From the NCBI RefSeq assembly GCF_000733725.1, contig NZ_JMQM01000001.1, positions 1,612,001-1,676,000 of the forward strand: a stretch of DNA of 64,000 nt, read 5' to 3'. A program made the translations under genes and the position numbers. Every line of letters starts with the position of its first letter. Position 1 is the first letter of the stretch. Below the pieces are notes generated by a model that was given only the letters and a program-made list of their open reading frames with translations, did no database searches and had not been told where the DNA came from. Shown here in pieces: positions 1 to 64,000 of this stretch. The DNA comes from Nitratireductor basaltis. GTDB lineage: Bacteria > Pseudomonadota > Alphaproteobacteria > Rhizobiales > Rhizobiaceae.

Positions 1-1
1 C

Positions 2-670
2 AGGGAACTTGCCGCAGCAGGCGCGCATGTGATTGCTGTCGCGCGCACGGTGGGCGGGCTTGAAGAACTCGACGACGAGATCAAGGCAGCTGGTGGCGAG
101 GCAACGCTGGTGCCACTGGACCTGAAAGACATGGCAGGCATCGACCGGATCGGCGGCGCCTTGCATGAGCGTTGGGGCAAACTCGACATCATGGTGGCCA
201 ATGCCGCTGTACTTGGCGTGATCTCCCCGATCGGCCATGTGGAGGCGAAGACCTTCGAGAAGGTCATGGAGATCAATGTCACGGCTACCTGGCGCCTGAT
301 CCGCAGCCTCGATCCGTTGCTGCGTGCGTCCGACGCTGGCCGTGCGGTGATCATGTCGTCCAGTTCCGCTCACTCCGCGAGGGCATTTTGGGGGCCTTAT
401 GCGGCCTCCAAGGCAGCCGTCGAGGCTCTGGCGCGATCATGGGCGGACGAGACGAAGAACATGCCGCTGCGCGTGAATTCGGTCAATCCGGGTGCAACGC
501 GCACTGCCATGCGCGCACAAGCCATGCCGGGCGAGGATCCCGATACTCTGCCGCATCCAAGCGAGGTAGCCGCCAGGATTTTGCATCTGACGAGCCCGCA
601 GCTGACAGAGACCGGCAAGATCTTCGACGTGCCGCAGAACCGCTTCACGACCTACCAGATGCCGGCCTAG
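2..670 (+). CDS. SDR family oxidoreductase, YciK-like (5' end outside window)
   Basis: This is a short-chain dehydrogenase/reductase that uses NAD(P)H on an unknown substrate in the cytoplasm. The reading frame is open to the first bases of the window, so the start and the glycine-rich TGxxxGIG nucleotide-binding motif lie outside; 222 residues remain. Visible family landmarks are NAA in place of NNAG (VANAAVLG), the serine of MSSSSAHS, the YAASK active-site Tyr/Lys pair and a PG motif in VNPGATRTAMRAQAMPGEDP. The last stretch resembles the C-terminal end of E. coli YciK, which is the closest relative I can suggest. The gene ends in TAG at 668-670 and is followed by a small hairpin. SDR membership is clear; the substrate cannot be read from sequence. 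Confidence 0.85.
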   Translation, partial: RELAAAGAHVIAVARTVGGLEELDDEIKAAGGEATLVPLDLKDMAGIDRIGGALHERWGKLDIMVANAAVLGVISPIGHVEAKTFEKVMEINVTATWRLIRSLDPLLRASDAGRAVIMSSSSAHSARAFWGPYAASKAAVEALARSWADETKNMPLRVNSVNPGATRTAMRAQAMPGEDPDTLPHPSEVAARILHLTSPQLTETGKIFDVPQNRFTTYQMPA

Positions 671-766
671 CTTCCACTTCTACTTTGACGGCTGATCTCT
701 TTGGGTTACCCTGCACGGCGCTGCACCGGCCTGACGTCATGCAGCACGCGGGGCGATGGGCGGCAT

Positions 767-788
767 GATCCGGACAAGCGTCCGGATC
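767..788. repeat. Small perfect hairpin downstream of the SDR gene
   Basis: GATCCGGAC and GTCCGGATC form a perfect 9-bp stem with loop AAGC. No T-run follows, so it is either a weak transcript end for the SDR gene or a small interspersed palindrome. It sits about 70 bases before the next start codon. Confidence 0.4.
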
Positions 789-855
789 CTGATGCTCGCG
801 AAAGACACATGCGGTGCCGCCTTGCGGGCACCCGTTCATGTAGCGGGAGACAACG

Positions 856-1569
856 ATGCACATAGCCATTGCCGTCATCATCGCCATATCCGCCCTATGG
901 GTGGCGCTGGCCGCCTTTGCGATTGCCCGGTTGGGCATAGGGTTCAAGCAGGCCCTGCTCTATGTCCCGTTCAAGCTCTGGTACCGCATCTCCGACCGGC
1001 AGATTCATGTGGCGCGCAACGCGCCTACACCGGTTATCTATGCGGTGTGGCATCAGTCGCGGCTCGATCCCGCCCTGATGCTCTCGCTCCTACCGGAAGA
1101 CACGCTTCACATTCTTGATGAGGCCTCCGCGCGTTCCTGGTGGCTGGACCCATGGCGCGGCCTGGGACGGTGCATCTCGTTCAATGCGCGGCATGTCTTT
1201 GTGAGCCGCAGGCTTGTCCAGCGCCTCAAGGGCGGCGGGCGCCTCGCGGTCTATCTGCCCGACGATACTTCTCCCGACAAACGCAGCTTTCGTCTGTTTC
1301 GCGCGATTGCCCGCATCGCAATGCGTGCGGATGCGCAGGTCGTGCCGATCTATGTGAAAGGTTCGGAAAAGACCGCCTTTTCGCTCTCCGGTGGGAGCCG
1401 TCTTCTGCCTGCCCTGTCGGTCAGAACGCTCGAACCGGTAACCCTAGAAACACTCAAGCTGCGCTCGCAAAACGGCGAATTGCGCGCCTCACAGGCGCTT
1501 CTCAACCGCATGCTGGAAGCGCGCGGGATCCGGATTCAGGAAGAAGAACGCGTGGAGGAAGCTGCCTGA
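856..1569 (+). CDS. PlsC/LPLAT-like lysophospholipid acyltransferase family protein
   Basis: A 237-aa protein with an N-terminal membrane segment (about residues 3-25), expected at the inner face of the cytoplasmic membrane. The acyltransferase HX4D catalytic motif is present as H66-QSRL-D71. The later motif that is usually FPEGTR is degenerate here (VYLPDDTSPDK near residues 131-141). Family knowledge says such enzymes transfer an acyl chain from acyl-ACP or acyl-CoA to a lysophospholipid or related acceptor. It lies convergent to pssA and psd, which fits a phospholipid role, but convergence is not co-transcription. The acceptor is unknown and the altered motif III argues against assuming it is plsC itself. 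The ATG start follows GGGAGA. Confidence 0.7.
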   Translation: MHIAIAVIIAISALWVALAAFAIARLGIGFKQALLYVPFKLWYRISDRQIHVARNAPTPVIYAVWHQSRLDPALMLSLLPEDTLHILDEASARSWWLDPWRGLGRCISFNARHVFVSRRLVQRLKGGGRLAVYLPDDTSPDKRSFRLFRAIARIAMRADAQVVPIYVKGSEKTAFSLSGGSRLLPALSVRTLEPVTLETLKLRSQNGELRASQALLNRMLEARGIRIQEEERVEEAA

Positions 1570-1620
1570 TCGCGCGGCGGCTTCACCTGCCGCTCTTCCT
1601 GCAGGCAGGCCTCGAGCGCA

Positions 1621-2457
1621 TTAACCCGCGCTGGTGCCGTCTTCCGTTTGGTTCGCTTTCAGCTTTTCTTCCTCGCGTGCCGCGCGCTTGATGTATGCGC
1701 GTGTGCCGAAGCTCAGGAAAAGCAGATAGGCCACCGCGGAAGCGGCCATGGTCGCCCAGGTATAGCTCGCCAGAAGCAGCGCATAGAGCACTACCGCGAA
1801 CATTACAGGAAGGACGAATTCGCGCCGCACGCGACTGCCGGATGCCTTGCCCGAGTAGACCGGCAGCTTGCTGACCATGAGAATGCCGATGGCCACGGTG
1901 TAGGCAATGGACGCATATACGAACACGGGCTGCGGCGTGAGCCCAAGGAAGCCCAGATAGACAGGCAGCATGACGAGGGCCGCCCCGGCAGGTGCTGGAA
2001 CGCCCACGAAATAGTCACCCTGCCATGCCGGGCGATCTTCATCCTCGAGCATGACATTGAAACGGGCCAGGCGCAGCGCGCAGGCGATTGCAAAGAGCAA
2101 GGCCGCAATCCAGCCGATCGCACCCGCGCCATTCAGCAGATAGGCGTAAAGCACCAGCGCAGGCGCTACGCCGAAATTCACGATATCCGCCAGCGAATCC
2201 ATTTGAGCGCCAAAGCTGGAAGAGGCCTTGAGCATGCGTGCCACACGCCCGTCGACCGCATCGAGAAATGCGGCCAGCAGCACCATCATGACCGCCAGTT
2301 CGAAGCGCAATTCGAAGGCCAGGCGAATGCCTGAAAGGCCCGCACAGATTGCGAGAATGGTGATCAGATTGGGCACGATAAGGCGCAGCGGCATCTCACG
2401 GAGACGCGGACCGCCGCCGTTGCTGTGGGGCTGGAAGGGCTGGAATGGACCTACCAT
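1621..2457 (-). CDS. pssA: CDP-diacylglycerol--serine O-phosphatidyltransferase
   Basis: It makes phosphatidylserine from CDP-diacylglycerol and serine in the inner membrane, the step before phosphatidylethanolamine. The 278-aa product carries the complete CDP-alcohol phosphotransferase signature: D69-G70, A73-R74, G83, D87 and D91 with the expected spacing. About seven or eight hydrophobic segments follow the family pattern, and this multi-span form is the Gram-positive/rhizobial type rather than the E. coli peripheral type. The start ATG overlaps the psd stop in TGATG (2455-2459), so the two are translationally coupled with psd first. The C-terminus is charged (KLKANQTEDG). Confidence 0.95.
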   Translation of the reverse strand: MVGPFQPFQPHSNGGGPRLREMPLRLIVPNLITILAICAGLSGIRLAFELRFELAVMMVLLAAFLDAVDGRVARMLKASSSFGAQMDSLADIVNFGVAPALVLYAYLLNGAGAIGWIAALLFAIACALRLARFNVMLEDEDRPAWQGDYFVGVPAPAGAALVMLPVYLGFLGLTPQPVFVYASIAYTVAIGILMVSKLPVYSGKASGSRVRREFVLPVMFAVVLYALLLASYTWATMAASAVAYLLFLSFGTRAYIKRAAREEEKLKANQTEDGTSAG

Positions 2458-3155
2458 CAGGACGCCCTTACGACTGGCGGCGGTGCTTCGCTTCCAAATT
2501 CAGCGATAACCGTCTCACCGCCCACGGCCAGCTGGCCGACCGCAACGCGCGGACGCGCATTTTCCGGCAGGTAGACGTCAACGCGCGACCCGAAACGGAT
2601 GAGGCCGAAGCGTTCGCCCACGGCAACTTCACCCGGAACATCGACCCAGCAGACAATGCGGCGAGCCACAAGCCCGGCGATCTGAACGACGGGTACGGGA
2701 CCATGCGCGCTTTCGATGATCAGCGAGTTGCGCTCGTTCTCACGGCTTGCCTTGTCAAGCTCCGCGTTGAGGAAACGTCCCGGGCGGTGTTCTACCGCGG
2801 AAATACGGCCACGCACGGGAGCGCGGTTGATGTGGCATGAAAAGACATTCATGAAAACGGAGATGCGCGTCATCTCCTCATCGCCAAGCCCAAGCTCCGC
2901 TGGCGGAACAGCGGGCTTCACGGAAGAGACAATACCGTCGGCGGGCGCGATGACCAGCTTGTCATCCACGGGCGTGACGCGCGGCGGATCGCGAAAGAAA
3001 TAGACGCACCAGGCGGTCAGGATCACGCCGATCCAGAACAGCGGGTCCCATATGAGTCCGAGAATTACCGTCCCCACGGCAAAGGCTGCGATGAAGGGGT
3101 AGCCTTCTCGATGGATGGGAACAAAAGTGTGCCGGATCGTGTCGAGCAGGTTCAT
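2457..3155 (-). CDS. psd: Phosphatidylserine decarboxylase proenzyme
   Basis: It decarboxylates phosphatidylserine to phosphatidylethanolamine, the product of the next gene's pathway step. The protein is 232 aa, the short form usual in rhizobia. A hydrophobic N-terminal region (residues 21-55) anchors it to the membrane. FRDPPR and the [10 protein letters not shown] segment are conserved in the family. The self-cleavage site is the G189-S190 pair within [12 protein letters not shown]; cleavage there would give a small alpha chain starting with the pyruvoyl group formed from S190. It is the promoter-proximal gene of the psd-pssA operon and overlaps pssA by one base plus start context. Confidence 0.95.
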
Positions 3156-3247
3156 GTCATTCGCGCTTTCATGAGGCTTTATGGTGCCGCCTTCCTAGCG
3201 CATGGGCGGGCGAAATAAAACGGTTTTCACCAGCACCCAAGGTTGCA

Positions 3248-5134
3248 CTATTCCTCGTAGGCCGGCCTCTTGCGCACAATGATGCCAAGCTCATCCGTCT
3301 CCCTTGCAATACGCAGCCTCTCCTCTGCCTCGCTTGCCTCGCGCTGGCGGTTCCACATATCTGCGTAAAGCCCGCCGGCGTCGAGAAGTTCCCGATGGGT
3401 GCCGCGTTCGGCGATCTCGCCGCCCTTGAGGACGATCACCTCATCGGCAGTGATGACCGTGGAGAGCCTGTGCGCAATGACCAGCGTCGTGCGGCCTCGG
3501 GAGACCAGATCGAGTGCTGCCTGAATCTCCTGCTCGGTATGGGTGTCGAGCGCCGAAGTGGCCTCGTCGAGGATCAGGATAGGCGGCGCCTTCAGTATGG
3601 TGCGTGCTATGGCCACACGCTGCTTCTCACCACCCGAAAGCTTCAGGCCACGCTCGCCGACCATGGAATCATAGCCATCGGGCAGGCTTTCGATGAAATC
3701 GGAAATCTGCGCCAGTTCGGCGGCGCGACGCACGTCCTCATCACTGGCATCGGGACGCCCGTAGCGGATATTGTAGGCGATGGTGTCATTGAAGAGCACC
3801 GTGTCCTGCGGAACCATGCCGATGCTCGCGCGCAAGCTCTTCTGAGTAACGTCGCGCACATCCTGACCGTCAATGGTAACAGCGCCGGATTGCACATCGT
3901 AGAAGCGGAACAGCAGGCGCGAGATCGTGGATTTGCCCGCTCCCGACGGCCCGACGACGGCAACTGTCTTGCCTGGCGAAATATCGAAGCTCACGCCCTT
4001 GAGAATTGGCCGCTGCGGGTCATAGGCGAAAATCACGTTGTCGAAGCGCACATGTCCCGTCGCGACTTCGAGCGCGCCTGCATCGGGCCTGTCGGTGACT
4101 TCGGCCCTGACGTCGAGGAGCGCGAACATCTCCTCGATGTCTGTCAGGCCCTGGCGGATTTCACGATAGACGGAACCGATAAAATTCAACGGAATGGAAA
4201 GCTGCATCAGCATGGCGTTGATGAAGACAAAGTCGCCAACCGTCTGCGTGCCCTGCATCACCTCATAGGCAGAAAGGCCCATGGCCGCAGCCATGCCGAC
4301 GCCGAAGATGACGCCCTGACCGAAATTGAGCCAGCCAAGTGACGTCCAGGTTCGCGTGGCTGCCTGTTCGTAGCGCGCCATGGAGCGATCATAACGCTCG
4401 GCCTCCATGGTCTCATTGTTGAAATATTTGACCGTTTCGAAGTTGAGAAGCGAGTCGATCGCCTTGGTGTTGGCGTCCGTGTCGGCCTCGTTCATCTGGC
4501 GGCGTATGCTGATCCGCCAGTCGCTCGCCTTCACGGTGAACCAAATGTAGAGCCCGACCGTCACCGCAATGATGGCGACATAGGCCGCTCCGTAGGCGAA
4601 GGCAAAAATGCCGGCCGCAAGTGCAAATTCGAGCAATGTCGGGATCGTGTTGAGAATGGTGAAGCGGACGATCGTGTCTATGCCCTTGGTGCCGCGCTCA
4701 ATGATGCGCGACAGACCGCCCGTGCGCCGTTCCAGATGAAAACGCAGCGACAGCTCGTGCATGTGCACGAAGGTCCGGTAGGCAAGTTGGCGCACCGCGT
4801 GCTGCCCGACCTTGGCAAAGAGCGCGTCGCGCAGCTGATTGAAGCCGAGTTGGGTGATGCGCACCACATTGTAGGCCAGCACCAGCATGATCGGTCCTGC
4901 CAGAAGCGGGGGAAGCCAGCCCGGCACACCCCCCTCTCCCGACAACGCGTTGGTTGCCCATTTGTAGAAATAGGGAACGAGGACGAGTATGACCTTTGCC
5001 AAGACCAGGAACATCGAGGCGAACAAGACGCGACGCTTCAAGTCCGGGCGGCTGAAGGGCCACATATAGGGCCAAAGATTGCGCAGCGTCTGGAAGGTGG
5101 AGCCGGAATCGGCCGAGACGGTTTTCTGGGACAA
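3248..5134 (-). CDS. Atm1/HMT1-type ABC exporter (fused membrane and ATPase domains)
   Basis: A 628-aa half-transporter: six membrane spans in residues 35-335 and a nucleotide-binding domain from about 360. Walker A is GPSGAGKST (395-403), the signature LSGGE (499-503) and Walker B ILILDEA (519-525). RTGGLSRIIERGTKGID (137-153) and NFETVKYFNNE (231-241) are close to the segments typical of Atm1/ABCB7 proteins. Bacterial relatives such as the Novosphingobium Atm1 export glutathione or persulfide conjugates of metals, which is the likely role. It begins 20 bases after the stop of an ArsR regulator with a cysteine-rich sensing helix, suggesting metal- or metalloid-induced expression. The natural substrate is inferred from relatives, not seen. 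Confidence 0.9.
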   Translation of the reverse strand: MSQKTVSADSGSTFQTLRNLWPYMWPFSRPDLKRRVLFASMFLVLAKVILVLVPYFYKWATNALSGEGGVPGWLPPLLAGPIMLVLAYNVVRITQLGFNQLRDALFAKVGQHAVRQLAYRTFVHMHELSLRFHLERRTGGLSRIIERGTKGIDTIVRFTILNTIPTLLEFALAAGIFAFAYGAAYVAIIAVTVGLYIWFTVKASDWRISIRRQMNEADTDANTKAIDSLLNFETVKYFNNETMEAERYDRSMARYEQAATRTWTSLGWLNFGQGVIFGVGMAAAMGLSAYEVMQGTQTVGDFVFINAMLMQLSIPLNFIGSVYREIRQGLTDIEEMFALLDVRAEVTDRPDAGALEVATGHVRFDNVIFAYDPQRPILKGVSFDISPGKTVAVVGPSGAGKSTISRLLFRFYDVQSGAVTIDGQDVRDVTQKSLRASIGMVPQDTVLFNDTIAYNIRYGRPDASDEDVRRAAELAQISDFIESLPDGYDSMVGERGLKLSGGEKQRVAIARTILKAPPILILDEATSALDTHTEQEIQAALDLVSRGRTTLVIAHRLSTVITADEVIVLKGGEIAERGTHRELLDAGGLYADMWNRQREASEAEERLRIARETDELGIIVRKRPAYEE

Positions 5135-5154
5135 TTGATACTGCCTTGAAATTT

Positions 5155-5490
5155 CTATTCGTGGCCTGCAGGCACTTGCCGGGTGCAGCAGTCATCGAGG
5201 AAATGGTTCATGCGGGCGCGGGTTTCATCCAGCACGCGTCTGTTGATCGTGTAGCGCGAGCGGGGCCGCTCCTGCCGGTAATCGACCAGCCCTGCTTCCT
5301 GAAGTATCTTCAGATGCTGTGACACGGTCGATTGGGCAAGACCTACACGACCGACCACATCCTTGCAGCAACACGCGTCCTGCGCGGCAAGCTGCTGCAG
5401 GATTGCCAGACGGGCAGGATGGGCCATGGCCGCGAAGCGGCGGGCCAGCACCTGATCCTGCTTCGGATTTGGGGTTACATGTCCATTCAT
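5155..5490 (-). CDS. ArsR/SmtB-family transcriptional repressor
   Basis: A 111-aa winged-helix regulator. The recognition helix region is GLAQSTVSQHLKILQEAGLV, followed by the wing (YRQERPRSRYTI). A cluster of three cysteines in DACCCKDVV sits where classical ArsR has ELCVCDL, and a further Cys pair lies near the C-terminus (DDCCTRQ); both are candidate metal or metalloid ligands. It is first in an operon with the Atm1-type exporter. The ATG at 5488-5490 has no Shine-Dalgarno upstream and lies inside a perfect inverted repeat, so the message may be leaderless and autoregulated. No other in-frame ATG occurs before residue 22. The inducer is inferred as a thiophilic metal or As/Sb. Confidence 0.9.
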   Translation of the reverse strand: MNGHVTPNPKQDQVLARRFAAMAHPARLAILQQLAAQDACCCKDVVGRVGLAQSTVSQHLKILQEAGLVDYRQERPRSRYTINRRVLDETRARMNHFLDDCCTRQVPAGHE

Positions 5491-5515
5491 CGTAGATCGA
5501 CGATATACGATGAAT
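5485..5515. promoter_or_regulatory. Perfect inverted repeat, putative ArsR operator covering its own start codon
   Basis: ATTCATCGTA (5485-5494) is repeated inverted as TACGATGAAT (5506-5515) with an 11-base spacer. A second, inner repeat ATCGT/ACGAT (5489-5493 and 5500-5504) is nested in it. The left arm contains the arsR start codon. Position, symmetry and an adjacent ArsR gene make this the obvious autoregulatory operator. Confidence 0.75.
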
Positions 5516-5528
5516 TATGCGGTTACAA
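5500..5528 (-). promoter_or_regulatory. Candidate promoter of the arsR-ABC exporter operon
   Basis: On the minus strand TTGTAA (5523-5528) stands 17 bases before TATCGT (5500-5505), or 15 before TATATC. Transcription from here would begin within a few bases of the arsR ATG, consistent with a leaderless transcript, and the -10 element lies within the operator. Confidence 0.45.
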
Positions 5529-5560
5529 GAAACGCTGCGCCTTTGCGACGAATCTCATCC

Positions 5561-7549
5561 TCAATTGGGTGAGTTGCCTCTACGCCGCTCCTGGATGACC
5601 GACAGATCAGCGGGTTCGCCCTCTGCGCTCTCGGCGGGCAATGCGAAAACCTGACCGGGCCAGATGAGGTCGGGATCGCGAATCTGGTCCTGATTGGCGA
5701 GGTAGATGGTCGTGTACCGCAACCCGCGGCCATAGACACGCCGGGAGATGTGCCACAGCGTATCGCCTCGGCGGATGATCACCGCACCATCGACCGGCTG
5801 GAGGGCGGGTGCAGTGGTTTCAGACATGGATGCGGAAGGTGAGCCCGCGTTGGCAGTATCTTCGGAGGTGTTGGAACCGTCTGCAGCAACCGCAGCCATT
5901 TCCCGATCTGTAGCCTCAATGCCTGTTGCACCAGATGCTGCAGCATCGGCTGAAGTATCTGCAGCTTCTCCAGACCCGTCGGAACTGTTGGCGGTCTCCT
6001 GCTCCTCAACCGGCATTACCGGGTCAGATTCTGCGGTAGAAGATGCAGCGCCAAACGGGTCTTGCCCGCCAGCAGAACCGCTGTCGCCGGTTGCGCCGGC
6101 TTGTGCCCGGTCTCCGCTCTCATTGTCGGCAGAGGCCGTATCACTTTGCGAAGTGGATTGTGGCGCGGAGGCGACGGCAGCGACATGGCTGCCCGATTCA
6201 CGGGTGAAGGGCACGGCAGCACGCGCGATGACTTCGGCTCCGTCCGCTCCTATCACGTCCACGCGTACGGTGTAGTTGCCGACCGGTATCTCCCTCCTGG
6301 CGTCAACGAGGAAGTGTCCGTCAGGGCCCGCTTCGGACTGGCCTATCAGCATGTCGTCGAAATAGACCCTCACCGTTGCGCCCTTGGCGGCACGTCCGGC
6401 GACGAATACCTGTTCACCGTCGATTTCGACCGCTTCTATGAAGGGCATCACCGACAGGGTGGTGTCATCAGGCAGACCCGTGGCCTGTGCCGGACCAACC
6501 GCCGCGCGCGCAGCGGTATCATCACCGGCACTCGTCGCGGCAGCCATTTCGCGCGTTTCATCCGTAGCGGCATCACTGTCCTTCAGACCGGAAGCGGTCT
6601 GCTCATCCACAGCATCAGCTCCAACCTGCGCTTGTGCCGTTTCGGTGTTGACCTGGGGCTGCGCTGTTTCGTCAGCGGTGGAACCGGCATCGGATGACTG
6701 CGCAACCTGAGCTCGCGCATCCGTTTCGCCTGTTTCTGCAGACGAAGTGCCTTGTGAAGCGGCCACTTCCTCTTCACCACCCGCATTCTGCGCACTGCGG
6801 TCGAGAACCGCCTGCTGTTCGCCTTCGGCGGAGGTGGCTTGAGAGCTGTCAGCGGTTTCGGTGGTTGCAGCATCGCTGCTCGCGCCTGTGGATCCACCGT
6901 CACCTGGCTGATGGGCGACAGGCTTGGGCGCCTCGGGACGCGAGACAACGCGCGTGGGAGCCCCCGGCTCCTGTACCATCGCCAAGACCTGGCCGCGGTC
7001 ATCTTCAGGGATGGACACGATCGCCGTTTCGACGGAAGTGGCAGCCAGCTTGTCGGGACTCGTGGAACGAAGAACGATATTGTGGTCACCGGCGGAAAGC
7101 GGATCTTCAAGCACAGCCACAAAATCCCCGCTCGGCCCTGAGCGGACCTTTGCGAGCACGCGGGTGCCGGAAAGGACTTCAATCTCGGATTCTGGCGCGG
7201 CATTGCCCGCCACTACGAGGCTGCCGTTCGGTTCGGCACGGACAAGATCGAAGCGGGGGACCGCAACTTCACCGTCCTGCGTGCCCTCGCCTTCAGCTGC
7301 GGCACCGGCGGGATCATCAGCACCTGCATTGTCAGAGGAGGCTTCGCTGCGGTCGGATTTGGCCGTTGTCGTTGAAGCCGGTGCGCCGGATGTACCGCTC
7401 TCGCCCTGATCCTGCGTGGCAGCAACCTGGCTGCGGGCATCGTCTTTATCCAGGAGCGGATCCAGAGTGCCGGTGTAGTAGGCAACGCCAGCCGCACCCA
7501 CGAGTGCACCGAGGACATAAAGCAGTATCTTGATAGGAGCGGTCGGCAT
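5561..7549 (-). CDS. Membrane-anchored LysM protein with two Ig-like domains and acidic linkers
   Basis: A 662-aa envelope protein. Residues 7-25 form one membrane anchor or uncleaved signal. Two similar beta-rich repeats follow, at about 99-162 and 368-435, each with a pattern of a small-residue turn, an EVLSGTR/RVYFDDM strand and a G-x-F-V/L-V strand. They are joined by long low-complexity stretches rich in Ala, Ser, Thr, Glu and Gln. A LysM domain at about 590-638 (RRGDTLWHISRRVYG to WPGQVFALP) should bind peptidoglycan. This architecture is common in Rhizobiales but unnamed. It is likely a periplasmic, cell-wall-tethered protein of unknown role. It is divergent from the LOG gene, with a 197-base shared upstream region. 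Confidence 0.85.
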   Translation of the reverse strand: MPTAPIKILLYVLGALVGAAGVAYYTGTLDPLLDKDDARSQVAATQDQGESGTSGAPASTTTAKSDRSEASSDNAGADDPAGAAAEGEGTQDGEVAVPRFDLVRAEPNGSLVVAGNAAPESEIEVLSGTRVLAKVRSGPSGDFVAVLEDPLSAGDHNIVLRSTSPDKLAATSVETAIVSIPEDDRGQVLAMVQEPGAPTRVVSRPEAPKPVAHQPGDGGSTGASSDAATTETADSSQATSAEGEQQAVLDRSAQNAGGEEEVAASQGTSSAETGETDARAQVAQSSDAGSTADETAQPQVNTETAQAQVGADAVDEQTASGLKDSDAATDETREMAAATSAGDDTAARAAVGPAQATGLPDDTTLSVMPFIEAVEIDGEQVFVAGRAAKGATVRVYFDDMLIGQSEAGPDGHFLVDARREIPVGNYTVRVDVIGADGAEVIARAAVPFTRESGSHVAAVASAPQSTSQSDTASADNESGDRAQAGATGDSGSAGGQDPFGAASSTAESDPVMPVEEQETANSSDGSGEAADTSADAAASGATGIEATDREMAAVAADGSNTSEDTANAGSPSASMSETTAPALQPVDGAVIIRRGDTLWHISRRVYGRGLRYTTIYLANQDQIRDPDLIWPGQVFALPAESAEGEPADLSVIQERRRGNSPN

Positions 7550-7746
7550 GTTTCTAAAGTTCCCTGAGCCCCTTATCGATCTATCCCTTTTTGTGAGATG
7601 CTACAATAAACATAGGCTTATCAGCGGGTTTTTCACCGGTTTTTGAAGATTTTCGCAGCAAAAAACGCGCGCTATCCGATCCCTCCGACCGATGCGGTGT
7701 TCATTTGATCTTGACCGGCAGGCAGGCGCCACTGCAAAAGCGTTGC

Positions 7747-8346
7747 ATGACCCAGATCAAATCCGTTTGCGTTTATTGCGGCTCATCCAAGGGCCATGAC
7801 GAGGCTTTTATGGCGGCGGGCCGGCAGCTTGGTGCTTCAATCGCCAAAGCGGGCATGAGCCTTATCTATGGCGGCGGCACCAGGGGCATCATGGGTGCCG
7901 TTGCAGCCGGCTGCCGCGAGAATGGCGGCCATGTGACCGGCATCATTCCGCGTTTCCTGATGAACAGGGAAGCTTCGGAAGACGAGCTTGTCGATCTCGA
8001 CGAACTCATCGTCACCGAGGACATGCACGAGCGCAAACACAAGATGTTCGAACGTTCCGATGCCTTCGTCGCACTGCCTGGCGGCATCGGCACGGTGGAG
8101 GAGATCGTCGAGATCATGACCTGGGCACAGCTTGGCCGTCACGACAAGCCGATGATCTTTGCCAGTATCAATGGTTTCTGGGACCCGATGATGGCGCTTC
8201 TCGATCATATGCGCGAGGAAGGCTTCATTCATTCCGCCAACCGCGTGCGCCCCGAGGTGGTGCAGACGGTGGACGAGATCGTGCAGATCCTCTCATCCGC
8301 ATCCCAGAGCCGGGATGGCGAGGAAGCCGTCATAGAGCGCATGTAG
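7747..8346 (+). CDS. LOG-family protein (TIGR00730), probable nucleotide 5'-monophosphate phosphoribohydrolase
   Basis: A 199-aa Rossmann-type protein of the LOG family. The motif PGGIGTVEE (PGGxGTxxE) and the upstream RKHKMFERSDAFVALPG segment carry the catalytic Arg and Glu. Family members release a nucleobase from nucleoside monophosphates and are known as cytokinin-activating enzymes in plants; in bacteria the physiological substrate is usually uncertain. I placed the start at ATG 7747 (MTQIKSVCVYCGSS), since the in-frame extension to a TTG at 7705 adds residues not typical of the family. It is convergent with rarD, 20 bases between stops. Confidence 0.88.
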   Translation: MTQIKSVCVYCGSSKGHDEAFMAAGRQLGASIAKAGMSLIYGGGTRGIMGAVAAGCRENGGHVTGIIPRFLMNREASEDELVDLDELIVTEDMHERKHKMFERSDAFVALPGGIGTVEEIVEIMTWAQLGRHDKPMIFASINGFWDPMMALLDHMREEGFIHSANRVRPEVVQTVDEIVQILSSASQSRDGEEAVIERM

Positions 8347-8366
8347 CAAGGTTCGGTCCAATGGCC

Positions 8367-9308
8367 TCAACGCAGCGGCGCTGCCGCAGCTGCCTTCGCC
8401 TTCCGGCTCTCCTGGAACATCGATAGCGTGTAGAGCGCCAGGCCTGCCCAAATCAGGACGAAGGCGATGGCCCGCACGGTGTCGAAGGGTTCGGCAAAGA
8501 TGAAGACCGCGATCAGGAAGATCATGGTCGGCGCAATATATTGCATGATGCCGATGGTGGAATAGCGCAGGAGCTTTGCGCCGAAGCCGTAAAGCAGCAG
8601 CGGGACGGCCGTGATCGGACCACAGGCAAGCAGGAGCAGGATGTCGCTCGTATCGCTTGTGAAGAAGTGCCCCTGCCCCGTGCCTTCCAGCCACAGAATG
8701 TAGCCCAGCGCCGGTATCGCCATCAAAAGCACTTCGAGGAAAAAGCCCTGGCTTGGACCGATGGGCAAGGTCTTGCGCAGGAAGCCATAAATCGCGAATG
8801 CGAGTGCCAGCACCAGCGACACCCAGGGAAGGCCGCCCGCATTCACCGTGAGAATGACCACGGCGATTATGGCGAGGCCGACAGCGGCCATTTGCATGCG
8901 TGTCAGCTTCTCGCCAAGAAAGAGTGCTGCAAGTCCGATGGATACCAGCGGGTTGATATAGTAGCCGAGCGCGGTCTCCACCGTCCGGTCGACGGAGATC
9001 GCCCAGACATAGGTGCCCCAGTTGATGGAGATGACGGTCGCCGTGATTGCCGCCATGACGAGCGTGCGAGGCGAACGCAATGCGGCGGCGACATCCGCCG
9101 TGCGGCCTAGCACCATCAGCACCACACCGGCCAGCGGTACGGACCACACCACCCGATGAGCAACCACTTCGGCTGCGGGCATATGCGCCACGGCCTTCAT
9201 GAAAAAGGGCATCAGCCCCCAGAAAAAATAGGCCATGAAGGCAAAGCCGAAACCGCGCAGCGCCCCCTGGGCAGCCTGCGCCTCCTCCCCGATATCCGTC
9301 TCAGCCAT
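8367..9308 (-). CDS. rarD: RarD-type EamA-family transporter
   Basis: A 313-aa inner-membrane protein with about ten hydrophobic helices in two EamA/DMT repeats. Conserved RarD-type segments include FFWGLMPFFMK near residue 30, AHRVVWSVP, INWGTYVWAI and GYYINPLVS. The family is annotated as RarD from a chloramphenicol-sensitivity locus; the transported solute is unknown. It starts three bases downstream of the cimA stop on the same strand, so it probably shares a transcript with cimA and DUF559. That context suggests, but does not prove, export of an amino acid or related metabolite. Confidence 0.88.
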   Translation of the reverse strand: MAETDIGEEAQAAQGALRGFGFAFMAYFFWGLMPFFMKAVAHMPAAEVVAHRVVWSVPLAGVVLMVLGRTADVAAALRSPRTLVMAAITATVISINWGTYVWAISVDRTVETALGYYINPLVSIGLAALFLGEKLTRMQMAAVGLAIIAVVILTVNAGGLPWVSLVLALAFAIYGFLRKTLPIGPSQGFFLEVLLMAIPALGYILWLEGTGQGHFFTSDTSDILLLLACGPITAVPLLLYGFGAKLLRYSTIGIMQYIAPTMIFLIAVFIFAEPFDTVRAIAFVLIWAGLALYTLSMFQESRKAKAAAAAPLR

Positions 9309-9311
9309 ATA

Positions 9312-10925
9312 TTATTCGGCCGCTTGGCCGACCTTTTCGCGATTGGTGACCAGCTTGTAGACGATGGAGTCCATCAAGGCCTGGAACGATGCGTCGATGA
9401 TATTGTCCGACACACCGACCGTCCACCATCTGTGGCCTGTACCATCCTGACTTTCGATTAGTACACGGGTGATGGCTTCGGTACCGCCATTGAGGATGCG
9501 CACCTTGTAGTCGGTGAGCGAAAGGTCTGCGATTTCGCCTTGATATTTGCCCAGATCCTTGCGCAGCGCGATATCGAGCGCGTTGACCGGGCCGTGCCCT
9601 TCGGCCACCGACATCAATTCCTCGCCGTCGACCGTCACGCGCACAACGGCCTCGGAAACCGTCTTCAGACTGCCATTGGCGTCGTAGCGGCGTTCCACCA
9701 TGCAGCGGAAGCTGTCGACCTTAAAGAATTCCGGCACCTGGCCAAGCGTGCGGCGGGCCAGCAGATTGAAGCTCGCGTCAGCGCCCTCATAGGCATAGCC
9801 CTGCGCCTCGCGCTCCTTCACGAGTGCTATCAGCGTATCAAGGCGGGGATCACCCTTTGCCACCGCGATGCCACGGCGCTTCAGCTCGGCGATGAAATTC
9901 GCCTTGCCGCCCTGGTCGGACACCATGACCCGGCGCGAATTGCCGACCGTTTCCGGCGGCACATGCTCATAGGTTTCCGGCTCCTTCAGAAGTGCGGAGG
10001 CGTGGATGCCCGCCTTTGTCGCGAAGGCCGAGGCACCGACATAGGGCGCCTGCGCATCCGGAGCGCGGTTGAGCAATTCGTCAAAGGCGCGCGAAAGCTT
10101 GGTCAGGCCAGCCAGATCATCACGCTCGATGCCAAGCTCGAAACGCTCCGCATAGGCCGGCTTCAAAAGCAGCGTGGGGATCAGCGTTACCAGATTGGCA
10201 TTGCCGCAACGCTCGCCGATGCCGTTCAGCGTGCCCTGGATCTGGCGGACACCCGCTTCAACGGCAGCAAGCGAATTGGCAACCGCCTGACCGGTATCGT
10301 CGTGAGCGTGGATGCCGAGATTCTGGCCCGGAATGCCTGCCTCGATCACGGCTTTCACGATTTCGCGGATTTCCGCCGGCTGCGTTCCGCCATTGGTGTC
10401 GCACAGTACCACCCAGCGCGCACCCGCCTCGATCGCGGCCTTCGCGCAAGCCAGCGCATAATCCGGATTGGCCTTATAGCCATCGAAGAAATGCTCGCAA
10501 TCCACCATCGGCTCGCGCCCTGCCTCGCGGGCGGCGGTTACGGATGCGCTGATCGATTCCAGGTTTTCCTCATTGGTGCAGCCAAGCGCCACGCGCACAT
10601 GGTAGTCCCAGCTTTTGGCCACATAGCAGATGGCGTCGGCCTTCGACTGCAGGAGGCCGGTGACACCCGGATCGTTCGACACTGAAACGCCCGCACGCTT
10701 CGTCATGCCGAAAGCCACGAATTGCGCGCGCCGTGTGCGCTTCTTCTCGAAAAACACCGTGTCGGTCGGGTTTGCCCCCGGATAGCCGCCCTCGACATAA
10801 TCGATGCCGAATTCGTCCAGCATCTTCGCGATTGCCTGCTTGTCCTCGACCGAAAAATCAATCCCCGGCGTCTGCTGGCCGTCGCGCAAGGTCGTGTCGA
10901 AGAGATAGATGCGTTCGCGGGTCAT
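9312..10925 (-). CDS. cimA: Citramalate synthase
   Basis: This enzyme condenses pyruvate with acetyl-CoA to (R)-citramalate, a threonine-independent entry to isoleucine synthesis. The 537-aa length matches CimA. The HMGL-like TIM barrel starts with FDTTLRDGQQTPGIDF (residues 8-23), and a LeuA-type regulatory dimer domain occupies the C-terminal third. SRAFDELLNR, VGASAFATKAGIHASAL and the TLNGIGERCGN segment fit the CimA/LeuA subfamily. I placed the start at the ATG whose first four bases overlap the DUF559 stop (ATGA, 10922-10925); the longer frame reads through DUF559 sequence. Distinguishing CimA from a second 2-isopropylmalate synthase rests on length and overall resemblance. Confidence 0.9.
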   Translation of the reverse strand: MTRERIYLFDTTLRDGQQTPGIDFSVEDKQAIAKMLDEFGIDYVEGGYPGANPTDTVFFEKKRTRRAQFVAFGMTKRAGVSVSNDPGVTGLLQSKADAICYVAKSWDYHVRVALGCTNEENLESISASVTAAREAGREPMVDCEHFFDGYKANPDYALACAKAAIEAGARWVVLCDTNGGTQPAEIREIVKAVIEAGIPGQNLGIHAHDDTGQAVANSLAAVEAGVRQIQGTLNGIGERCGNANLVTLIPTLLLKPAYAERFELGIERDDLAGLTKLSRAFDELLNRAPDAQAPYVGASAFATKAGIHASALLKEPETYEHVPPETVGNSRRVMVSDQGGKANFIAELKRRGIAVAKGDPRLDTLIALVKEREAQGYAYEGADASFNLLARRTLGQVPEFFKVDSFRCMVERRYDANGSLKTVSEAVVRVTVDGEELMSVAEGHGPVNALDIALRKDLGKYQGEIADLSLTDYKVRILNGGTEAITRVLIESQDGTGHRWWTVGVSDNIIDASFQALMDSIVYKLVTNREKVGQAAE

Positions 10926-11317
10926 GAGCGGAGTTCCGGTGGGTTCGGGTGAATTTCCATCGCCTGCGCCACGGCCACAACATGGCTGCAGACCTCGTCG
11001 ATGGAATGAAGGATGTCGTCGTTCCAGAAGCGGATAATGGTCCAGCAAAGCTGCTCCAAATTCGCCTGTCGCTTTCGATCGCGTTCACTGCTCTCAGGCT
11101 CGGCGTGCTGACTGCCGTCAATCTCAATGATGAGTCTGTGTGACGGGCAGGCGAAGTCGGCGATGTAGCCCGCAATCGGCATCTGGCGTCGGAAGGAGAG
11201 GCCCATGAGCCTATGAGCGCGGATCTCGTTCCACAGCCTGGCTTCCGGCTCGGTCATCGCGCGGCGCATGCGGCGGGCATGTTTTCGCGTTACTGGCGAT
11301 ACCCTGTAGTGGGTCAT
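10922..11317 (-). CDS. DUF559 endonuclease-like protein
   Basis: A 131-aa protein of the DUF559 group, which has a PD-(D/E)XK nuclease fold related to very-short-patch repair enzymes. The expected residues are present: E24 in TEPEARLW, D54 in GYIADFAC and E65-I-D67 in LIIEIDGSQH. The N-terminus is basic. The gene directly precedes cimA with an ATGA overlap, so the two are translationally coupled, though no metabolic link is known. DUF559 genes are common singletons in rhizobia. Biological function is unknown; nuclease activity is inferred from motif residues. Confidence 0.85.
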   Translation of the reverse strand: MTHYRVSPVTRKHARRMRRAMTEPEARLWNEIRAHRLMGLSFRRQMPIAGYIADFACPSHRLIIEIDGSQHAEPESSERDRKRQANLEQLCWTIIRFWNDDILHSIDEVCSHVVAVAQAMEIHPNPPELRS

Positions 11318-11364
11318 AGCGGCACCTCCGTGCGGTGTGCCGCTGATGGCTTGGCGCCAAGAAC

Positions 11365-11514
11365 ACCCCCCTCTGCCCTGCCGGGCATCTCCCCCTCAAG
11401 GGGGGAGAGTGGCAAGTGGCTGAGTTGCGTCCACCGCTGAAAGGTGGGGCGAAATGGGAGACCCCGCCAATCTCCCCCCTTGAGGGGGAGATGTCCGGCA
11501 GGACAGAGGGGGGT
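11365..11514. repeat. Long palindromic element with 44-bp arms (rhizobial REP/RIME-like)
   Basis: The left arm (11365-11408) and the right arm (11471-11514) are reverse complements at 42 of 44 positions. They are separated by a 62-base loop that holds a smaller stem (GGTGGGGC to GACCCCGCC). Each arm also contains its own local hairpin, CTCCCCCTCAAGGGGGGAG. It fills most of the gap between DUF559 and cysS. Its G/C-block layout looks like repeated intergenic palindromes of Mesorhizobium-type genomes; copy number cannot be judged here. It may also stop transcription leaving cysS. Confidence 0.85.
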
Positions 11515-11532
11515 TGGGTGGCACAACATCTC

Positions 11533-13005
11533 CTACCCCTTCACCTCCCATTTCGTCCGCCGCTCGCCCGTCTCGGGGTCCTTGTAGTCCATCAGTTGGA
11601 TGCCCTCGGCAGCGAGCTCGTCACGAATGCGGTCGGCTTCGGGGAAGTTTTTTTCCTTGAGCAGCGTGAGGCGCCTTGTGACCCGCTCTTCCAGGCTGGC
11701 GGTGTCGGTGTCCGCCGAAACCTTGGAAGCGAACCACTCGCTTTCGGTCTGACCGAGCAAGCCGAGAAGGGCTGCGCTCGCCTTGAGGCATTTGCGGGCG
11801 CCTTCGCTGCCCTTGGCCGCTTCGGCGCGAAGTTCGTGCAGAGCCGTGATCCCACCCGTCGTGTTAAGGTCGTCGAGCAAGGCGCCGATCGTGTCTGCAC
11901 AGTCGATGCCGCCCGTTGGCGCATCACCGACAGCACGATACCATCCGTCGAGCACGCTCTCCGCTTCCTCCAGCTTGCGCACCGAAAAATCGATCGGCTC
12001 CCTGTAATGGGTCATGAGCATCGCAAGGCGCAGCACTTCGCCGGGCCATTTGCGGCCGCCGAATTTTTCGGTGTGGAGCAGGTCGTGGATGGTGACGAAA
12101 TTGCCTTCCGACTTCGACATCTTGCGGCCTTCGACCTGCACGAAGCCGTTATGCATCCAGTAGCGCGCCATCATTTCGGTGCCGTGGGCGCAGCGGGACT
12201 GGGCGATCTCGTTTTCGTGGTGGGGGAAGATCAGGTCCAGCCCGCCACCGTGAATGTCGAATGTCTCGCCAAGATAGGCGGCCGACATGGCCGAGCACTC
12301 GATATGCCAGCCGGGGCGACCGCGGATGACGAGCGGATTTCCGTCCACGATGAAGCTTGCGTCCCAACCGGGTTCTTCGGCTGAGGATTCCTTCCAGAGC
12401 ACGAAGTCGCCGGGGTTCTTCTTGTGGTCATCGACCGCCACCCGCGCGCCGGCGCGCTGGTCTTCCAGCTTGCGCTTGGACAGGCCGCCATAATCGGCCA
12501 TCGAGGTCGTGTCGAAGAGGATTTCGCCTTTTGCGGCATAGGCATGGCCGCGATTGATGAGAGACTGAATCAAACTCACCATATCCGCTTTGCCATCGTC
12601 GCGCGGCAGCACGAAATCGGTCGCGCGCGGCTCCACCGTCGGCTCCAGGCAGCCGAGCGCTTTCACATCCTCGTGGAACTGGTTCGCCGTCTTTTCCGTA
12701 ACACTTCGGATCGCCTCGTTGAGCGGCAGGCCGGGGAAGTCGCGAAGGGCGCGCGCGTTGATCTTGTCGTCCACGTCCGTGATGTTGCGCACATAGGTGA
12801 CGTGCTCATCGCCATAGAGATGGCGAAGCAGGCGGAACAGCACGTCGAAGACGATGACGGGCCGCGCATTGCCGATATGGGCAAAGTCATAGACGGTTGG
12901 CCCGCAGACATACATGCGCACATTCTTCGGATCGAGAGGCTTGAAAACCTCCTTCTCGCGGGTGAGCGTGTTGTAGATGCGCAGATTTTGATCGTTCTCA
13001 GACAT
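11533..13005 (-). CDS. cysS: Cysteinyl-tRNA synthetase
   Basis: It charges tRNA-Cys with cysteine. The 490-aa class I synthetase has the HIGH-type motif at H43-IGN, KMSKS at 295-299 and the zinc ligands C34, C237, H262 and E266, which give cysteine selectivity. The anticodon-binding helical region covers roughly the last 150 residues. It stands alone on the minus strand with the long palindrome downstream and a 368-base upstream gap. Length and motifs are normal; nothing odd was seen. Confidence 0.97.
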
Positions 13006-13373
13006 GCCCTATCCCATTGACGATGAACCACGTGACCGGCCGGCTGGCCAGGGCGTTTTTCGTGTCAGGGAAGCGAGGGCGAAAACGACCGGACCAGCGT
13101 GAGGCGCTAGCCAATAATGCAAATGCAGATCGTGGTGCACGGCGTTTTCATGGGCGTGGTTATCGCCTTGATACAACCGCGCGTCAAGCGCGGCATTCGC
13201 TTCAATTGAAGCTCCAAATTCGTGAATGTGCGAAAGTCATCGTGAACAGGATGTTAAGCATCTGCGCGCATTTTTTATGAACTGGAGCCGCGCTGAGACG
13301 TTAGCGACATGATTTCGACGGAATCGCTCAGCAAATCGCCAGGAAGTGAAACAGGAATAGCCAGGCAATTATC
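13006..13373. other. Intergenic region upstream of cysS
   Basis: No convincing gene here. A possible 87-codon frame at 13017-13280 has the composition of noncoding sequence and no ribosome-binding site. The region must contain the cysS promoter on the minus strand and that of the 55-aa gene on the plus strand; I could not assign either. Confidence 0.5.
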
Positions 13374-13541
13374 ATGGCCCAAGTTCAAGCGAACACCGAA
13401 GCGAAACCAGAGATGAAGGCGCAGCTCGTGGAAGAGTACCGCAATGTCGGTCCCGCCGCCGTCAGGGGCGCGCTTTGCTGCTCCAAGCCGAAGCAGGAAG
13501 AGCCGAAGAAGCGCTCATATCAGCCGCGCGAAGAGGCTTAG
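13374..13541 (+). CDS. Small hypothetical protein (55 aa)
   Basis: An ATG-to-TAG frame encodes 55 residues, beginning MAQVQANTEAKPEMKAQLVE and ending RSYQPREEA. It is hydrophilic and charged, with a single hydrophobic patch (NVGPAAVRGALCC) that contains a Cys pair. I do not recognise a family. The wobble positions are GC-rich and the amino-acid make-up is protein-like. Its last 27 bases overlap the 3' end of the opposite-strand LysE gene. There is no strong Shine-Dalgarno (AGGAAG lies about 25 bases upstream), so translation is plausible rather than shown. Confidence 0.5.
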   Translation: MAQVQANTEAKPEMKAQLVEEYRNVGPAAVRGALCCSKPKQEEPKKRSYQPREEA

Positions 13542-14135
13542 GGCCAGCGCGAGCATTACGGCACCAATAAGCGTGTCGAGAATGCGCCAGGAGGCAGGGC
13601 GCGCGAAAAACGGCTGAAGCAGCCGCGCGCCATAGCCCAGTGCAAAGAACCATGTGAAGGATGCAGCCACTGCACCTGCAGCATAGGCCGCACGCGCGTT
13701 CCCTTCATAGGCTCCGGAGAGCGAACCTATGAGCACCACCGTGTCGAGATAGACATGGGGGTTGAGGAAGGTGAAAGCCAGACAGGTCGCAATCGCGTCA
13801 CGCAGCGAGCCATCGCCGTTACGCGCAGCACTCATACCTTCCGGATGAAGCGCCCGGCGAAATGCCATGACGGCGTAGACGCTGAGAAACAGCCCTCCCC
13901 CCAAGGTCACGATGGTGATGAGGCGCGGAGAGTTGGAAACAAACGTTCCCACACCCGCTACACCGGCCAGAATCAACACCGCATCTGCCAGCGCACATAT
14001 GAGGCAGAGCACGAAGACATGCTCGCGCAGCAGGCCCTGGCGCAGGATGAAGGCATTCTGCGCGCCAATTGCGATGATGAGGGAGCCGCCGAGCAGGAAT
14101 CCTGCAGCAAGCGGGGCAAAAAGAGGAGCTGTCAT
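13515..14135 (-). CDS. LysE/ArgO-family amino acid exporter
   Basis: A 206-aa inner-membrane protein with six hydrophobic helices. The N-terminal IAIGAQNAFILRQGL segment is diagnostic of LysE/ArgO exporters, which expel lysine, arginine or their analogues. A second conserved piece is TFLNPHVYLDTVVLIGSLS. The start is the ATG at 14135 (MTAPLFAPLAAG) preceded by AGGGAAGCC; the longer frame runs into noncoding sequence. No LysG/ArgP regulator is adjacent, unlike many lysE loci. Basic amino acid export is the family expectation; specificity is not visible. Confidence 0.92.
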   Translation of the reverse strand: MTAPLFAPLAAGFLLGGSLIIAIGAQNAFILRQGLLREHVFVLCLICALADAVLILAGVAGVGTFVSNSPRLITIVTLGGGLFLSVYAVMAFRRALHPEGMSAARNGDGSLRDAIATCLAFTFLNPHVYLDTVVLIGSLSGAYEGNARAAYAAGAVAASFTWFFALGYGARLLQPFFARPASWRILDTLIGAVMLALALSLFARLI

Positions 14136-14226
14136 GGCTTCCCTATGCCCAGAGGCTGATGTATGCGCAAGTGGCGACGGGCTTAACCGCCTGCTCACCT
14201 GCAGGCGGTTGTTCGATGATGCGTAA

Positions 14227-14985
14227 TCAGAAGAGCTGCATCTGGCCGTCATCGCCTTTCGATTTCCTGCCGGCCGGTGCGACCAATTCGGCCGGCTCCA
14301 CCCGCTCCTGGATTTCAAGTCCCGTATTGGCAACCTTGTTCACGAGATTGGAGACGGGAATTGCCTCGAAGACCCCTGGCTGGGGCGCGGTCATCAGGTC
14401 AGCCACGTCGCGCGGCTCGTTGTTGACGCAGTCCAGCCAGCGGGAGAACTGGTCCTGCGGAATCATCACCGGCATGCGGTCGTGGATGGGGGCGAATTCC
14501 TCATTGGCCGCGGCGGTCAGGATGCAGCCCGTGTCGATCTCGCTGCCACCGGGTTCGCTGTAGGTTTCCAGCAATGCTGCAAATGCGATGACGCCGCCAT
14601 CGCGCGGGCGCACCCAATAAGGTTGAACACTCTTGCCGCCCTCCCGTTTCCACTCGTAGAAGCCTGATGCGGGAAGAAGCCCGCGGCGGTGACGGACGGC
14701 CGCACGAAAGCTGTTCTTTTCGGCAACCGTCTCGCTGCGCGCATTGATGATGAGCGGAAACTTCTTCGGATCCTTCACCCATGAGGGCAGGAAGCCCCAG
14801 CGGACCAGCTTCGCCTCGCGGTCAGGCCGGTTGGAGCCGGGCTCACGGGGGCCGGTAGATAAGGCCACGAGCACGGGCTGCGTTGGGGCGATATTGTAGC
14901 GCGGCGGGAATGCCTCGATATCCACAACGCCCAGGAGCGCTTCCACCTCCCCGGGCGAAGCCGTCAGCGAAAACCGGCCACACAT
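14227..14985 (-). CDS. yedK: SRAP-family protein (YedK/HMCES), abasic-site DNA-protein crosslinker
   Basis: A 252-aa SOS-response-associated peptidase-fold protein. Family members crosslink covalently to abasic sites in single-stranded DNA through the N-terminal Cys2 after Met removal. The key residues are all visible: C2 in MCGRFSLT, N81 in INARSETV, E111 in SGFYEWKR and H168 in PIHDRMPV. The C-terminus (RKSKGDDGQMQLF) is a short polar tail ending in a QMQLF motif that resembles a beta-clamp-binding peptide; that reading is inference. The gene is head to head with mutT, a second DNA-quality gene, sharing about 100 bases of upstream sequence. Confidence 0.93.
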   Translation of the reverse strand: MCGRFSLTASPGEVEALLGVVDIEAFPPRYNIAPTQPVLVALSTGPREPGSNRPDREAKLVRWGFLPSWVKDPKKFPLIINARSETVAEKNSFRAAVRHRRGLLPASGFYEWKREGGKSVQPYWVRPRDGGVIAFAALLETYSEPGGSEIDTGCILTAAANEEFAPIHDRMPVMIPQDQFSRWLDCVNNEPRDVADLMTAPQPGVFEAIPVSNLVNKVANTGLEIQERVEPAELVAPAGRKSKGDDGQMQLF

Positions 14986-15087
14986 CGCATGCTTCCCTTT
15001 TTGTCAGATAGCTTCAAATGGTAGGGAGGCGAAAGCATGCTGGCAATGGCATGCGACAGTCGGCCCAACCGCATCAAGGAGCAGGCA

Positions 15088-15489
15088 TTGAGCGAAATTG
15101 CAGCTGTCGCCGTGGTGGCGGAGAAGGATGGCAAGTTCCTTCTCACCCGTCGCATGAACCCGCCTTATGCCGACCAGTACGGTTTTCCAGGGGGCAAGGT
15201 CGAGCCCGGCGAGACATCTGGGCAGGCAGCATGTCGTGAGCTTCTCGAGGAGACGGGGATACAAGGTTCCGCGCCGCAATTCATCTGCCAGATCATGGTC
15301 GAGAATGTCGATGGACGCCCGCCCTTCCGGCTCGATGTCTTCCGGCTGACGATATTCGATGGCACCCTGTTGGCAGGCAGTGATGCGCGCGAGGCCGGCT
15401 GGTTTTCCCTTGAAGAGATGCGGCAGATGCCGGTCATCGGGTCGACCCTGGAGATCGTGGAGGACCTTGCCTCCACGCGCGGCTCTTAA
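15088..15489 (+). CDS. mutT: Nudix hydrolase, MutT-like
   Basis: A protein of about 133 aa with a perfect Nudix box: G5-E7-REUXEEXGU appears as GGKVEPGETSGQAACRELLEETG. MutT members hydrolyse 8-oxo-dGTP and so limit oxidative mutagenesis; other Nudix substrates are possible. I chose the TTG at 15088 because AAGGAG (15076-15081) sits six bases upstream and the family-like sequence begins there (SEIAAVAVVAEKDGKFLLTRR, shown from residue 2). An in-frame ATG at 15037 would add 17 residues without a good ribosome site. Confidence 0.88.
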   Translation: MSEIAAVAVVAEKDGKFLLTRRMNPPYADQYGFPGGKVEPGETSGQAACRELLEETGIQGSAPQFICQIMVENVDGRPPFRLDVFRLTIFDGTLLAGSDAREAGWFSLEEMRQMPVIGSTLEIVEDLASTRGS

Positions 15490-15543
15490 CACTCTCGGCA
15501 AATTTGTCTTGCAAGGCACGAGGATAGGACGCAACAAGCAGGC

Positions 15544-15918
15544 ATGCGACTGAGACGAACCATTCTGGCCATGGCTGCCGTCACCGCCCTTTTGGCGACA
15601 GCACCGGCACGGGCAATTGAAACGCCTTACGACAACCAGCTTCTGCGGCTGTCGGAGGTGCTCGGTTCGGTGCATTTTCTCAGCAATCTGTGTGGCGAGA
15701 AGAGCGATGTCTGGCGCGAGCGCATGCTATCGCTCCTGCAGGCGGAGGGTCCTGAGGATGAACGGCGCAGCAACATGATCGCGCGCTTCAACCATGGCTA
15801 CCGTTCGTTCCAGGCCATCTATCGCCGCTGCACGCCTTCAGCGCGCCATGCCTTCCGCCGCTACATGGACGAGGGTGCCAAAATCTCAGACGAGATGGTG
15901 CTTCGCTACGGCAATTGA
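15544..15918 (+). CDS. TIGR02301-family small exported protein
   Basis: A 124-aa protein with a signal peptide (residues 1 to about 24, cleaved after ARA) and a helical mature part. YDNQLLRLSEVLGSVHFLSNLCG and the single later Cys in YRRCTPSARHAF are typical of the TIGR02301 family, which is confined largely to Rhizobiales and has no known function. Two cysteines (in NLCGE and RRCTP) could form a periplasmic disulfide. It lies 54 bases downstream of mutT on the same strand and may share its transcript. Confidence 0.8.
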   Translation: MRLRRTILAMAAVTALLATAPARAIETPYDNQLLRLSEVLGSVHFLSNLCGEKSDVWRERMLSLLQAEGPEDERRSNMIARFNHGYRSFQAIYRRCTPSARHAFRRYMDEGAKISDEMVLRYGN

Positions 15919-16071
15919 GCCAAATCTCCGTGTCGCTTACCCAAAATTTACCACGACCTGCGCGTTTAGAGGTAGCAGTGCATCGCTCATGCTATTTTCG
16001 TTGCGGGGGATGTAATCGGGATCAACGCGCATCGCACGGTTCGTTCGGGTGCGCGGGTGGAGTTTCAGAAC

Positions 16072-16329
16072 ATGTTCATGACAGCCGCAGATATCGACGC
16101 CAAGCTTGAAGAAGAAAAGCGCAGCAGTTCCGCCGCAAGCCACAGCGCTGCCTGGGCAGAAGGCCTGTGGGCCGGCATCGAACCCGAGATCATCGCGGAA
16201 GAAGCGCTGGAGACAGCCCTGGAGGAACTGGTTCGCATGGGCTGCGAAGACAAGTTTCTCGATCTGCTGGACCAGATGCGCAGCCGTGTCATTGCCGGTG
16301 ATTTTGCAGCCGAGCGCGTCTGCCACTGA
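16072..16329 (+). CDS. Small acidic hypothetical protein (85 aa)
   Basis: I do not recognise this family. The product is about 85 aa, soluble, helical and acidic (AKLEEEKRSSSA, EPEIIAEEALETALEELVRMG). The C-terminus ends with ERVCH. It lies between the TIGR02301 gene and a secreted unknown, all on the plus strand with short gaps, so a small operon is possible. GGAG at 16059-16062 fits the ATG at 16072; a GTG at 16057 and an ATG at 16078 are alternatives. Coding seems likely from the third-position GC and protein-like composition. Confidence 0.6.
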   Translation: MFMTAADIDAKLEEEKRSSSAASHSAAWAEGLWAGIEPEIIAEEALETALEELVRMGCEDKFLDLLDQMRSRVIAGDFAAERVCH

Positions 16330-16397
16330 AACCGATATGTGCTATGAATGCGGGACGTGAAACCGCTTTCGCACAGCCATTCCAGGACCTTGTCCCG

Positions 16398-17111
16398 ATG
16401 AGCGCTTACAAGTCTTTGCGCCCCATACTTGCCGGAGCGTGCCTGCTCCTTCTGTCTGCATCTGCCAGCTTTGCTGCTGCAAGTTCCGGCAACGGACTTG
16501 ACGGGGATGCGGAAGAGGAAGGCACCGCACCGCCTGCCTCGCATATCCCTTCCCCCGGTGGTGACCCAAACGCGGCCAATGACCCCGGCGACACGCCGCC
16601 TGATGGCAATGTCACCCGTCCCGACACGCGCGAAGAAACACCTGTGCCGGACGTTCACTATGACGTGACGGCCCTGCCCGAGCCCGTTCAGCGCATGCGC
16701 AAGCTCTTGATGGAAGCTGCACGCAGCGGCGACATCGAGAGACTGCGTCCTCTGATCGGCACCGGAAAGAACCGCACCCAGATGGCGCTTGGCGGGCTCG
16801 ATGGCGACCCGATCGAGTTTCTGAGGGAAATTTCGGGCGATGATGAAGGCCAGGAGATCCTGGCAATACTTCTGGAAGTGCTGGAAGCGGGATATGTGCA
16901 TCTCGATGAAGGCACGGATCGCGAGCTTTATGTCTGGCCGTATTTCTTCTCCGTGCCGCTGGAGGAGCTGACCGCGCAGCAGAAGGTGGAGCTTTTCACG
17001 CTTGTGACAGCCGGCGACTATTCGGAAATGCGCACTTTCGGCGCCTATATCTTCTACCGCACGGCTATCACGCCGGATGGGGAATGGCTTTTCTTCGTTG
17101 CCGGAGACTGA
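16398..17111 (+). CDS. Hypothetical secreted protein with Pro/Gly/Asp-rich linker
   Basis: A 237-aa product with a clear signal peptide (MSAYKSLRPILAGACLLLLS, cleavage near SFAAA). A low-complexity spacer rich in Pro, Gly, Asp, Asn and Thr covers about residues 30-85. A folded domain follows, with an RKLLMEAARSGDIERLRPLIG segment, an ankyrin-like helical start, then VHLDEGTDRELYVWPYFF and a C-terminal DYSEMRTFGAYIFYR to TPDGEWLFFVAGD. Rhizobial proteins of this kind are usually left as hypothetical. An upstream in-frame ATG at 16344 would bury the signal peptide, so I chose 16398. It is expected to be periplasmic. Confidence 0.75.
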   Translation: MSAYKSLRPILAGACLLLLSASASFAAASSGNGLDGDAEEEGTAPPASHIPSPGGDPNAANDPGDTPPDGNVTRPDTREETPVPDVHYDVTALPEPVQRMRKLLMEAARSGDIERLRPLIGTGKNRTQMALGGLDGDPIEFLREISGDDEGQEILAILLEVLEAGYVHLDEGTDRELYVWPYFFSVPLEELTAQQKVELFTLVTAGDYSEMRTFGAYIFYRTAITPDGEWLFFVAGD

Positions 17112-17191
17112 GCACGTCGCGCCCTTGCCACGTCCCTTCGCCACGCATAGCTATAGCCCCAGATTCCAGCGCATGAAATCGTGAGGGCGCA

Positions 17192-18043
17192 ATGCCAAGG
17201 CGAGTTTTTGAAGACCGGGCTGTCATCCATATCACTGGCGATGATGCCGAAAGCCTGCTCCAGAATGTCATCACCACCGATCTGGACAAGCTGGCACAGG
17301 GCGAGGCGCAGGCGGGGGCTCTGCTGACCCCGCAGGGCAAGATCCTGTTCGACTTCGTCATCTCGCGCCACGGGGACAAGGGATTTCGCCTGGATGCGCG
17401 CAAGGATGTCGCTCCAGATCTCCTGAAGCGTCTCACCCTCTACAAGCTGCGCGCGAAAGCTGAGATTTCCCTTTCCGATCAGGAGACTGTCTCGGCTTAC
17501 TGGGAAAATGATTCAGACGCCTCAACAAGCGATTCATCTCGTTGCCGCGATCTTCGGTTTGGCGAAGCACACGTGTTTCGTACCTATGATTTGGGTGCAA
17601 CATCGAGCGCGGATGAAGCAGATTGGGCTAACCGGCGCATCGAGCACGCTGTGCCCGAGAGCGGCAATGACTTCGAGCTGGGCGACGCCTTCCCCCATGA
17701 CGTTCTTTATGACCAAGGTGGCGGTGTCGGTCTGCGCAAGGGCTGCTATGTCGGGCAGGAAGTGGTTTCGCGCATGCACCATCGCGGGACGGCGCGCCGT
17801 CGGCTGGTGAAGGTGAACGGTGATGTTCTACTGCCTGCAACAGGCTCTCCCCTTCTGGTCGGAGAACGCGAGATCGGTCGGCTAGGCACCGTCAGCGGCA
17901 CCCAGGGTCTGGCCATTGTGCGCACCGACCGCGTGGCTGATGCTGCCGCCAATGGCGAAGCTGTGACAGCGGGCGATGCAACGCTCAGCCTCAGTGTACC
18001 GGCCTATGCGAGCTTCTCGCTTGAGAAAGAGCCTGAGGCATGA
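17192..18043 (+). CDS. ygfZ: YgfZ/CAF17-like iron-sulfur protein assembly factor
   Basis: A folate-binding GcvT-like protein of 283 aa that supports assembly or repair of some 4Fe-4S enzymes. The family-defining K-G-C-Y-x-G-Q-E motif is at 183-190 with the essential C185. The N-terminal part (GDDAESLLQNVITTDL and LTPQGKILFDF) matches the GcvT-fold beta-barrel start. The ATG follows GAGGG. Its stop overlaps the next start in ATGA (18040-18043), coupling it to the HD protein. Confidence 0.93.
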   Translation: MPRRVFEDRAVIHITGDDAESLLQNVITTDLDKLAQGEAQAGALLTPQGKILFDFVISRHGDKGFRLDARKDVAPDLLKRLTLYKLRAKAEISLSDQETVSAYWENDSDASTSDSSRCRDLRFGEAHVFRTYDLGATSSADEADWANRRIEHAVPESGNDFELGDAFPHDVLYDQGGGVGLRKGCYVGQEVVSRMHHRGTARRRLVKVNGDVLLPATGSPLLVGEREIGRLGTVSGTQGLAIVRTDRVADAAANGEAVTAGDATLSLSVPAYASFSLEKEPEA

Positions 18044-18645
18044 GGCGTTCTGCTCCGCCGCGCGCCTGGCAGCGTATGCTTTCCGGCCGCCGGCTTGATC
18101 TGCTCGACCCCTCCCCGCTCGACATCGAGATTACAGACATTGCCCATGGACTTGCGCGCGTGGCGCGTTGGAACGGGCAGACCGCTGGCGACTTCGCATA
18201 TTCCGTCGCGCAGCACTCGCTTCTTGTGGAGCGGGTGTTCGAGGTGCTCAACCGCGATGCGGGTCCTGAAGCATTCCAGATCGCGCTTTTGCACGATGCG
18301 CCCGAATATGTGATCGGGGACATGATTTCCCCTTTCAAGGCGACCCTTGGCGACGACTACAAATCGGTGGAACGCCGCCTGCAGAGGGCGATACATATTC
18401 GCTTTTCGCTGCCGCCAACCATCGACATGAAACTGAAGCGGGCGATCAAGCGCGCCGATCAGGTTGCTGCCTATTTCGAGGCAACGCTGCTTGCCGGCTT
18501 TGCGTCTGAGGAGGCAGAGCGCTTTTTCGGCCAACCGCGCGGTGTCGATCCCGAATATCTGCCGCTTGACCCCATGCCTGCACGCAAGGCGCAGGCCGCG
18601 TTCATGGAGCGGTTCGATGCGATCGAGGTCATGCGCAAGGCGTGA
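18040..18645 (+). CDS. HD-domain phosphohydrolase (YfbR-like)
   Basis: A 201-aa metal-dependent HD phosphohydrolase. Candidate metal ligands are H59 in AQHSLLVERV and H85-D86 in LLHDAPEYVIGDMISPFK. The ITDIAHGLARVARWNGQT segment is shared with YfbR-type proteins that remove phosphate from deoxyribonucleoside 5'-monophosphates. It overlaps ygfZ by four bases and ends three bases before the converging ATP-grasp gene. The 5'-nucleotidase activity is a family inference; the HD fold itself is well supported. Confidence 0.87.
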   Translation: MRRSAPPRAWQRMLSGRRLDLLDPSPLDIEITDIAHGLARVARWNGQTAGDFAYSVAQHSLLVERVFEVLNRDAGPEAFQIALLHDAPEYVIGDMISPFKATLGDDYKSVERRLQRAIHIRFSLPPTIDMKLKRAIKRADQVAAYFEATLLAGFASEEAERFFGQPRGVDPEYLPLDPMPARKAQAAFMERFDAIEVMRKA

Positions 18646-18648
18646 CCT

Positions 18649-20109
18649 TCAGCGCCCGGCCCTTTCCAGGCGGTCAAGGAACCACTGGGTCAGCTTCACC
18701 CAGACTTCGTCTTTTTCGCCGGAATCCTCGCAGCCATGTTCAAGATTGGGGTTGTCGTTGACCTCGATCACGAAGACGCCATCCGGAGTTTCCTTGAGAT
18801 CCACGCCATAAAGCCCGTCACCGATGCAGCGCGCCGCGCGCACGGCGATGTCCACCACATGCTCGGGCGTTTCGGCCAGGGTGAAGGCGCGGAACCCGCC
18901 TTCATCCGGCTTGCCGCGACGGTCATGATTGACGATCTGCCAATGTTTCTTGGCCATGAGATATTGGACGGCAAACAGAGGCTTTCCCCCCAGCACCCCG
19001 ATGCGCCAGTCGAAATCGGTCGGCATGTATTTTTGTGCGATCAGGAGGTCGGAGCCTTCGAGCCATTTGGTAGCCAGTTTCTGAAGCTCCTCCATGTTCG
19101 CGGCTTTCTTCACGCCGCGCGAGAACGCGCTGTCGGGGATCTTGAGGACGAGCGGAAAGCCGAGCTTGTCTGCTGCATTCTGAAGATCGACCTGCCCTGA
19201 AATCATGACCGTCGGGGGTACCGGCACACGATGCGCGGCCATCAGCTCGTTCAGATAGACCTTGTTGGTGCAGCGGATCATCGACAGCGGATCGTCGATG
19301 ACGGGCATGCCTTCCTGTTCTGCCCGACGGGCGAAGCGATAGGTATGATTGGAGATCGAGGTGGTTTCGCGGATGAAGAGCGCATCGAAATTTGCCAGCC
19401 GCGCCAAATCCTTCTTGCCGATCGGCTCGATTTCAACGCCCATCTTTTCGGCAATACGCGACCAGTGTTTCAGTGAACTCACAGATGACGGCGGCAGTTC
19501 TTCCTGCGGGTCGATCAGCGTGGCGAACGTATATCGCGCGGGCGTGCGTGCCTTCTTGTCGCGCCACTGGCGGCTCGTATAGGTATCGAGACTTTCCACG
19601 AAACGCGTTTTTTCTTCATCCTTCATCCGCGCGAGCGGAAGGAACCCGATCTTCCTGATTGTTGCCCATTCCCCCTCCTGGATCGCGACCTCGAGGGCGG
19701 GAGCGCGAAACCAGTCGAACAGAAGCCGTGCGAAGCGGTCCCATGCTTTGGTCGGGCCAATGCCGAAAAAGACCGAAACGCTCTGCGGAAAGCTGCCACC
19801 GATATCCTTGCGACAGCGATTGAGCGCCTGCTCAAGCTCGGGCAGTGCGTTCTCGTAAAGCTTGCGCGCGGACAGGTCGATGAGTGTCTCGACGGACGGA
19901 ATGACCTTGTGGCCGCGGGAACTTGCCAGCAGCGAGGCGTAATAGCCGCGGCTTTGATAGCTGAAGCTGCTTGAAAGATTGATGATCTTTGGAGACTGGC
20001 CGCGAAACAGCGAGGGATGGGCCAGATAGTCCTTGCTCGTGATGATCTTGTGCGGGGTGGCGGTCTGGTCGAGATCGCCCGGTCGGCTTGTAAGAATGAC
20101 CCAGCTCAT
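18649..20109 (-). CDS. RimK-like ATP-grasp ligase
   Basis: A 486-aa protein with a family-specific N-terminal domain (residues 1 to about 240) and a C-terminal ATP-grasp domain. ATP-grasp landmarks are FIRETTSISNHTYRFARRAE, VIDDPLSMIRCTNKVYLNEL, LKIPDSAFSRGVKK, YMPTDFDWRIGVLGGKPLF and the metal site VIEVNDNPNLEHG. RimK-type enzymes form amide bonds by adding an amino acid such as glutamate to a carboxyl end. This longer form lies in a translationally coupled pair with a GNAT/C39 fusion protein (ATGA, 20106-20109). The pair is conserved in proteobacteria and has been proposed to modify peptides or make small peptides. The start is the ATG at 20109; upstream codons belong to the neighbour. Confidence 0.88.
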   Translation of the reverse strand: MSWVILTSRPGDLDQTATPHKIITSKDYLAHPSLFRGQSPKIINLSSSFSYQSRGYYASLLASSRGHKVIPSVETLIDLSARKLYENALPELEQALNRCRKDIGGSFPQSVSVFFGIGPTKAWDRFARLLFDWFRAPALEVAIQEGEWATIRKIGFLPLARMKDEEKTRFVESLDTYTSRQWRDKKARTPARYTFATLIDPQEELPPSSVSSLKHWSRIAEKMGVEIEPIGKKDLARLANFDALFIRETTSISNHTYRFARRAEQEGMPVIDDPLSMIRCTNKVYLNELMAAHRVPVPPTVMISGQVDLQNAADKLGFPLVLKIPDSAFSRGVKKAANMEELQKLATKWLEGSDLLIAQKYMPTDFDWRIGVLGGKPLFAVQYLMAKKHWQIVNHDRRGKPDEGGFRAFTLAETPEHVVDIAVRAARCIGDGLYGVDLKETPDGVFVIEVNDNPNLEHGCEDSGEKDEVWVKLTQWFLDRLERAGR

Positions 20110-21212
20110 TTGGCGTCTGCATCTCCCAGTACCACGGCGGCGCGCAGATTGTTCTGACCGAAACGCGCCATGCGCATGAAAATCTCGTTGGGGATGGGAA
20201 TGGCAGCCGCATCCGATGCCGTTTCCCCCCTCTCGTCCTCCACCCAAGGATCGTGGACCACTATGTGTTCCGCGTCGTGGCCGATCGCCAGAACCCAATG
20301 CGGCACCTTCTTGCCGAACATCAGGTAACCGCTGATCAGCACCGCCACGACCTTGTTCGACCCAAGGGCATTGGTGATGTCATCCAGCGAAAATGCGCGG
20401 CGATGGGTTTCGATCCCGAGAGCTTGCGCTCTCTTGAGAAAATCCTTCTGTGCAAGGCGCATGACACGCTGCTTTTCCGGAGCGCGCACAGACTCCAGGA
20501 AGAGTGGTCCGTTGCGCGAAACATAGACCGAGGCCGACAATCCATGTTCGGCTGCGGCGACAGCAAGGCCGAAAGGCTCGCATCCACCGGGACCGGACAG
20601 CATGAAAACGGTTGTTGCTTCTCGCCAGAGACGAATCTCGAACACCGGATCGGGTTTGAAATCCTGCTTGAACCGGGCCATGGCCATCATCAGGCAGCAA
20701 GGACCACAGGTGAACTCTTCGCGCTGCTCGTAGTAGGGCACGGGCTGGGTGCTGATCGGTTCGCCCCGCAGCAGTTTTTCGAAGCGCAGGGCCGGCGAGC
20801 CGTCTTCGTAATATTGCTCGTCGCGCCTGAAACGGCGGAAGCCGGCACGCTCGTAGAGGTCGATTGCGCGGGCATTGTCCTCGCGCACCTCCAGCCTGAG
20901 CACAAGACGCTCATGGCCATAGGCGTCGCGCTCCGCTGCAGCCAGCAATGCCTGCCCAAGCCCCTTCATCCCTGCATTATTGGCGACGGCTATGGAGTAG
21001 AGGCGCGCCACTCCGCTTCCCGCCCGGTAAAGCACCAGGCAATAGCCCAGCACCTGCCCGCGATTGTCCGCAACGAGAAGACTCGCACTGTCACTGTCTA
21101 TGTGTTGGCGAAACGAGCGGCGGGATATCCGGTCGGTGGAAAAGACACTGTTTTCGATCTGCAGGAGCGCATCGATGTCTGATGCGCGTGCCGGACGTAT
21201 GTCGGCATTCAT
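20106..21212 (-). CDS. GNAT acetyltransferase fused to a C39-like cysteine peptidase
   Basis: A 368-aa fusion. Residues 3 to about 150 form a GNAT domain (IRPARASDIDALLQIEN, then the RLYSIAVANNAGMKGLGQALL acetyl-CoA loop region, written here in part). Residues 160-365 are a C39-like papain-fold peptidase: Q163, C169 in FTCGPCC, H305 in PHWVLAIG and D321 in VVHDPW form a complete catalytic set. No secretion signal or transporter is attached, so it likely works in the cytoplasm. It is first in the pair with the ATP-grasp ligase. The ATG at 21212 is preferred over a TTG at 21245. Acetylation and peptide cleavage in one chain suggests processing of a peptide product; the substrate is unknown. Confidence 0.88.
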   Translation of the reverse strand: MNADIRPARASDIDALLQIENSVFSTDRISRRSFRQHIDSDSASLLVADNRGQVLGYCLVLYRAGSGVARLYSIAVANNAGMKGLGQALLAAAERDAYGHERLVLRLEVREDNARAIDLYERAGFRRFRRDEQYYEDGSPALRFEKLLRGEPISTQPVPYYEQREEFTCGPCCLMMAMARFKQDFKPDPVFEIRLWREATTVFMLSGPGGCEPFGLAVAAAEHGLSASVYVSRNGPLFLESVRAPEKQRVMRLAQKDFLKRAQALGIETHRRAFSLDDITNALGSNKVVAVLISGYLMFGKKVPHWVLAIGHDAEHIVVHDPWVEDERGETASDAAAIPIPNEIFMRMARFGQNNLRAAVVLGDADAK

Positions 21213-21413
21213 TTGGATGCGGATTGCCTCGCGTTGCTTCCTCAATCCTTATCACCGCCGAATGGGCGCGGGAATTGAGAAAATCACGCCGTGACATAAT
21301 TTTGATGGAAGAAGCGACCGCACGCGGTTTCAATGACAGCCCATATCTGTCAAACGGCGGCGAATATGAGCCTGCGTCAAAGCGGGCAGTTCAAGCGAAG
21401 GAGGCGGGATCCG

Positions 21414-22283
21414 ATGGAATTCGACACAGCGCAGATCATGACAGCAGGCGAGACGATGGTGGCAGCGGCAAGCGCCTTCGTCGTCAGCTACGCCTTTTCG
21501 ATTCTCGGCGCCATTGTCCTGATCATCGCCGGCTACATCGTTGCCGGTTTCGTCGAGCGCTCACTGGCGAAAACCTTGGGCCGCATGCGCTCCTTCGATC
21601 AGACGCTCTGCCGGTTTCTCTCGAAAACGGCCCGCTACGCGGTTCTCATTCTTGTGGGTGTCACGGTTCTTGCCCAGTTCGGCGTGCAAACAGCCAGCAT
21701 TCTGGCGGCTCTTGGTGCCGCCGGCCTTGCCATCGGCCTGGCGCTGCAAGGCACGCTGCAGAACGTTGCCGCCGGCATCATGCTTCTGGTCCTGAAGCCG
21801 TTTCGTGTCGGTGAATATGTGGACGCAGGTGGCACGGCCGGAACGATCGTGGAGATCGGCCTCTTCGCAACGGAGCTTAAGGCGATCGACGGGCTTTATG
21901 TTCTGGCGCCCAACAGCGAACTCTGGAACAAATCCGTCATCAACTACTCGCGCAACAAGGATCGTCGCAACGATCTTGTTATCGGCATCGGCTATGACGA
22001 CGACATCGATCTCGCGCAAGAAACCATGATGAGTCTCGCGCAAAATGACGAGCGTGTGCTGGCAGATCCGGAGCCCGCCACTTTCGTTTCCGAACTTGGC
22101 GACAATGCCGTGAACGTGACACTGCGCTATTGGACGGCAACGCCGGACTGGTGGCAGACGCGGCTTGATCTGACAAAGGCCGCCAAGAAGGCTTTCGACG
22201 AGAAAGGCATATCCATTCCATTTCCCCAGCGCGACCTGCATCTGATCACGGCAGCCGCAGAGGTGAAAACGACCGCGGCTTGA
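21414..22283 (+). CDS. mscS: MscS-family mechanosensitive channel
   Basis: A 289-aa small-conductance channel protein. Three membrane helices cover residues 15-115. The pore-lining TM3 motif is ALGAAGLAIGLALQGTLQNV, followed by the hinge AAGIMLLVLKPFRVGEYV and the cytoplasmic beta and alpha/beta domains. It should open under osmotic downshock. The start is set by AAGGAGG at 21398-21404, nine bases before the ATG. It is divergent from the GNAT/C39 gene with a 200-base gap. Length and motifs match the E. coli MscS size class. Confidence 0.93.
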   Translation: MEFDTAQIMTAGETMVAAASAFVVSYAFSILGAIVLIIAGYIVAGFVERSLAKTLGRMRSFDQTLCRFLSKTARYAVLILVGVTVLAQFGVQTASILAALGAAGLAIGLALQGTLQNVAAGIMLLVLKPFRVGEYVDAGGTAGTIVEIGLFATELKAIDGLYVLAPNSELWNKSVINYSRNKDRRNDLVIGIGYDDDIDLAQETMMSLAQNDERVLADPEPATFVSELGDNAVNVTLRYWTATPDWWQTRLDLTKAAKKAFDEKGISIPFPQRDLHLITAAAEVKTTAA

Positions 22284-22408
22284 GCGCAATGCGGGGGTGG
22301 AACCGGCGCCCCTGCCCTTCACGAAAACTGATTTGTGGCATCATCCGAATTTGATTGTCCGTGGCAAAGCATCGGCTACGATCTGACGATGCAAGAAGGA
22401 TGGATGAA

Positions 22409-23650
22409 ATGACTGCCGCTGCAAGAAGCGAAACCGGCACGCCGGGCTTTCCCTGGCTGATCGTGATTTGCGGCTGCATCATTGCCGCGCTGACCTTCGG
22501 TCCGCGCTCGGCCATGGGCTTCTTCCAGCTTCCGATGCTTGAGGATCGCGGTTGGGACCGCACCACTTTCGGTCTCGCCATGGCGATCCAGAACCTGATG
22601 TGGGGGTTTGGACAGCCTGTCTTTGGCGCAATCAGCGACCGCTTCGGGACTTGGCGGGTTCTTGCGCTTTCGGGCATCCTCTATGCAAGCGGCCTGGCAC
22701 TGATGGCTGTTGCGCAGAACGAGGCCATGCTCCACATCGGCGGCGGCGTTCTTGTCGGTCTGGGCGTGGCGGCGGGCTCGTTCAGCATCGTCCTGGCCGC
22801 ATTCGCCCGCAACACGGCTCCCGAAAACCGCAGCATCGTCTTCGGCATCGGCACGGCCGCGGGCTCGGCGGGCATGTTCCTCTTTGCCCCGATCAGCCAG
22901 GCCATGATCGACAGTTTCGGCTGGTCGGACACGCTCATCTATATGAGTGCCGTCATGCTCGTGATCCCGCTTCTGGCGCTCCCCCTGGTTGGCAATGCCG
23001 GCAGCGGGCGCGTCTCACAGGGCGCGCAGTTCGAGCAGAGTTTCGGCGAGGCACTGCGCGAAGCATTCGGCCATCGCTCCTTCTTGCTTCTCGTCTCGGG
23101 CTTCTTCGTCTGCGGTTTCCAGGTCGCGTTCATCACCGCGCATTTCCCCGCATATATCGGCGATCTGGGCATCGATGCCCGCTATGCCGTCCTGGCACTG
23201 GCGCTGATCGGGTTCTTCAACATCATCGGTTCACTCGCATCTGGTGCCATCGGGCAGCGCTATTCGAAGCCCTATTTCCTCGCACTCATCTATCTCGCAC
23301 GCTCGGTGGCCGTGACCGCGTTTCTGCTTTTCCCCCAGACTCCAGCTACGGTGATCGCATTTGCGGTGGTCATGGGGCTCCTCTGGCTGTCGACCGTCCC
23401 GCCGACCAACGCCTTGGTCGCTGTCATGTTCGGTACCCGTTATCTGGGCATGCTGGGCGGCATCGTCTTCTTTTCCCACCAGGTCGGCTCGTTCCTTGGT
23501 GTGTGGATGGGCGGCTATCTCTATGACCGCTTTGGCTCCTATGACCCGGTCTGGTGGCTTGGCGTGGCGCTCGGACTGTTCGCGGCCGTGGTGCACTGGC
23601 CCATTCGCGAAAAACCGGTCGAACGGGGTCCGGCCGCACAGCCGGCATGA
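22409..23650 (+). CDS. MFS transporter
   Basis: A 413-aa major facilitator protein with 12 predicted spans. The loop motif GAISDRFGTWRVL between spans 2 and 3 is the MFS signature, and the repeat LASGAIGQRYSKPYFL comes between spans 8 and 9. The overall pattern resembles the oxalate/formate antiporter-like (OFA) or NNP-free MFS groups, but I cannot assign a substrate. GAAGGA at 22395-22400 fixes the ATG at 22409. It stands between mscS and the TPR-glycosyltransferase gene and need not be functionally tied to either. Confidence 0.88.
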   Translation: MTAAARSETGTPGFPWLIVICGCIIAALTFGPRSAMGFFQLPMLEDRGWDRTTFGLAMAIQNLMWGFGQPVFGAISDRFGTWRVLALSGILYASGLALMAVAQNEAMLHIGGGVLVGLGVAAGSFSIVLAAFARNTAPENRSIVFGIGTAAGSAGMFLFAPISQAMIDSFGWSDTLIYMSAVMLVIPLLALPLVGNAGSGRVSQGAQFEQSFGEALREAFGHRSFLLLVSGFFVCGFQVAFITAHFPAYIGDLGIDARYAVLALALIGFFNIIGSLASGAIGQRYSKPYFLALIYLARSVAVTAFLLFPQTPATVIAFAVVMGLLWLSTVPPTNALVAVMFGTRYLGMLGGIVFFSHQVGSFLGVWMGGYLYDRFGSYDPVWWLGVALGLFAAVVHWPIREKPVERGPAAQPA

Positions 23651-23708
23651 GGCCTATCAGCCCGCTCTTATTTCGCACTCACGGACAACGCGTCGCACAC
23701 TCTGCGGC

Positions 23709-23751
23709 GCGTTTTCGCATTCCATGGACGGTACTCCATGGCGAAAATGCG
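23709..23751 (+). terminator. Imperfect hairpin downstream of the MFS gene
   Basis: GCGTTTTCGC(ATT)CCATGG pairs with CCATGGCGAAAATGC apart from the ATT bulge; the loop is eight bases. A short TTTCGTCT follows. It could end the MFS transcript, with low certainty because no real U-tract is present. Confidence 0.35.
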
Positions 23752-23784
23752 TTTCGTCTGGCGGGGGCCTGATGAGGTTCGTTC

Positions 23785-25065
23785 ATGTCTTTCAAACCCG
23801 GCCGCCTGCCACCCATGGCGCACAAGGTCACGCCCCAGACCAACAAGCTTCTGCGTAAGCTTGGGGATCAGTTCTCTGCCCACTTCCAGCGCGGGGATTT
23901 CAACGCTGCCTTCAAGGTAGTCGAACGCGGGCTGCGCCTCGTCCCCACGCACCCTACCTTGTGGCGCGATGCGGCTGCCTGCATGATTCATATGCGCAAC
24001 TGGGAGCAGGCGCTGCGTTGCGCAAGCCGCGCCCATGAGCTCGAGCCGGAAAACTACCAGGCGCTCGATTCTCTTGCCCATGCGTCCGGCATGCTGGGTG
24101 ATCCTGCTGCGGCGTCGAATTACGGACGCCGTGCCCTGGAACTGCGTGATGTTGCATTCCGTACACCGAAAACCGCCTGGCGGGTGACGGCTCCTCCGCC
24201 GTTCGAACCGCTGGCGCGCGGGCGCAATGTCATCTCCTTCAGCCTATTCGGTAGCGATCCCAAATATTGTGAGACGGCAATCGCGAATGCCGAGGCGCGT
24301 CCGGCTGTCTATCCCGAATGGTCGATGCGCTTCCATGTAAACGATTCCGTGCCCCACCACGTGATTGACCGTCTCCTGAGCCTGGGTGCGGAAATTCACT
24401 ATATGCGCGGCGAACAGGCCCAGTGGCCGGGGCCCATGTGGCGTTTTCTCGCCTATGATGATCCTGACGTGGACCGGGTGATGTTCCGCGATGCGGATTC
24501 CATCATCGGAGAGCGCGAATCTGCCGCCACCCGCGAATGGGTCGAAAGCGGCAAGAGTTTCCATATCATCCGGGATTTCTGCTCCCATACGGAACTCATT
24601 CTTGCCGGCCTTTGGTCAGCAGCGCGCGGTGCCTTGCCGCCGATGCACGACATGATCGGCGACTTCGTTGCGCGCGGTGTCAAATCCCGGCATTTTGCAG
24701 ATCAGTATTTCCTGCGGGAATATGTGTGGCCGCTGGCAAGGGGTCACATGCTTCAGCATGACAGCCTTTTCGGCTTCGGGCCTTTCAAGCAGATCCCGGC
24801 GGAACCGGACCCTGGTGGCCACCACATCGGCTGCCTCGCCGCCGCGGGGTTCCGGGCGAAACATGAGGCTGCGGACGGCACACGGATAGTCTGGTCCCTC
24901 TTCGATGCCACCAGGAGCGGCAAGCCCACGCTTTGTTCCTATCCCGGCGTCATCAGGAACAAAGCCGTGGAAGCAATGCTTCCCCTTCCCTGGCTTGCCC
25001 GGATCCAGGCCGGTGAACTGGGCATCAGGGTCTCTGAGGCTCAGCCGGTTGCAAGTGCGTCGTGA
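23785..25065 (+). CDS. TPR-containing glycosyltransferase-like protein
   Basis: A 426-aa protein. Residues 20-120 look like two or three tetratricopeptide units (GDFNAAFKVVERGLRLVPTH, NWEQALRCASRAHELEPENY, ASNYGRRALEL). From about residue 150 it becomes a glycosyltransferase-like domain: NVISFSLFGSDPKYCETAI, then MWRFLAYDDPDVDRVMFRDADS, where DAD could serve as the metal-binding DxD. The fold is inferred from motif order. The acceptor could be a surface glycan. The gene has a GGGGGCC-type leader and a short gap to the PhoX gene. Either half alone is common; this fusion is less so. Confidence 0.65.
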   Translation: MSFKPGRLPPMAHKVTPQTNKLLRKLGDQFSAHFQRGDFNAAFKVVERGLRLVPTHPTLWRDAAACMIHMRNWEQALRCASRAHELEPENYQALDSLAHASGMLGDPAAASNYGRRALELRDVAFRTPKTAWRVTAPPPFEPLARGRNVISFSLFGSDPKYCETAIANAEARPAVYPEWSMRFHVNDSVPHHVIDRLLSLGAEIHYMRGEQAQWPGPMWRFLAYDDPDVDRVMFRDADSIIGERESAATREWVESGKSFHIIRDFCSHTELILAGLWSAARGALPPMHDMIGDFVARGVKSRHFADQYFLREYVWPLARGHMLQHDSLFGFGPFKQIPAEPDPGGHHIGCLAAAGFRAKHEAADGTRIVWSLFDATRSGKPTLCSYPGVIRNKAVEAMLPLPWLARIQAGELGIRVSEAQPVASAS

Positions 25066-25072
25066 ACAGGGC

Positions 25073-25090
25073 CTGTCATCGGCCTGCAAC
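25073..25090 (+). promoter_or_regulatory. Candidate Pho box upstream of phoX
   Basis: CTGTCAT at 25073-25079 is a perfect half-site of the rhizobial PhoB box. A second copy 11 bases on is poor (CTGCAAC, 4 of 7). It lies about 140 bases before the phoX start. PhoX genes are usually PhoB-controlled, which is the reason for the call. Confidence 0.4.
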
Positions 25091-25219
25091 AATCGCGCTC
25101 TAGTTGATGAAGCATGCAGTGGGCATTTCCTGCCTGTTGTCATGTTCCCAATTTTAGCCAGAACCATAGGCCACACGCCACCAGACGCCGTGTGTCGCAT
25201 GGTCCAGCAGGAGGCAGTC

Positions 25220-27226
25220 ATGAACGAGCGCGTCCCCCCGATCGAAATCGAGAATCTGACGGAAATGCGAGAGGCATCCGAAGATGTCGGCCGCAATGAC
25301 AGCGACAACCCGACCATGGGCGACATCATCAATCGCCGCTATTCGCGCCGCGGCTTCCTGCGCGGTTCGCTTGCCGTTGCCGCCATCGGCGCAACGGTTA
25401 GTCCGCTTGCTCTTTCGGCCGGGCGCGCTGAAGCACAGGAAGTGGCTTCGAGCTTCGATTTTGCGGAAATCGCTGCCGGCGTGGACGAGACGCATCATGT
25501 GGCTGACGGATATGACGCCGATGTCCTGCTTCGCTGGGGTGACAAGGTTCTGGCCGACGCTCCCGATTTCGACCCGATGAACCAGACGGCAGAGGCCCAG
25601 GCCAAGCAGTTCGGCTACAACAACGACTATGTCGGTTTCGTGCCGCTCAACGAGGCGGAAGATCGCGGCCTTCTTGTCGTGAACCACGAATATACCAATG
25701 CCGAGCTGATGTTCCCGAACTTCGCCAAGGTGGTTACGGTCACGGAAGAAAAGGATGGCCAGCAGGTCGAGACTCAGAAGGTCGAGATCGGCGAGTTCAC
25801 CAAGGAGTTGGTCGATATCGAGATGGCCGCCCATGGCGGCACGGTCATCGAGATCGCGCGCGACGAGAACGGCAAGTGGAAGCCCGTTCTCGACAGCCAG
25901 TACAATCGCCGCATCACCACCGAGACCGAGATGCAGCTCTCCGGACCGGTTGCGGGTCATGCGCGGGTGAAGACCAATGCCGATCCGTCCGGCACCAAGG
26001 TCTTCGGCACGCTGAACAATTGTGCGGGCGGTCTTACGCCCTGGGGCACCTGGCTGATGGCAGAGGAAAACACCCATGGCTATTTTGGCGGCGCGCTGCC
26101 GGAGGGCCATCGCGAAGAGCTGAACTACAAGCGCATGGGCGTGCCCGGCGGCTGGTACAATTGGGGCAATTTCCACGATCGCTTCGACGTGTCGAAGGAG
26201 CCCAACGAGCCGAACCGTTTCGGCTGGATCGTCGAAGTCGACCCGAAGGACCCGAATTCCAAGCCCAAGAAGCGCACCGCGCTTGGCCGCTTCAAGCATG
26301 AGGGCTGCGAGACCGTCGTGAATTCCGATGGCCGCGTCGTCTGCTATTCGGGCGATGACGAGCGCTTCGACTATGTCTACAAGTTCGTGACCAGCGGCAC
26401 CTACAGCGAAAGCGACCCAGCAACCAATGCCGACCTTCTGGACGACGGTACGCTCTACGTTGCCCGCTTCGATGAGGACGGCACGGTTGAGTGGATGCCG
26501 CTCGTGCACGGCGAGGCTCCGCTTGATGAAGCCCACGGCTTTGCTTCGCAGGCCGATGTACTGATCGAGACGCGGCGTGCGGCTGATCTTCTGGGCGCGA
26601 CCAAGATGGACCGTCCGGAAGACGTTCAGCCGAACCCCAAGACCGGCAAGGTCTATTGCATGCTCACCAACAATACCCGCCGCAAGGAAGGTGACGAAAA
26701 CGCCGCCAATCCGCGTGCGGACAATGCATTCGGCCACATCATCGAGATCACCGAAACCGACGGCGATTTCGCTTCCACAAAATCAACCTGGGAGATCCTG
26801 CTGAAATGCGGCGATCCCTCGGTTGCCGAAGTTGGTGCAAGCTTCTCCTCGGCCACGACGGAAAACGGCTGGTTCGGCATGCCAGACAACTGTGCCATCG
26901 ACGCGGAAGGTCGTCTCTGGGTTTCCACCGACGGCAACAGCGAGAGCCAGACCGGTCGCACAGACGGGCTTTGGGCCGTCGACACCGATGGCGAAGCCCG
27001 CGGCACCTCCAAGCTCTTCTTCCGCGTGCCGGTGGGTGCGGAAATGTGCGGGCCCTATTTCACCCCATCATCGGAAACGCTGTTCCTCGCGGTCCAGCAT
27101 CCCGGTGACGAGGGCCTCGCCACCTACGAACAGCCTGCCACCCGCTGGCCCGACTTCGACGACAATCTCCCGGTCCGCCCGGCCGTCGTCACCGTCACCA
27201 AACAGGGCGGCGGCAAGATCGCCTGA
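25220..27226 (+). CDS. phoX: PhoX-family alkaline phosphatase (DUF839), Tat-exported
   Basis: A 668-aa exported phosphatase that releases phosphate from organic phosphoesters in the periplasm; characterised PhoX uses calcium and iron rather than zinc. The N-terminus has a twin-arginine signal (S42-RRGFLRG, then a hydrophobic stretch to ALSAGRAEA). The mature part shows the DUF839 pattern: GFVPLNEAEDRGLLVVNHEYTN, NNCAGGLTPWGTWLMAEEN, RFKHEGCETVV and CGPYFTPSSETLFLAVQHPG (given from the last Cys). AGGAGG at 25209-25214 sets the ATG at 25220; the 105 upstream in-frame codons are not part of the gene. A strong terminator follows. Confidence 0.95.
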   Translation: MNERVPPIEIENLTEMREASEDVGRNDSDNPTMGDIINRRYSRRGFLRGSLAVAAIGATVSPLALSAGRAEAQEVASSFDFAEIAAGVDETHHVADGYDADVLLRWGDKVLADAPDFDPMNQTAEAQAKQFGYNNDYVGFVPLNEAEDRGLLVVNHEYTNAELMFPNFAKVVTVTEEKDGQQVETQKVEIGEFTKELVDIEMAAHGGTVIEIARDENGKWKPVLDSQYNRRITTETEMQLSGPVAGHARVKTNADPSGTKVFGTLNNCAGGLTPWGTWLMAEENTHGYFGGALPEGHREELNYKRMGVPGGWYNWGNFHDRFDVSKEPNEPNRFGWIVEVDPKDPNSKPKKRTALGRFKHEGCETVVNSDGRVVCYSGDDERFDYVYKFVTSGTYSESDPATNADLLDDGTLYVARFDEDGTVEWMPLVHGEAPLDEAHGFASQADVLIETRRAADLLGATKMDRPEDVQPNPKTGKVYCMLTNNTRRKEGDENAANPRADNAFGHIIEITETDGDFASTKSTWEILLKCGDPSVAEVGASFSSATTENGWFGMPDNCAIDAEGRLWVSTDGNSESQTGRTDGLWAVDTDGEARGTSKLFFRVPVGAEMCGPYFTPSSETLFLAVQHPGDEGLATYEQPATRWPDFDDNLPVRPAVVTVTKQGGGKIA

Positions 27227-27250
27227 CGCCTGTTACATCGAACTGACTGG

Positions 27251-27280
27251 AGCGCCGGCATAGTCTGCCGGCGCTTTTTT
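27251..27280 (+). terminator. Intrinsic terminator of phoX
   Basis: AGCGCCGGCA, loop TAGTC and TGCCGGCGCT form a perfect 10-bp stem followed by TTTTT. It separates phoX from the converging recO gene and touches its stop codon. Confidence 0.93.
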
Positions 27281-28010
27281 ATCCAACGCTGCGCATCAGG
27301 GCCTGGATGAAACCTGCTCTTGAAGTGGGTTCTTCCATGCCGCGGGGTTCGTAGACGTCGCGGTGGAGGAAGTAGCCGGTCAGTGCAAAAGCCTGGCGCA
27401 ACTGGCCTTCGACATCGTTGATCCGGTCGGGTGACCGGCTGATGAGGGATGGCAGGGGCAGGAGCTTGTCGGCCCAGGGTGCGCCGGCTTCGTGGGTGAC
27501 GGCGCGGCCCGTCTTGGGTGATACATAGGCCAGACCATCAGTGGCGCCGGTAAGCGCGCAGCGGCTCAAGTCGAGGCCGAAGCCAAGTTCTTCCAAGATC
27601 GCCAATTCGAACCGCGCCATCAGCGGCGCGACCATGTCCGGGTCGTGCAGATGCTCGGTCACGACTTCCAGCGTCGTGAACAGTCCGGGATGAGGGTCGC
27701 GCTCGGGCAACAGGCGCAGATGGGCTCCCAGGAGCTGGATGCCGTGAATGGCGAGCGCGCTTTCCATAAGGCGCGCTGCATTCAGCTGGACCGGTTCGAC
27801 CTGGAAGCTGCCCAGATGCTCATCGAGCCTTGCACGCCAGCTGAGGGTGACACGGTTACCGGGTTGGAGCACGGGCTGAAGGCGGCGCGAGCGCCCTCCG
27901 CGCACGAGCCCCAGATGGCGGCCGTGTGCGGCTGTCATGACTTCGAGAATGGCGCTGGTCTCGCCGTGCTTGCGGCTGCCCAGAACTATTCCTTCGTCAT
28001 GCCACTCCAT
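27279..28010 (-). CDS. recO: DNA repair protein RecO
   Basis: A recombination mediator that helps RecA load on SSB-coated gaps. The 243-aa product starts with the OB-fold segment [22 protein letters not shown], followed by [15 protein letters not shown], both typical of RecO. A helical domain forms the rest. The four-Cys zinc motif of some RecO proteins is absent, as usual in this lineage. It is the last gene of the conserved rnc-era-recO block and starts 19 bases after the era stop. Confidence 0.95.
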
Positions 28011-28029
28011 CGGGTGAGCCTTCGGTCAA

Positions 28030-28959
28030 TCAGGTGGGAAATTCCAGCCCCATCTCCCGATAGCGCTCGGGATCGTTGCTCCAGTTCTCGCGTACCTTCA
28101 CGAAGAGGAAGAGATGCACTTTCTGCTCAAGGATCTCGGAAAGCTCCTCGCGTGCCGCCTGGCCAATCGCCTTCACAGTCCCGCCCTTGTGGCCAAGCAC
28201 CAGCTTCTTCTGGCCGTCACGCTCCACATAGATGACCTGCTGGATGCGCACGGACCCGTCCTTGCGCTCTTCCCACTGCTCCGTTTCCACATGGACGGAA
28301 TAGGGAAGCTCCTGATGAAGACGCAGGAAGACCTTTTCGCGGGTGATCTCGGCTGCCAGATTGCGCATTGGCAAATCGGAAATCTGGTCTTCTGGATAGT
28401 ACCACGGCCCCTCCGGCAGCGTATCGGCGAGATATGACATGAGGTCGTCGCAGCCGGAACCGTTCAATGCCGAAATCATGAAGACGCGGTCGAATTCCAC
28501 ATCGGCGGTGGCCTTGGCGGTCAGCTCCAGCAGGGCTTCGGGTCGAACACGGTCGACCTTGTTGAAGACAAGAACCTTCTTCTGCTTCACGTCTTTCAGG
28601 CCTGCGAGGATAGCTTCCGCGTCTCCCTTCAGGCCGCGTTCGGCATCGATCAGAAATGCGATAACATCGGCGTCGCGCGCGCCGCCCCAGGCGGTCGTGA
28701 CCATGGCCTTGTCGAGCCTGCGCCGGGGACGAAAGATGCCGGGCGTGTCGATGAAGACGATCTGGGTTTGCTCGTGGGTGGCGATGCCGCGGATCATGGC
28801 GCGGGTCGTCTGCACCTTGTGGGTGACGATGGAGACCTTCGCACCGACCAGCCGGTTCAATAGCGTGGATTTGCCCGCATTGGGCGCGCCGATCAGCGCG
28901 ACGAAACCGGAGCGGGTCGCCGTCTCCTGGTTGTCGGTGGTGCTGTCGTTCTCGTTCAT
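28030..28959 (-). CDS. era: GTPase Era
   Basis: A ribosome-assembly GTPase that binds the 3' end of 16S rRNA. The 309-aa protein has G1 GAPNAGKST (24-32), G3 DTPG (71-74), G4 NKVD (133-136) and a C-terminal KH domain with the VIYVERDGQKKLVLGHKGG stretch. The start is placed at the ATG overlapping the rnc stop (ATGA, 28956-28959); eight extra upstream codons exist but sit inside rnc. Coupling to rnc is the usual arrangement. Confidence 0.97.
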   Translation of the reverse strand: MNENDSTTDNQETATRSGFVALIGAPNAGKSTLLNRLVGAKVSIVTHKVQTTRAMIRGIATHEQTQIVFIDTPGIFRPRRRLDKAMVTTAWGGARDADVIAFLIDAERGLKGDAEAILAGLKDVKQKKVLVFNKVDRVRPEALLELTAKATADVEFDRVFMISALNGSGCDDLMSYLADTLPEGPWYYPEDQISDLPMRNLAAEITREKVFLRLHQELPYSVHVETEQWEERKDGSVRIQQVIYVERDGQKKLVLGHKGGTVKAIGQAAREELSEILEQKVHLFLFVKVRENWSNDPERYREMGLEFPT

Positions 28960-29675
28960 GATGAATGTGCCTGTTTCTGCCACACGCCTTCCCGTTGAAG
29001 GACAAAGCTTGCTGCGGCCTGTTCTGCTTCCCGCTTGGACCGGCCTGTGCCGTGGCCTCCGGGGAAACCTTCTATGGTCACTTCGACCGTAAAGACGGGC
29101 TCATGGTCCGGTCCTTCGCGGGAGACCACGGTGTAGCGCGGCGTGTTTCCCGCCGCCTGATGAGCCCATTCCTGCAACGCCGTCTTTGCATCCTGGCGGG
29201 CTGCCGCCGGCTGCCTGGAGCGTGCGGTCCAGTGAGCATGAATGAAATCGCGCGCCTGTTCCAGCCCGTGTTCGAGATAGATGACCGCGATCAGTGCTTC
29301 CATGATGTCGGCGAGCAGGTTGACGCGCTTGCGCGGCGCGATTGCGCGCATCTCGCTTCCGATATTGACCAAGGCGTCCAGATCCAGCTCGCGCGCGACT
29401 TCGGCGAGCGTGTCACCATTCACGAGAGCGTTCAGGCGGACGGAAAGTTCACCTTCAGGCGCTTCGGGAAAAGCCTTGTAGAGCATTTCGGCAATGACGA
29501 TGCCGAGCACCCGGTCGCCCAAAAATTCCAACCGCTGATAGTCTGCGCCGGAGGCTTCGCGGGCGCTGGCATGGGTTAGCGCCTCGTTCAGCAGTCCCGT
29601 GCGCGAAATGCGAATGCCGACGCGCTTTTCCAGCGCATCGGCAAGCTCCTTCTCGCTCAGCCGATTGGCAGGCAT
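28956..29675 (-). CDS. rnc: Ribonuclease III
   Basis: A 239-aa enzyme that cuts double-stranded RNA in rRNA and mRNA processing. The signature LEFLGDRVLG holds E50 and D54, and D122 and E125 in ADIMEALIAV complete the metal site. The double-stranded RNA-binding domain covers about residues 165-235 (KTALQEWAHQ to GRSKREAEQAAASFVLQ). The ATG at 29675 (MPANRLSEKE) begins two bases after the lepB stop; a longer form would extend into lepB. Confidence 0.97.
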   Translation of the reverse strand: MPANRLSEKELADALEKRVGIRISRTGLLNEALTHASAREASGADYQRLEFLGDRVLGIVIAEMLYKAFPEAPEGELSVRLNALVNGDTLAEVARELDLDALVNIGSEMRAIAPRKRVNLLADIMEALIAVIYLEHGLEQARDFIHAHWTARSRQPAAARQDAKTALQEWAHQAAGNTPRYTVVSREGPDHEPVFTVEVTIEGFPGGHGTGRSKREAEQAAASFVLQREGVWQKQAHSS

Positions 29676-29677
29676 GG

Positions 29678-30427
29678 TCAGTCGACCCAGTTGAACAGGC
29701 GACCCGGGCGCAGTTCGCTTGGCCATCTCCAAAGCTCAAGCGGGCTTGCGCCACCGGCAATGGAGAAGAAAATGATATTGGCGCGGCCAACGAGGTTTTC
29801 CTCGGGCACGAAACCGACCGAGAAACGGCTGTCGGTGGAGTTGTCGCGATTGTCGCCCATCATGAAATAGTGGCCATCCGGCACCACAAATTCCCGCGTG
29901 TTGTCACCGATGGAATTGGGTGACAGGTCGAGCGTGTCATAGGAAACACCATTGGGCAGCGTTTCGCGATAGACATCGACGGGTCGCGTCATTTCGGTGA
30001 TGTCGGGATCTTCGATCTGTCCGACCTTCTCACGCTGAACCGCCTCGCCATTGATGAAGAGTTGGCCATCGCGCATCTGGATGCGGTCGCCCGGCAAGCC
30101 GATCACGCGCTTGATGTAGTCGAGCGAGGGGTTTGGCGGGAACTTGAAGACGGCAACATCGCCGCGTTCGGGTGCCGAACCGAAAATGCGCCCGGAGAAA
30201 AGCGGCGGCGAAAACGGCAGCGAGTGACGTGAATAGCCATAGGCCCATTTCGTCACGAAGAGATAATCGCCCTCAAGCAAGGTTGGACGCATGGAACCGG
30301 AGGGAATCGAAAACGGCTGGAACAGCAAGGTCCGGATCACCAGCGCCAGCAATAACGCCTGGATGATGACACTTGCGGTTTCGCCAATGCCGCCTGATTT
30401 GTTACGGGATTTGTCGGCCACGCTCAT
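29678..30427 (-). CDS. lepB: Signal peptidase I
   Basis: It removes signal peptides from exported proteins at the periplasmic face of the inner membrane. The 249-aa product has one membrane segment (about 18-38). Catalytic S45 is in PSGSMRPTL and K106 in DYIKRVIGLPGD; boxes GDVAVFKFP and GDNRDNSTDSR are intact. It lies between acpS and rnc in the conserved order. A gap of 97 bases to acpS may hold an internal promoter. Confidence 0.97.
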   Translation of the reverse strand: MSVADKSRNKSGGIGETASVIIQALLLALVIRTLLFQPFSIPSGSMRPTLLEGDYLFVTKWAYGYSRHSLPFSPPLFSGRIFGSAPERGDVAVFKFPPNPSLDYIKRVIGLPGDRIQMRDGQLFINGEAVQREKVGQIEDPDITEMTRPVDVYRETLPNGVSYDTLDLSPNSIGDNTREFVVPDGHYFMMGDNRDNSTDSRFSVGFVPEENLVGRANIIFFSIAGGASPLELWRWPSELRPGRLFNWVD

Positions 30428-30524
30428 TTCGTCCTCGGTTCCAGCCGCATCACCGCGGCCCTCGTTCTGCGCTGTCTCTTATCGGTTGTAGCGCCTGCAG
30501 GCAATTGGCCAGCAGGGCTTGAAG

Positions 30525-30932
30525 TCATCCATCAGCGCCAGGCAGCGCCTCGATGATCACGAAGGCCTGCGCCAGTGGGTAGTCGTCGGTGATGGTCAGG
30601 TGAATAACCGGCCGGTGACCTTCGGGAATCATTTCCTGCAGGCGCCTGGCAGCACCGCCGGAAAGCTGCATGGTGGGCTTGCCGCCGGGCAGGTTCACGA
30701 CCCCCATGTCGCGCCAGAACACCCCGCGGGACAGCCCCGTTCCCAATGCCTTGGAACAGGCCTCCTTCGCAGCGAAGCGCTTGGCATAGGATGCCGCCCT
30801 CTCCTTCCTGCGATCGGATTTCTGTCTTTCGATTTCGGTGAAAACGCGCTGGGTAAAACGCTTCTCGTGGCGTTCCAGTGTCTTCGCGACCCGCCTGATG
30901 TCGATGAGGTCGCTGCCAAGTCCGATGATCAT
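30525..30932 (-). CDS. acpS: Holo-[acyl-carrier-protein] synthase
   Basis: It transfers 4'-phosphopantetheine from CoA to acyl carrier protein, needed for fatty acid synthesis. The 135-aa protein shows the two AcpS motifs: [12 protein letters not shown] at residues 4-15 with the metal-binding Asp, and [15 protein letters not shown] with the Glu-Lys pair. Its start overlaps the stop of the DUF2062 gene by four bases (ATGA, 30929-30932). Confidence 0.96.
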
Positions 30933-31519
30933 TCGCCTGCCGTTGCTATTGCCGTCTCAGCCATCGCCCGACGACGCGCCTTCTCCAACAGACGTCTTCG
31001 CCGCTGCTCGCGGAAGGTGATGACAGTCCATCTTGTCACAATATAGGCGATGATGGCTGCAGCAAGCCCCAGCGGGATTGCGCCCACAGTCATGGGCTTC
31101 AGAAAGGGTTCCCAAAGCTTGGCGAAGTCCAGGTGACGCAAGACGCGGCCGATATGGAGCGGTGCGGCTTCGCCCGGATGGCCGCCTGTCAGGATGGAGC
31201 GACCGATCTGCAGCGTTGCCCCCCAGATGAAGGGAAATGTCAGCGGATTTCCCACGGCGGTGCCCAGCGCCGAGGCCACGAGATTGCCGCCAATCAGCCA
31301 GGCCAGTGCTGCCGCCAATATGAAATGGAAGCCCAGAAAGGGCGTGAAAGAAGCAAACACGCCTGCCGCAATGCCGCCGGCAATGGCATGGGGTGTGGCA
31401 CGGAGCCGCAAGGCGCGCTTGGCAAAATACTGCGCCGAACGCCAAAAGGAACGGCGCGGCCACAGGAACATGCGCACCCGTTCCCAGAAATCTGCTCGCT
31501 TTCTACGCTTGAAAAGCAT
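30929..31519 (-). CDS. DUF2062 membrane protein
   Basis: A 196-aa inner-membrane protein of unknown function. The DUF2062 hallmarks are a basic N-terminus ([16 protein letters not shown]), then [44 protein letters not shown] and a final hydrophobic helix before an Arg-rich tail ([15 protein letters not shown]). It is regularly found beside acpS in Rhizobiales. It is coupled to acpS and lies 120 bases downstream of rsh. Confidence 0.88.
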
Positions 31520-31639
31520 TCACCACTTCCACACGCGATCAGTGCCGGTTCCTTTATAAGGGCCTGCTGTTAACGCCGTGTTCTTATCACCGCTCTGCGA
31601 CGAAATTTCTTCGTCCTGTATCTGCAACGCAGATCGTGC

Positions 31640-33892
31640 CTATCCGTTCACCCGCTCGACATGGCTGACGCTCGACACCTCTTTCAACTGTGAAATAAGG
31701 CGATTGAGATGCTTCAGGTCCCAGACTTCCAGGTCAAAAAGCATTTCGGTGAAGTCGGGGGCCGTGCGCGCCATTGTCAGCGTGTGAATATTGGCGTCAT
31801 TTGCCGCTATGACCTGCGTCAGCTCTGCCAAGGAGCCCGGCTCGTTTATCGCAGTCACTGTCAAACGTGCCGGAAACCGCTCGGAATTGTGTTCGTCGAT
31901 GTCCCACCGCACATCTATCCAGCGCTCCGGCTGATCGTCGAATGCGGTCAGTGAGGGCGACTGTATCGGGTAGATGGTGATGCCGGAGCCGGGCTGCAAG
32001 ATGCCAACGATGCGATCGCCTGGCACTGCTCCTTCCGGTGCGAAACGTACCGGCAGGTCGCCACTGACGCCTCGGATCGGTAGCGAATTTCCATCCTGTG
32101 GCTGTGACGCCTGCTGCTGGTCCCTGCCCTTCGTCTTTCTGCGAGACGAGCGGCCGGGGATCTGGAAGAGCATGCCTGCCGCGTTGCGCAGATTGAACCA
32201 GCCTTCCTCACGCGCTGGCGCGTTCTGGGTGACGCGTTCATCCTTGTAGTCGGGGAAGACGGCGTGGATGACGTCCTGCGAGGAGATCTCGCCGCGACCA
32301 ACGGCAGCGAGCACATCCTCGACATCCTTGCGCGCAAGGCGGTGAAGCACGGGCTTGAGCGCGTCGCGGGTGAAAGTCTTTTCCACGCGCTCGAATGCAC
32401 GCTCCAGAATGCGCGTACCCAGACCGGAATACTGTTTGCGGATGGCATTACGGGTGGCGCGACGGATGGCCGAGCGCGCCTTGCCGGTAACAACCACAGA
32501 TTCCCACGCGGCGGGCGGCACCTGCCCCTTGGAGCGCACGATCTCGACTTCATCACCGTTTTTCAGCTCCGTCATCAGAGGCATGATGCGGCCATTGACC
32601 TTGGCGCCGACGCAGGAGTCGCCGATATCCGTGTGCACGGCATAGGCGAAATCGATAGGTGTCGCCCCGCGCGGCAGCGCGATCAGACGGCCCTTCGGCG
32701 TGAAGCAGAAAACCTGATCCTGAAAGAGCTCCAGCTTGGTGTTTTCCAGAAATTCTTCGGGATTGTCACCCTCCGACAATGCCTCGATGGTGCGGCGCAG
32801 CCATGCATAGGCGTTGGTGTCCTTGGATATCTGGTGGCCGGGCACCGTGGTGCGGCTGCCGAAATCCTTGTAGAGCGTGTGTGCTGCAACGCCATATTCG
32901 GCGATCTTGTCCATCTCGTGCGTGCGGATCTGCAGCTCCACGCGCTGGCGCGAAGGGCCGACAATGGTCGTGTGGATGGAGCGGTAGTCGTTCTGCTTCG
33001 GCGTGGAGATGTAATCCTTGAAGCGGCCGGGCACGAGCGACCAGGTCGAGTGGATCGCGCCCAGCGCGCGGTAGCACTCCTCCACCGTGTCCACCGTCAC
33101 CCGGAAGCCGAAAATGTCGGAGAGCTGCTCGAAAGACAGAGCCTTGGTCTCCATCTTGCGAAATACCGACCACGGCTTCTTCTGGCGGCTTTTGACGACC
33201 GCATTGATGTCATGCTTGCGAAAAAGTTCTTCAAGGGAGCGCTCGATCTCGACGAGGATGCCGCGATTACGCTCAAGCAGATCGGCAAGACGCTCGGTGA
33301 CTGCGTGGAAGGCTTCGGGGTTGGTGTAACGGAATGCGAGCTCTTCCAATTCTTCGCGCATATCCTGCATGCCCATGCGTCCGGCGAGAGGGGCATAGAT
33401 TTCCATGGTCTCTTCGGCGATCCGCAGCCGCTTGTGCACGGGCACATGGTGCAGCGTGCGCATATTGTGCAGCCGGTCGGCGAGCTTTACGAGAAGGACG
33501 CGCACATCTTCGGAAATGGCCAGAAGCAGTTTGCGCAGATTTTCCGCCTGCGCCGCCTTCTTCGATACAAGATCGAGCTTCTTGAGCTTTGTCAGCCCCT
33601 CGACCAGCTTGCCGATGTCCGGACCGAAAAGCTCATCAATCTCCGCACGTGTGGCCGAAGTGTCTTCGATGGTGTCATGGAGAAGAGCGACAGCGATCGT
33701 CGACTCGTCGAGATGCATGTCCGTGAGGATGGCAGCGACTTCCAGCGGGTGGGAGAAATAGGGATCGCCCGATGCGCGACGCTGGTGACCATGCTTCTGC
33801 ATGGCGTAGACATAAGCTTTGTTGAGTAGCGCCTCGTTCACGTCCGGCTTGTAGCGCTGCACCCGCTCCACAAGCTCATATTGACGCATCAT
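31640..33892 (-). CDS. rsh: Bifunctional (p)ppGpp synthetase/hydrolase Rsh
   Basis: It makes and degrades the alarmone (p)ppGpp, controlling growth and stress responses. The 750-aa protein has the HD hydrolase domain (about 45-155, with HPLEVAAILTDMHLDE and LLHDTIEDT), the synthetase domain (about 235-355), a TGS domain (about 395-460) and a C-terminal ACT domain (about 670-745). HD motifs are intact, so both activities are expected, as in the single Rsh of most alphaproteobacteria. It follows rpoZ on the same strand. MM at the start leaves a choice of two adjacent ATG codons. Confidence 0.97.
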   Translation of the reverse strand: MMRQYELVERVQRYKPDVNEALLNKAYVYAMQKHGHQRRASGDPYFSHPLEVAAILTDMHLDESTIAVALLHDTIEDTSATRAEIDELFGPDIGKLVEGLTKLKKLDLVSKKAAQAENLRKLLLAISEDVRVLLVKLADRLHNMRTLHHVPVHKRLRIAEETMEIYAPLAGRMGMQDMREELEELAFRYTNPEAFHAVTERLADLLERNRGILVEIERSLEELFRKHDINAVVKSRQKKPWSVFRKMETKALSFEQLSDIFGFRVTVDTVEECYRALGAIHSTWSLVPGRFKDYISTPKQNDYRSIHTTIVGPSRQRVELQIRTHEMDKIAEYGVAAHTLYKDFGSRTTVPGHQISKDTNAYAWLRRTIEALSEGDNPEEFLENTKLELFQDQVFCFTPKGRLIALPRGATPIDFAYAVHTDIGDSCVGAKVNGRIMPLMTELKNGDEVEIVRSKGQVPPAAWESVVVTGKARSAIRRATRNAIRKQYSGLGTRILERAFERVEKTFTRDALKPVLHRLARKDVEDVLAAVGRGEISSQDVIHAVFPDYKDERVTQNAPAREEGWFNLRNAAGMLFQIPGRSSRRKTKGRDQQQASQPQDGNSLPIRGVSGDLPVRFAPEGAVPGDRIVGILQPGSGITIYPIQSPSLTAFDDQPERWIDVRWDIDEHNSERFPARLTVTAINEPGSLAELTQVIAANDANIHTLTMARTAPDFTEMLFDLEVWDLKHLNRLISQLKEVSSVSHVERVNG

Positions 33893-33920
33893 CGGCAGCT
33901 ACTCCCCAAGCTCAGCATAC

Positions 33921-33955
33921 AAACGACAAATGCGCCGTATTTGTTATACGGCGCA
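33921..33955 (-). terminator. Hairpin between rpoZ and rsh
   Basis: TGCGCCGTAT (33931-33940) and ATACGGCGCA (33946-33955) form a perfect 10-bp stem with a 5-base loop. On the minus strand it is followed by TTTGTCGTTT. It may attenuate or end rpoZ transcription before rsh. Confidence 0.6.
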
Positions 33956-34020
33956 TAAGCCCAAAAGCAGCCAAAAACAAGGCGTTGGTGCCGCGGTAGC
34001 GTACCGCGCCTGGCAGACGA

Positions 34021-34419
34021 TCAGAAGTCGTCGCTTTTCTCCGGCGGTACCAGACCTTCAATGCCGGCCAGCAGATCTTCCTCGCTCATACGGTCGAAGG
34101 AAACCGGCTCGTCTTCCGGCGCATCAGCCGATGCAGCCGCAGCTTCCGGCTCTGCAGGAAGGGTTGGAACATCTGCTTCAGGCTCATCAACCTCGACATG
34201 CTTCTGCAGCGAGTGGATCAGGTCTTCGCGCAGGTCGCCGGGAGAAAGCGTTTCGTCCGCGATCTCACGCAGTGCGACAACCGGATTCTTGTCGTTGTCG
34301 CGATCGACGGTGATCGAACCACCCTGCGAGATCTGGCGTGCACGGTGGCTGGCGAGAAGCACGAGGTCGAAGCGGTTGTCGACCTTGTCGATACAATCTT
34401 CAACGGTGACGCGGGCCAT
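34021..34419 (-). CDS. rpoZ: RNA polymerase omega subunit
   Basis: The small subunit that helps fold and stabilise beta'. The 132-aa product starts [20 protein letters not shown] and has the conserved [14 protein letters not shown] segment. The C-terminal half is an acidic extension ([19 protein letters not shown]) common in alphaproteobacteria. Upstream of rsh, as in many bacteria where omega and the ppGpp enzyme are neighbours. Confidence 0.97.
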
Positions 34420-34725
34420 GAGGTGCCCCTTTCATGCATGCAATTTCGGGAAATCTGGCGCAGTAGATAACTTCTCCGCGCGCCGATTACAAGCTTTTCC
34501 GCCGACACATGCCCACAGAGTTGCGGAGCGCCGGAAGCACAGAAGAGGCATTTTAACCAAGGCAGGCGCCGTGGACAGGACATATGTTAATTGACAACCC
34601 AAATTTAAACAGCATTGGATTGAACGTAAGTGCGCACTAATTCATTTATGCGTACAGGAGTATGCGACCGCTATTGAGTGATCGCATTTCAGCTCCACAG
34701 CAATTGCGACGAAGGATTTTAGATC
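34420..34725. other. Divergent intergenic region between rpoZ and the NYN gene
   Basis: No gene is evident. The right half is noticeably AT-richer than its surroundings and includes TTGACA at 34591-34596, a possible -35 for the plus-strand NYN gene, but no good -10 element at standard spacing. Confidence 0.4.
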
Positions 34726-35313
34726 ATGTTTGATCCACGCGAAAAGATTGCCCTATTCATTGATGGTGCGAATCTCTACGCCACCTCACGCGCATTGGGC
34801 TTTGACATTGACTATCGCAAGCTGTTGTCGAGCTTCCAGAAGAAAGCCTATCTGCTGCGCGCTTATTACTATACCGCTCTGGTTGAAGACCAGGAGTATT
34901 CTTCAATTCGCCCTCTGATCGATTGGCTCGACTATAACGGATACAAGGTCGTGACAAAGCCGGCGAAGGAGTTCACCGACTCTTCCGGGCGCCGCAAGAT
35001 CAAGGGCAATATGGATATCGAGCTGGCCATCGATGCGATGGAACTGACCGATGTCGTGGACCACTATGTCATCTTCTCCGGCGACGGTGACTTCCGCACC
35101 CTGGTCGAAGCATTGCAGCGCAAGGGGCGCAAGGTGAGTGTCATCTCGACCATCCAGTCCCAACCGCCGATGATCTCCGACGAGTTGCGCCGTCAGGCCG
35201 ACAGTTACATCGACCTTGCCTCGCTCCAAGCCGAGATCGGTCGCGACCCCTCGGAGCGACCGATGCGCCGACCCGAGGCAGAGCCCGAATTCGACAATGA
35301 CGATGTGGAATGA
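34726..35313 (+). CDS. NYN-domain (LabA/DUF88) protein, putative RNase
   Basis: A 195-aa PIN-like NYN protein. Acidic metal-site residues are D13 in ALFIDGANLY, D97 in GNMDIELAID and D120/D122 in IFSGDGDF. NYN proteins are thought to be RNases; the substrate here is unknown. The C-terminus is acidic (EAEPEFDNDDVE). The gene starts after GAAGGA and ends in an ATGA overlap with the UDG gene (35310-35313), so they are co-translated. It is regularly near rpoZ in Rhizobiales. Confidence 0.9.
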   Translation: MFDPREKIALFIDGANLYATSRALGFDIDYRKLLSSFQKKAYLLRAYYYTALVEDQEYSSIRPLIDWLDYNGYKVVTKPAKEFTDSSGRRKIKGNMDIELAIDAMELTDVVDHYVIFSGDGDFRTLVEALQRKGRKVSVISTIQSQPPMISDELRRQADSYIDLASLQAEIGRDPSERPMRRPEAEPEFDNDDVE

Positions 35314-35978
35314 GCGTGGATGCGCGGCCGGGTGAGCCGCCTCGCACCTGCACCTTATGTCCACGCCTTCATCAGTTTCTTGAAAATTGGCGCGCCCGCG
35401 AACCAGAATGGTTCAACGCGCCGGTTCCTACCTTTTCGCCTTCCGCCGGTGAAGACAAGGCGCGCCTGCTTATTGTCGGCCTCGCCCCTGGCCTGCGCGG
35501 CGCAAACCGCACCGGACGCCCCTTCACGGGCGACTATGCAGGAACACTTCTGTACGACACGCTGATTTTCCATGGCTTTGCGACAGGCCATTTCGATGCA
35601 CGGATCGACGACAGCCTCGAGCTTACTGATGCCGCCATCGTCAATGCTGTGCGCTGTGTGCCTCCGGAAAACAAACCGATCGGTTCTGAAATCAACACCT
35701 GCCGCGACGCCTATTTCCGCCCCACGATCGAGCGTTTCGACAATATTCGCGCTATCGTGACCCTCGGCACGATCGCCCACCAATCCACTGTCAGAGCACT
35801 TGGCCTGAAGGTGAAGGACCACCCGTTTTCCCACGGCGCCGAACAGGACGCCGGCCGATACCGTATCTTCTCCAGCTACCACTGCTCGCGCTACAACACG
35901 AACACCGGTCGTCTGACCGAGGAGATGTTTGTTGATGTGTTCCGGCGGGTGCGGGCGTATTTGGTGAGTAGTGAGTAG
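35310..35978 (+). CDS. Uracil-DNA glycosylase, family 4/5 (UdgB-like)
   Basis: A 222-aa iron-sulfur uracil-DNA glycosylase that removes uracil from DNA. C14 and C17 (CTLCPRL) plus C in AVRCVPPENK and in NTCRDAYF are suited to hold a 4Fe-4S cluster. Motif A is GLAPGLRGANRTGRPFTGD, of the family-5 type. Motif B reads SYHCSRYNTNTGRLT, with HCS where mycobacterial UdgB has HPS. The last four residues and the stop lie inside a heptamer tandem repeat. It is coupled to the NYN gene. Confidence 0.87.
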   Translation: MSVDARPGEPPRTCTLCPRLHQFLENWRAREPEWFNAPVPTFSPSAGEDKARLLIVGLAPGLRGANRTGRPFTGDYAGTLLYDTLIFHGFATGHFDARIDDSLELTDAAIVNAVRCVPPENKPIGSEINTCRDAYFRPTIERFDNIRAIVTLGTIAHQSTVRALGLKVKDHPFSHGAEQDAGRYRIFSSYHCSRYNTNTGRLTEEMFVDVFRRVRAYLVSSE

Positions 35979-36010
35979 TGAGTAGTGAGTAGTGAGTAGT
36001 GAGTAGTGAG
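35964..36010. repeat. Tandem heptamer repeat (GTGAGTA, about 6.7 copies)
   Basis: Six perfect GTGAGTA units run from 35964 to 36005, followed by GTGAG. The array begins inside the UDG gene and provides its last codons and stop. The unit carries TAG and TGA, so a stop is met soon whatever the copy number. It is the only microsatellite of this kind seen in the window. Confidence 0.95.
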
Positions 36011-36064
36011 GCTGGCGGGTCGCACATCTGCAGTCAACACTTACTACCGTCTACCTTCTCCCCC

Positions 36065-36538
36065 TCACCCTTTCTCCTTCAGAAGGCGCGCCTTTTCGCG
36101 GTTCCAGTCGCGCTTCTTTTCGGTCTCGCGCTTGTCGTGCAGTTTCTTGCCCTTGCCGACGGCGATCTGAAGCTTGGCAAGGCCCCGCTCGTTGAAATAC
36201 ATCTTGAGCGGGACCATGGTCATGCCTTCCCGGTCCACGGCCTGAGCCAGCCGCGACATCTCCCTCTTGGACAGGAGCAATTTGCGACGGCGGCGCGGCT
36301 CATGGTTGAAACGGTTTCCGGCGAAATATTCGGGAATATAGGAATTGATCAGCCAGATCTCGCCACCTTCCGCCGAAGCGTAGGATTCCTGAATATTCGC
36401 CTGGCCCTCGCGCAGTGACTTTACTTCGGTGCCGGTGAGCACAAGCCCCGCTTCCAGAGTATCGGTGATCTCATAGGAGAAACGGGCCTTGCGGTTTTCG
36501 GCAACGACCTTGAAATTCTTGTTCTTTTCCTGAGCCAT
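36065..36538 (-). CDS. smpB: SsrA-binding protein SmpB
   Basis: A tmRNA partner needed for ribosome rescue. The 157-aa product has [21 protein letters not shown] at the start (typical; shown in part), [14 protein letters not shown], ANPxxx-like strands and the basic C-terminal tail [16 protein letters not shown], which binds the mRNA channel. It follows dapA on the minus strand by 25 bases, the usual Rhizobiales order. The tmRNA gene itself is not in this window. Confidence 0.97.
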
Positions 36539-36563
36539 ATCGCTCTAACGCTTGAAGCCGGCC

Positions 36564-37445
36564 TCAGTTCATCAGGCCGGCATGTTTCAGGGCATCGTCG
36601 ATGCGTGCGGCTGTTTCGGCCTCGATTGGCACGAGCGGGCTGCGCAGTGTGTTTTCCAGCTTGCCGAGGCGTGACAGCGCATATTTCGCACCGGACGGAT
36701 TGGGCTCGATGAAGAGCGCGCGATGCAGCGGCATCAGGCGATCCTGAAGCTCCAGCGCCAGGTCGCGGTCGCCATTGAGGCTTGCTTCCTGGAACTGCGC
36801 GCAAAGCCGAGGCGCGACATTTGCGGTCACCGAAATGCAACCGACGCCGCCATGGGCATTGAAGCCAAGTGCGGACGCATCTTCGCCGGAAAGCTGGATG
36901 AAGTCCGAGCCGCAAGTTGCGCGCTGCTCGGAAACCCGGTCCACCTTGGACGTGGCATCCTTGACGCCAACGATATTGGTGAAGTCAGCTGCCAGGCGCC
37001 CCATCGTCTCCGGGGTCATGTCGATGATTGAACGCGGCGGGATGTTGTAGATGATGATCGGCAGGCTGGTGGAACGCGCCACGGCCGCATAGTGCTCGTA
37101 GAGGCCCCGCTGATTGGGCTTGTTGTAGTAAGGCGTGACGACCAGGACCGCATCCGCCCCCACCTTTTCGGCATGTTCAACAAAACCGATTGCCTCGCGC
37201 GTCGAATTGGATCCCGCACCTGCGATGACCGGCACGCGCTTGTCGGCAATTTCGACACAGATACGCACGATCTCACGGTGTTCTTCATGGGTAAGCGTGG
37301 GAGATTCGCCCGTGGTGCCAACAGGCACGAGACCGCTGGAGCCTTCCGCAATCTGCCATTCGACAAAGTCGCCGAAGGCTTTCTTGTCGAGGCTTCCATC
37401 CTGGCTGAATGGCGTCACCAACGCGGTGATGGAACCTCTGAACAT
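36564..37445 (-). CDS. dapA: 4-hydroxy-tetrahydrodipicolinate synthase
   Basis: It condenses pyruvate with aspartate semialdehyde in lysine and diaminopimelate synthesis. The 293-aa TIM barrel has the pyruvate-binding GTTGES (43-48), Y133 in IIIYNIPPR and the Schiff-base K162 in VGVKDAT. The start ATG at 37445 follows GAGGAGT; 46 further upstream codons in frame are not conserved sequence. It begins the dapA-smpB transcript. Confidence 0.97.
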
Positions 37446-37737
37446 GCGAAAACTCCTCAAAAATTTCTGATCGGCGCCCCATGATGGTGCCTGTTCCTGT
37501 CGCTCATATATGGGGCCAAGGCGCGGCACCATAGTCTTGCCATGGATTACCCGCAAGAAGAATGCGAAGCGGGTCATTGGCACAGAAGTGTTGCACGCAC
37601 GATACAGAGCTATATGCGCACCAACACCTGCCAGGATGTGACATCACGACAGCATTATCTGCCACTAAGAAGCGAGATGCTGACGCGCATTTGCGCATGG
37701 CCCGCAATAAGCTAGGCTGACCCCGGATATTGGTGAG

Positions 37738-39816
37738 ATGATGCATATTCGTTCCAGCGCCCTGGCGCTCGCACTGGCGACCGCGCCCCTGGCCATTGGC
37801 ACTGCAGCTTTCGGCGGACAGCTGTCGCTGCCGCAGGAAGCCCCCCTGCCCGTGCCAAGACCGGATGTTTCCGCGACAGCCACCGCTGTTGTGGCAGGCC
37901 TGGCCAGCATTCCCGCGCAACTTCCCGCAAAGATGAAACATGCTGAACTGCGCGATGCGCTAGAAGCGCTGCGCAAGGGCGACACGGGTGCCACGCTTGC
38001 CGTACGCGACAGTCTCGATCCGGTATCGCTCAACGCGAGAATTCTCACCTGGGCCGTCGCGATGTCCGGCGAATGGTCGGTGAGCGCCAACGAACTGGAA
38101 GATGCGGCTGAAGTTCTGGCAGGCTGGCCGGGCATGCAGCGGCTGAAGCGCAATCTGGAGCGCGCAAGGCTGCGCGAGGCTGACGGACCTGCGGAAGTCA
38201 TCAGGGCCATTGGGAATAATGAGCCGCTGACGACGGATGGCCGTCTGGCGTTGGCTCGTGCCCATCTGGCGCTCGGCAATGGCGAGGCGGCGCGTGAGGC
38301 GATTGCACCCTATTGGCGGACGGCAAAGCTGGACGCGAAGGAAGAGGCTTCGATTATCGAGCAGTTCGGTCCGCTTCTCACGCGCGCGGATCATCGCCAC
38401 CGCATGGAGCGCATGCTGCTTACCGACAGGGTCCGCTCGGCCATGCGTGTAGCCGAAATTGCAGATGCCAAGCCGCTGGCGGATGCCTGGGCAGCTGCAA
38501 TACGCAAGGAGCCGAATGCGTTGGCGCTTCTTGATGCGGTTCCGACGTCACTGCGCTCGCCGGGCTACTATTACGCAAAGGCGCGCTATCTGCGTCGCAA
38601 GGGAAACTATCTTGGAGCCGCAGAGGCGATCCTGGCCGCTCCGACAGCGCCCGACGGCTATGCTGATCCCCGGCAGTGGTGGCAGGAGCGCCGCGTGCTC
38701 TCACGCGAACTTCTCGACATCGAAGAATATGAACTGGCCTACAAGGTCGCTGCCGCACAGCGCGTCGGAGACGCATCCACCATCGCAGATGCGGCTTTTC
38801 ATGCCGGCTGGTATGCATTGCGTTTCCTGAACAGCCCGCATGAAGCGGCGCTGCACTTCCAGAAAATTGCAGCCGTGGCGGATGGGCCGATTTCCAATGC
38901 GCGGGCCTTTTACTGGCTCGGACGGGCCGCGGAAGCAGCCGGCAATGGCGAAGACAATGCGCATTACGAGACTGCAGCGCGCTATGACACCGCTTTCTAC
39001 GGTCAGTTGGCCGCAGCGAAGCTCGGGCGCGACAGCATCAATGCGAAGCCGCCGGCCACGACAATACCGGACCGGAAGGTCTTCTTCACGCGTGAGCCGG
39101 TGCGCGCGCTGCGCCGCCTCGAGGAAGTCGGCCAGACATGGCGGGCGGATATCATCTACCGTGATCTCGCCGAAGAACTGGAAAGCGTGGAGGAACTCAC
39201 GCTGCTCGCCGAGCTGGCTGAGACGCGTGGCGACCATTATCTGGCGCTCAGGATCGGCAAGAGCGCTGCATCGCGCGGCCTTGACATAGGTGCTCTGGCT
39301 CACCCCACCGGCGCTATACCGGCAGATGCGAGCGTGTCGGGCGCCGGCAAGGCGCTGGCCTATGCGATCGGGCGCCAGGAAAGCGAGTTTCGCACGGGCG
39401 TTGTCTCACATGCCGGCGCGCGCGGCATTCTGCAATTGTTGCCCGGTACCGCGCGCGAGATGGCGCGCATCGCAGGCGTTGCCTACTCCACGTCACGCCT
39501 GACCGATGATGCAGCCTATAACGCATCGCTTGGTGCCGCCTATCTCAGCCAGCAGCTCGAACGCTTTGACGGCTCCTATATTCTCACCTTTGTTGGCTAC
39601 AATGCGGGTCCTTCCCGCTCTCTTCAGTGGATCGAACGCTTTGGCGATCCACGCGGCAAGCCGGTCGAAGAAGTCGTGGACTGGATGGAGCGCATTCCCT
39701 TCACGGAAACGCGGAACTATGTGCAGCGCGTCTTCGAAAACTACCAGGTCTACAAGATGCGGCTGACTGGGGAGTTCGAGGTGGAGAAGGATCTCGTCGA
39801 GGGGCGGCGGGACTGA
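37738..39816 (+). CDS. slt: Soluble lytic murein transglycosylase
   Basis: A 692-aa periplasmic enzyme that cleaves peptidoglycan to 1,6-anhydromuropeptides. A signal peptide covers about the first 25 residues (to TAAFGGQ). A long alpha-helical superhelix, as in Slt70, spans about 70-510. The SLT domain follows, with catalytic E548 in GRQESEF and the GARGILQLLPGTA and VGYNAGPSR segments. MM at the start gives two adjacent ATGs. It is divergent from dapA across 292 bases with no other feature noticed. Confidence 0.94.
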   Translation: MMHIRSSALALALATAPLAIGTAAFGGQLSLPQEAPLPVPRPDVSATATAVVAGLASIPAQLPAKMKHAELRDALEALRKGDTGATLAVRDSLDPVSLNARILTWAVAMSGEWSVSANELEDAAEVLAGWPGMQRLKRNLERARLREADGPAEVIRAIGNNEPLTTDGRLALARAHLALGNGEAAREAIAPYWRTAKLDAKEEASIIEQFGPLLTRADHRHRMERMLLTDRVRSAMRVAEIADAKPLADAWAAAIRKEPNALALLDAVPTSLRSPGYYYAKARYLRRKGNYLGAAEAILAAPTAPDGYADPRQWWQERRVLSRELLDIEEYELAYKVAAAQRVGDASTIADAAFHAGWYALRFLNSPHEAALHFQKIAAVADGPISNARAFYWLGRAAEAAGNGEDNAHYETAARYDTAFYGQLAAAKLGRDSINAKPPATTIPDRKVFFTREPVRALRRLEEVGQTWRADIIYRDLAEELESVEELTLLAELAETRGDHYLALRIGKSAASRGLDIGALAHPTGAIPADASVSGAGKALAYAIGRQESEFRTGVVSHAGARGILQLLPGTAREMARIAGVAYSTSRLTDDAAYNASLGAAYLSQQLERFDGSYILTFVGYNAGPSRSLQWIERFGDPRGKPVEEVVDWMERIPFTETRNYVQRVFENYQVYKMRLTGEFEVEKDLVEGRRD

Positions 39817-39935
39817 AACCGCGGGAGCAGGTGAATGCTCCAGCTTGCCCGGGCTTGCGCACCTGCAACTGTTTGCAAGGCTCCCTCACCGCGTACAAGC
39901 GATAGCGGCAACACGCGCCAACTCTTCCAATTGTC

Positions 39936-39972
39936 AAACAAAAAGAAAACCCGGCAGCGATGCTGCCGGGTT
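39936..39972 (-). terminator. Intrinsic terminator of the first porin gene
   Basis: AACCCGGCAGC and GCTGCCGGGTT form an 11-bp stem with a 3-base loop (39948-39972). On the minus strand it runs into TTCTTTTTG. The position, just after the porin stop, and the T-tract make it a strong call. It may also slow slt transcripts arriving from the other side. Confidence 0.92.
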
Positions 39973-39997
39973 CCCTTATCCGTACTTCTAACCGAAA

Positions 39998-41041
39998 TTA
40001 GAAGGAGCGGGTGAAGCGAGCGAAACCGCTCCAGTTGTTGTCGTCACCGAAGTTGTCGCCGTCACGGTAGTTAACAGCGAGCTTGGCGTCGAAGTTTTCG
40101 ACGATCTCGTAGTCGAGAACTGCGCCGAGAGCGTAGTCGTCAAGATCGGTGCCGTGCTCGTTGACGAAGTACTGACCACCGAAGCCGATGGACATCTTCG
40201 GCGTAGCAGCGAACTTCACGTAACCGCCTGCGGACCACTCGTAGCCACCATTTCCGCCATTGCTAACGGAGTAGAAGCTGTTGCCGGACTCATAGGTACC
40301 GAGCAGTTCGAGAGTGATTGCGGACGTCGCGTTGATCGAAGCGATACCCTTTGCAGCCCACTCTTCAGCCGTTGCGTCGTATGCGCCCCAAGCCGTGACA
40401 GAGCCCCAGCCCTGAGCAACGCCCAGGCTACCAACTACGTTCGGCGTGTAGTCGAGATTGTAGTCAGCTTCTTCGAGAGCGACCGAGACGAAAACGCCGT
40501 TGGCTGCGTCGAAGGTGTAACGGATGAAGTGAACGCGATCACCGCCACCGGAGTCGAACTCGCCGGAAAGGCCAGCATCATAAAGCGTGTCGGACACACC
40601 CATGGAGAGGCCGCCGAGCGAGATGATTGCCTGCTGCAGCTGAACGTAGTTGTCTACGTCGTTGTTAACGAGCTCGTCATCAACAACTACGTAGCCTTCG
40701 TTGCTGGTGAAACCGCTCTGGGTCTGAGCGCGCAGCTCGATGAAGCCGCCGAGCGTGCCGTATTCGGTCTCGGAGCGAGCGTCGACGGTGAGCGTACCGC
40801 GAGCCATCTTCTTCCAGCCGTCGTCGCCTTCGGCCCAGCTGATTTCGTAGCGAGCATAGCCGCCGATCTTCAGGCAGGTCTCGGTGCCCGGGATGTAGAA
40901 GAAGCCAGCGCCGTAAACGTCACAGACGCGGACATATTCCATCGGCTCCGGCTGTGGGATGACGATGGCGTCGGCCGCCTGAGCGCCCGAAACAGCAGCC
41001 GTAGCAGCTGCGGAGCCGATAAGAAGGCTCTTGATGTTCAT
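39998..41041 (-). CDS. Omp2-type porin (first copy)
   Basis: A 347-aa outer-membrane porin. Residues 1-22 are a signal peptide (MNIKSLLIGSAAATAAVSGA, then QAADA). The mature start MEYVRVCDVYGAGFFYIPGT and LKIGGYARYEISW are hallmarks of the alphaproteobacterial Omp2/porin_2 family, 16-strand trimers for small hydrophilic solutes. The chain ends in Phe (FTRSF), the outer-membrane insertion signal. GGAGG six bases before the ATG sets the start; the track upstream is leader sequence. A related copy lies head to head at 41825. Confidence 0.95.
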   Translation of the reverse strand: MNIKSLLIGSAAATAAVSGAQAADAIVIPQPEPMEYVRVCDVYGAGFFYIPGTETCLKIGGYARYEISWAEGDDGWKKMARGTLTVDARSETEYGTLGGFIELRAQTQSGFTSNEGYVVVDDELVNNDVDNYVQLQQAIISLGGLSMGVSDTLYDAGLSGEFDSGGGDRVHFIRYTFDAANGVFVSVALEEADYNLDYTPNVVGSLGVAQGWGSVTAWGAYDATAEEWAAKGIASINATSAITLELLGTYESGNSFYSVSNGGNGGYEWSAGGYVKFAATPKMSIGFGGQYFVNEHGTDLDDYALGAVLDYEIVENFDAKLAVNYRDGDNFGDDNNWSGFARFTRSF

Positions 41042-41562
41042 TTTCTGACCTCCAGTCAAAGTTCTTAAAAAAGGGTCTGGGCTTTTGCTGAAGGACAGCG
41101 TTCCCTGCCCCATCCCCAATGCACGAAAAAGCAGCTCTGCGCTCCTTCTTCGAAAGCGACATTACTCATGCCGGTCTGCCGATCAACTGCGATTGCCACC
41201 TTCACGCCACATCTGAGGCGCTATCAAAGATCGCTGTTGCACAAATGACACGATAAGCAGTGCCTTAGTAAGGAATTGTTAGGTTTTGGAAGTGTTTTCG
41301 GCCGCTTCGAATGTGGCAGGAGCGACTGATCCGGACCTGTTCAGGGCCGATCAGCGAGCATTTCCCGCGGAATTAGGAGAGGAATCACAGAAGCTGATTC
41401 CCGGAGCGATTCCCCAGGCAGACCTGATCGAACGGCGATTGGCCGCGCCTTGTTTCACGAATGCCAGCTCGCCGGATGACGCGCCCATAAAGGATAATGT
41501 GCAGGAAACGCATTTTGGCATGTTGATTGTCGCGTCGCTTTTCTTTATCCAGCGCTTGCGCC
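41042..41562. other. Long leader and intergenic region between porin 1 and tRNA-Ser
   Basis: No gene is convincing. It must hold the porin promoter on the minus strand, with an AT-rich stretch around 41221-41285, and an untranslated leader of unknown length. Open frames here (e.g. 41286-41609) run into the tRNA and lack ribosome sites. Confidence 0.45.
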
Positions 41563-41652
41563 GGAGAGGTGGCCGAGTGGTCGAAGGCGCTCCCCTGCTA
41601 AGGGAGTAGACGGGCAACCGTCTCGAGGGTTCGAATCCCTTCCTCTCCGCCA
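41563..41652 (+). tRNA. tRNA-Ser (anticodon GCU)
   Basis: A 90-base class II tRNA with encoded CCA. Acceptor stem GGAGAGG (41563-41569) pairs with CCTCTCC (41642-41648), followed by G and CCA. The anticodon stem CTCCC/GGGAG encloses CTGCTAA, giving anticodon GCT at 41597-41599 (AGC/AGU codons). The long variable arm and the GGTTCGAATCC T-loop are present. It stands alone between two divergent porin genes. Confidence 0.97.
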
Positions 41653-41824
41653 CGCGCAAGCTGACTGCTTCCCCACTTTCCCATTTCACCCGCCCGCCTC
41701 CCTGGCGCGCTGGCTTATATCTCGCACAGACTTTGCGCATAACTATCTGTTCCCACTGCATTTTCTCCGAACGATCCGGCTCCGAATGGTCTGAAACCGA
41801 ATAATTCAGACTGGAGGTCAGAAA

Positions 41825-42886
41825 ATGAAGTTTAAGAGCCTTCTCCTCGGCTCCGCTGTTGCAGTTGTCGCCGTATCCGGCGCGCAGGCTGCCGATGCGC
41901 CGGTGGTCATTTATCCCGAGCCTGTTGCTGAACCCATGGAATATGTTCGCGTTTGCGACGTCTATGGCGCAGGCTTCTTCTATATCCCCGGCACCGAAAC
42001 CTGCCTGAAGATCGGCGGCTATGTCCGTTACCAGATCGACTGGGCAGACAATGATGACGGCTGGAAGAAGCTGGCACGCGGCTCCATCACGCTGGATGCA
42101 CGCACCGAGACGGAATATGGCACGCTCGGCGGCTTCATCGAGGTTCGTGGTGATGCCTATTCCGGTTATCAGGGCATCAACCTGGAAGATCCGGCTTATG
42201 ACCCGATCGACAGCGCCGTCGCTTCGGTATTCCGCGGCGTCTATCTCCAGCAGGCAATCATCTCGCTTGGCGGCCTTTCCATGGGTCTGTCCGACACGCT
42301 TTATGATGCGGGCCTTTCCGGCGAGTTCGATTCCGGTGGTGGCGATCTCGTTCACTTCATGCGCTACACCTATGATGCGGCCAATGGCATGTATGCGTCG
42401 CTAGCGCTTGAAGAGGCGGACTACGACTACGACTACACGCCGAATGTCGTGGCCAATGTCGGACTTGCCCAGGGATGGGGAACGCTGAATCTGTGGGGCG
42501 CCTACGACGCCACTGCAGAGGAGTTTGGTGTCAAGGCGATCGCCACCATGCGCGCCATGGATGCGATTTCCCTCGAACTCATGGGTACCTATGAGTCCGG
42601 CCAGAACTTCTACTCCGTCAGCCACGACGGCAGCAGCGGCGGCTATGAGTACTCCGCAGGCGCTTATGCCAAGTATGACTTCTCGCCGCGCGCTTCCTTT
42701 GGTCTTGGCGGACAGTACTTCATGAGCAACCACCTGACCGGTGCCGACGACTACGCCGTGGGCGCGGTACTCGACTATGCCATCGTGAAGGACTTCAACA
42801 CCAAGATCGCGGTCAACTACTTCGACGGCGACAGTGTTGATGAAGGCTACCTGAAGGGCTTCGTCCGCTTCCAGCGCAACTTCTAA
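41825..42886 (+). CDS. Omp2-type porin (second copy)
   Basis: A 353-aa paralogue of the porin at 39998-41041. The signal peptide (MKFKSLLLGSAVAVVAVSGA) and the PMEYVRVCDVYGAGFFYIPG start of the barrel match the first copy; the surface-loop regions differ most (e.g. around AYSGYQGINLEDPAYDPID). It ends in Phe (FQRNF). The ribosome-binding leader is identical to that of copy one over about 20 bases around GGAGG. A hairpin terminator follows. Trimeric diffusion channel is the expected role. Confidence 0.95.
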   Translation: MKFKSLLLGSAVAVVAVSGAQAADAPVVIYPEPVAEPMEYVRVCDVYGAGFFYIPGTETCLKIGGYVRYQIDWADNDDGWKKLARGSITLDARTETEYGTLGGFIEVRGDAYSGYQGINLEDPAYDPIDSAVASVFRGVYLQQAIISLGGLSMGLSDTLYDAGLSGEFDSGGGDLVHFMRYTYDAANGMYASLALEEADYDYDYTPNVVANVGLAQGWGTLNLWGAYDATAEEFGVKAIATMRAMDAISLELMGTYESGQNFYSVSHDGSSGGYEYSAGAYAKYDFSPRASFGLGGQYFMSNHLTGADDYAVGAVLDYAIVKDFNTKIAVNYFDGDSVDEGYLKGFVRFQRNF

Positions 42887-43246
42887 GTCGCGCTTATCAA
42901 CAGCAATGCCCGGAGCATAATGCAACCGGGCATTGCATCACTTTTCAACCTCTGATACGCGGTATCGCAGGGGCATAGCTCTTGCGTGCGTGGCTCGTGG
43001 TGGAAAACGACAGGGTGTTTTCTAAGGGAACATCCGGCTTCGCCCGCAAGGTTCAACAGGGGGAAGCCGCTGTGGAGGGGCTATTACCAATGAACTATCA
43101 TCAGACGCGAACCGGGGCGGCGTGCATGGTGAGGGAGGCTGCGGATCATCATCGATCGGCAATGTCTCTGAAGGCTGCTCATTATCGACAACTGTGAAGC
43201 TGGGCTTGAACGCGCATCTCACATCAGTTGAACGGAGCAGACACCC
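42887..43246. other. Intergenic region between porin 2 and the recombinase
   Basis: The first 60 bases hold the porin terminator. The rest shows no gene I can support. I looked for a copy of the tRNA-Ser 3' end as an attachment site and saw none. Confidence 0.5.
42903..42946 (+). terminator. Intrinsic terminator of the second porin gene
   Basis: GCAATGCCCGG (42903-42913) and CCGGGCATTGC (42926-42936) form a perfect 11-bp stem with a 12-base loop, followed by ATCACTTTTC. It is 17 bases after the porin stop. Confidence 0.88.
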
Positions 43247-44176
43247 ATGTCTTTGGACACCCATGCGATAGAGGCCGGGGGAGACTGGGCCGAGAATGTC
43301 GCGCCCTATTCGGTGACCTTCAGCAATTCCAATCTGCGACTGGTCGACGAATATTCTCTCAAGGAGCTGTTTGACCGCTATGGCGACACGCTCTGGGAAG
43401 AAGGCCGTCACAAGTACAACGTGACCTTCTTCATCGGCGAGTTGGATGAACTTCTGCTGGGTCGACGTTTTTCGACCTTCAACCAGGATGTTCTCGACGA
43501 TCTTGTCGGCAAGCTGCGTGCCCGCGGAAACTCCAATGCCACCATCAACCGAAAGATGGCGGCGCTGAGCAAGCTCCTGCGGAAGGCCTACAAGATGGGC
43601 GATATTCACAGCCTGCCGGAATTCCGGCGCCAGAAGGAACGGGCCGGACGAATCCGGTTTCTCGAAATCGAAGAAGAAAAGCGTCTGTTCGAGGCTGTTC
43701 GCGCGAAAAGCGAGGATGCCTGGCGTCTTTCCGTCTTCCTTGTCGACACGGGTTGCCGCCTCGGCGAAGCGCTGGGTCTTACCTGGAACGATGTTCTGGG
43801 CGGACGCGCGAGTTTCTGGATCACCAAATCGGCCCGCAGCCGCACCGTGCCGCTGACGCAGCGCGCGCAGGATGTGGTGAAGATAGAGCGCAACGGTCAT
43901 TCCGGTCCCTTCGCCATGATCCGCGCCGCACAATTTCGCGCCATGTGGAACGAGGCCAAGGCCGAGGTGGGGCTTGGGGACGACACGCAGGTAGTGCCAC
44001 ATGTGCTGCGCCACACCTGTGCATCGCGTCTCGTTCAGGGCGGCATTGACATGCGGCGCGTGCAGATGTGGCTCGGCCACCAGACGCTGCAGATGACCAT
44101 GCGCTATGCGCATCTGGCGACCAGCGATCTCGACCCTTGCGTTGACGTTCTGGAACTGAAATTCGGCGGGCGCTGA
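43247..44176 (+). CDS. Tyrosine recombinase/phage-type integrase
   Basis: A 309-aa site-specific recombinase. The catalytic set is complete: R171 (GCRLGEALGL), K194, H252 and R255 (PHVLRHTCAS), H278 (LGHQT) and Y287 (MRYAHL). An N-terminal SAM-like core-binding domain spans about 40-120. No excisionase, phage genes or attachment repeats are nearby, so it is probably a resident or degenerate element remnant rather than an active island integrase. XerC/D-like roles cannot be excluded; two genes elsewhere usually fill these. Its target is unknown. Confidence 0.88.
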   Translation: MSLDTHAIEAGGDWAENVAPYSVTFSNSNLRLVDEYSLKELFDRYGDTLWEEGRHKYNVTFFIGELDELLLGRRFSTFNQDVLDDLVGKLRARGNSNATINRKMAALSKLLRKAYKMGDIHSLPEFRRQKERAGRIRFLEIEEEKRLFEAVRAKSEDAWRLSVFLVDTGCRLGEALGLTWNDVLGGRASFWITKSARSRTVPLTQRAQDVVKIERNGHSGPFAMIRAAQFRAMWNEAKAEVGLGDDTQVVPHVLRHTCASRLVQGGIDMRRVQMWLGHQTLQMTMRYAHLATSDLDPCVDVLELKFGGR

Positions 44177-44276
44177 GTCCGGCGCCTGCCCGGCTGGACC
44201 ATCATGCGCCTGGCGATTGCATTTTGGCAGCGCCGCATCTCTTCGCTATCCATGTTCCCTCAACGAGGAGAACTTG

Positions 44277-45461
44277 ATGCGCGACAAGACGGGCAACCCG
44301 GAATCTGATTGGCAGGCACGCAAGGCTACCACTCTTGGCAATTGGCGGACTGCTCCCTTTTCCCGATGGAGCTTTCAGCACACTGATGAAATGGTGCCTT
44401 CGGCGCGCATAACCTCCCCGCTGCAGCGCGATTACAATTATGCCCCTGCCCTTCCTGCGCTTGAGGTGAAGCTGGCAGATGCCAGCGAATTGCCGCTCAC
44501 CGATTTTCTCGCCAAGGCCCATGCTGACAGCCTTGTCATCATGCGGGAGGGCAATGTCATCCATGAATGGCATGCCGATCATGTCGATCCGCGCGATCCG
44601 CATCTCATTTTCTCGGTATCGAAGTCGGTGACCGGTATGCTGGCGGGCATTGCCGTTGCGGATGGCCTTCTGGACCCGGAAGCGCTTGCCAGCACTTATG
44701 TGCCGGTCAAACCGGGCAGCGCCTATGAAGAGGCACGGGTGCGCGACCTGCTCGACATGACGGTCGATCTGAAATTCGAGGAGGATTATCTCGATCTCGG
44801 AGGCGTTTTCGACCGCTACCGGCGCGCGATGCTGTGGAACCCGGAACGCGAGGACACCGTGCCGGAAACCATGGAGGAACTGCTCGGCTGTCTGGAACGT
44901 GATGGCGACGAGCATGGCACGCGCTTTTTCTATGCTTCACCCAATACGGATATGCTGGGTCTGGTCATAGAGCGCGCCGTCGGCCAGCGCCTGCATCATT
45001 TCATGCGCGAGCGGCTCTGGCTGCCCATGGGTGCGAAGGATGCTTCATTCGTGACAGTCGATCGGGCCGGCACCGCAAGAACAGCGGGCGGCATGTGTGT
45101 TACCGCACGGGATTTGGCGCTTCTGGGGCAGACCGTTATGGATGGGGGCAAGGCGCCGAACGGCCATCAGGTGCTGCCATCCGACTGGATCAGCGACATG
45201 CGTGAGAAGGGCGACCGGCAGGCCTGGCTTGAAGGCAATTTCGTCGAGATGCTGCCAGACGGTGACTACCGCTCCTGCTGGTACAATGTGCGCGACGAGA
45301 ATGACTGCTTCTGCTGCGTGGGCATTCACGGTCAGTATCTGTGGTGTGATCCGACCACGAGAACCATAATTGCCCGCACGTCATCCCAACCCGAACCCAA
45401 TGATGATGCGGTGATCGCCGATGATCTGTCGGTGCTTGGACAGATTGCGCGCAGCGTCTAG
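44277..45461 (+). CDS. Serine hydrolase of the beta-lactamase/class C-like family
   Basis: A 394-aa protein of the beta-lactamase-related (PBP4*-like, esterase family VIII) group. The SxxK motif is S113-VSK116. A Tyr in YASPNTDMLG is the likely second motif, and the LWLPMGAKDASF segment fits the fold. No signal peptide is seen, so a cytoplasmic esterase or peptidase is more likely than an antibiotic beta-lactamase. AGGAGA sets the ATG at 44277; the ORF extends upstream without homology. It precedes a HisC-like aminotransferase by about 40 bases. Confidence 0.85.
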   Translation: MRDKTGNPESDWQARKATTLGNWRTAPFSRWSFQHTDEMVPSARITSPLQRDYNYAPALPALEVKLADASELPLTDFLAKAHADSLVIMREGNVIHEWHADHVDPRDPHLIFSVSKSVTGMLAGIAVADGLLDPEALASTYVPVKPGSAYEEARVRDLLDMTVDLKFEEDYLDLGGVFDRYRRAMLWNPEREDTVPETMEELLGCLERDGDEHGTRFFYASPNTDMLGLVIERAVGQRLHHFMRERLWLPMGAKDASFVTVDRAGTARTAGGMCVTARDLALLGQTVMDGGKAPNGHQVLPSDWISDMREKGDRQAWLEGNFVEMLPDGDYRSCWYNVRDENDCFCCVGIHGQYLWCDPTTRTIIARTSSQPEPNDDAVIADDLSVLGQIARSV

Positions 45462-45503
45462 AAGTGACGTTAAAGACCCCATCACAAGCCCACAGGACGA
45501 TCC

Positions 45504-46616
45504 ATGACAACTCGCCCGCTGCCCACCGCCCTGGTGCGCTCCCTGCCTGCCACCGTGCCTTTTGTCGGTCCGGAAACACAGGAGCGCGAGCGCGGTCGGC
45601 CGTTCAAGGCAAGGTTGGGCGCAAATGAAAGCGGCTTCGGCCCCTCGCCCAGGACGATAGCGGCCATGACGCGGGCGGCTGGCGATATGTGGAAATATGG
45701 CGACGCCCAGAATTTCGTCCTGCGCACCAAGCTTGCCGAAAAGCTTGGGATCGGCATCGAGAACATCGTGATCGGCGAAGGGATCGACGGGCTTTTGGGG
45801 CTGGTGGTGCGCCAATATGTCGAGACGGATCAGCCCGTGGTGACGTCACTGGGGGCCTATCCGACCTTCAACTATCATGTCGCAGGGTTCGGCGGGCGGC
45901 TTGTCGCCGTGCCCTATGAGAAGGATCGGGAGAACCTCGACTGGCTACTTGACGCGGTGAAGCGCGAAAAGGCGCCGCTGGTCTATCTGGCCAATCCGGA
46001 CAATCCGATGGGCACCTGGTGGGACGCCGATGAAATCACTCGGTTCATCGAGGTGCTGCCGCCGGAAACCATGCTCATTCTCGATGAAGCCTATGGCGAA
46101 ACTGCACCGGAAGGCACCCTGCCCGAGATCGATGTGAGCCGGCCCAATGTCCTGCGCATGCGCACCTTCTCAAAGGTTTACGGTTTGGCGGGTCTGCGCT
46201 GCGGCTATGCCATCGGCGAGGCGCAGACAATCGCTAATTTCGAGAAGGTGCGAAACCATTTCGGCATGACCCGCATGGCGCAGGCTGCCGCCGAAGCGGC
46301 GATTGACGACGAGGATCACCTGACCTGGGTGCAGGCGCAGGTGGAGATCGGCCGCCAGCAGCTCTACCGCATTGCCGAAGACCACGACCTTTCCGCCATA
46401 CGCTCAGCGACGAATTTCGTCACCATCGACTGCGGCCGCGATGGCACCTTCGCCATGAATGTGCTGAAGGAACTGGCGGAGCGCGACGTTTTCGTGCGCA
46501 AGCCCATGGCCCCCGGGCTCGACCGCTGCATTCGCGTCAGCGTGGGCAAGGCGCAGGAGCTAGATATCTTCGCCGACGCTCTGGGCGACGCGCTCGGTGC
46601 AGCCAAAGCGGGATAA
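45504..46616 (+). CDS. HisC-like PLP-dependent aminotransferase
   Basis: A 370-aa fold-type I aminotransferase related to histidinol-phosphate aminotransferase. PLP contacts visible are N167 in LANPDNPMG, D194 and Y197 in LILDEAYGE and the Schiff-base K224 in RTFSKVYGLAGLRCGYA. Because it is outside a his operon and differs from canonical HisC in its N-terminus, another amino donor such as an aromatic or tyrosine-type substrate is possible. It lies close behind the serine hydrolase. Confidence 0.88.
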   Translation: MTTRPLPTALVRSLPATVPFVGPETQERERGRPFKARLGANESGFGPSPRTIAAMTRAAGDMWKYGDAQNFVLRTKLAEKLGIGIENIVIGEGIDGLLGLVVRQYVETDQPVVTSLGAYPTFNYHVAGFGGRLVAVPYEKDRENLDWLLDAVKREKAPLVYLANPDNPMGTWWDADEITRFIEVLPPETMLILDEAYGETAPEGTLPEIDVSRPNVLRMRTFSKVYGLAGLRCGYAIGEAQTIANFEKVRNHFGMTRMAQAAAEAAIDDEDHLTWVQAQVEIGRQQLYRIAEDHDLSAIRSATNFVTIDCGRDGTFAMNVLKELAERDVFVRKPMAPGLDRCIRVSVGKAQELDIFADALGDALGAAKAG

Positions 46617-46669
46617 ACATCCTGCCATCAAAGGATCTTCTGCAAGAATTTTTGGCGCAGCAAAAGGCT

Positions 46670-47167
46670 TCAAGCCTTATCGTGTCCGTCCTGTGCTGCA
46701 AACCAGTCGACGATTGCGGGCATGTTGCGCTCGAAGCCGCCGGGAATGAACAGGTTCAATAGCCTGGCAGGTGCATCGCCCAAATTGCGGAAGTCATGTG
46801 TCATTCCCGCGGGAATGCGGATGAAGGTATCGCGCGGGCAGGCAATCCAGTTCTCCCCGGCCAATATTTCCGGTGTTCCTTCAAGGATATAGAACAGCTC
46901 GTCATTCTGGTCATGGCTGTGGGCACCCACACCAGGCTGTCCGGCCTGCAGGCGCCACTCGGAAATGCTGTAGCGGCTGTCGGTCTCCGCTTCATCAGCC
47001 TTGAAGTGCGCTGTCAGACCGCCCATGCCATAGCGGCGCCCCTCCCCGGACTTCAAGAACAACAGCCGATCTGATTTTTCTGTCGTACCGTCCTCGCCCA
47101 AGCCCGGATCATATTCGCCCGTTTGCAGGCCATGTGGAGAGTTTCGCAAAATCGCTCCACCATGCAA
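46670..47167 (-). CDS. Cupin-domain protein
   Basis: A protein of up to 165 aa with one cupin barrel. Motif 1 is GVGAHSHDQNDELFYILEG, giving H83, H85 and E90, and motif 2 has H124 in PAGMTHDFRN. A metal-binding enzyme or sensor is implied, but the ligand is unknown. No in-frame ATG lies near the front: the frame opens with a TTG at 47167 and a second TTG at 47149 has GGAG five bases upstream and is my alternative start. It is divergent from tetR across a palindromic operator. Confidence 0.8.
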   Translation of the reverse strand: MHGGAILRNSPHGLQTGEYDPGLGEDGTTEKSDRLLFLKSGEGRRYGMGGLTAHFKADEAETDSRYSISEWRLQAGQPGVGAHSHDQNDELFYILEGTPEILAGENWIACPRDTFIRIPAGMTHDFRNLGDAPARLLNLFIPGGFERNMPAIVDWFAAQDGHDKA

Positions 47168-47203
47168 GCCAATGCGGCACCTACCGCTCTTCCCTTCTTG
47201 AAA

Positions 47204-47229
47204 TAATTAAACGTACGTTCTATTAATTA
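47204..47229. promoter_or_regulatory. Palindromic operator between the cupin and tetR genes
   Basis: AACGTACGTT (47210-47219) is a perfect 10-bp palindrome flanked by TAATTAA (47204-47210) and TTAATTA (47223-47229), which mirror each other about a centre two bases away. Size, symmetry and location 29 bases before tetR make it a likely TetR-family binding site controlling itself and perhaps the cupin gene. Confidence 0.65.
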
Positions 47230-47247
47230 CTGAGACAGGGAGGAAAG

Positions 47248-47859
47248 ATGGCGCGCACGGCAGGTTCGGATGGCGAAAAGACAGAGGCGCTGCTTCGCTC
47301 TGCGGCGCTGGAACTGATTGCGCGCCACGGATTCGACGCCATGTCCATGCGCCAGCTTTCGGCAAAGGTAGGGGTGCAAGCGGCAGCGCTTTACCGCTAC
47401 TTCCCCACGAAGGAGACGCTGCTCTTCACATTGATGAAGGACCATATGGAGGCATTGCAGGCTTCATGGGAAGCTGCACGACCTGAAAGCGACGTGTCTG
47501 CACGTCTCAGCGCCTTCGTGGACAACCATATCCGCTTTCATATCGAGCGGCGGCACGCCACCCATGTCAGCAATATGGAGCTGCGCAGCCTTTCGCCGGA
47601 GCGTCTGACCGAGATCATGCGCATGCGCACGAATTACGAGAAGGAACTGCGCCAGATCCTGCGGGACGGCGCGCAACAAGGCCTTTTCCGTATCGACGAC
47701 GTTACCCTGACGGGCATGGCCATCATCCAGATGATTACCGGCGTGATCGTCTGGTTCCGGCCAGGCGAGCGCTTTTCCGTCGATGAAGTTGCTCAGAATT
47801 ACCACAGAATGACCCTGCGCCTCGTTGGCGCAGCACATGCGGAGGACAGTCATGTTTGA
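47248..47859 (+). CDS. TetR-family regulator of the leucine-catabolism cluster
   Basis: A 203-aa regulator. The N-terminal HTH is [20 protein letters not shown] with [13 protein letters not shown]. The C-terminal ligand domain is specific to the protein. It ends inside the start of the acyl-CoA dehydrogenase gene (8-base overlap), so it heads the operon and probably represses it. Some proteobacteria use LiuR or LiuQ for this pathway; this is a TetR-type substitute. The ligand might be a leucine-derived acyl-CoA; that is inference. Confidence 0.9.
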
Positions 47860-49012
47860 CCAGACCATGCGTTTCGGGCTCAGCGAGGAAGTTGAAGCGC
47901 TGCGCGAGATGGCACGCCGCTTTGCCCAGGAAAAAATTGCCCCGCTCGCGGCGGAAATCGATGAGAGCAACGAGTTTCCCGAACATCTGTGGCAGGAGAT
48001 GGGGGCGCTGGGGCTTCTGGGCGTGACCGTCGAAGAGGAATATGGCGGCTCTGCCATGGGTTATGTGGCCCATGCGGTGGCGATGGAGGAGATCTCCCGC
48101 GCTTCCGCGTCCGTTGGTCTGTCCTATGGCGCCCATTCCAATCTCTGCGTCAATCAGATCCGTCGCTGGGGCAGCGAGGAGCAGAAACAGCAATATCTGC
48201 CGAAGCTGTGCTCGGGCGAGCATGTCGGTGCGCTTGCCATGTCGGAAACCGGCGCCGGTTCCGATGTCGTGTCGATGAAGCTGAAGGCGGAAAAGCGCAA
48301 TGACCGCTATGTGCTGAACGGCTCGAAAATGTGGATCACCAATGGCCCGGACGCCAACACGCTTGTCGTCTATGCCAGGACCGATCCGGAAGCAGGCCCG
48401 CGCGGCATCACAGCCTTCATCATCGAACGCGAAATGAAGGGTTTTTCGGTTGCCCAGAAACTCGACAAGCTTGGCATGCGCGGCTCCAATACGGGCGAAC
48501 TGGTCTTCGAGGACGTGGAAGTGCCTTTCGAAAACGTTCTTGGCGAGGAAGGCCAGGGCGTGAAGGTGCTCATGTCCGGGCTGGACTATGAGCGCGTTGT
48601 TCTGGCGGGCGGACCGTTGGGCATAATGGCGGCAGCCATGGATGTAGCCGTACCCTATGTCAGCGAGCGAAAGCAGTTCGGCAAGCCGATCGGGGCCTTC
48701 CAGCTTGTGCAGGGCAAGCTTGCCGACATGTATACGCGCCTCAATGCCTGCCGGGCCTATGTCTATGCCGTGGCTTCCGCCTGCGACCGCGGCGAGACTA
48801 CCCGCAAGGACGCGGCGGGCTGCATTCTCTATGCCGCGGAAAAGGCCACCCAGACAGCGCTGGATGCCATCCAACTGCTCGGCGGCAATGGTTATGTGAA
48901 CGAATATCCGACCGGCCGCCTGCTGCGTGACGCCAAACTGTACGAGATCGGCGCGGGCACGAGCGAAATTCGTCGTTGGCTGATCGGTCGCGAGATCGTG
49001 GGCGGGGCGTGA
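47852..49012 (+). CDS. ivd: Isovaleryl-CoA dehydrogenase
   Basis: It oxidises isovaleryl-CoA to 3-methylcrotonyl-CoA in leucine breakdown, passing electrons to ETF. The 386-aa acyl-CoA dehydrogenase has E247 in [14 protein letters not shown], the base position specific to isovaleryl-CoA dehydrogenase, while the usual C-terminal base site is Gly in [22 protein letters not shown] and [10 protein letters not shown] are family FAD/substrate segments. GGAGG at 47841-47845 sets the start at 47852, overlapping the tetR stop. The downstream genes carry the next enzyme. Confidence 0.95.
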
Positions 49013-49069
49013 GCGAACGATAGCCCGGATGGTGCGTTGGCCATGCAACGCATCAACAGGAGACGACCC

Positions 49070-49795
49070 ATGCCACTCAACGCCGTACAAGAGAAGCTGA
49101 TCGCGAACAGTCCCGATTTTTCGGGAGTCAAAGCGGTTTTCGTCAACACGACGCTGAAGCCGACCAGCCGCGCGAAGTCGCATACGGAAGACCTGATGAA
49201 GGATTCCATCGCGATCATGGAAGGCTGTGGCGTGGAAGTGGAATATCTGCGCGCAGCCGATTTCAACATCGCCTTCGGCATGTCACCGGACATGCGTGAG
49301 GAAGGTGCGGAGCGTGATGATTGGCCGGAGATATTCTGGCCGAAGATCAGGGCAGCGGACATCCTTGTTCTTGGCACGCCGATCTGGCTTGGCGAGGAAA
49401 GCTCTATCTGCCGCCTCATCATAGAGCGTCTCTATTCGCAATCGGGCCAGACCAATGAGGCCGGTCAGTATATCTATTACGGCAAGACCGGAGGCGCGAT
49501 CGTCACCGGCAACGAGGACGGCATCAAGCATATCGGCATGACCGTCACCTATGCGCTCCAGCATATCGGCTTCATGATCCCGCCTCAGGCCGATTGCGGC
49601 TGGATTGGCGAGGCAGGCCCCGGCCCTTCCTATGGTGACGAGGGGGAAGACGGCAAACATGCCGGTTACGATTCCACCTTTACCGCGAAGAACCTCACCT
49701 TCATGACCTTCAACCTGATGCACACGGCGAAGATGTTGAAGGATGCGGGAGGCGTTCCCGTCTATGGCAATTCCGGGCACGAATGGGAGAACTGA
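49070..49795 (+). CDS. Flavodoxin-like NAD(P)H-dependent FMN reductase family protein
   Basis: A 241-aa flavodoxin-fold protein. VKAVFVNTTLKPTSRAKSHT near residue 20 is the FMN phosphate loop of the NADPH-dependent FMN reductase family, and ADILVLGTPIWLGEESS and YYGKTGGAIVTGNEDG are further FMN contacts. Its role in leucine catabolism is not established. AGGAGA precedes the ATG at 49070. It lies between ivd and the DUF418 gene with short gaps, all on one strand. Confidence 0.87.
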   Translation: MPLNAVQEKLIANSPDFSGVKAVFVNTTLKPTSRAKSHTEDLMKDSIAIMEGCGVEVEYLRAADFNIAFGMSPDMREEGAERDDWPEIFWPKIRAADILVLGTPIWLGEESSICRLIIERLYSQSGQTNEAGQYIYYGKTGGAIVTGNEDGIKHIGMTVTYALQHIGFMIPPQADCGWIGEAGPGPSYGDEGEDGKHAGYDSTFTAKNLTFMTFNLMHTAKMLKDAGGVPVYGNSGHEWEN

Positions 49796-49845
49796 TTGAA
49801 GTTTTGCAGCCGGCAGAAATTGGCGATTGACGCGGGAGGGGACGC

Positions 49846-50982
49846 ATGAACACTGCGGCCCATCACCGTGCTTCGGCATCCGCCGACGCCATCATGGCTG
49901 GACTTCGAATGGGCATCGCTTCCCCTACCCCCGACATTGCATCGACAAGGCTGGAGGGGCTTGACCTTGCCCGCTTCGTCGCTTTCACCGGCATGGTGCT
50001 CGTGAACTTCTTCATGGTCATGAGTGAAGAGGAAATGGTCGACAGCCTGGCTGCCTGGCTGATCGGGTCGATGTCGGGGCGCGCAGCGGCAAGTTTCGTG
50101 GTATTGGCCGGGATCGGCTATGGCCTGCTTGCCCGTTCACGGTCAGGCAGCGATCTTGCGGCAATAACGCTGAAACGGGCGGTCTTTCTCTTTGCAATAG
50201 GCCTCGCAAATTCCCTGGTCTTCGACGCCGATATTCTCCACTACTATGCGTTCTACTTCCTGATCGGGCTACTTTTCGTTCCACTCGCCGACAGATGGCT
50301 GAAGCTGGCGATCGGCAGCCTTGTGCTGGGCTTCCTGGCACTTGCGCTGACGCTCGACTTCGACGCCGGATGGGATTGGGAGAATTATCTCTATCTCGAT
50401 TTCTGGGAGCCGGCCGGGTTTGCGCGCAACCTGCTGTTCAACGGCTGGCATCCATTGGTGCCGTGGGCGGCATTCTTCCTGTTTGGCATGCTCCTGTCGC
50501 GCCAGCCGATCGGCGACCCCCGGTTTCAGCTTCGCCTCTTGTTGGGCGGCGTCGGGGCGCTTGTGGCTGCCGAAAGCCTCTCGGCCTTCATGACGGCCTG
50601 GGGCGACCAGACGGCTGAAGAGTTGTCGGTCCTCTTCGAGACCTCCCCGGTACCTCCGCTGCCGCTCTACATGCTGGCAGGCATGGGTGCTGCATCGCTG
50701 GTCGTGGGCGGCTGTCTTCTGATTGCGCCCCAGCTGCGTCGGCTCGGCGCACTGGAGATCTTCGCTCGACCGGGACGCCAGACGCTGACGCTTTACATTG
50801 CCCATATCCTGATCGGCATGACGATCATCGAAGCCATGGGGCTTCTGGGCGGACAGGAGGGCCATACCGCGATGGCCGCCGCCCTCCTCTTCGCAATACT
50901 GGCCATCTTCTATGCGAAAGCCTGGTCACGGATCGCGGATCGCGGTCCGGTGGAATGGCTGATGCGCAAACTGACGGGGTGA
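49846..50982 (+). CDS. DUF418 membrane protein
   Basis: A 378-aa protein with about ten hydrophobic helices. The family signature is in the opening [20 protein letters not shown] and the later [16 protein letters not shown], typical of DUF418/YeiB-like proteins with an acyltransferase-3-like layout. Function is unknown. It is placed inside the leucine cluster and ends two bases before the methylcrotonyl-CoA carboxylase beta gene, so it is very likely co-transcribed. Confidence 0.87.
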
Positions 50983-50984
50983 CA

Positions 50985-52592
50985 ATGGCACGACTGCAAA
51001 GCTCGATCTCCACCGGCGATCAGAAATGGCATGACAATGCCGCCGCCATGGATGCGCTGGTGCGCGACATGAAGGAAAAGGCCGAGCGTATTGCGCTTGG
51101 CGGCTCGGAAGAAGCCCGAGACCGCCACCAGAAGCGAGGCAAACTCCTGCCGCGGGAAAGGCTGGCGCAGCTTCTCGACCCGGGTTCCCCCTTCCTCGAA
51201 ATCGGGCAGTTCGCGGCCTTCGACATGTATGGCGGCGATATTGCCTCTGCCGGTCTCATTGCAGGTGTTGGCCGTGTCGAAGGCACGGAAGTGATGGTGG
51301 TCGTCAATGATGCGACCGTGAAGGGCGGCACCTATTACCCGCTTACGGTGAAGAAGCATCTGCGGGCTCAGGAGATCGCGCTCGAGAACAATCTGCCCTG
51401 CATTTATCTGGTTGATTCCGGTGGTGCCAATCTGCCTAACCAGGACGAGGTTTTCCCCGATCGCGACCATTTCGGCCGCATCTTCTTCAACCAGGCGAAC
51501 ATGTCGGCGAAAGGCATTCCCCAGATCGCCTGTGTCATGGGCTCGTGTACCGCAGGCGGTGCCTATGTGCCGGCCATGAGCGACGAGACGGTGATGGTGA
51601 AGGGCAATGCCACCATCTTTCTGGGCGGCCCGCCGCTCGTGAAGGCTGCCACCGGCGAGGTGGTGACGGCAGAAGAGCTGGGCGGTGCGGAAGTGCATAC
51701 GCGTGAATCGGGCGTCGCCGACCACTATGCGCTTGATGACGAGCATGCGCTCGCAATCGTCCGGCGCATCGTGAGAAACCTGAATCGGAAGAAGGTTTTG
51801 CAGCTGAACCTTCGCAAACCGATTCCGCCTGCTCATGACCCGCATGAGCTATACGGCATCATCCCCACCGACACGCGCCAGCCCTATGATGTGCGCGAGG
51901 TGATTGCCCGCATTGTCGACGGCTCGGAGCTCGACGAGTTCAAGGCCAATTACGGCACGACGCTGGTCACGGGCTTTGCGCATATCCACGGAATGCCGGT
52001 GGGCATTATCGCCAATAATGGCGTGCTGTTTTCAGAAAGCGCGCTCAAAGGCGCGCATTTCATCGAGCTTTGCTGCCAGCGCAAGATCCCGCTTGTCTTC
52101 CTGCAGAACATCACCGGCTTCATGGTGGGCCGCAAATATGAGGCGGGCGGCATTGCACGTGACGGCGCGAAACTGGTGACTGCGGTCGCCACGGCCAGCG
52201 TGCCGAAATTCACCGTGATCATCGGCGGCTCGTTTGGCGCGGGCAATTACGGCATGTGCGGACGCGCCTACTCTCCGCGCTTCCTGTGGATGTGGCCGAA
52301 TGCTCGCATCTCTGTCATGGGCGGCGAGCAGGCGGCGACCGTTCTTTCCATCGTCAAGCGCGAGGGGATCGAGCGCAGGGGCGGCACCTGGTCGGCGGAG
52401 GAAGAGGCTGACTTCAAGAAGCCGATCCTTGAGAAATACGAGCGCGAGGGACACCCCCTCTACTCCTCCGCAAGGCTTTGGGATGACGGGATCATCGACC
52501 CGGCAAAGACGCGCGAGGTGCTGGCGCTTGCGCTTTCGGCTTCGCTCAACGCTCCGATCGAGGACACCAAGTTCGGCGTGTTCCGCATGTAG
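50985..52592 (+). CDS. mccB: Methylcrotonyl-CoA carboxylase beta (carboxyltransferase) subunit
   Basis: This subunit transfers the carboxyl group from biotin to 3-methylcrotonyl-CoA. The 535-aa crotonase-fold carboxyltransferase shows [20 protein letters not shown] near residue 50, [36 protein letters not shown] and [12 protein letters not shown], the last three characteristic of MccB rather than propionyl-CoA carboxylase. The ATG at 50985 is right after the DUF418 stop. mccA follows 35 bases on. Confidence 0.94.
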
Positions 52593-52627
52593 TTCAACCT
52601 TGCGCCTGAACGCGCATGGGAGGGAAG

Positions 52628-54583
52628 ATGTTCAAGAAGATACTGATTGCAAATCGCGGTGAAATCGCCTGCCGCGTCATGCGTACGGCGCAGAAAATGG
52701 GCATTGCCTGTGTTGCCGTCTATTCGGATGCGGACCGCAATGCACTTCATGTCGCCATGGCCGATGAAGCCGTGCGCATTGGCGAGGCGCCGGTGGGCGA
52801 CAGCTATCTGCGCGTTGACCGCATCATCGAGGCGGCGAAGAAAACGGGAGCGGAGGCCATCCATCCCGGCTACGGCTTCCTCTCCGAAAACCCCGAATTT
52901 GTGGAGGCGGTGGAGGCCGCGGGGCTGATTTTCATTGGCCCGTCGGCGAAATCCATCCGCGCGATGGGGCTCAAGGATGCTGCCAAACGCCTGATGGAAA
53001 GGGCCGGCGTGCCGGTCGTGCCGGGCTATCACGGCGACACGCAGGCGCTTGTGGCATTGGCGACCAAGGCGAACGAAATCGGCTATCCCGTGCTCATCAA
53101 GGCGCGTGCAGGTGGTGGCGGCAAGGGCATGCGCCGGGTGGACGATCCCGACCAGTTTGCCGAAGCACTGGCCGCTGCCAAGCGTGAGGCGAAGGCAGCT
53201 TTCGGTGACGAGGCCGTTCTCGTGGAAAAGCTGATCGAGAAGCCGCGCCATATCGAGGTGCAGGTCTTTGGCGATTCACACGGCAATGTGGTGCATCTTT
53301 TCGAGCGCGACTGCTCCGCCCAGCGGCGCCACCAGAAGGTGATCGAGGAAGCGCCCGCTCCCGGCATGAGCGATGCCATGCGCGCGGCCATGACGGAGGC
53401 TGCGGTCAAGGCTGCCAAGGCCATCCACTATCGCGGCGCGGGCACGATCGAGTTCATCGTCGACGCGTCGGAAGGGCTGCGCCCGGACCGTTTCTGGTTC
53501 ATGGAAATGAACACGCGCCTGCAGGTTGAACACCCGGTGACCGAGATGGTGACCGGCGTCGATCTGGTGGAATGGCAGTTGCGGGTGGCGGCGGGTGAAG
53601 CCCTGCCGCTGGCACAGGAGGAGATCCATCTGCGCGGCCACAGTTTCGAGGCACGCATATATGCGGAGGATCCCTCACGCGACTTCCTGCCGGCGATTGG
53701 CACGCTGCACCATCTGCGCTTTCCGCAGGGGTTCGGCGATGCGAAAGGCCGCGTGGAAACGGGCGTTCGCGAAGGGGATATGATCTCACCCTATTACGAT
53801 CCCATGATCGCCAAACTGGTGACATGGGGAGAGGATCGCGCCCATGCTCTCAGGGCGCTGAAAAATGCACTTGCCGACACGCAGATCGCAGGCTCCATCG
53901 TCAACACGTCCTTTCTCTGGCGACTGGCCGACAACGAGGCCTTCAAGGCCGGTGACGTGGATACGGGCCTCATCGCGCGGGATGCCAACGCTCTTACCCG
54001 CCATCACCGCCCCGACACGCGTCTGATTGCTCGTGCGGCCCTTCTGGCATCCGGTGCCGGTCAGGCGGAGCAGACCGATGATCCCTTCGATGCGCTTGCC
54101 GGCTATGCGCATTTCCAGCCTGTCAGCCGCCGCGGAAAACTGGCACTGGGCGACGAGGTGCTCGATTACCGCCTGCAGGCACAGGGAAACGGTCGCTATT
54201 CGATCGCCATATCCGGCGACGAGGGTGACGACATCGCCACCTTGCGCACAGACGAGCCCGTCAGGGCGGCGCGCTGGCCGGGCCATATCACGCTGTTCTG
54301 CAATGCGGAGAGCTTTACCTTCCAGGCCATAGACCCGCTTGAGGCTGCCGCCGATGCGGCTGCCGGTGCAGATGTTCTGCGTGCGCCGATGCCCGGCCTC
54401 GTCAAGCTGGTCAAGGCGAAGACCGGCGACAAGGTGACGGCCGGGCAGCCGATCCTCATTCTCGAGGCCATGAAGATGGAGCACACGATGAATGCACCGC
54501 GCGACGGCGAGATCGCGGAAATCGTGGATGAAGGTGCGCAGGTCAGCGACGGCACCCTTCTGCTCCGTTTTCGCGAGGAATAG
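52628..54583 (+). CDS. mccA: Methylcrotonyl-CoA carboxylase alpha (biotin-carrying) subunit
   Basis: It carboxylates biotin with ATP and bicarbonate and carries it to MccB. The 651-aa chain has the biotin carboxylase domain (1 to about 450: FKKILIANRGEIACRVMRTA, GYGFLSENPEFVEA, KARAGGGGKGMRR, FMEMNTRLQVEHPVTEM) and a C-terminal biotinyl domain with the acceptor K616 in EAMKMEH. GGGAGGGAAG precedes the ATG at 52628. Operon context with ivd and mccB separates it from propionyl-CoA or acetyl-CoA carboxylases. Enoyl-CoA hydratase and HMG-CoA lyase genes of the same pathway are not adjacent. Confidence 0.93.
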   Translation: MFKKILIANRGEIACRVMRTAQKMGIACVAVYSDADRNALHVAMADEAVRIGEAPVGDSYLRVDRIIEAAKKTGAEAIHPGYGFLSENPEFVEAVEAAGLIFIGPSAKSIRAMGLKDAAKRLMERAGVPVVPGYHGDTQALVALATKANEIGYPVLIKARAGGGGKGMRRVDDPDQFAEALAAAKREAKAAFGDEAVLVEKLIEKPRHIEVQVFGDSHGNVVHLFERDCSAQRRHQKVIEEAPAPGMSDAMRAAMTEAAVKAAKAIHYRGAGTIEFIVDASEGLRPDRFWFMEMNTRLQVEHPVTEMVTGVDLVEWQLRVAAGEALPLAQEEIHLRGHSFEARIYAEDPSRDFLPAIGTLHHLRFPQGFGDAKGRVETGVREGDMISPYYDPMIAKLVTWGEDRAHALRALKNALADTQIAGSIVNTSFLWRLADNEAFKAGDVDTGLIARDANALTRHHRPDTRLIARAALLASGAGQAEQTDDPFDALAGYAHFQPVSRRGKLALGDEVLDYRLQAQGNGRYSIAISGDEGDDIATLRTDEPVRAARWPGHITLFCNAESFTFQAIDPLEAAADAAAGADVLRAPMPGLVKLVKAKTGDKVTAGQPILILEAMKMEHTMNAPRDGEIAEIVDEGAQVSDGTLLLRFREE

Positions 54584-54586
54584 GAA

Positions 54587-54630
54587 AACGCCGCAGATAC
54601 CCCTTAAAAAACGGGATCTGCGGCGTTCTT
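54587..54630 (+). terminator. Terminator of the leucine-catabolism cluster
   Basis: AACGCCGCAGAT (54587-54598) pairs with ATCTGCGGCGTT (54616-54627) in a 12-bp stem with an inner CCC/GGG extension. The loop is A-rich and CTT follows. It starts three bases after the mccA stop. Confidence 0.85.
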
Positions 54631-54715
54631 CAGCCAGGACTGTTCCGTTGCCGCCCCCACGTGACGGACAGTTCCGGCCGGCGCCCCCAGCGCTACTGGT
54701 GAATTCTTTATGTTC

Positions 54716-54740
54716 GCTTCCGCGACTGGTCCGCGGAAGC
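54716..54740. terminator. Hairpin downstream of the Sel1-type gene
   Basis: GCTTCCGCG and CGCGGAAGC make a perfect 9-bp stem with a 7-base loop. It lies 27 bases past the minus-strand Sel1 stop; no T-tract is evident on either strand, so the terminator role is a guess. Confidence 0.4.
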
Positions 54741-54766
54741 CGGTCGGCTGTTGCGACCTTTGGCAA

Positions 54767-55033
54767 TCAGTGCATCGTCATCCATTCGCGGGCTTCGCGA
54801 AGTGCGCGTGCAAGTTCCGCCTTGGACATGACCGATGCCATTTCAGCGCGCATTTCTGCTGCGCGTTCGGAGCCCTTGATGGCTGCGATGTTGAACCACT
54901 TGTGAGCGGCGACGAGATCGACGTCGCAGTCGCGGCCGGTGGCGTACATCAGTCCGAGCTGAAGCAGAACGTCAACCTTTGCGCCTGCGCCAATCGAGCC
55001 CGTATTCGGTTCATGCATGTGAAAGCGTGCCAT
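54767..55033 (-). CDS. Small Sel1-repeat protein
   Basis: An 88-aa protein with essentially one Sel1-like repeat: LLQLGLMYATGRDCDVDLVAAHKWFNIAA (shown in two parts by the GLMYATG and AHKWFNIAA cores). Sel1 repeats mediate protein contacts. The rest is helical and charged. It may work as an adaptor; the partner is unknown. It stands alone and is divergent from the DUF2147 gene over about 400 bases. Confidence 0.8.
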   Translation of the reverse strand: MARFHMHEPNTGSIGAGAKVDVLLQLGLMYATGRDCDVDLVAAHKWFNIAAIKGSERAAEMRAEMASVMSKAELARALREAREWMTMH

Positions 55034-55430
55034 CTGTCTGATCCTCTTTCAAAACCCCTGAGAGCGGCCCGTTCTTTTTTGTCCCGTTGAACGGTGTCGC
55101 GATGGTTTCGAGAATGCCAGAGCAGCTTGAAATGCGCGTTAAACCACTTGCTTAACTGGCAGAAAACAAAGTCCAAACAGCCAGTTAAAGGTCAGATTCC
55201 GTTAAACATCCAAGTGGCGGAGTTCTGCGGCATTCGACGAAAATTCAGATAAAATTGACGGTGGCGATTTCAACAATTCGCTAACCAGAATTCAGCATCG
55301 CATCGCCGGGGATGTTGAGAATTGCCGTTCCGGATAGTGCTTTTCAAGGGCTCACAAGATGGCTTTCACTGCCGCGAAAATTGCATTACGCTTACGTGCG
55401 CGTAATCGTTTTGGATCAGGGAGGACAAGA
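55034..55430. other. Divergent intergenic region between the Sel1-type and DUF2147 genes
   Basis: An AT-richer stretch of about 400 bases with no gene I can support. It holds the inverted repeat listed at 55152-55188 and presumably both promoters. Confidence 0.5.
55152..55188. repeat. Inverted repeat TTAACTGGC/GCCAGTTAA
   Basis: The two perfect 9-bp arms (55152-55160 and 55180-55188) are 19 bases apart. It is either a regulator site or the base of a weak RNA stem; nothing else supports a choice. Confidence 0.5.
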
Positions 55431-55775
55431 ATGATCCGCAAATTCATGATCGCCACGGCTCTGGTTGCCATGGCTGCTGGCAGTGCGATGGCAGATCCCA
55501 TTGAGGGCAACTGGCGCACGCAGGCAGGAAGCACGGCACAGATCGCTTCATGTGGCGGTTCCTATTGCATCACGCTGAAAAGCGGCAAGCACGCTGGCAG
55601 GCAGATCGGCAAGATGAGCGCCAGCGGTGGCGGCAAATATGCCGGTCAGATCACGGATCCGGAAAGCGACAAGACCTATAAGGGCAAGGCCACGCTCAGC
55701 GGCAGCTCTCTCAAGCTCGGCGGCTGCGTGCTCGGCGGTATCATCTGCCGCAACCAGACCTGGAACCGCCTCTAG
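55431..55775 (+). CDS. DUF2147-family exported protein
   Basis: A 114-aa protein with a signal peptide (MIRKFMIATALVAMAAGSAM, cut before ADPIEGNW). The mature part has the family's DPIEGNWRT start and the WN-containing end (CRNQTWNRL). Four cysteines (SCGGSYC, GGCVLGGIIC) can form two disulfides. The family is small periplasmic lipocalin-like proteins of unknown function. GGAGG before the ATG sets the start. Confidence 0.86.
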   Translation: MIRKFMIATALVAMAAGSAMADPIEGNWRTQAGSTAQIASCGGSYCITLKSGKHAGRQIGKMSASGGGKYAGQITDPESDKTYKGKATLSGSSLKLGGCVLGGIICRNQTWNRL

Positions 55776-55793
55776 GTTTTCTTCTCGCACGAC

Positions 55794-55825
55794 AAAGGGC
55801 AGGTGCTGGATGGCCCCTGCCCTTT
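55794..55825. terminator. Hairpin terminator after the DUF2147 gene
   Basis: AAAGGGCAGG (55794-55803) and CCTGCCCTTT (55816-55825) form a perfect 10-bp stem, 19 bases past the stop. The A/T ends of the stem could act as a bidirectional terminator for this gene and for the opposing tetR. Confidence 0.7.
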
Positions 55826-55921
55826 CACAAAGCAGATGACCACGACCAAACCGGCCTGCGGGCATGGACAAGCCCTCCTCGGGACCCGATCGCGCCAGCA
55901 GTCCCGCTCGCTCAGGCGTTT

Positions 55922-56551
55922 CTATTCCCCGACGCTCGTCAGATAGGCACGGCACATCGCCTTGAGCTCCGACTTGAGAGCTGAAATCTCTTCCCCGTCC
56001 AGCCCACGTTCGAACGCATTGCGTACGGCGCCGTAAATCACGGTGGTCAGCAGCAGGTTCAGTGCGGATTCATCCGGCAAGGGCGAATTGGAAGCCTGGC
56101 GGAACATCTGCGTGGTCGCCCTGTCCACGCGCGCCGCGAAAGCATGGAGCAGGGCATCACTCTCCAGACCCGCCACGGAGCGGTAGAGCGCTTGTGTCAA
56201 CTCGACACGCTCGGTCTTGACCGCCCAGTAAGTATCGATGAGTGCCTCGGCTGCCTCAGCAATCGGGCGACCCTGCATTTGCGCACAGGTGGCCTCCACC
56301 CGCTCTGCAAGCATCGTCAGAAAGCGTTCGTTCAGCGCGTAGACGAGTGCCTGCTTGTTGGGAAAATACTGGTACATGGTTCCAACCGACACTCCTGCCC
56401 TTTCGGCCACCACGGTCGTCGTCAGTTCCCCCATGCCCTGCGACAGCAAAACCTGAATCGTAGCTTCGAATATCGCGTCGACGGTGACGCGGGATCGCGA
56501 CTGCGACGGAGTTTTCCGGGGTTTCAATGCGACGGGGGGCTGTGTCGGCAT
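55922..56551 (-). CDS. TetR-family regulator (divergent from SDR)
   Basis: A 209-aa regulator. The HTH lies in TVVAERAGVSVGTMYQYFPN, preceded by a Pro/Lys/Ser-rich N-terminus. The C-terminal domain would bind an unknown ligand. The ATG at 56551 is preferred to a TTG at 56563. It is head to head with an SDR gene, a common arrangement in which the regulator represses the oxidoreductase. Confidence 0.9.
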   Translation of the reverse strand: MPTQPPVALKPRKTPSQSRSRVTVDAIFEATIQVLLSQGMGELTTTVVAERAGVSVGTMYQYFPNKQALVYALNERFLTMLAERVEATCAQMQGRPIAEAAEALIDTYWAVKTERVELTQALYRSVAGLESDALLHAFAARVDRATTQMFRQASNSPLPDESALNLLLTTVIYGAVRNAFERGLDGEEISALKSELKAMCRAYLTSVGE

Positions 56552-56567
56552 ATGCGAATCCAAAAGC

Positions 56568-56581
56568 TGAATGATCCTTCA
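56568..56581. promoter_or_regulatory. Candidate operator between tetR and the SDR gene
   Basis: TGAATGATCCTTCA is an imperfect palindrome (TGAA/TTCA ends) in the 65-base divergent gap. It is a plausible TetR site on position alone; the symmetry is weak. Confidence 0.35.
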
Positions 56582-56616
56582 TATAATCCGATCAAACCTG
56601 AACAAAGGAAAGATCC

Positions 56617-57336
56617 ATGTCACGATCTCGCATTGCTCTTGTTACCGGTGCGAACAAGGGTATCGGCCTGGAGATTGCCCGCAAGCTGGCGGAGGCGGGC
56701 GTTCACGTCCTTCTCGGCAGCCGCGACATCGCGCGGGGCAAGGCTGCTGCTGACAGGCTGGTCGAAGCCGGACTTGCCGCCGAAGCCCTTCATCTCGACC
56801 TCGATGCCGACGAGACCATCACCGCCGCCGCGGACACGATAAGGGCACGGTTTGGCCGGCTGGACATCCTCGTCAACAATGCGGGAATCTTCGATTTCGC
56901 TGACGCGGCACCCGGCAAAGCCTCGGTCGCTGCGGTGCGACGAGTCCTGGATGTCAATTTCATCGGGGCGCTTGCTGTAACGCAAGCCATGCTGCCCTTG
57001 CTGCGTTCCGCGGCCAAGGCCAGCATCGTGAACCTGTCGAGCTCGATGGGCTCGCTAACGGAAAACGCGGACCCCGAAGCACCTTACTATTCCCAGCGCT
57101 ATATCGGATACAATGCCTCGAAGGCGGCACTCAACATGCTGACGATCCAGCTTCACGAAGAGCTGAAAGCCGAGGGCATCAGGGTCAACTCGGTCAGTCC
57201 GGGCTTCGTCAAGACGGACCTGACGGGATACGGGAACATGACCCCGGAAGAAGGAGCGCGGCTGCCAGTGGAATATGCACTCCACAGGGAAGAGAGTGGT
57301 CGCTTCGTCGAACCGGATGGCATGACGCCCTGGTGA
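56617..57336 (+). CDS. SDR-family oxidoreductase (carbonyl reductase-like)
   Basis: A 239-aa short-chain dehydrogenase. The nucleotide site is TGANKGIG (residues 9-16), then NNAG, the catalytic Ser in VNLSSSMGSL and the Tyr/Lys in IGYNASKAALN. GSRD after beta 2 suggests NADP preference. PGFVKTDLTG is the post-catalytic segment. Context with a TetR regulator fits an inducible aldehyde or ketone reductase. AAGGA precedes the ATG; a terminator follows at 57361. Confidence 0.92.
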   Translation: MSRSRIALVTGANKGIGLEIARKLAEAGVHVLLGSRDIARGKAAADRLVEAGLAAEALHLDLDADETITAAADTIRARFGRLDILVNNAGIFDFADAAPGKASVAAVRRVLDVNFIGALAVTQAMLPLLRSAAKASIVNLSSSMGSLTENADPEAPYYSQRYIGYNASKAALNMLTIQLHEELKAEGIRVNSVSPGFVKTDLTGYGNMTPEEGARLPVEYALHREESGRFVEPDGMTPW

Positions 57337-57360
57337 GCGCATGCCGGCTCTTCGGGCAAC

Positions 57361-57394
57361 GGGAAGGGGCCTGTCGCATGGCCCCTCCCCTTTT
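57361..57394 (+). terminator. Intrinsic terminator of the SDR gene
   Basis: GGGAAGGGGCC and GGCCCCTCCC pair with one mismatch around an 8-base loop and are followed by CTTTT. It lies 24 bases after the SDR stop, ahead of the converging GST gene. Confidence 0.8.
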
Positions 57395-57417
57395 CCAGGT
57401 TCAACCGGGTTCTTGCT

Positions 57418-58119
57418 TCAGCCTGCGCGCTGGTTGAACAGAACCTTCTGCGCTTCCTTGTCATCGGCAAGGTTCTTGCGGTGCTCTTGGCCGATCTCGA
57501 TGCCCATGGCGACGGCCGGACGCGCCATCATGGTCTCGAACCAGCGCTTAAGGTTCGGGAAGTCTTCCAGATCCTGTCCCTGGTTCTTGTACGGCTTGAT
57601 CCAGCCGATGCACGCGATGTCGGCGATCGAGTAGTCGCCTGCAAGGAAGTCGCGATCCGCCAGGCGCTTGTTCATCACGCCGTAGAGCCGGTTGACCTCA
57701 TTGGTGTAGCGGTTGATGCCGTATTCCACCTTCTCCGGAGCATATTGGCGGAAGTGGTGGGCCTGGCCAGCCATGGGACCCAAACCGCCCATCTGCCAGA
57801 ACAGCCACTGGTCGACCTCGACACGACCGCGTTCGTCGCCTGGATAGAGCTTGCCGAATTTGCGGCCCAGATATTGGAGGATCGCACCGGATTCAAACAC
57901 GGAGATTGGTTCACCATCAGGACCTTCCGGGTCAATGATGGCAGGCATCCGATTGTTGGGAGAAATCTTCAGGAAGTCCGGCTCGAACTGCTCGCCCGCA
58001 CCGATATTCACATAACGGATCTCGTAGGGAACGCCGAGCTCTTCCAGCATGATGGAAATCTTCCAGCCATTGGGTGTGGGCCAGTAATAGAGTTCGATCG
58101 GTTTGGATTGGCTTGTCAT
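57418..58119 (-). CDS. yfcG: Nu-class (YfcG-like) glutathione S-transferase
   Basis: A 233-aa glutathione transferase. The start IELYYWPTPNGWKISIMLEE and RISPNN-like KISPNNRMPAI with SVFESGAILQYL match the YfcG/Ure2-like nu class, which has disulfide-bond reductase activity. The Thr and Asn of PTPNG are the residues near the glutathione thiol. The C-terminal helical domain is normal. It is convergent with the SDR gene and its upstream region is the accessory patch. Confidence 0.9.
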   Translation of the reverse strand: MTSQSKPIELYYWPTPNGWKISIMLEELGVPYEIRYVNIGAGEQFEPDFLKISPNNRMPAIIDPEGPDGEPISVFESGAILQYLGRKFGKLYPGDERGRVEVDQWLFWQMGGLGPMAGQAHHFRQYAPEKVEYGINRYTNEVNRLYGVMNKRLADRDFLAGDYSIADIACIGWIKPYKNQGQDLEDFPNLKRWFETMMARPAVAMGIEIGQEHRKNLADDKEAQKVLFNQRAG

Positions 58120-58327
58120 GAGTTTCTCCTGGTTGGGTGCGACATATAGGTGCTGCAGCCGTCACACGCCAACCCCGATCTCGACACAATTGCGTGCCCG
58201 CGGTATATACACTCTGTTTACATTATACCTTTGCGTATCAACCATTTTGAACGACAGATGAACGGGCACCTCAGCATCCGTTCAGTCCGGCCTCTCTATT
58301 TTCAGGGCCAAGACGAGGGAAACATAC

Positions 58328-58477
58328 ATGCTAACGCGTGGCTTCACGATGATATGCCTCATCGTCTCGATCATGGGTATGTTCGGCGCAGTCGCTGTCG
58401 CCGATCTGACCAGGAGCCGAGGGACCACACTTGCATCGGATGTTTCCTGCATAGAGAGGACCAGCTGCATTCGGTGA
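58328..58477 (+). CDS. Tiny hydrophobic ORF (49 aa)
   Basis: An ATG-to-TGA frame of 49 codons with an N-terminal hydrophobic stretch (GFTMICLIVSIMGMFGAVAV) that looks like a signal or membrane anchor, followed by a short polar tail with two Cys. GAGGG lies about ten bases upstream. I recognise no family. It sits in the lower-GC patch after the GST gene and may or may not be translated. Confidence 0.4.
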   Translation: MLTRGFTMICLIVSIMGMFGAVAVADLTRSRGTTLASDVSCIERTSCIR

Positions 58478-58501
58478 CATTTGCAGCCAGACGCAGGGTT
58501 T

Positions 58502-58702
58502 ATGCAGATGAACAAGCTATACGCCAATACGAAGAATTTTCTTGGCTACCTGCCCCGCGTGATTGTGCTTGGTGCACTGCTGGCCCTGCCGCTCGTTGCC
58601 GTCAATCAGGTACGCGCCGACAACGGCTCCATCCTCGAAAGCATCGAGGAAAAGGGCGGCGGCATCGGCTTCGTGCTTCTGGTCAGCCTGCAGCGGGGGT
58701 GA
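58502..58702 (+). CDS. Small signal-peptide-like ORF, possibly truncated (66 aa)
   Basis: An ORF of 66 aa (MQMNKLYANTKNFLGYLP start) with a single hydrophobic segment (RVIVLGALLALPLVAVNQVR) and a short end, ILESIEEKGGGIGFVLLVSL. The abrupt stop just after a hydrophobic run, at the edge of the opposing unknown gene (20-base overlap), suggests a shortened protein. An ATG at 58508 is also possible. No family is recognised and coding status is uncertain. Confidence 0.4.
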   Translation: MQMNKLYANTKNFLGYLPRVIVLGALLALPLVAVNQVRADNGSILESIEEKGGGIGFVLLVSLQRG

Positions 58703-59291
58703 GGAAGTTCGGAGGCAAGGTATATTGGTTCAGCTCAAGAAATGCGGCGTACGTGTACCAGATGCCTCCACCGAATGTTCCGATAACACCCAAGGCCACT
58801 ATTATTACTATAACGTTCACGCCGAAACCAATCTTTTCGGTCCTCTCATCTGCATACAGCCACTGCGACAGATAGGTAAGGCAGGACAACGATGCTGCTA
58901 GCAACGTAGCAATTGCAAACCATGCTAAACACACAGCAAACAATGGGAGCGCCTTAGAGTGCTGGGTGGCTAGGTGCCCCAGAAAAGCGAGTAGCGCTAC
59001 CGACGCACCACCGCAGACTAATAACATGCTCCGTATCGCGTTCTGGCCCGAGAGGATTACCGACTTAAACATCTCAAGATCGGTTTCGTGTCGTAGACGT
59101 CGAAACTCCACTTGCTCTGCGAGCGTGGCCTTAAATTCTTCGAGTTCAGCAGGTGTCGGTGTTGGGTGTGAAGAATTGCGCACCAGATTGAGGTACTGGA
59201 CAATACTCTCTATGGGAACAGTCTTCACTCCACGCGCTTGTAATGCTTCCATCTCGCTAGCAAACTGGTCCGCAAACGCGCGTATATCCAC
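58683..59291 (-). CDS. Hypothetical membrane protein, likely horizontally acquired
   Basis: A protein of about 202 aa with a soluble N-terminal half and three hydrophobic segments near the C-terminus (MLLVCGGASVALLAFLGHLA, PLFAVCLAWFAIATLLAASL and VNVIVIIVALGVIGTFGGG). The N-terminus (DIRAFADQFASEMEALQARG) and ESIVQYLNLVRNSS precede a helical stalk. I recall similar small GGASVALLAF proteins of unknown role in proteobacterial accessory regions but cannot name the family. Base composition is clearly AT-richer than the neighbours. GTG at 59291 with GGGGGA upstream is preferred over a TTG at 59315. Confidence 0.6.
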   Translation of the reverse strand: MDIRAFADQFASEMEALQARGVKTVPIESIVQYLNLVRNSSHPTPTPAELEEFKATLAEQVEFRRLRHETDLEMFKSVILSGQNAIRSMLLVCGGASVALLAFLGHLATQHSKALPLFAVCLAWFAIATLLAASLSCLTYLSQWLYADERTEKIGFGVNVIVIIVALGVIGTFGGGIWYTYAAFLELNQYTLPPNFLTPAAG

Positions 59292-59441
59292 CTGACGTCC
59301 CCCGCAAAAAAGCAACTTTATGTTGCACAGTTTTCTACGCCAGGAAAACCCAGATACTTGGCGACAGGTAAAAATGTGGAGTGCGGTGTGTTACGACGCA
59401 CCACGCCTCGAAACCGTCACGCACTGTGCCTATAATGGGCC

Positions 59442-60941
59442 ATGGACAAGCGAATCTATCATCAGGCAATTGACAAGGTTTCCAGCCCGCCCGCCGTGGC
59501 GCGGCAGAGTTTCAACGATGCCCGTGAGGCCGTGGACGCGCTGAAGGCGATCTATGCGCGCAATACGGGCTTTCTGCGCGACGCCTTTGCGGCATTGGGC
59601 GAGACCGGCGAGAGCGACAGCCGATACCGGGCCTATTATCCCGAAATCAGCATCTCGACCTCTTCCTTCGCGCAGATCGACACGCGTCTGGCCTATGGCC
59701 ATGTGCCGGAGCCTGGCACCTACACCACCACGATCACGCAGCCCGAATTGTTCGACACCTATCTGTTGGACCAGCTCAATCTGGTGATACGCAATCACGG
59801 CGTGCCAATCGTCGTGGGAGAATCCGACACGCCGATCCCGCTACATTTCGCCTTCGGGAAAGACACCTATGTCGAAGCCGCCATCGCCGACCGGCTGAAG
59901 CGGCCGCTTCGCGATCATTTCGATGTTCCGGATCTCAATGCGACCGACGACCATATCGTCAACGGAACCTATGAGCCGGGACCGGGTGACCCGCTGCCAT
60001 TGGCACCCTTTACCGCCCAGCGCATCGACTACTCCCTGCATAGGCTGGCCCATTACACGGCCACGTCGCCGGAGCATTTTCAGAACTTCGTGCTGTTCAC
60101 GAACTACCAGTTCTATATCGACGAGTTCTGCGCCTATGCCCGCGAAATGATGGGAAAGGGTGGCGAGGGCTATGACAGTTTTGTCGAGCCCGGCAATGTG
60201 ATCACCTATGCGGGCGACAAGAGCCCGCATGCTTCCGGTCCCGCACGCCTTCCGCAAATGCCGGCCTATCACCTCACCCGCAAGGACCATTGCGGGATTA
60301 CCATGGTGAATATCGGCGTCGGCCCGTCCAATGCCAAGACGATTACCGATCACATCGCGGTTCTGCGTCCCCATGCCTGGCTGATGCTTGGCCATTGCGC
60401 CGGCCTGCGCCACACACAGGCGCTTGGCGATTATGTGCTGGCGCATGCCTATGTGCGCGAAGACCATGTGCTGGATGACGATCTGCCGGTCTGGGTTCCG
60501 CTCCCGGCACTTGCCGAGGTGCAGGTCGCGCTTCAGGAAGCAGTGGCCGAAACCACCGGCCTTTCAGGCTATGAGCTGAAGCGCATCATGCGTACCGGCA
60601 CGGTGGCCACAATCGACAACCGCAACTGGGAACTGCGCGAACAGCGCGGGCCGGTGCAGCGCCTTTCCCAGTCGCGCGCGATTGCGCTCGACATGGAATC
60701 GGCCACGATCGCGGCAAACGGCTTCCGCTTCCGTGTGCCTTATGGCACGCTGCTTTGCGTCTCCGACAAGCCGCTGCATGGGGAACTGAAGCTGCCGGGC
60801 ATGGCGACCGATTTCTACAAGCGCCAGGTCTCGCAGCATCTGAAGATCGGCATACGCGCAGTCGAGAAACTGGCGGAGATGCCGCCGGAACGCCTGCATT
60901 CGCGCAAGCTTCGCAGCTTCTCGGAAACGGCTTTTCAGTAA
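59442..60941 (+). CDS. amn: AMP nucleosidase
   Basis: It hydrolyses AMP to adenine and ribose 5-phosphate, helping adjust adenylate levels. The 499-aa length and layout match Amn: a specific N-terminal domain (1 to about 200, with YPEISISTSSFAQIDTRLAY and PIPLHFAFG) and a nucleoside phosphorylase-like C-terminal domain with MVNIGVGPSNAKTITDH, RPHAWLMLGHCAGLR and ALDMESATIAANGFRFRVP. ATG at 59442 is the only good start. It is followed by the EEP gene 31 bases on. Confidence 0.94.
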   Translation: MDKRIYHQAIDKVSSPPAVARQSFNDAREAVDALKAIYARNTGFLRDAFAALGETGESDSRYRAYYPEISISTSSFAQIDTRLAYGHVPEPGTYTTTITQPELFDTYLLDQLNLVIRNHGVPIVVGESDTPIPLHFAFGKDTYVEAAIADRLKRPLRDHFDVPDLNATDDHIVNGTYEPGPGDPLPLAPFTAQRIDYSLHRLAHYTATSPEHFQNFVLFTNYQFYIDEFCAYAREMMGKGGEGYDSFVEPGNVITYAGDKSPHASGPARLPQMPAYHLTRKDHCGITMVNIGVGPSNAKTITDHIAVLRPHAWLMLGHCAGLRHTQALGDYVLAHAYVREDHVLDDDLPVWVPLPALAEVQVALQEAVAETTGLSGYELKRIMRTGTVATIDNRNWELREQRGPVQRLSQSRAIALDMESATIAANGFRFRVPYGTLLCVSDKPLHGELKLPGMATDFYKRQVSQHLKIGIRAVEKLAEMPPERLHSRKLRSFSETAFQ

Positions 60942-60972
60942 GACGGCACGGGTTTCGCAAGAGGATCGAGCG

Positions 60973-62007
60973 ATGGCATTCGGAGCGCTTCGGGCGGAGC
61001 ATCTGCGCTGGCTGGGCATTGCCTGCGGCATTGCCGCGGTTCTGGCAACCGGGCCGCTGGTGATGGGATTCTGGGGCGCGCTTCATCCGGCTTTCGACGC
61101 GCTGTCCCATTTCCGCATTCATCTGGCGGTGTTGATCGCGTTACTGGCGGTTCCCGCCATTTTCATACGTGGCTGGCGGATGATCGGGCTGATGGCCGTG
61201 GCACTGGCCGTGGCTTCGGTCACTGCAACGCTGAACATGCTGAACCCTGCTTCGCAGGCACAGGCAGCGGCGAACGGACAGGATGGCGCGCGCTATCGCC
61301 TGCTGCAAATGAATCTGCGCTTCGACAATGCCACGCCCAAGTCCGTTCTCTCACTGATCGGCCGTTCCAATGCCGACATTGTCACCCTGAACGAAGTCTC
61401 GACGAAGTGGCAGGAAGAACTTGGCTTCATCAAGGGCGCCTATCCCTATCAGGTGATCTGCCAGGCGCGGGCGCGGGTTGGCGGCGTTGCCATTCTCTCC
61501 CGTCGGCCCTTCATGCATCCGGCCACGGCTGCCTGTCACGAGCGTGGTTCGCTGGCAACCGCCAGCGTCATGCTGGGCGACCGCGTGGTCAATGTCGCAG
61601 CCCTGCATCTTGGCTGGCCGTGGCCCTTTGGCCAGCATGCGCAGGTGGAGCGTGCGCGCCCGACGCTTGAGAAACTGGGCAAGACCACCATTCTGGCCGG
61701 AGACTTCAACGCCGCACCGTGGAGCGAGACGGTTCGTCGCGTGCTTGAGGCTGGTGCTTTTTCACTGCCGCAGGCGGTGGGGCCGACCTGGCTTGCCCGC
61801 CCCCTGCCCGACGCCTTGCGCCGCACGGTTGGGCTTCCGATCGACCATGTGTTGATCAAGGGTGGCCTCGAGGTCCACTCGATCGCGCGGCAGGGTGATG
61901 CGGGTTCGGATCATCTTCCGGTTCTGGTGGAATTCTCGCTTCTGCCGCAGGAGAGAGCCGGAGAGGCGGTGCTGGCTGAAACTCGCCGGCACAGCCATTT
62001 CAACTAG
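60973..62007 (+). CDS. Membrane-anchored endonuclease/exonuclease/phosphatase (EEP) family protein
   Basis: A 344-aa protein with three N-terminal hydrophobic segments (about 14-100) and an EEP domain from about 108: RLLQMNLRF, VTLNEVSTKW with the metal-binding Glu, LAGDFNAAPWSE and the catalytic GSDHLPVLVEF. Targets in this family range from nucleic acids to phospholipids. The GAGGA upstream sets the ATG. Its stop overlaps that of the convergent methyltransferase in CTAG (62004-62007). Confidence 0.87.
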   Translation: MAFGALRAEHLRWLGIACGIAAVLATGPLVMGFWGALHPAFDALSHFRIHLAVLIALLAVPAIFIRGWRMIGLMAVALAVASVTATLNMLNPASQAQAAANGQDGARYRLLQMNLRFDNATPKSVLSLIGRSNADIVTLNEVSTKWQEELGFIKGAYPYQVICQARARVGGVAILSRRPFMHPATAACHERGSLATASVMLGDRVVNVAALHLGWPWPFGQHAQVERARPTLEKLGKTTILAGDFNAAPWSETVRRVLEAGAFSLPQAVGPTWLARPLPDALRRTVGLPIDHVLIKGGLEVHSIARQGDAGSDHLPVLVEFSLLPQERAGEAVLAETRRHSHFN

Positions 62008-62846
62008 GCCTGCGCCTTCTTCGCCAGGACGAGATGACCCGGCACGGGCTTTCCCTGCTCCGTGCGCACGGTAATCGGCTGGAGATCCAGAAGCGCGAAC
62101 TGGTTCGCTTTGAGCAAGCGCTCGATATAGGCCTGTGCATGTGCGAAGCGCTGATGCGCGCCGACACGGAAGTCCTTCCCGCCAAATTCATCCTCCGCGA
62201 GCGTCTCGCTTGAGAAGGCGATGATCGCACCGGGATTGGAAAGCTCGCTCAAGCCTTCGAAGAACTCCTCCAGATGGCCCATATAGGGCAGAACATCGGT
62301 GGCGGTCACGAGGTCAAAGGGTTCGACATCGGCATGCTGCACGAAGTCGACCGCCTCGCCCACATAAAGCGCATCATAGAAGCCCTTCTCATGGGTGATC
62401 TCGACCATGCGTTCGGACAGGTCCATGCCAGTAATGTGCTCGACCCTGTCGCGCAGCACCTCGCCGGTGAGGCCCGTGCCGCAGCCGAGATCCAACATGC
62501 GTTCGAAGGGCCCAAGTCCCTGCTCTTCCAGGGCCGCACGCACCAGATTTGGCACGTCATAGCCAAGCTGGCCGACAAGGATCGCCTCGAAGGCTTCCGC
62601 ATGCTGATCGAAGAGCGTTGCCACATAGGCATCGGGCGCCTTGGGCGGGGTTTCTCCCCTGCCCATGCTGGCAAGCCTTACCGCCGCCCCGCCATGATCG
62701 GCGGGGTCGATCTCAAGGCATTGCCGATACGCTTCTGCGGCCGCGTCGAAGTCGCCCGCCTTTTCCAAAGCGAGCGCGCGGTTATAGGCTTCTTCCAGCG
62801 CGTCCTGATCGAAGTCCTGGATGTCGTCTTCGCTCACGCTGATCAC
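62004..62846 (-). CDS. TPR-SAM-dependent methyltransferase
   Basis: A 280-aa class I methyltransferase with one TPR-like pair at the N-terminus (EEAYNRALALEKAGDFDAAA, EAYRQCLEIDPADH). The SAM motif is MLDLGCGTGLTGEVLRD near residue 120, then TGMDLSERMVEI and the VTATDVLPYMGHL motif II region. The acceptor is unknown. The start is GTG, overlapping the ETF-QO stop in GTGA (62843-62846), so it is the second gene of that operon. An in-frame GTG nine bases on is an alternative. Confidence 0.88.
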   Translation of the reverse strand: MISVSEDDIQDFDQDALEEAYNRALALEKAGDFDAAAEAYRQCLEIDPADHGGAAVRLASMGRGETPPKAPDAYVATLFDQHAEAFEAILVGQLGYDVPNLVRAALEEQGLGPFERMLDLGCGTGLTGEVLRDRVEHITGMDLSERMVEITHEKGFYDALYVGEAVDFVQHADVEPFDLVTATDVLPYMGHLEEFFEGLSELSNPGAIIAFSSETLAEDEFGGKDFRVGAHQRFAHAQAYIERLLKANQFALLDLQPITVRTEQGKPVPGHLVLAKKAQA

Positions 62847-64000
62847 ATGTCCGAATAGACCGGGCCTTCGCCGCCCTGCGGCGGTACCCAGTTGATGTTG
62901 CCGTTCGGATCCTTGATGTCGCAGGTCTTGCAGTGCACGCAGTTCTGCGCGTTGATGACAAAGCGCGCGTCTGCCTGCCGGTCGGCTTCACCTCCCTTTT
63001 CAGCCGCACCCGGTCCGCCAGCCAGCGAATTGCCGTCGGCATCCACCCATTCATAGACGCCGGCCGGGCAGTAGCGCGTCGAAGGTCCGGCGAATTCCAT
63101 GAATTCGGAGCGCTTCTGCAGGTCCATGTCCTTCACTTGAAGATGCACGGGCTGCTCTTCCTCGTGATTGGTGTTGGACAGGAACACCGAGGACAGGCGG
63201 TCGAAGGTGAGAACGCCGTCGGGCTTGGGGTAGTCGATCGGCTTGTGCTTGGCGGCAGGTTCAAGCGACTGCGCATCGCTCTTGCCATGCTTCATCGTGC
63301 CGAAGAAGGAGAAGCCGAAAAGCTGGTTGGTCCACATGTCCAGACCGCCAAGGCCGATGCCAAGCATTGTGCCGAAGCGCGACCAGAGCGGCTTGACGTT
63401 GCGCACGCGCTTCAGATCCTTGCCGATGTCAGAGGCACGCCATGCGTCTTCGAATGCGGTGAGGTCGGCATTGGCGCGACCTTCGGCAATGGCTTGCGCC
63501 ACATGCTCGGCTGCCAGCATGCCCGAGAGAACCGCATTGTGCGAACCCTTGATGCGCGGAACATTCACGAGCCCAGCGGAGCAACCCATTAGAATGCCGC
63601 CGGGGAAGGACATTTTCGGCACCGACTGGTATCCGCCTTCGGTGATGGCGCGCGCGCCATAGGAGATGCGCTTGCCGCCCTCGAAGGTTTCGCGGATCGC
63701 CGGATGCGTCTTGAAGCGCTGGAACTCCTCGAAGGGCGAGAGATAGGGGTTCTTGTAGTTGAGGTGCAGGACGAAACCGACCGCGACCTTGTTGTCTTCC
63801 AGATGATAGAGGAAGGAGCCGCCGCCGGTATTCATGTCGAGCGGCCAGCCGAAGGAATGCTGGACAAGGCCCGGCTTGTGGTTCTCCGGCTTCACTTCCC
63901 AGAGTTCCTTCAGGCCTATGCCGAATTTCGGCGGCTCGCGCCCCTCGTCCAAGCCGAATTTTGCAATGAGCTGCTTGGCGAGCGAGCCGCGTGCGCCTTC
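62843..64000 (-). CDS. Electron-transfer flavoprotein-ubiquinone oxidoreductase (5' end outside window)
   Basis: ETF-QO moves electrons from reduced ETF to ubiquinone in the inner membrane. The frame is open to the edge of the window, so the N-terminal FAD domain is missing; about 385 residues remain, including the quinone-binding region (GWPLDMNTGGGSFLYHL) and the C-terminal 4Fe-4S domain with CPAGVYEW and NAQNCVHCKTCDIKDPNG, four Cys in all. The ending WVPPQGGEGPVY is typical. It should serve the isovaleryl-CoA dehydrogenase encoded here. It is coupled to the methyltransferase gene. Confidence 0.95.
   Translation of the reverse strand, partial: EGARGSLAKQLIAKFGLDEGREPPKFGIGLKELWEVKPENHKPGLVQHSFGWPLDMNTGGGSFLYHLEDNKVAVGFVLHLNYKNPYLSPFEEFQRFKTHPAIRETFEGGKRISYGARAITEGGYQSVPKMSFPGGILMGCSAGLVNVPRIKGSHNAVLSGMLAAEHVAQAIAEGRANADLTAFEDAWRASDIGKDLKRVRNVKPLWSRFGTMLGIGLGGLDMWTNQLFGFSFFGTMKHGKSDAQSLEPAAKHKPIDYPKPDGVLTFDRLSSVFLSNTNHEEEQPVHLQVKDMDLQKRSEFMEFAGPSTRYCPAGVYEWVDADGNSLAGGPGAAEKGGEADRQADARFVINAQNCVHCKTCDIKDPNGNINWVPPQGGEGPVYSDM

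Follow-up and report, generated by a model that had tools for sequence, protein, structure and literature searches.

A GNAT acetyltransferase and a RimK-type ATP-grasp ligase, encoded side by side in the Nitratireductor basaltis DNA examined here (a stretch of 64,000 nucleotides, hereafter called the window), are constant partners, whereas the C39-like peptidase domain fused to the acetyltransferase is optional. The pair probably makes or tags a small peptide. The families PF14401 and PF11814 are already in Pfam. An association of RLAN-RimK proteins with GNAT/DUF3335 proteins is presumably known from these Pfam entries and was reportedly predicted by Iyer and coworkers in 2009; it has the same domains and adjacency as the window pair, with no structural difference. 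To this association we add the constancy of the GNAT, the optional nature of the C39 domain and a version lacking RLAN in contigs classed as viral.

Domains and overlap of the gene pair

Both reading frames were verified on the minus strand of the window, and the ATGA overlap of the two genes described by an earlier sequence-only reading was confirmed there (Table 1). As computed, the frames extend upstream to TTG codons at 20298 (P0001) and 21245 (P0002). The ATG codons at 20109 and 21212 are the starts chosen here, the former supported by the ATGA overlap shared by 49 of 121 loci that carry the GNAT gene upstream in tandem, a set that includes four single-chain fusions.

Table 1. Features of the ligase and acetyltransferase genes, in window coordinates
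Feature	Position	Strand	Basis
RLAN + RimK-like ATP-grasp ligase P0001, 486 aa	18649..20109	-	Pfam, AlphaFold, fold alignment
ATP-grasp part of P0001, residues 193-486, with FDWRIG and NDNP motifs	18652..19533	-	sequence, fold alignment
RLAN domain of P0001	19594..20034	-	PF14401 match
ATGA stop/start overlap of ligase and GNAT-C39 genes	20106..20109	-	sequence reading
GNAT + C39-like peptidase fusion P0002, 368 aa	20106..21212	-	PF00583 + PF11814, AlphaFold
DUF3335/C39-like peptidase domain, residues 155-368, optional	20109..20750	-	PF11814, conserved residues
RimI/Ard1-like GNAT domain, residues 1-150, constant partner	20763..21212	-	fold match, conserved residues

P0001 matches the Pfam models for RLAN (PF14401; 131.4 bits against a cut-off of 25, residues 26-172) and RimK (PF08443; 40.8 bits against 21, residues 282-459). 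P0002 matches those for GNAT (PF00583; 51.9 bits against 20.7) and for DUF3335, the "Peptidase_C39 like family" (PF11814; 264 bits against 25). By its scores against the RLAN and DUF3335 models, the pair is an ordinary member of the RLAN-RimK and GNAT/DUF3335 association.

The AlphaFold model of P0001 has a pLDDT of 90.2 and a pTM of 0.61. Residues from about 193 to 483 align with the folds of LysX, ArgX and RimK at Z scores of 27-28, and the nearest solved ligase folds are LysX (Z 28.4) and ArgX (Z 28.0). The ATP-grasp domain filled this list of matches, and a 26-row RLAN profile found no sequence relative in the PDB at E values up to 1. P0001 scores below the cut-offs for the RimK S6 ligase (NF007764; 32.9 of 331 bits), the RimK family (TIGR00768; 89.3 of 143.4 bits) and LysX (TIGR02144; 88.6 of 275.6 bits).

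For P0002 (pLDDT 90.1, pTM 0.85), the list of fold matches was filled by the GNAT domain, with Ard1 (4pv6, Z 22.2) and RimI (2cnm, Z 21.9) tied. Residues E108 and Y135 are invariant in 70 fused and 54 stand-alone GNATs, and Y120 is kept in 90% and 96% of these, respectively. In an alignment with the genome's own RimI, E108 and Y120 occupy the positions of Glu103 and Tyr115, which the relevant passage of PMC3347575 gives as the catalytic residues of RimI. This GNAT is like RimI, an S18 N-alpha-acetyltransferase, in both fold and catalytic Glu/Tyr positions. The best NCBIfam match of the domain is also RimI (TIGR01575), for which P0002 falls narrowly under the cut-off (83.3 versus 86.4 bits); a second RimI in the window's genome passes it with 91.7 bits.

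Linkage of ligase and acetyltransferase

RLAN is patchily distributed: a sample of 349 genomes from the whole phylum has it in 62, and a sample of 150 from the order has it in 30, and a product of the pair would thus be widespread. The loci that we compared include 80 named ones, which are the best 80 of at least 590 and are skewed to Alphaproteobacteria, and 75 hand-chosen stretches (L105-L179), in which the C39 fraction is biased low because all 26 sampled RLAN genomes without DUF3335 were included. Five of 155 loci (L151, L154, L164, L165 and L166) hold no single complete ligase and were excluded from the counts; L133 and L201, whose contigs are equally long, are probably one and the same genome.

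The sequence-only reading would have been undermined if the two genes were rarely adjacent in relatives, and the opposite was found. A GNAT lies within 3.5 kb of the ligase (midpoint to midpoint) at 148 of 150 loci, and one is near the ligase in 79 of the 80 named loci. At the 150 loci, 149 GNAT matches scoring 80 bits or more lie within 2.5 kb of the ligase and none in the 1.17 Mb further out, as scored with a profile that favors the linked GNAT type because it was built from ligase neighbors (the GNAT and C39 profiles both derive from these same loci). In four loci (L110, L113, L119 and L160), GNAT, RLAN and ATP-grasp domains are fused in a single chain. Three gene orders occur, with at least three changes on a quick ligase tree of 126 of the 150 loci (after thinning of near-copies), and linkage is retained throughout. 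GNAT and ligase distances are correlated (r 0.53 over 124 loci; the highest of 999 permutations was 0.18), but this co-divergence is given no weight because shared ancestry alone could produce it.

A search for a conserved third gene, which the earlier reading had proposed, found none. Clustering of the open reading frames (at least 60 amino acids) within 6 kb of the ligase at the 150 loci gave no neighbor cluster wider than 10 of 51 ligase groups. By eye, the representative of the widest cluster resembles an EAL/GGDEF signaling protein. DUF2817 and DUF155 were considered as general partners and rejected, each being found at 5 of 75 loci. Likewise, the 3053 short open reading frames (18-75 amino acids) within 1 kb of the 150 loci include no conserved one; among the clusters listed, one spans more than two groups, reaching 10, and it is of low complexity. 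This agrees with the earlier remark that no precursor peptide gene is visible. A graspetide or other RiPP system was rejected because no precursor peptide gene is conserved beside the ligase.

An optional peptidase

The Q163/C169/H305/D321 set that the earlier reading regarded as complete is present. Variable active-site residues among homologs would have spoken against that reading; instead, all 96 related C39 domains compared (near-copies kept) carry Q163, C169 and H305, and at position 321 they have D (91 domains) or E (5 domains). Compared with the PDB by sequence, the domain gives weak matches only, the best at E 0.009. In the open-license literature searched, one paper (PMC10318531) names DUF3335.

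The same reading joined ligation, acetylation and proteolysis. The GNAT-ligase pair is indeed conserved, but the three activities are not a fixed unit: DUF3335 is present in 51 of 62 RLAN genomes of the phylum sample and in 15 of 30 of the order sample, and in the 11 and 15 genomes where it is missing, GNAT and ligase remain. Chelativorans, the nearest named relative, is without the peptidase domain. Whole-genome searches of 16 genomes, drawn from 29 peptidase-less named loci and including some incomplete MAGs, found no DUF3335 anywhere. That the constant partner is the GNAT and not the peptidase is invisible from the window sequence alone. Loci with and without the peptidase could be compared to study turnover.

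On the ligase tree, where two of the 126 loci are without a GNAT and were left out of this scoring, the label for C39 presence or absence changes at least 23 times. In contrast, it changes only six times on a GNAT tree built from 144 columns, in which 27 of 121 branches are starred (two changes forced). A possible explanation of this difference is an exchange between two GNAT types upon loss of the C39 domain. At ligase identities of 0.85-0.90, GNATs are more divergent in C39-mixed pairs (median 0.54, 26 pairs) than in C39 pairs (0.76, 157 pairs), the mixed pairs stemming from few loci, chiefly L200 and Chelativorans; at a ligase identity of 0.95, the value for mixed pairs is 0.58 from what is effectively one pair. 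Against such an exchange, 9 of the 54 stand-alone GNATs have a fused GNAT as their closest relative among the GNATs, and L200 and L201 can be aligned colinearly into the GNAT, with the C39 stretch missing.

A version without RLAN

Four metagenomic contigs classed as viral hold a GNAT and an ATP-grasp ligase with neither RLAN nor peptidase, the viral class of three of the four resting on their IMG/VR listing more than on identified genes. L278 is a phage contig with such a pair. Bacterial ligases lacking RLAN were sought with a cut at E 1e-25, which remoter ligases would escape. The version without RLAN is the smallest form available for study.

Relation to characterized systems

The earlier statement that this arrangement has no characterized product holds for the open-license literature searched, in which we found none for the ligase-GNAT pair. 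N-acetylglutaminylglutamine synthetase (Ngg, TIGR03103) is like the pair in combining GNAT and ligase activities to give an N-acetylated dipeptide; as outlined in PMC8070244, it links two glutamines, one of which it acetylates. Unlike the pair, Ngg is a single chain, lacks RLAN and, by eye, lacks the YY hairpin of the GNAT. P0002 scores 25.8 bits against TIGR03103, whose cut-off of 569 applies to the whole chain, and P0001 is unlisted. A true Ngg, scoring 923.9 bits, is encoded elsewhere in the window's genome, and the profile of the pair's ligase gives this Ngg a distant 10.9 bits. By blastp, P0002 is nearer to RimI (45.8 bits) than to Ngg (30.0 bits), and the profile of the pair's GNAT scores the genome's Ngg and RimI nearly alike (58.9 and 63.1 bits). 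The distance of the genome's own Ngg and the nearness of P0002 to RimI were counted against a small-peptide product.

RimK/RimB and RloC/RloA resemble the pair in that a RimK-type ATP-grasp protein occurs with a protease (PMC12239564). RimB and RloA are aspartic (retropepsin-like) proteases, whereas the one considered here is C39-like; RloABC has an extra membrane protein, RloB, and the relevant passages mention no GNAT with either system. They also report that RimB counteracts RimK and that RimK produces free poly-glutamate, which is a precedent for the pairing of ligase and eraser. Pseudomonas PA1766/PA1767 was considered as an RLAN pair and rejected, the ATP-grasp gene being described in an operon with predicted membrane and exported proteins. 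That operon, equated by description, fits the rloABC operon of PMC12239564. LysX and ArgX, despite their similar folds, act on the small carrier protein LysW; near the 150 loci, no conserved neighbor or short open reading frame that might encode such a carrier was seen.

Proposed activity of the pair

We tentatively favor a compact module that ligates, caps and optionally trims, with a small N-acetylated peptide as its likeliest product. We infer the following steps. The RimK/LysX-type ATP-grasp enzyme would use ATP to activate a carboxylate and join an amino acid to it, and the RimI-like GNAT would acetylate the amino acid, or a short peptide, at its alpha-amino group. Ligation and acetylation, which in some loci reside in one chain, would be needed together, whereas the C39-like domain, if present, would hydrolyze or edit the product as an adjustable off-switch outside synthesis. 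Such a peptide, made from free amino acids, would be chemically Ngg-like but a different compound.

Several results argue for this proposal. GNAT-ligase linkage is near-universal, sometimes within a single chain, and is kept across gene orders; viral-class contigs carry the two enzymes alone; the C39 label changes repeatedly, yet Q, C and H are intact where the domain is present; and no third gene or short open reading frame is conserved. Ngg shows that both activities can be united in one chain (PMC8070244). With two enzymes as the constant part, the question is testable with two proteins, ATP, acetyl-CoA and amino acids.

The main rival of the small-peptide reading, which we consider a real though somewhat doubtful possibility, is that the ligase extends the C terminus of a housekeeping (possibly ribosomal) protein, the GNAT acetylates an N terminus and the C39 domain takes the extra residues off again. 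RimK adds amino acids to S6, RimI acetylates S18 and RimB undoes the additions of RimK. In favor of a protein substrate, the GNAT fold lies near RimI and Ard1, which act on protein N termini, and the ligase near RimK, LysX and ArgX, which act on C termini; conservation at the positions that correspond to the catalytic Glu and Tyr in RimI points the same way, and no precursor gene would be required. The pair on phage contig L278 is also consistent with this rival, in that phage RimI-like GNATs likely modify proteins, according to a passage of PMC5512222. However, both ends of one protein, or two target proteins, would have to be modified, and a further RimI in the window's genome scores above the curated threshold. 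RimK family members, searched at E 1e-35, show no positive link with RLAN, being found in 8 of 30 RLAN genomes and in 50 of 120 others (p 0.15); none is found in the window's genome.

GNATs often detoxify, and it is conceivable, if improbable, that the pair protects the cell by modifying an imported toxic peptide or amino-acid analog. The commonness of detoxifying GNATs, the patchy spread (62 of 349 genomes) and the phage-borne pair fit this idea, but neither P0001 nor P0002 has a PADLOC match (2023 library), no neighbor gene is conserved and an ATP-driven ligase would be an unusual detoxifier. An anti-phage defense system was also considered, and the PADLOC comparison gave no match for it in either protein. 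Least probable of all is a system centered on the C39 domain, which would process or degrade a peptide with ligase and GNAT as accessories: the catalytic residues of the domain are invariant, DUF3335 copies occur without a nearby ligase (two in L164, one each in L165 and L166), GNAT-C39 lies far from the ligase in L151 and L154, and the control genome of Methanosarcina acetivorans has a DUF3335 match and no RLAN match, but the domain is gone from many RLAN genomes in which GNAT and ligase stay, and GNAT-fused DUF3335 is always accompanied by RLAN genome-wide in two samples, the sole DUF3335 genome without RLAN (G156) having no cognate GNAT beside it.

A broader extension of the small-peptide proposal is speculative and, in our view, unlikely. 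The GNAT and RimK-type ligase might be a minimal mobile machine for making peptides (or capping proteins) with the peptidase as an exchangeable eraser, RLAN might be a bacterial targeting part, and phages might have acquired only the core, free of RLAN and peptidase, and use it to alter a peptide or protein of the host. If true, this would imply an unrecognized class of small peptide metabolites, or paired N- and C-terminal protein modification, common to bacteria and phages.

In line with the small-peptide proposal, Ngg itself is commoner in RLAN genomes of the order (17 of 30 versus 21 of 120 others, as raw counts that ignore ancestry, with one of the 17, G120, having a partial match below the cut-off). 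This enrichment may reflect shared ecology.

Composition of the gene pair

The arrangement first recognized by reading the sequence, a RimK-like ligase gene overlapping a GNAT/C39 fusion gene by ATGA, is confirmed in its coordinates, in the four bases common to both genes, and in four Pfam domain matches, all of which exceed the curated cut-offs. The pair is an ordinary member of the predicted RLAN/GNAT-papain system. The Pfam note for PF14401 reportedly places RLAN genes beside GNAT-papain fusions. PMC10318531, citing Iyer et al. 2009, mentions PF11814 members fused to GNATs.

Coordinates of the gene pair and of related features
Feature	Location	Positions	Strand	Length	Basis
GNAT + DUF3335 (C39-like cysteine peptidase) fusion	window	20106-21212	minus	368 aa	Pfam matches
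RLAN + RimK-like ATP-grasp ligase, downstream of fusion gene	window	18649-20109	minus	486 aa	Pfam matches
MscS-type mechanosensitive channel gene, adjoining the pair	window	21333-22283	plus		
GNAT gene overlapping RLAN-less ATP-grasp ligase gene	viral-class contigs L277-L280 (IMG/VR)	around 5490-6910		ligase 284-310 aa	
GNAT-less ligase gene, flanked by genes for the terminase large subunit and the portal protein	viral-class contig L275	4469-9393			
PhyR-type sigma2 sigma factor and protein without Pfam match, preceding the pair	L132 (same-family genome)	5804-7209		263 aa (second protein)	

The acetyltransferase is the constant partner

Homologous loci comprised 75 fetched stretches and 80 named loci, and 150 carry one complete ligase. 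A cognate GNAT lies within 3.5 kb of the ligase in 148 of these 150 loci (88 C39-fused, 60 without C39), which bears out the adjacency in relatives on which the sequence-only reading depended. One exception (L152) has its GNAT-C39 on another contig of the same genome (L151) and no GNAT near the ligase; the other, a Sulfuricurvum MAG (L252), has no cognate GNAT near the ligase. Among the named loci only, which are the best 80 of at least 590 relatives and were retained for comparison, GNAT is present in 79 and C39 in 51. The control count places 149 GNAT matches (80 bits or more) inside 2.5 kb of the ligase and 0 in the 1.17 Mb farther out. The constant partner of the ligase is the GNAT.

Gene order is tandem with GNAT first in 121 loci, divergent in 23, and tandem with ligase first in 4, and it changes at least three times on the ligase tree. 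The GNAT-ligase linkage has therefore been kept through rearrangement. Four loci (L110, L113, L119, L160) encode GNAT, RLAN, and ATP-grasp in a single chain.

The peptidase is optional

The C39 peptidase is an optional part of the pair. A quick tree covers 126 ligases, 124 of them scored for C39; on it the C39 label changes at least 23 times, with 18 changes forced by well supported branches. The three activities had been read as a unit; this stands for the constant ligase and GNAT, but not for the peptidase, which comes and goes. Chelativorans, the closest named relative among the best 80 of at least 590 (ligase identity 84-85%), has a GNAT without C39. When 20 whole named genomes were searched for DUF3335, the 16 without it beside the ligase had none anywhere, and it was recovered in the 4 bearing it. 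At loci differing in C39, the GNATs are more divergent than expected.

DUF3335 domains that retain Q, C, H, and D but have neither a full cognate GNAT nor RLAN nearby occur at L164 (two copies, one beside a weak 38-bit GNAT remnant), L165, and L166. In one genome (G154), a GNAT-C39 gene (L154) lies about 2.1 Mb from a GNAT and ligase pair (L155), a possible detached eraser.

Active sites and predicted structures

Across 96 C39 domains, Q163, C169, and H305 are invariant (numbering of the window fusion protein), and position 321 holds D in 91 and E in the remaining 5. The Q163/C169/H305/D321 set initially noted is thus conserved, with D or E at its last position. The five loci with E (L153, L154, L170, L174, L176) are exactly those with a DUF2817-cluster gene nearby and may simply be one lineage.

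The 124 GNATs left after thinning all have E108 and Y135, whereas Y120 is retained by 90% of the 70 fused and 96% of the 54 stand-alone domains. PMC3347575 gives Glu103 and Tyr115 as the RimI proton acceptor and donor. Aligned to the genome's own RimI, E108 and Y120 appear to be their respective counterparts, the numbering match being our reading. In the ligase, NDNP, DWR, and similar motifs vary little or not at all.

Structure prediction, suggested earlier for both domains, yields a probable LysX/ArgX/RimK-like ligase part and an Ard1/RimI-like GNAT. The AlphaFold model of the ligase has a mean pLDDT of 90.2, with domain placement less sure because pTM is 0.61; that of the fusion has a mean pLDDT of 90.1. 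By fold alignment, ligase residues about 193-483 match LysX (3vpd; Z 28.4, rmsd 2.4, 268 residues), ArgX with LysW (3vpb; Z 28.0), and RimK entries (Z about 27). The GNAT domain matches Ard1 (4pv6; Z 22.2, rmsd 1.8, 147 residues), tied with RimI (2cnm; Z 21.9), and Foldseek agrees. By sequence search, RLAN has no PDB relative and the C39 domain has weak PDB matches only.

Proposed product of the pair

According to PMC8070244, N-acetylglutaminylglutamine synthetase (Ngg) combines acetylating and ligating activities in one chain to form N-acetylglutaminylglutamine. The same two activities are predicted for the window pair. In PMC12239564, RimB trims residues added by RimK, which also makes free poly-glutamate. 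Pairing a RimK-type ligase with a protease that undoes its work is an established theme, to which ligase plus C39 may be likened here. On these two likenesses, the ATP-grasp enzyme would ligate, the GNAT would cap, and C39 would optionally trim. We prefer a small N-acetylated peptide as the more likely product, since the two enzymes appear to need no further partner and parallel Ngg. A system modifying protein ends is close behind, because the nearest structural families of both modeled enzymes, ligase and GNAT, act on protein ends. GNAT profile scores (RimI 63.1 versus Ngg 58.9 bits) do not discriminate between these readings.

The window's genome encodes its own Ngg, so the pair is no replacement for it. 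Within the order, Ngg occurs in 17/30 RLAN genomes (one, G120, by a partial match below the cut-off) versus 21/120 others (Fisher p 3.6e-5). By family, it occurs in 9/13 RLAN families (p 0.002, assuming 52 sampled families, a number inferred from group codes). This enrichment is uncorrected for ancestry, and all three genomes sampled from one genus of the same family (g3) have RLAN without Ngg. The RimK family has no positive link with RLAN in the order (8/30 versus 50/120).

An RLAN-less form in viral-class contigs

Of two scans of viral contigs, the first yielded nine loci and the second recovered seven of these contigs. In eight loci (L274-L281, L281 being cut off by the contig end), the ATP-grasp part alone was matched; RLAN traces are a partial match at L282 and an 18-bit trace at L275/L276. 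Eight ligases, RLAN-less and bacterial together, were aligned with L278, and each shows 35-43% identity. At L277, L278, L279, and L280, a cognate-type GNAT gene (76-133 bits) lies upstream and overlaps the ligase gene; no GNAT was found at L274, L275/L276, or L282.

L278 has a baseplate gene and an integrase, and L274 a portal gene and ribonucleotide reductase. The L275 ligase is perhaps linked with phage head assembly. For L277, L279, and L280, the viral label comes mainly from IMG/VR, because the few neighbors scanned matched only unknown-function PHROGs, one lipoprotein family, and, weakly, replication proteins. Named-phage records gave 3 and 4 matches in successive searches, all partial and distant.

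A search of 349 bacterial genomes at E 1e-25 placed the L278-type ligase clade at 65 sites, in exactly the 62 genomes that carry RLAN and always in frames of at least 473 aa. The optional peptidase, near-obligate GNAT, and RLAN-less viral-class form were not met in the literature searched, although Iyer et al. 2009 may already describe some of them.

Distribution and neighbors

RLAN is present in 30/150 and DUF3335 in 15/150 genomes of the order, all 15 also with RLAN; phylum-wide, the counts are 62/349 and 52/349, with both in 51. Among 14 named control genomes, RLAN is found in 0 and DUF3335 in 1 (Methanosarcina acetivorans). Most of the query is present in 11 of 44 matching plasmid records. 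Large Azospirillum replicons carry full-length RLAN ligases, as does a 9-kb Legionella adelaidensis plasmid record, where the gene is annotated 'RimK family protein'.

The conserved third gene for which the sequence-only reading proposed to look did not emerge, as the widest neighbor cluster reaches 10/51 ligase groups. In line with its remark that no precursor peptide gene is visible, no precursor-like short ORF is conserved near the ligase loci. Both clusters preceding the L132 pair are also represented near L144 and L179. MscS-cluster proteins are found near L111 and L162 too, and the MscS-type gene beside the window pair is a weak hint of an osmotic link.
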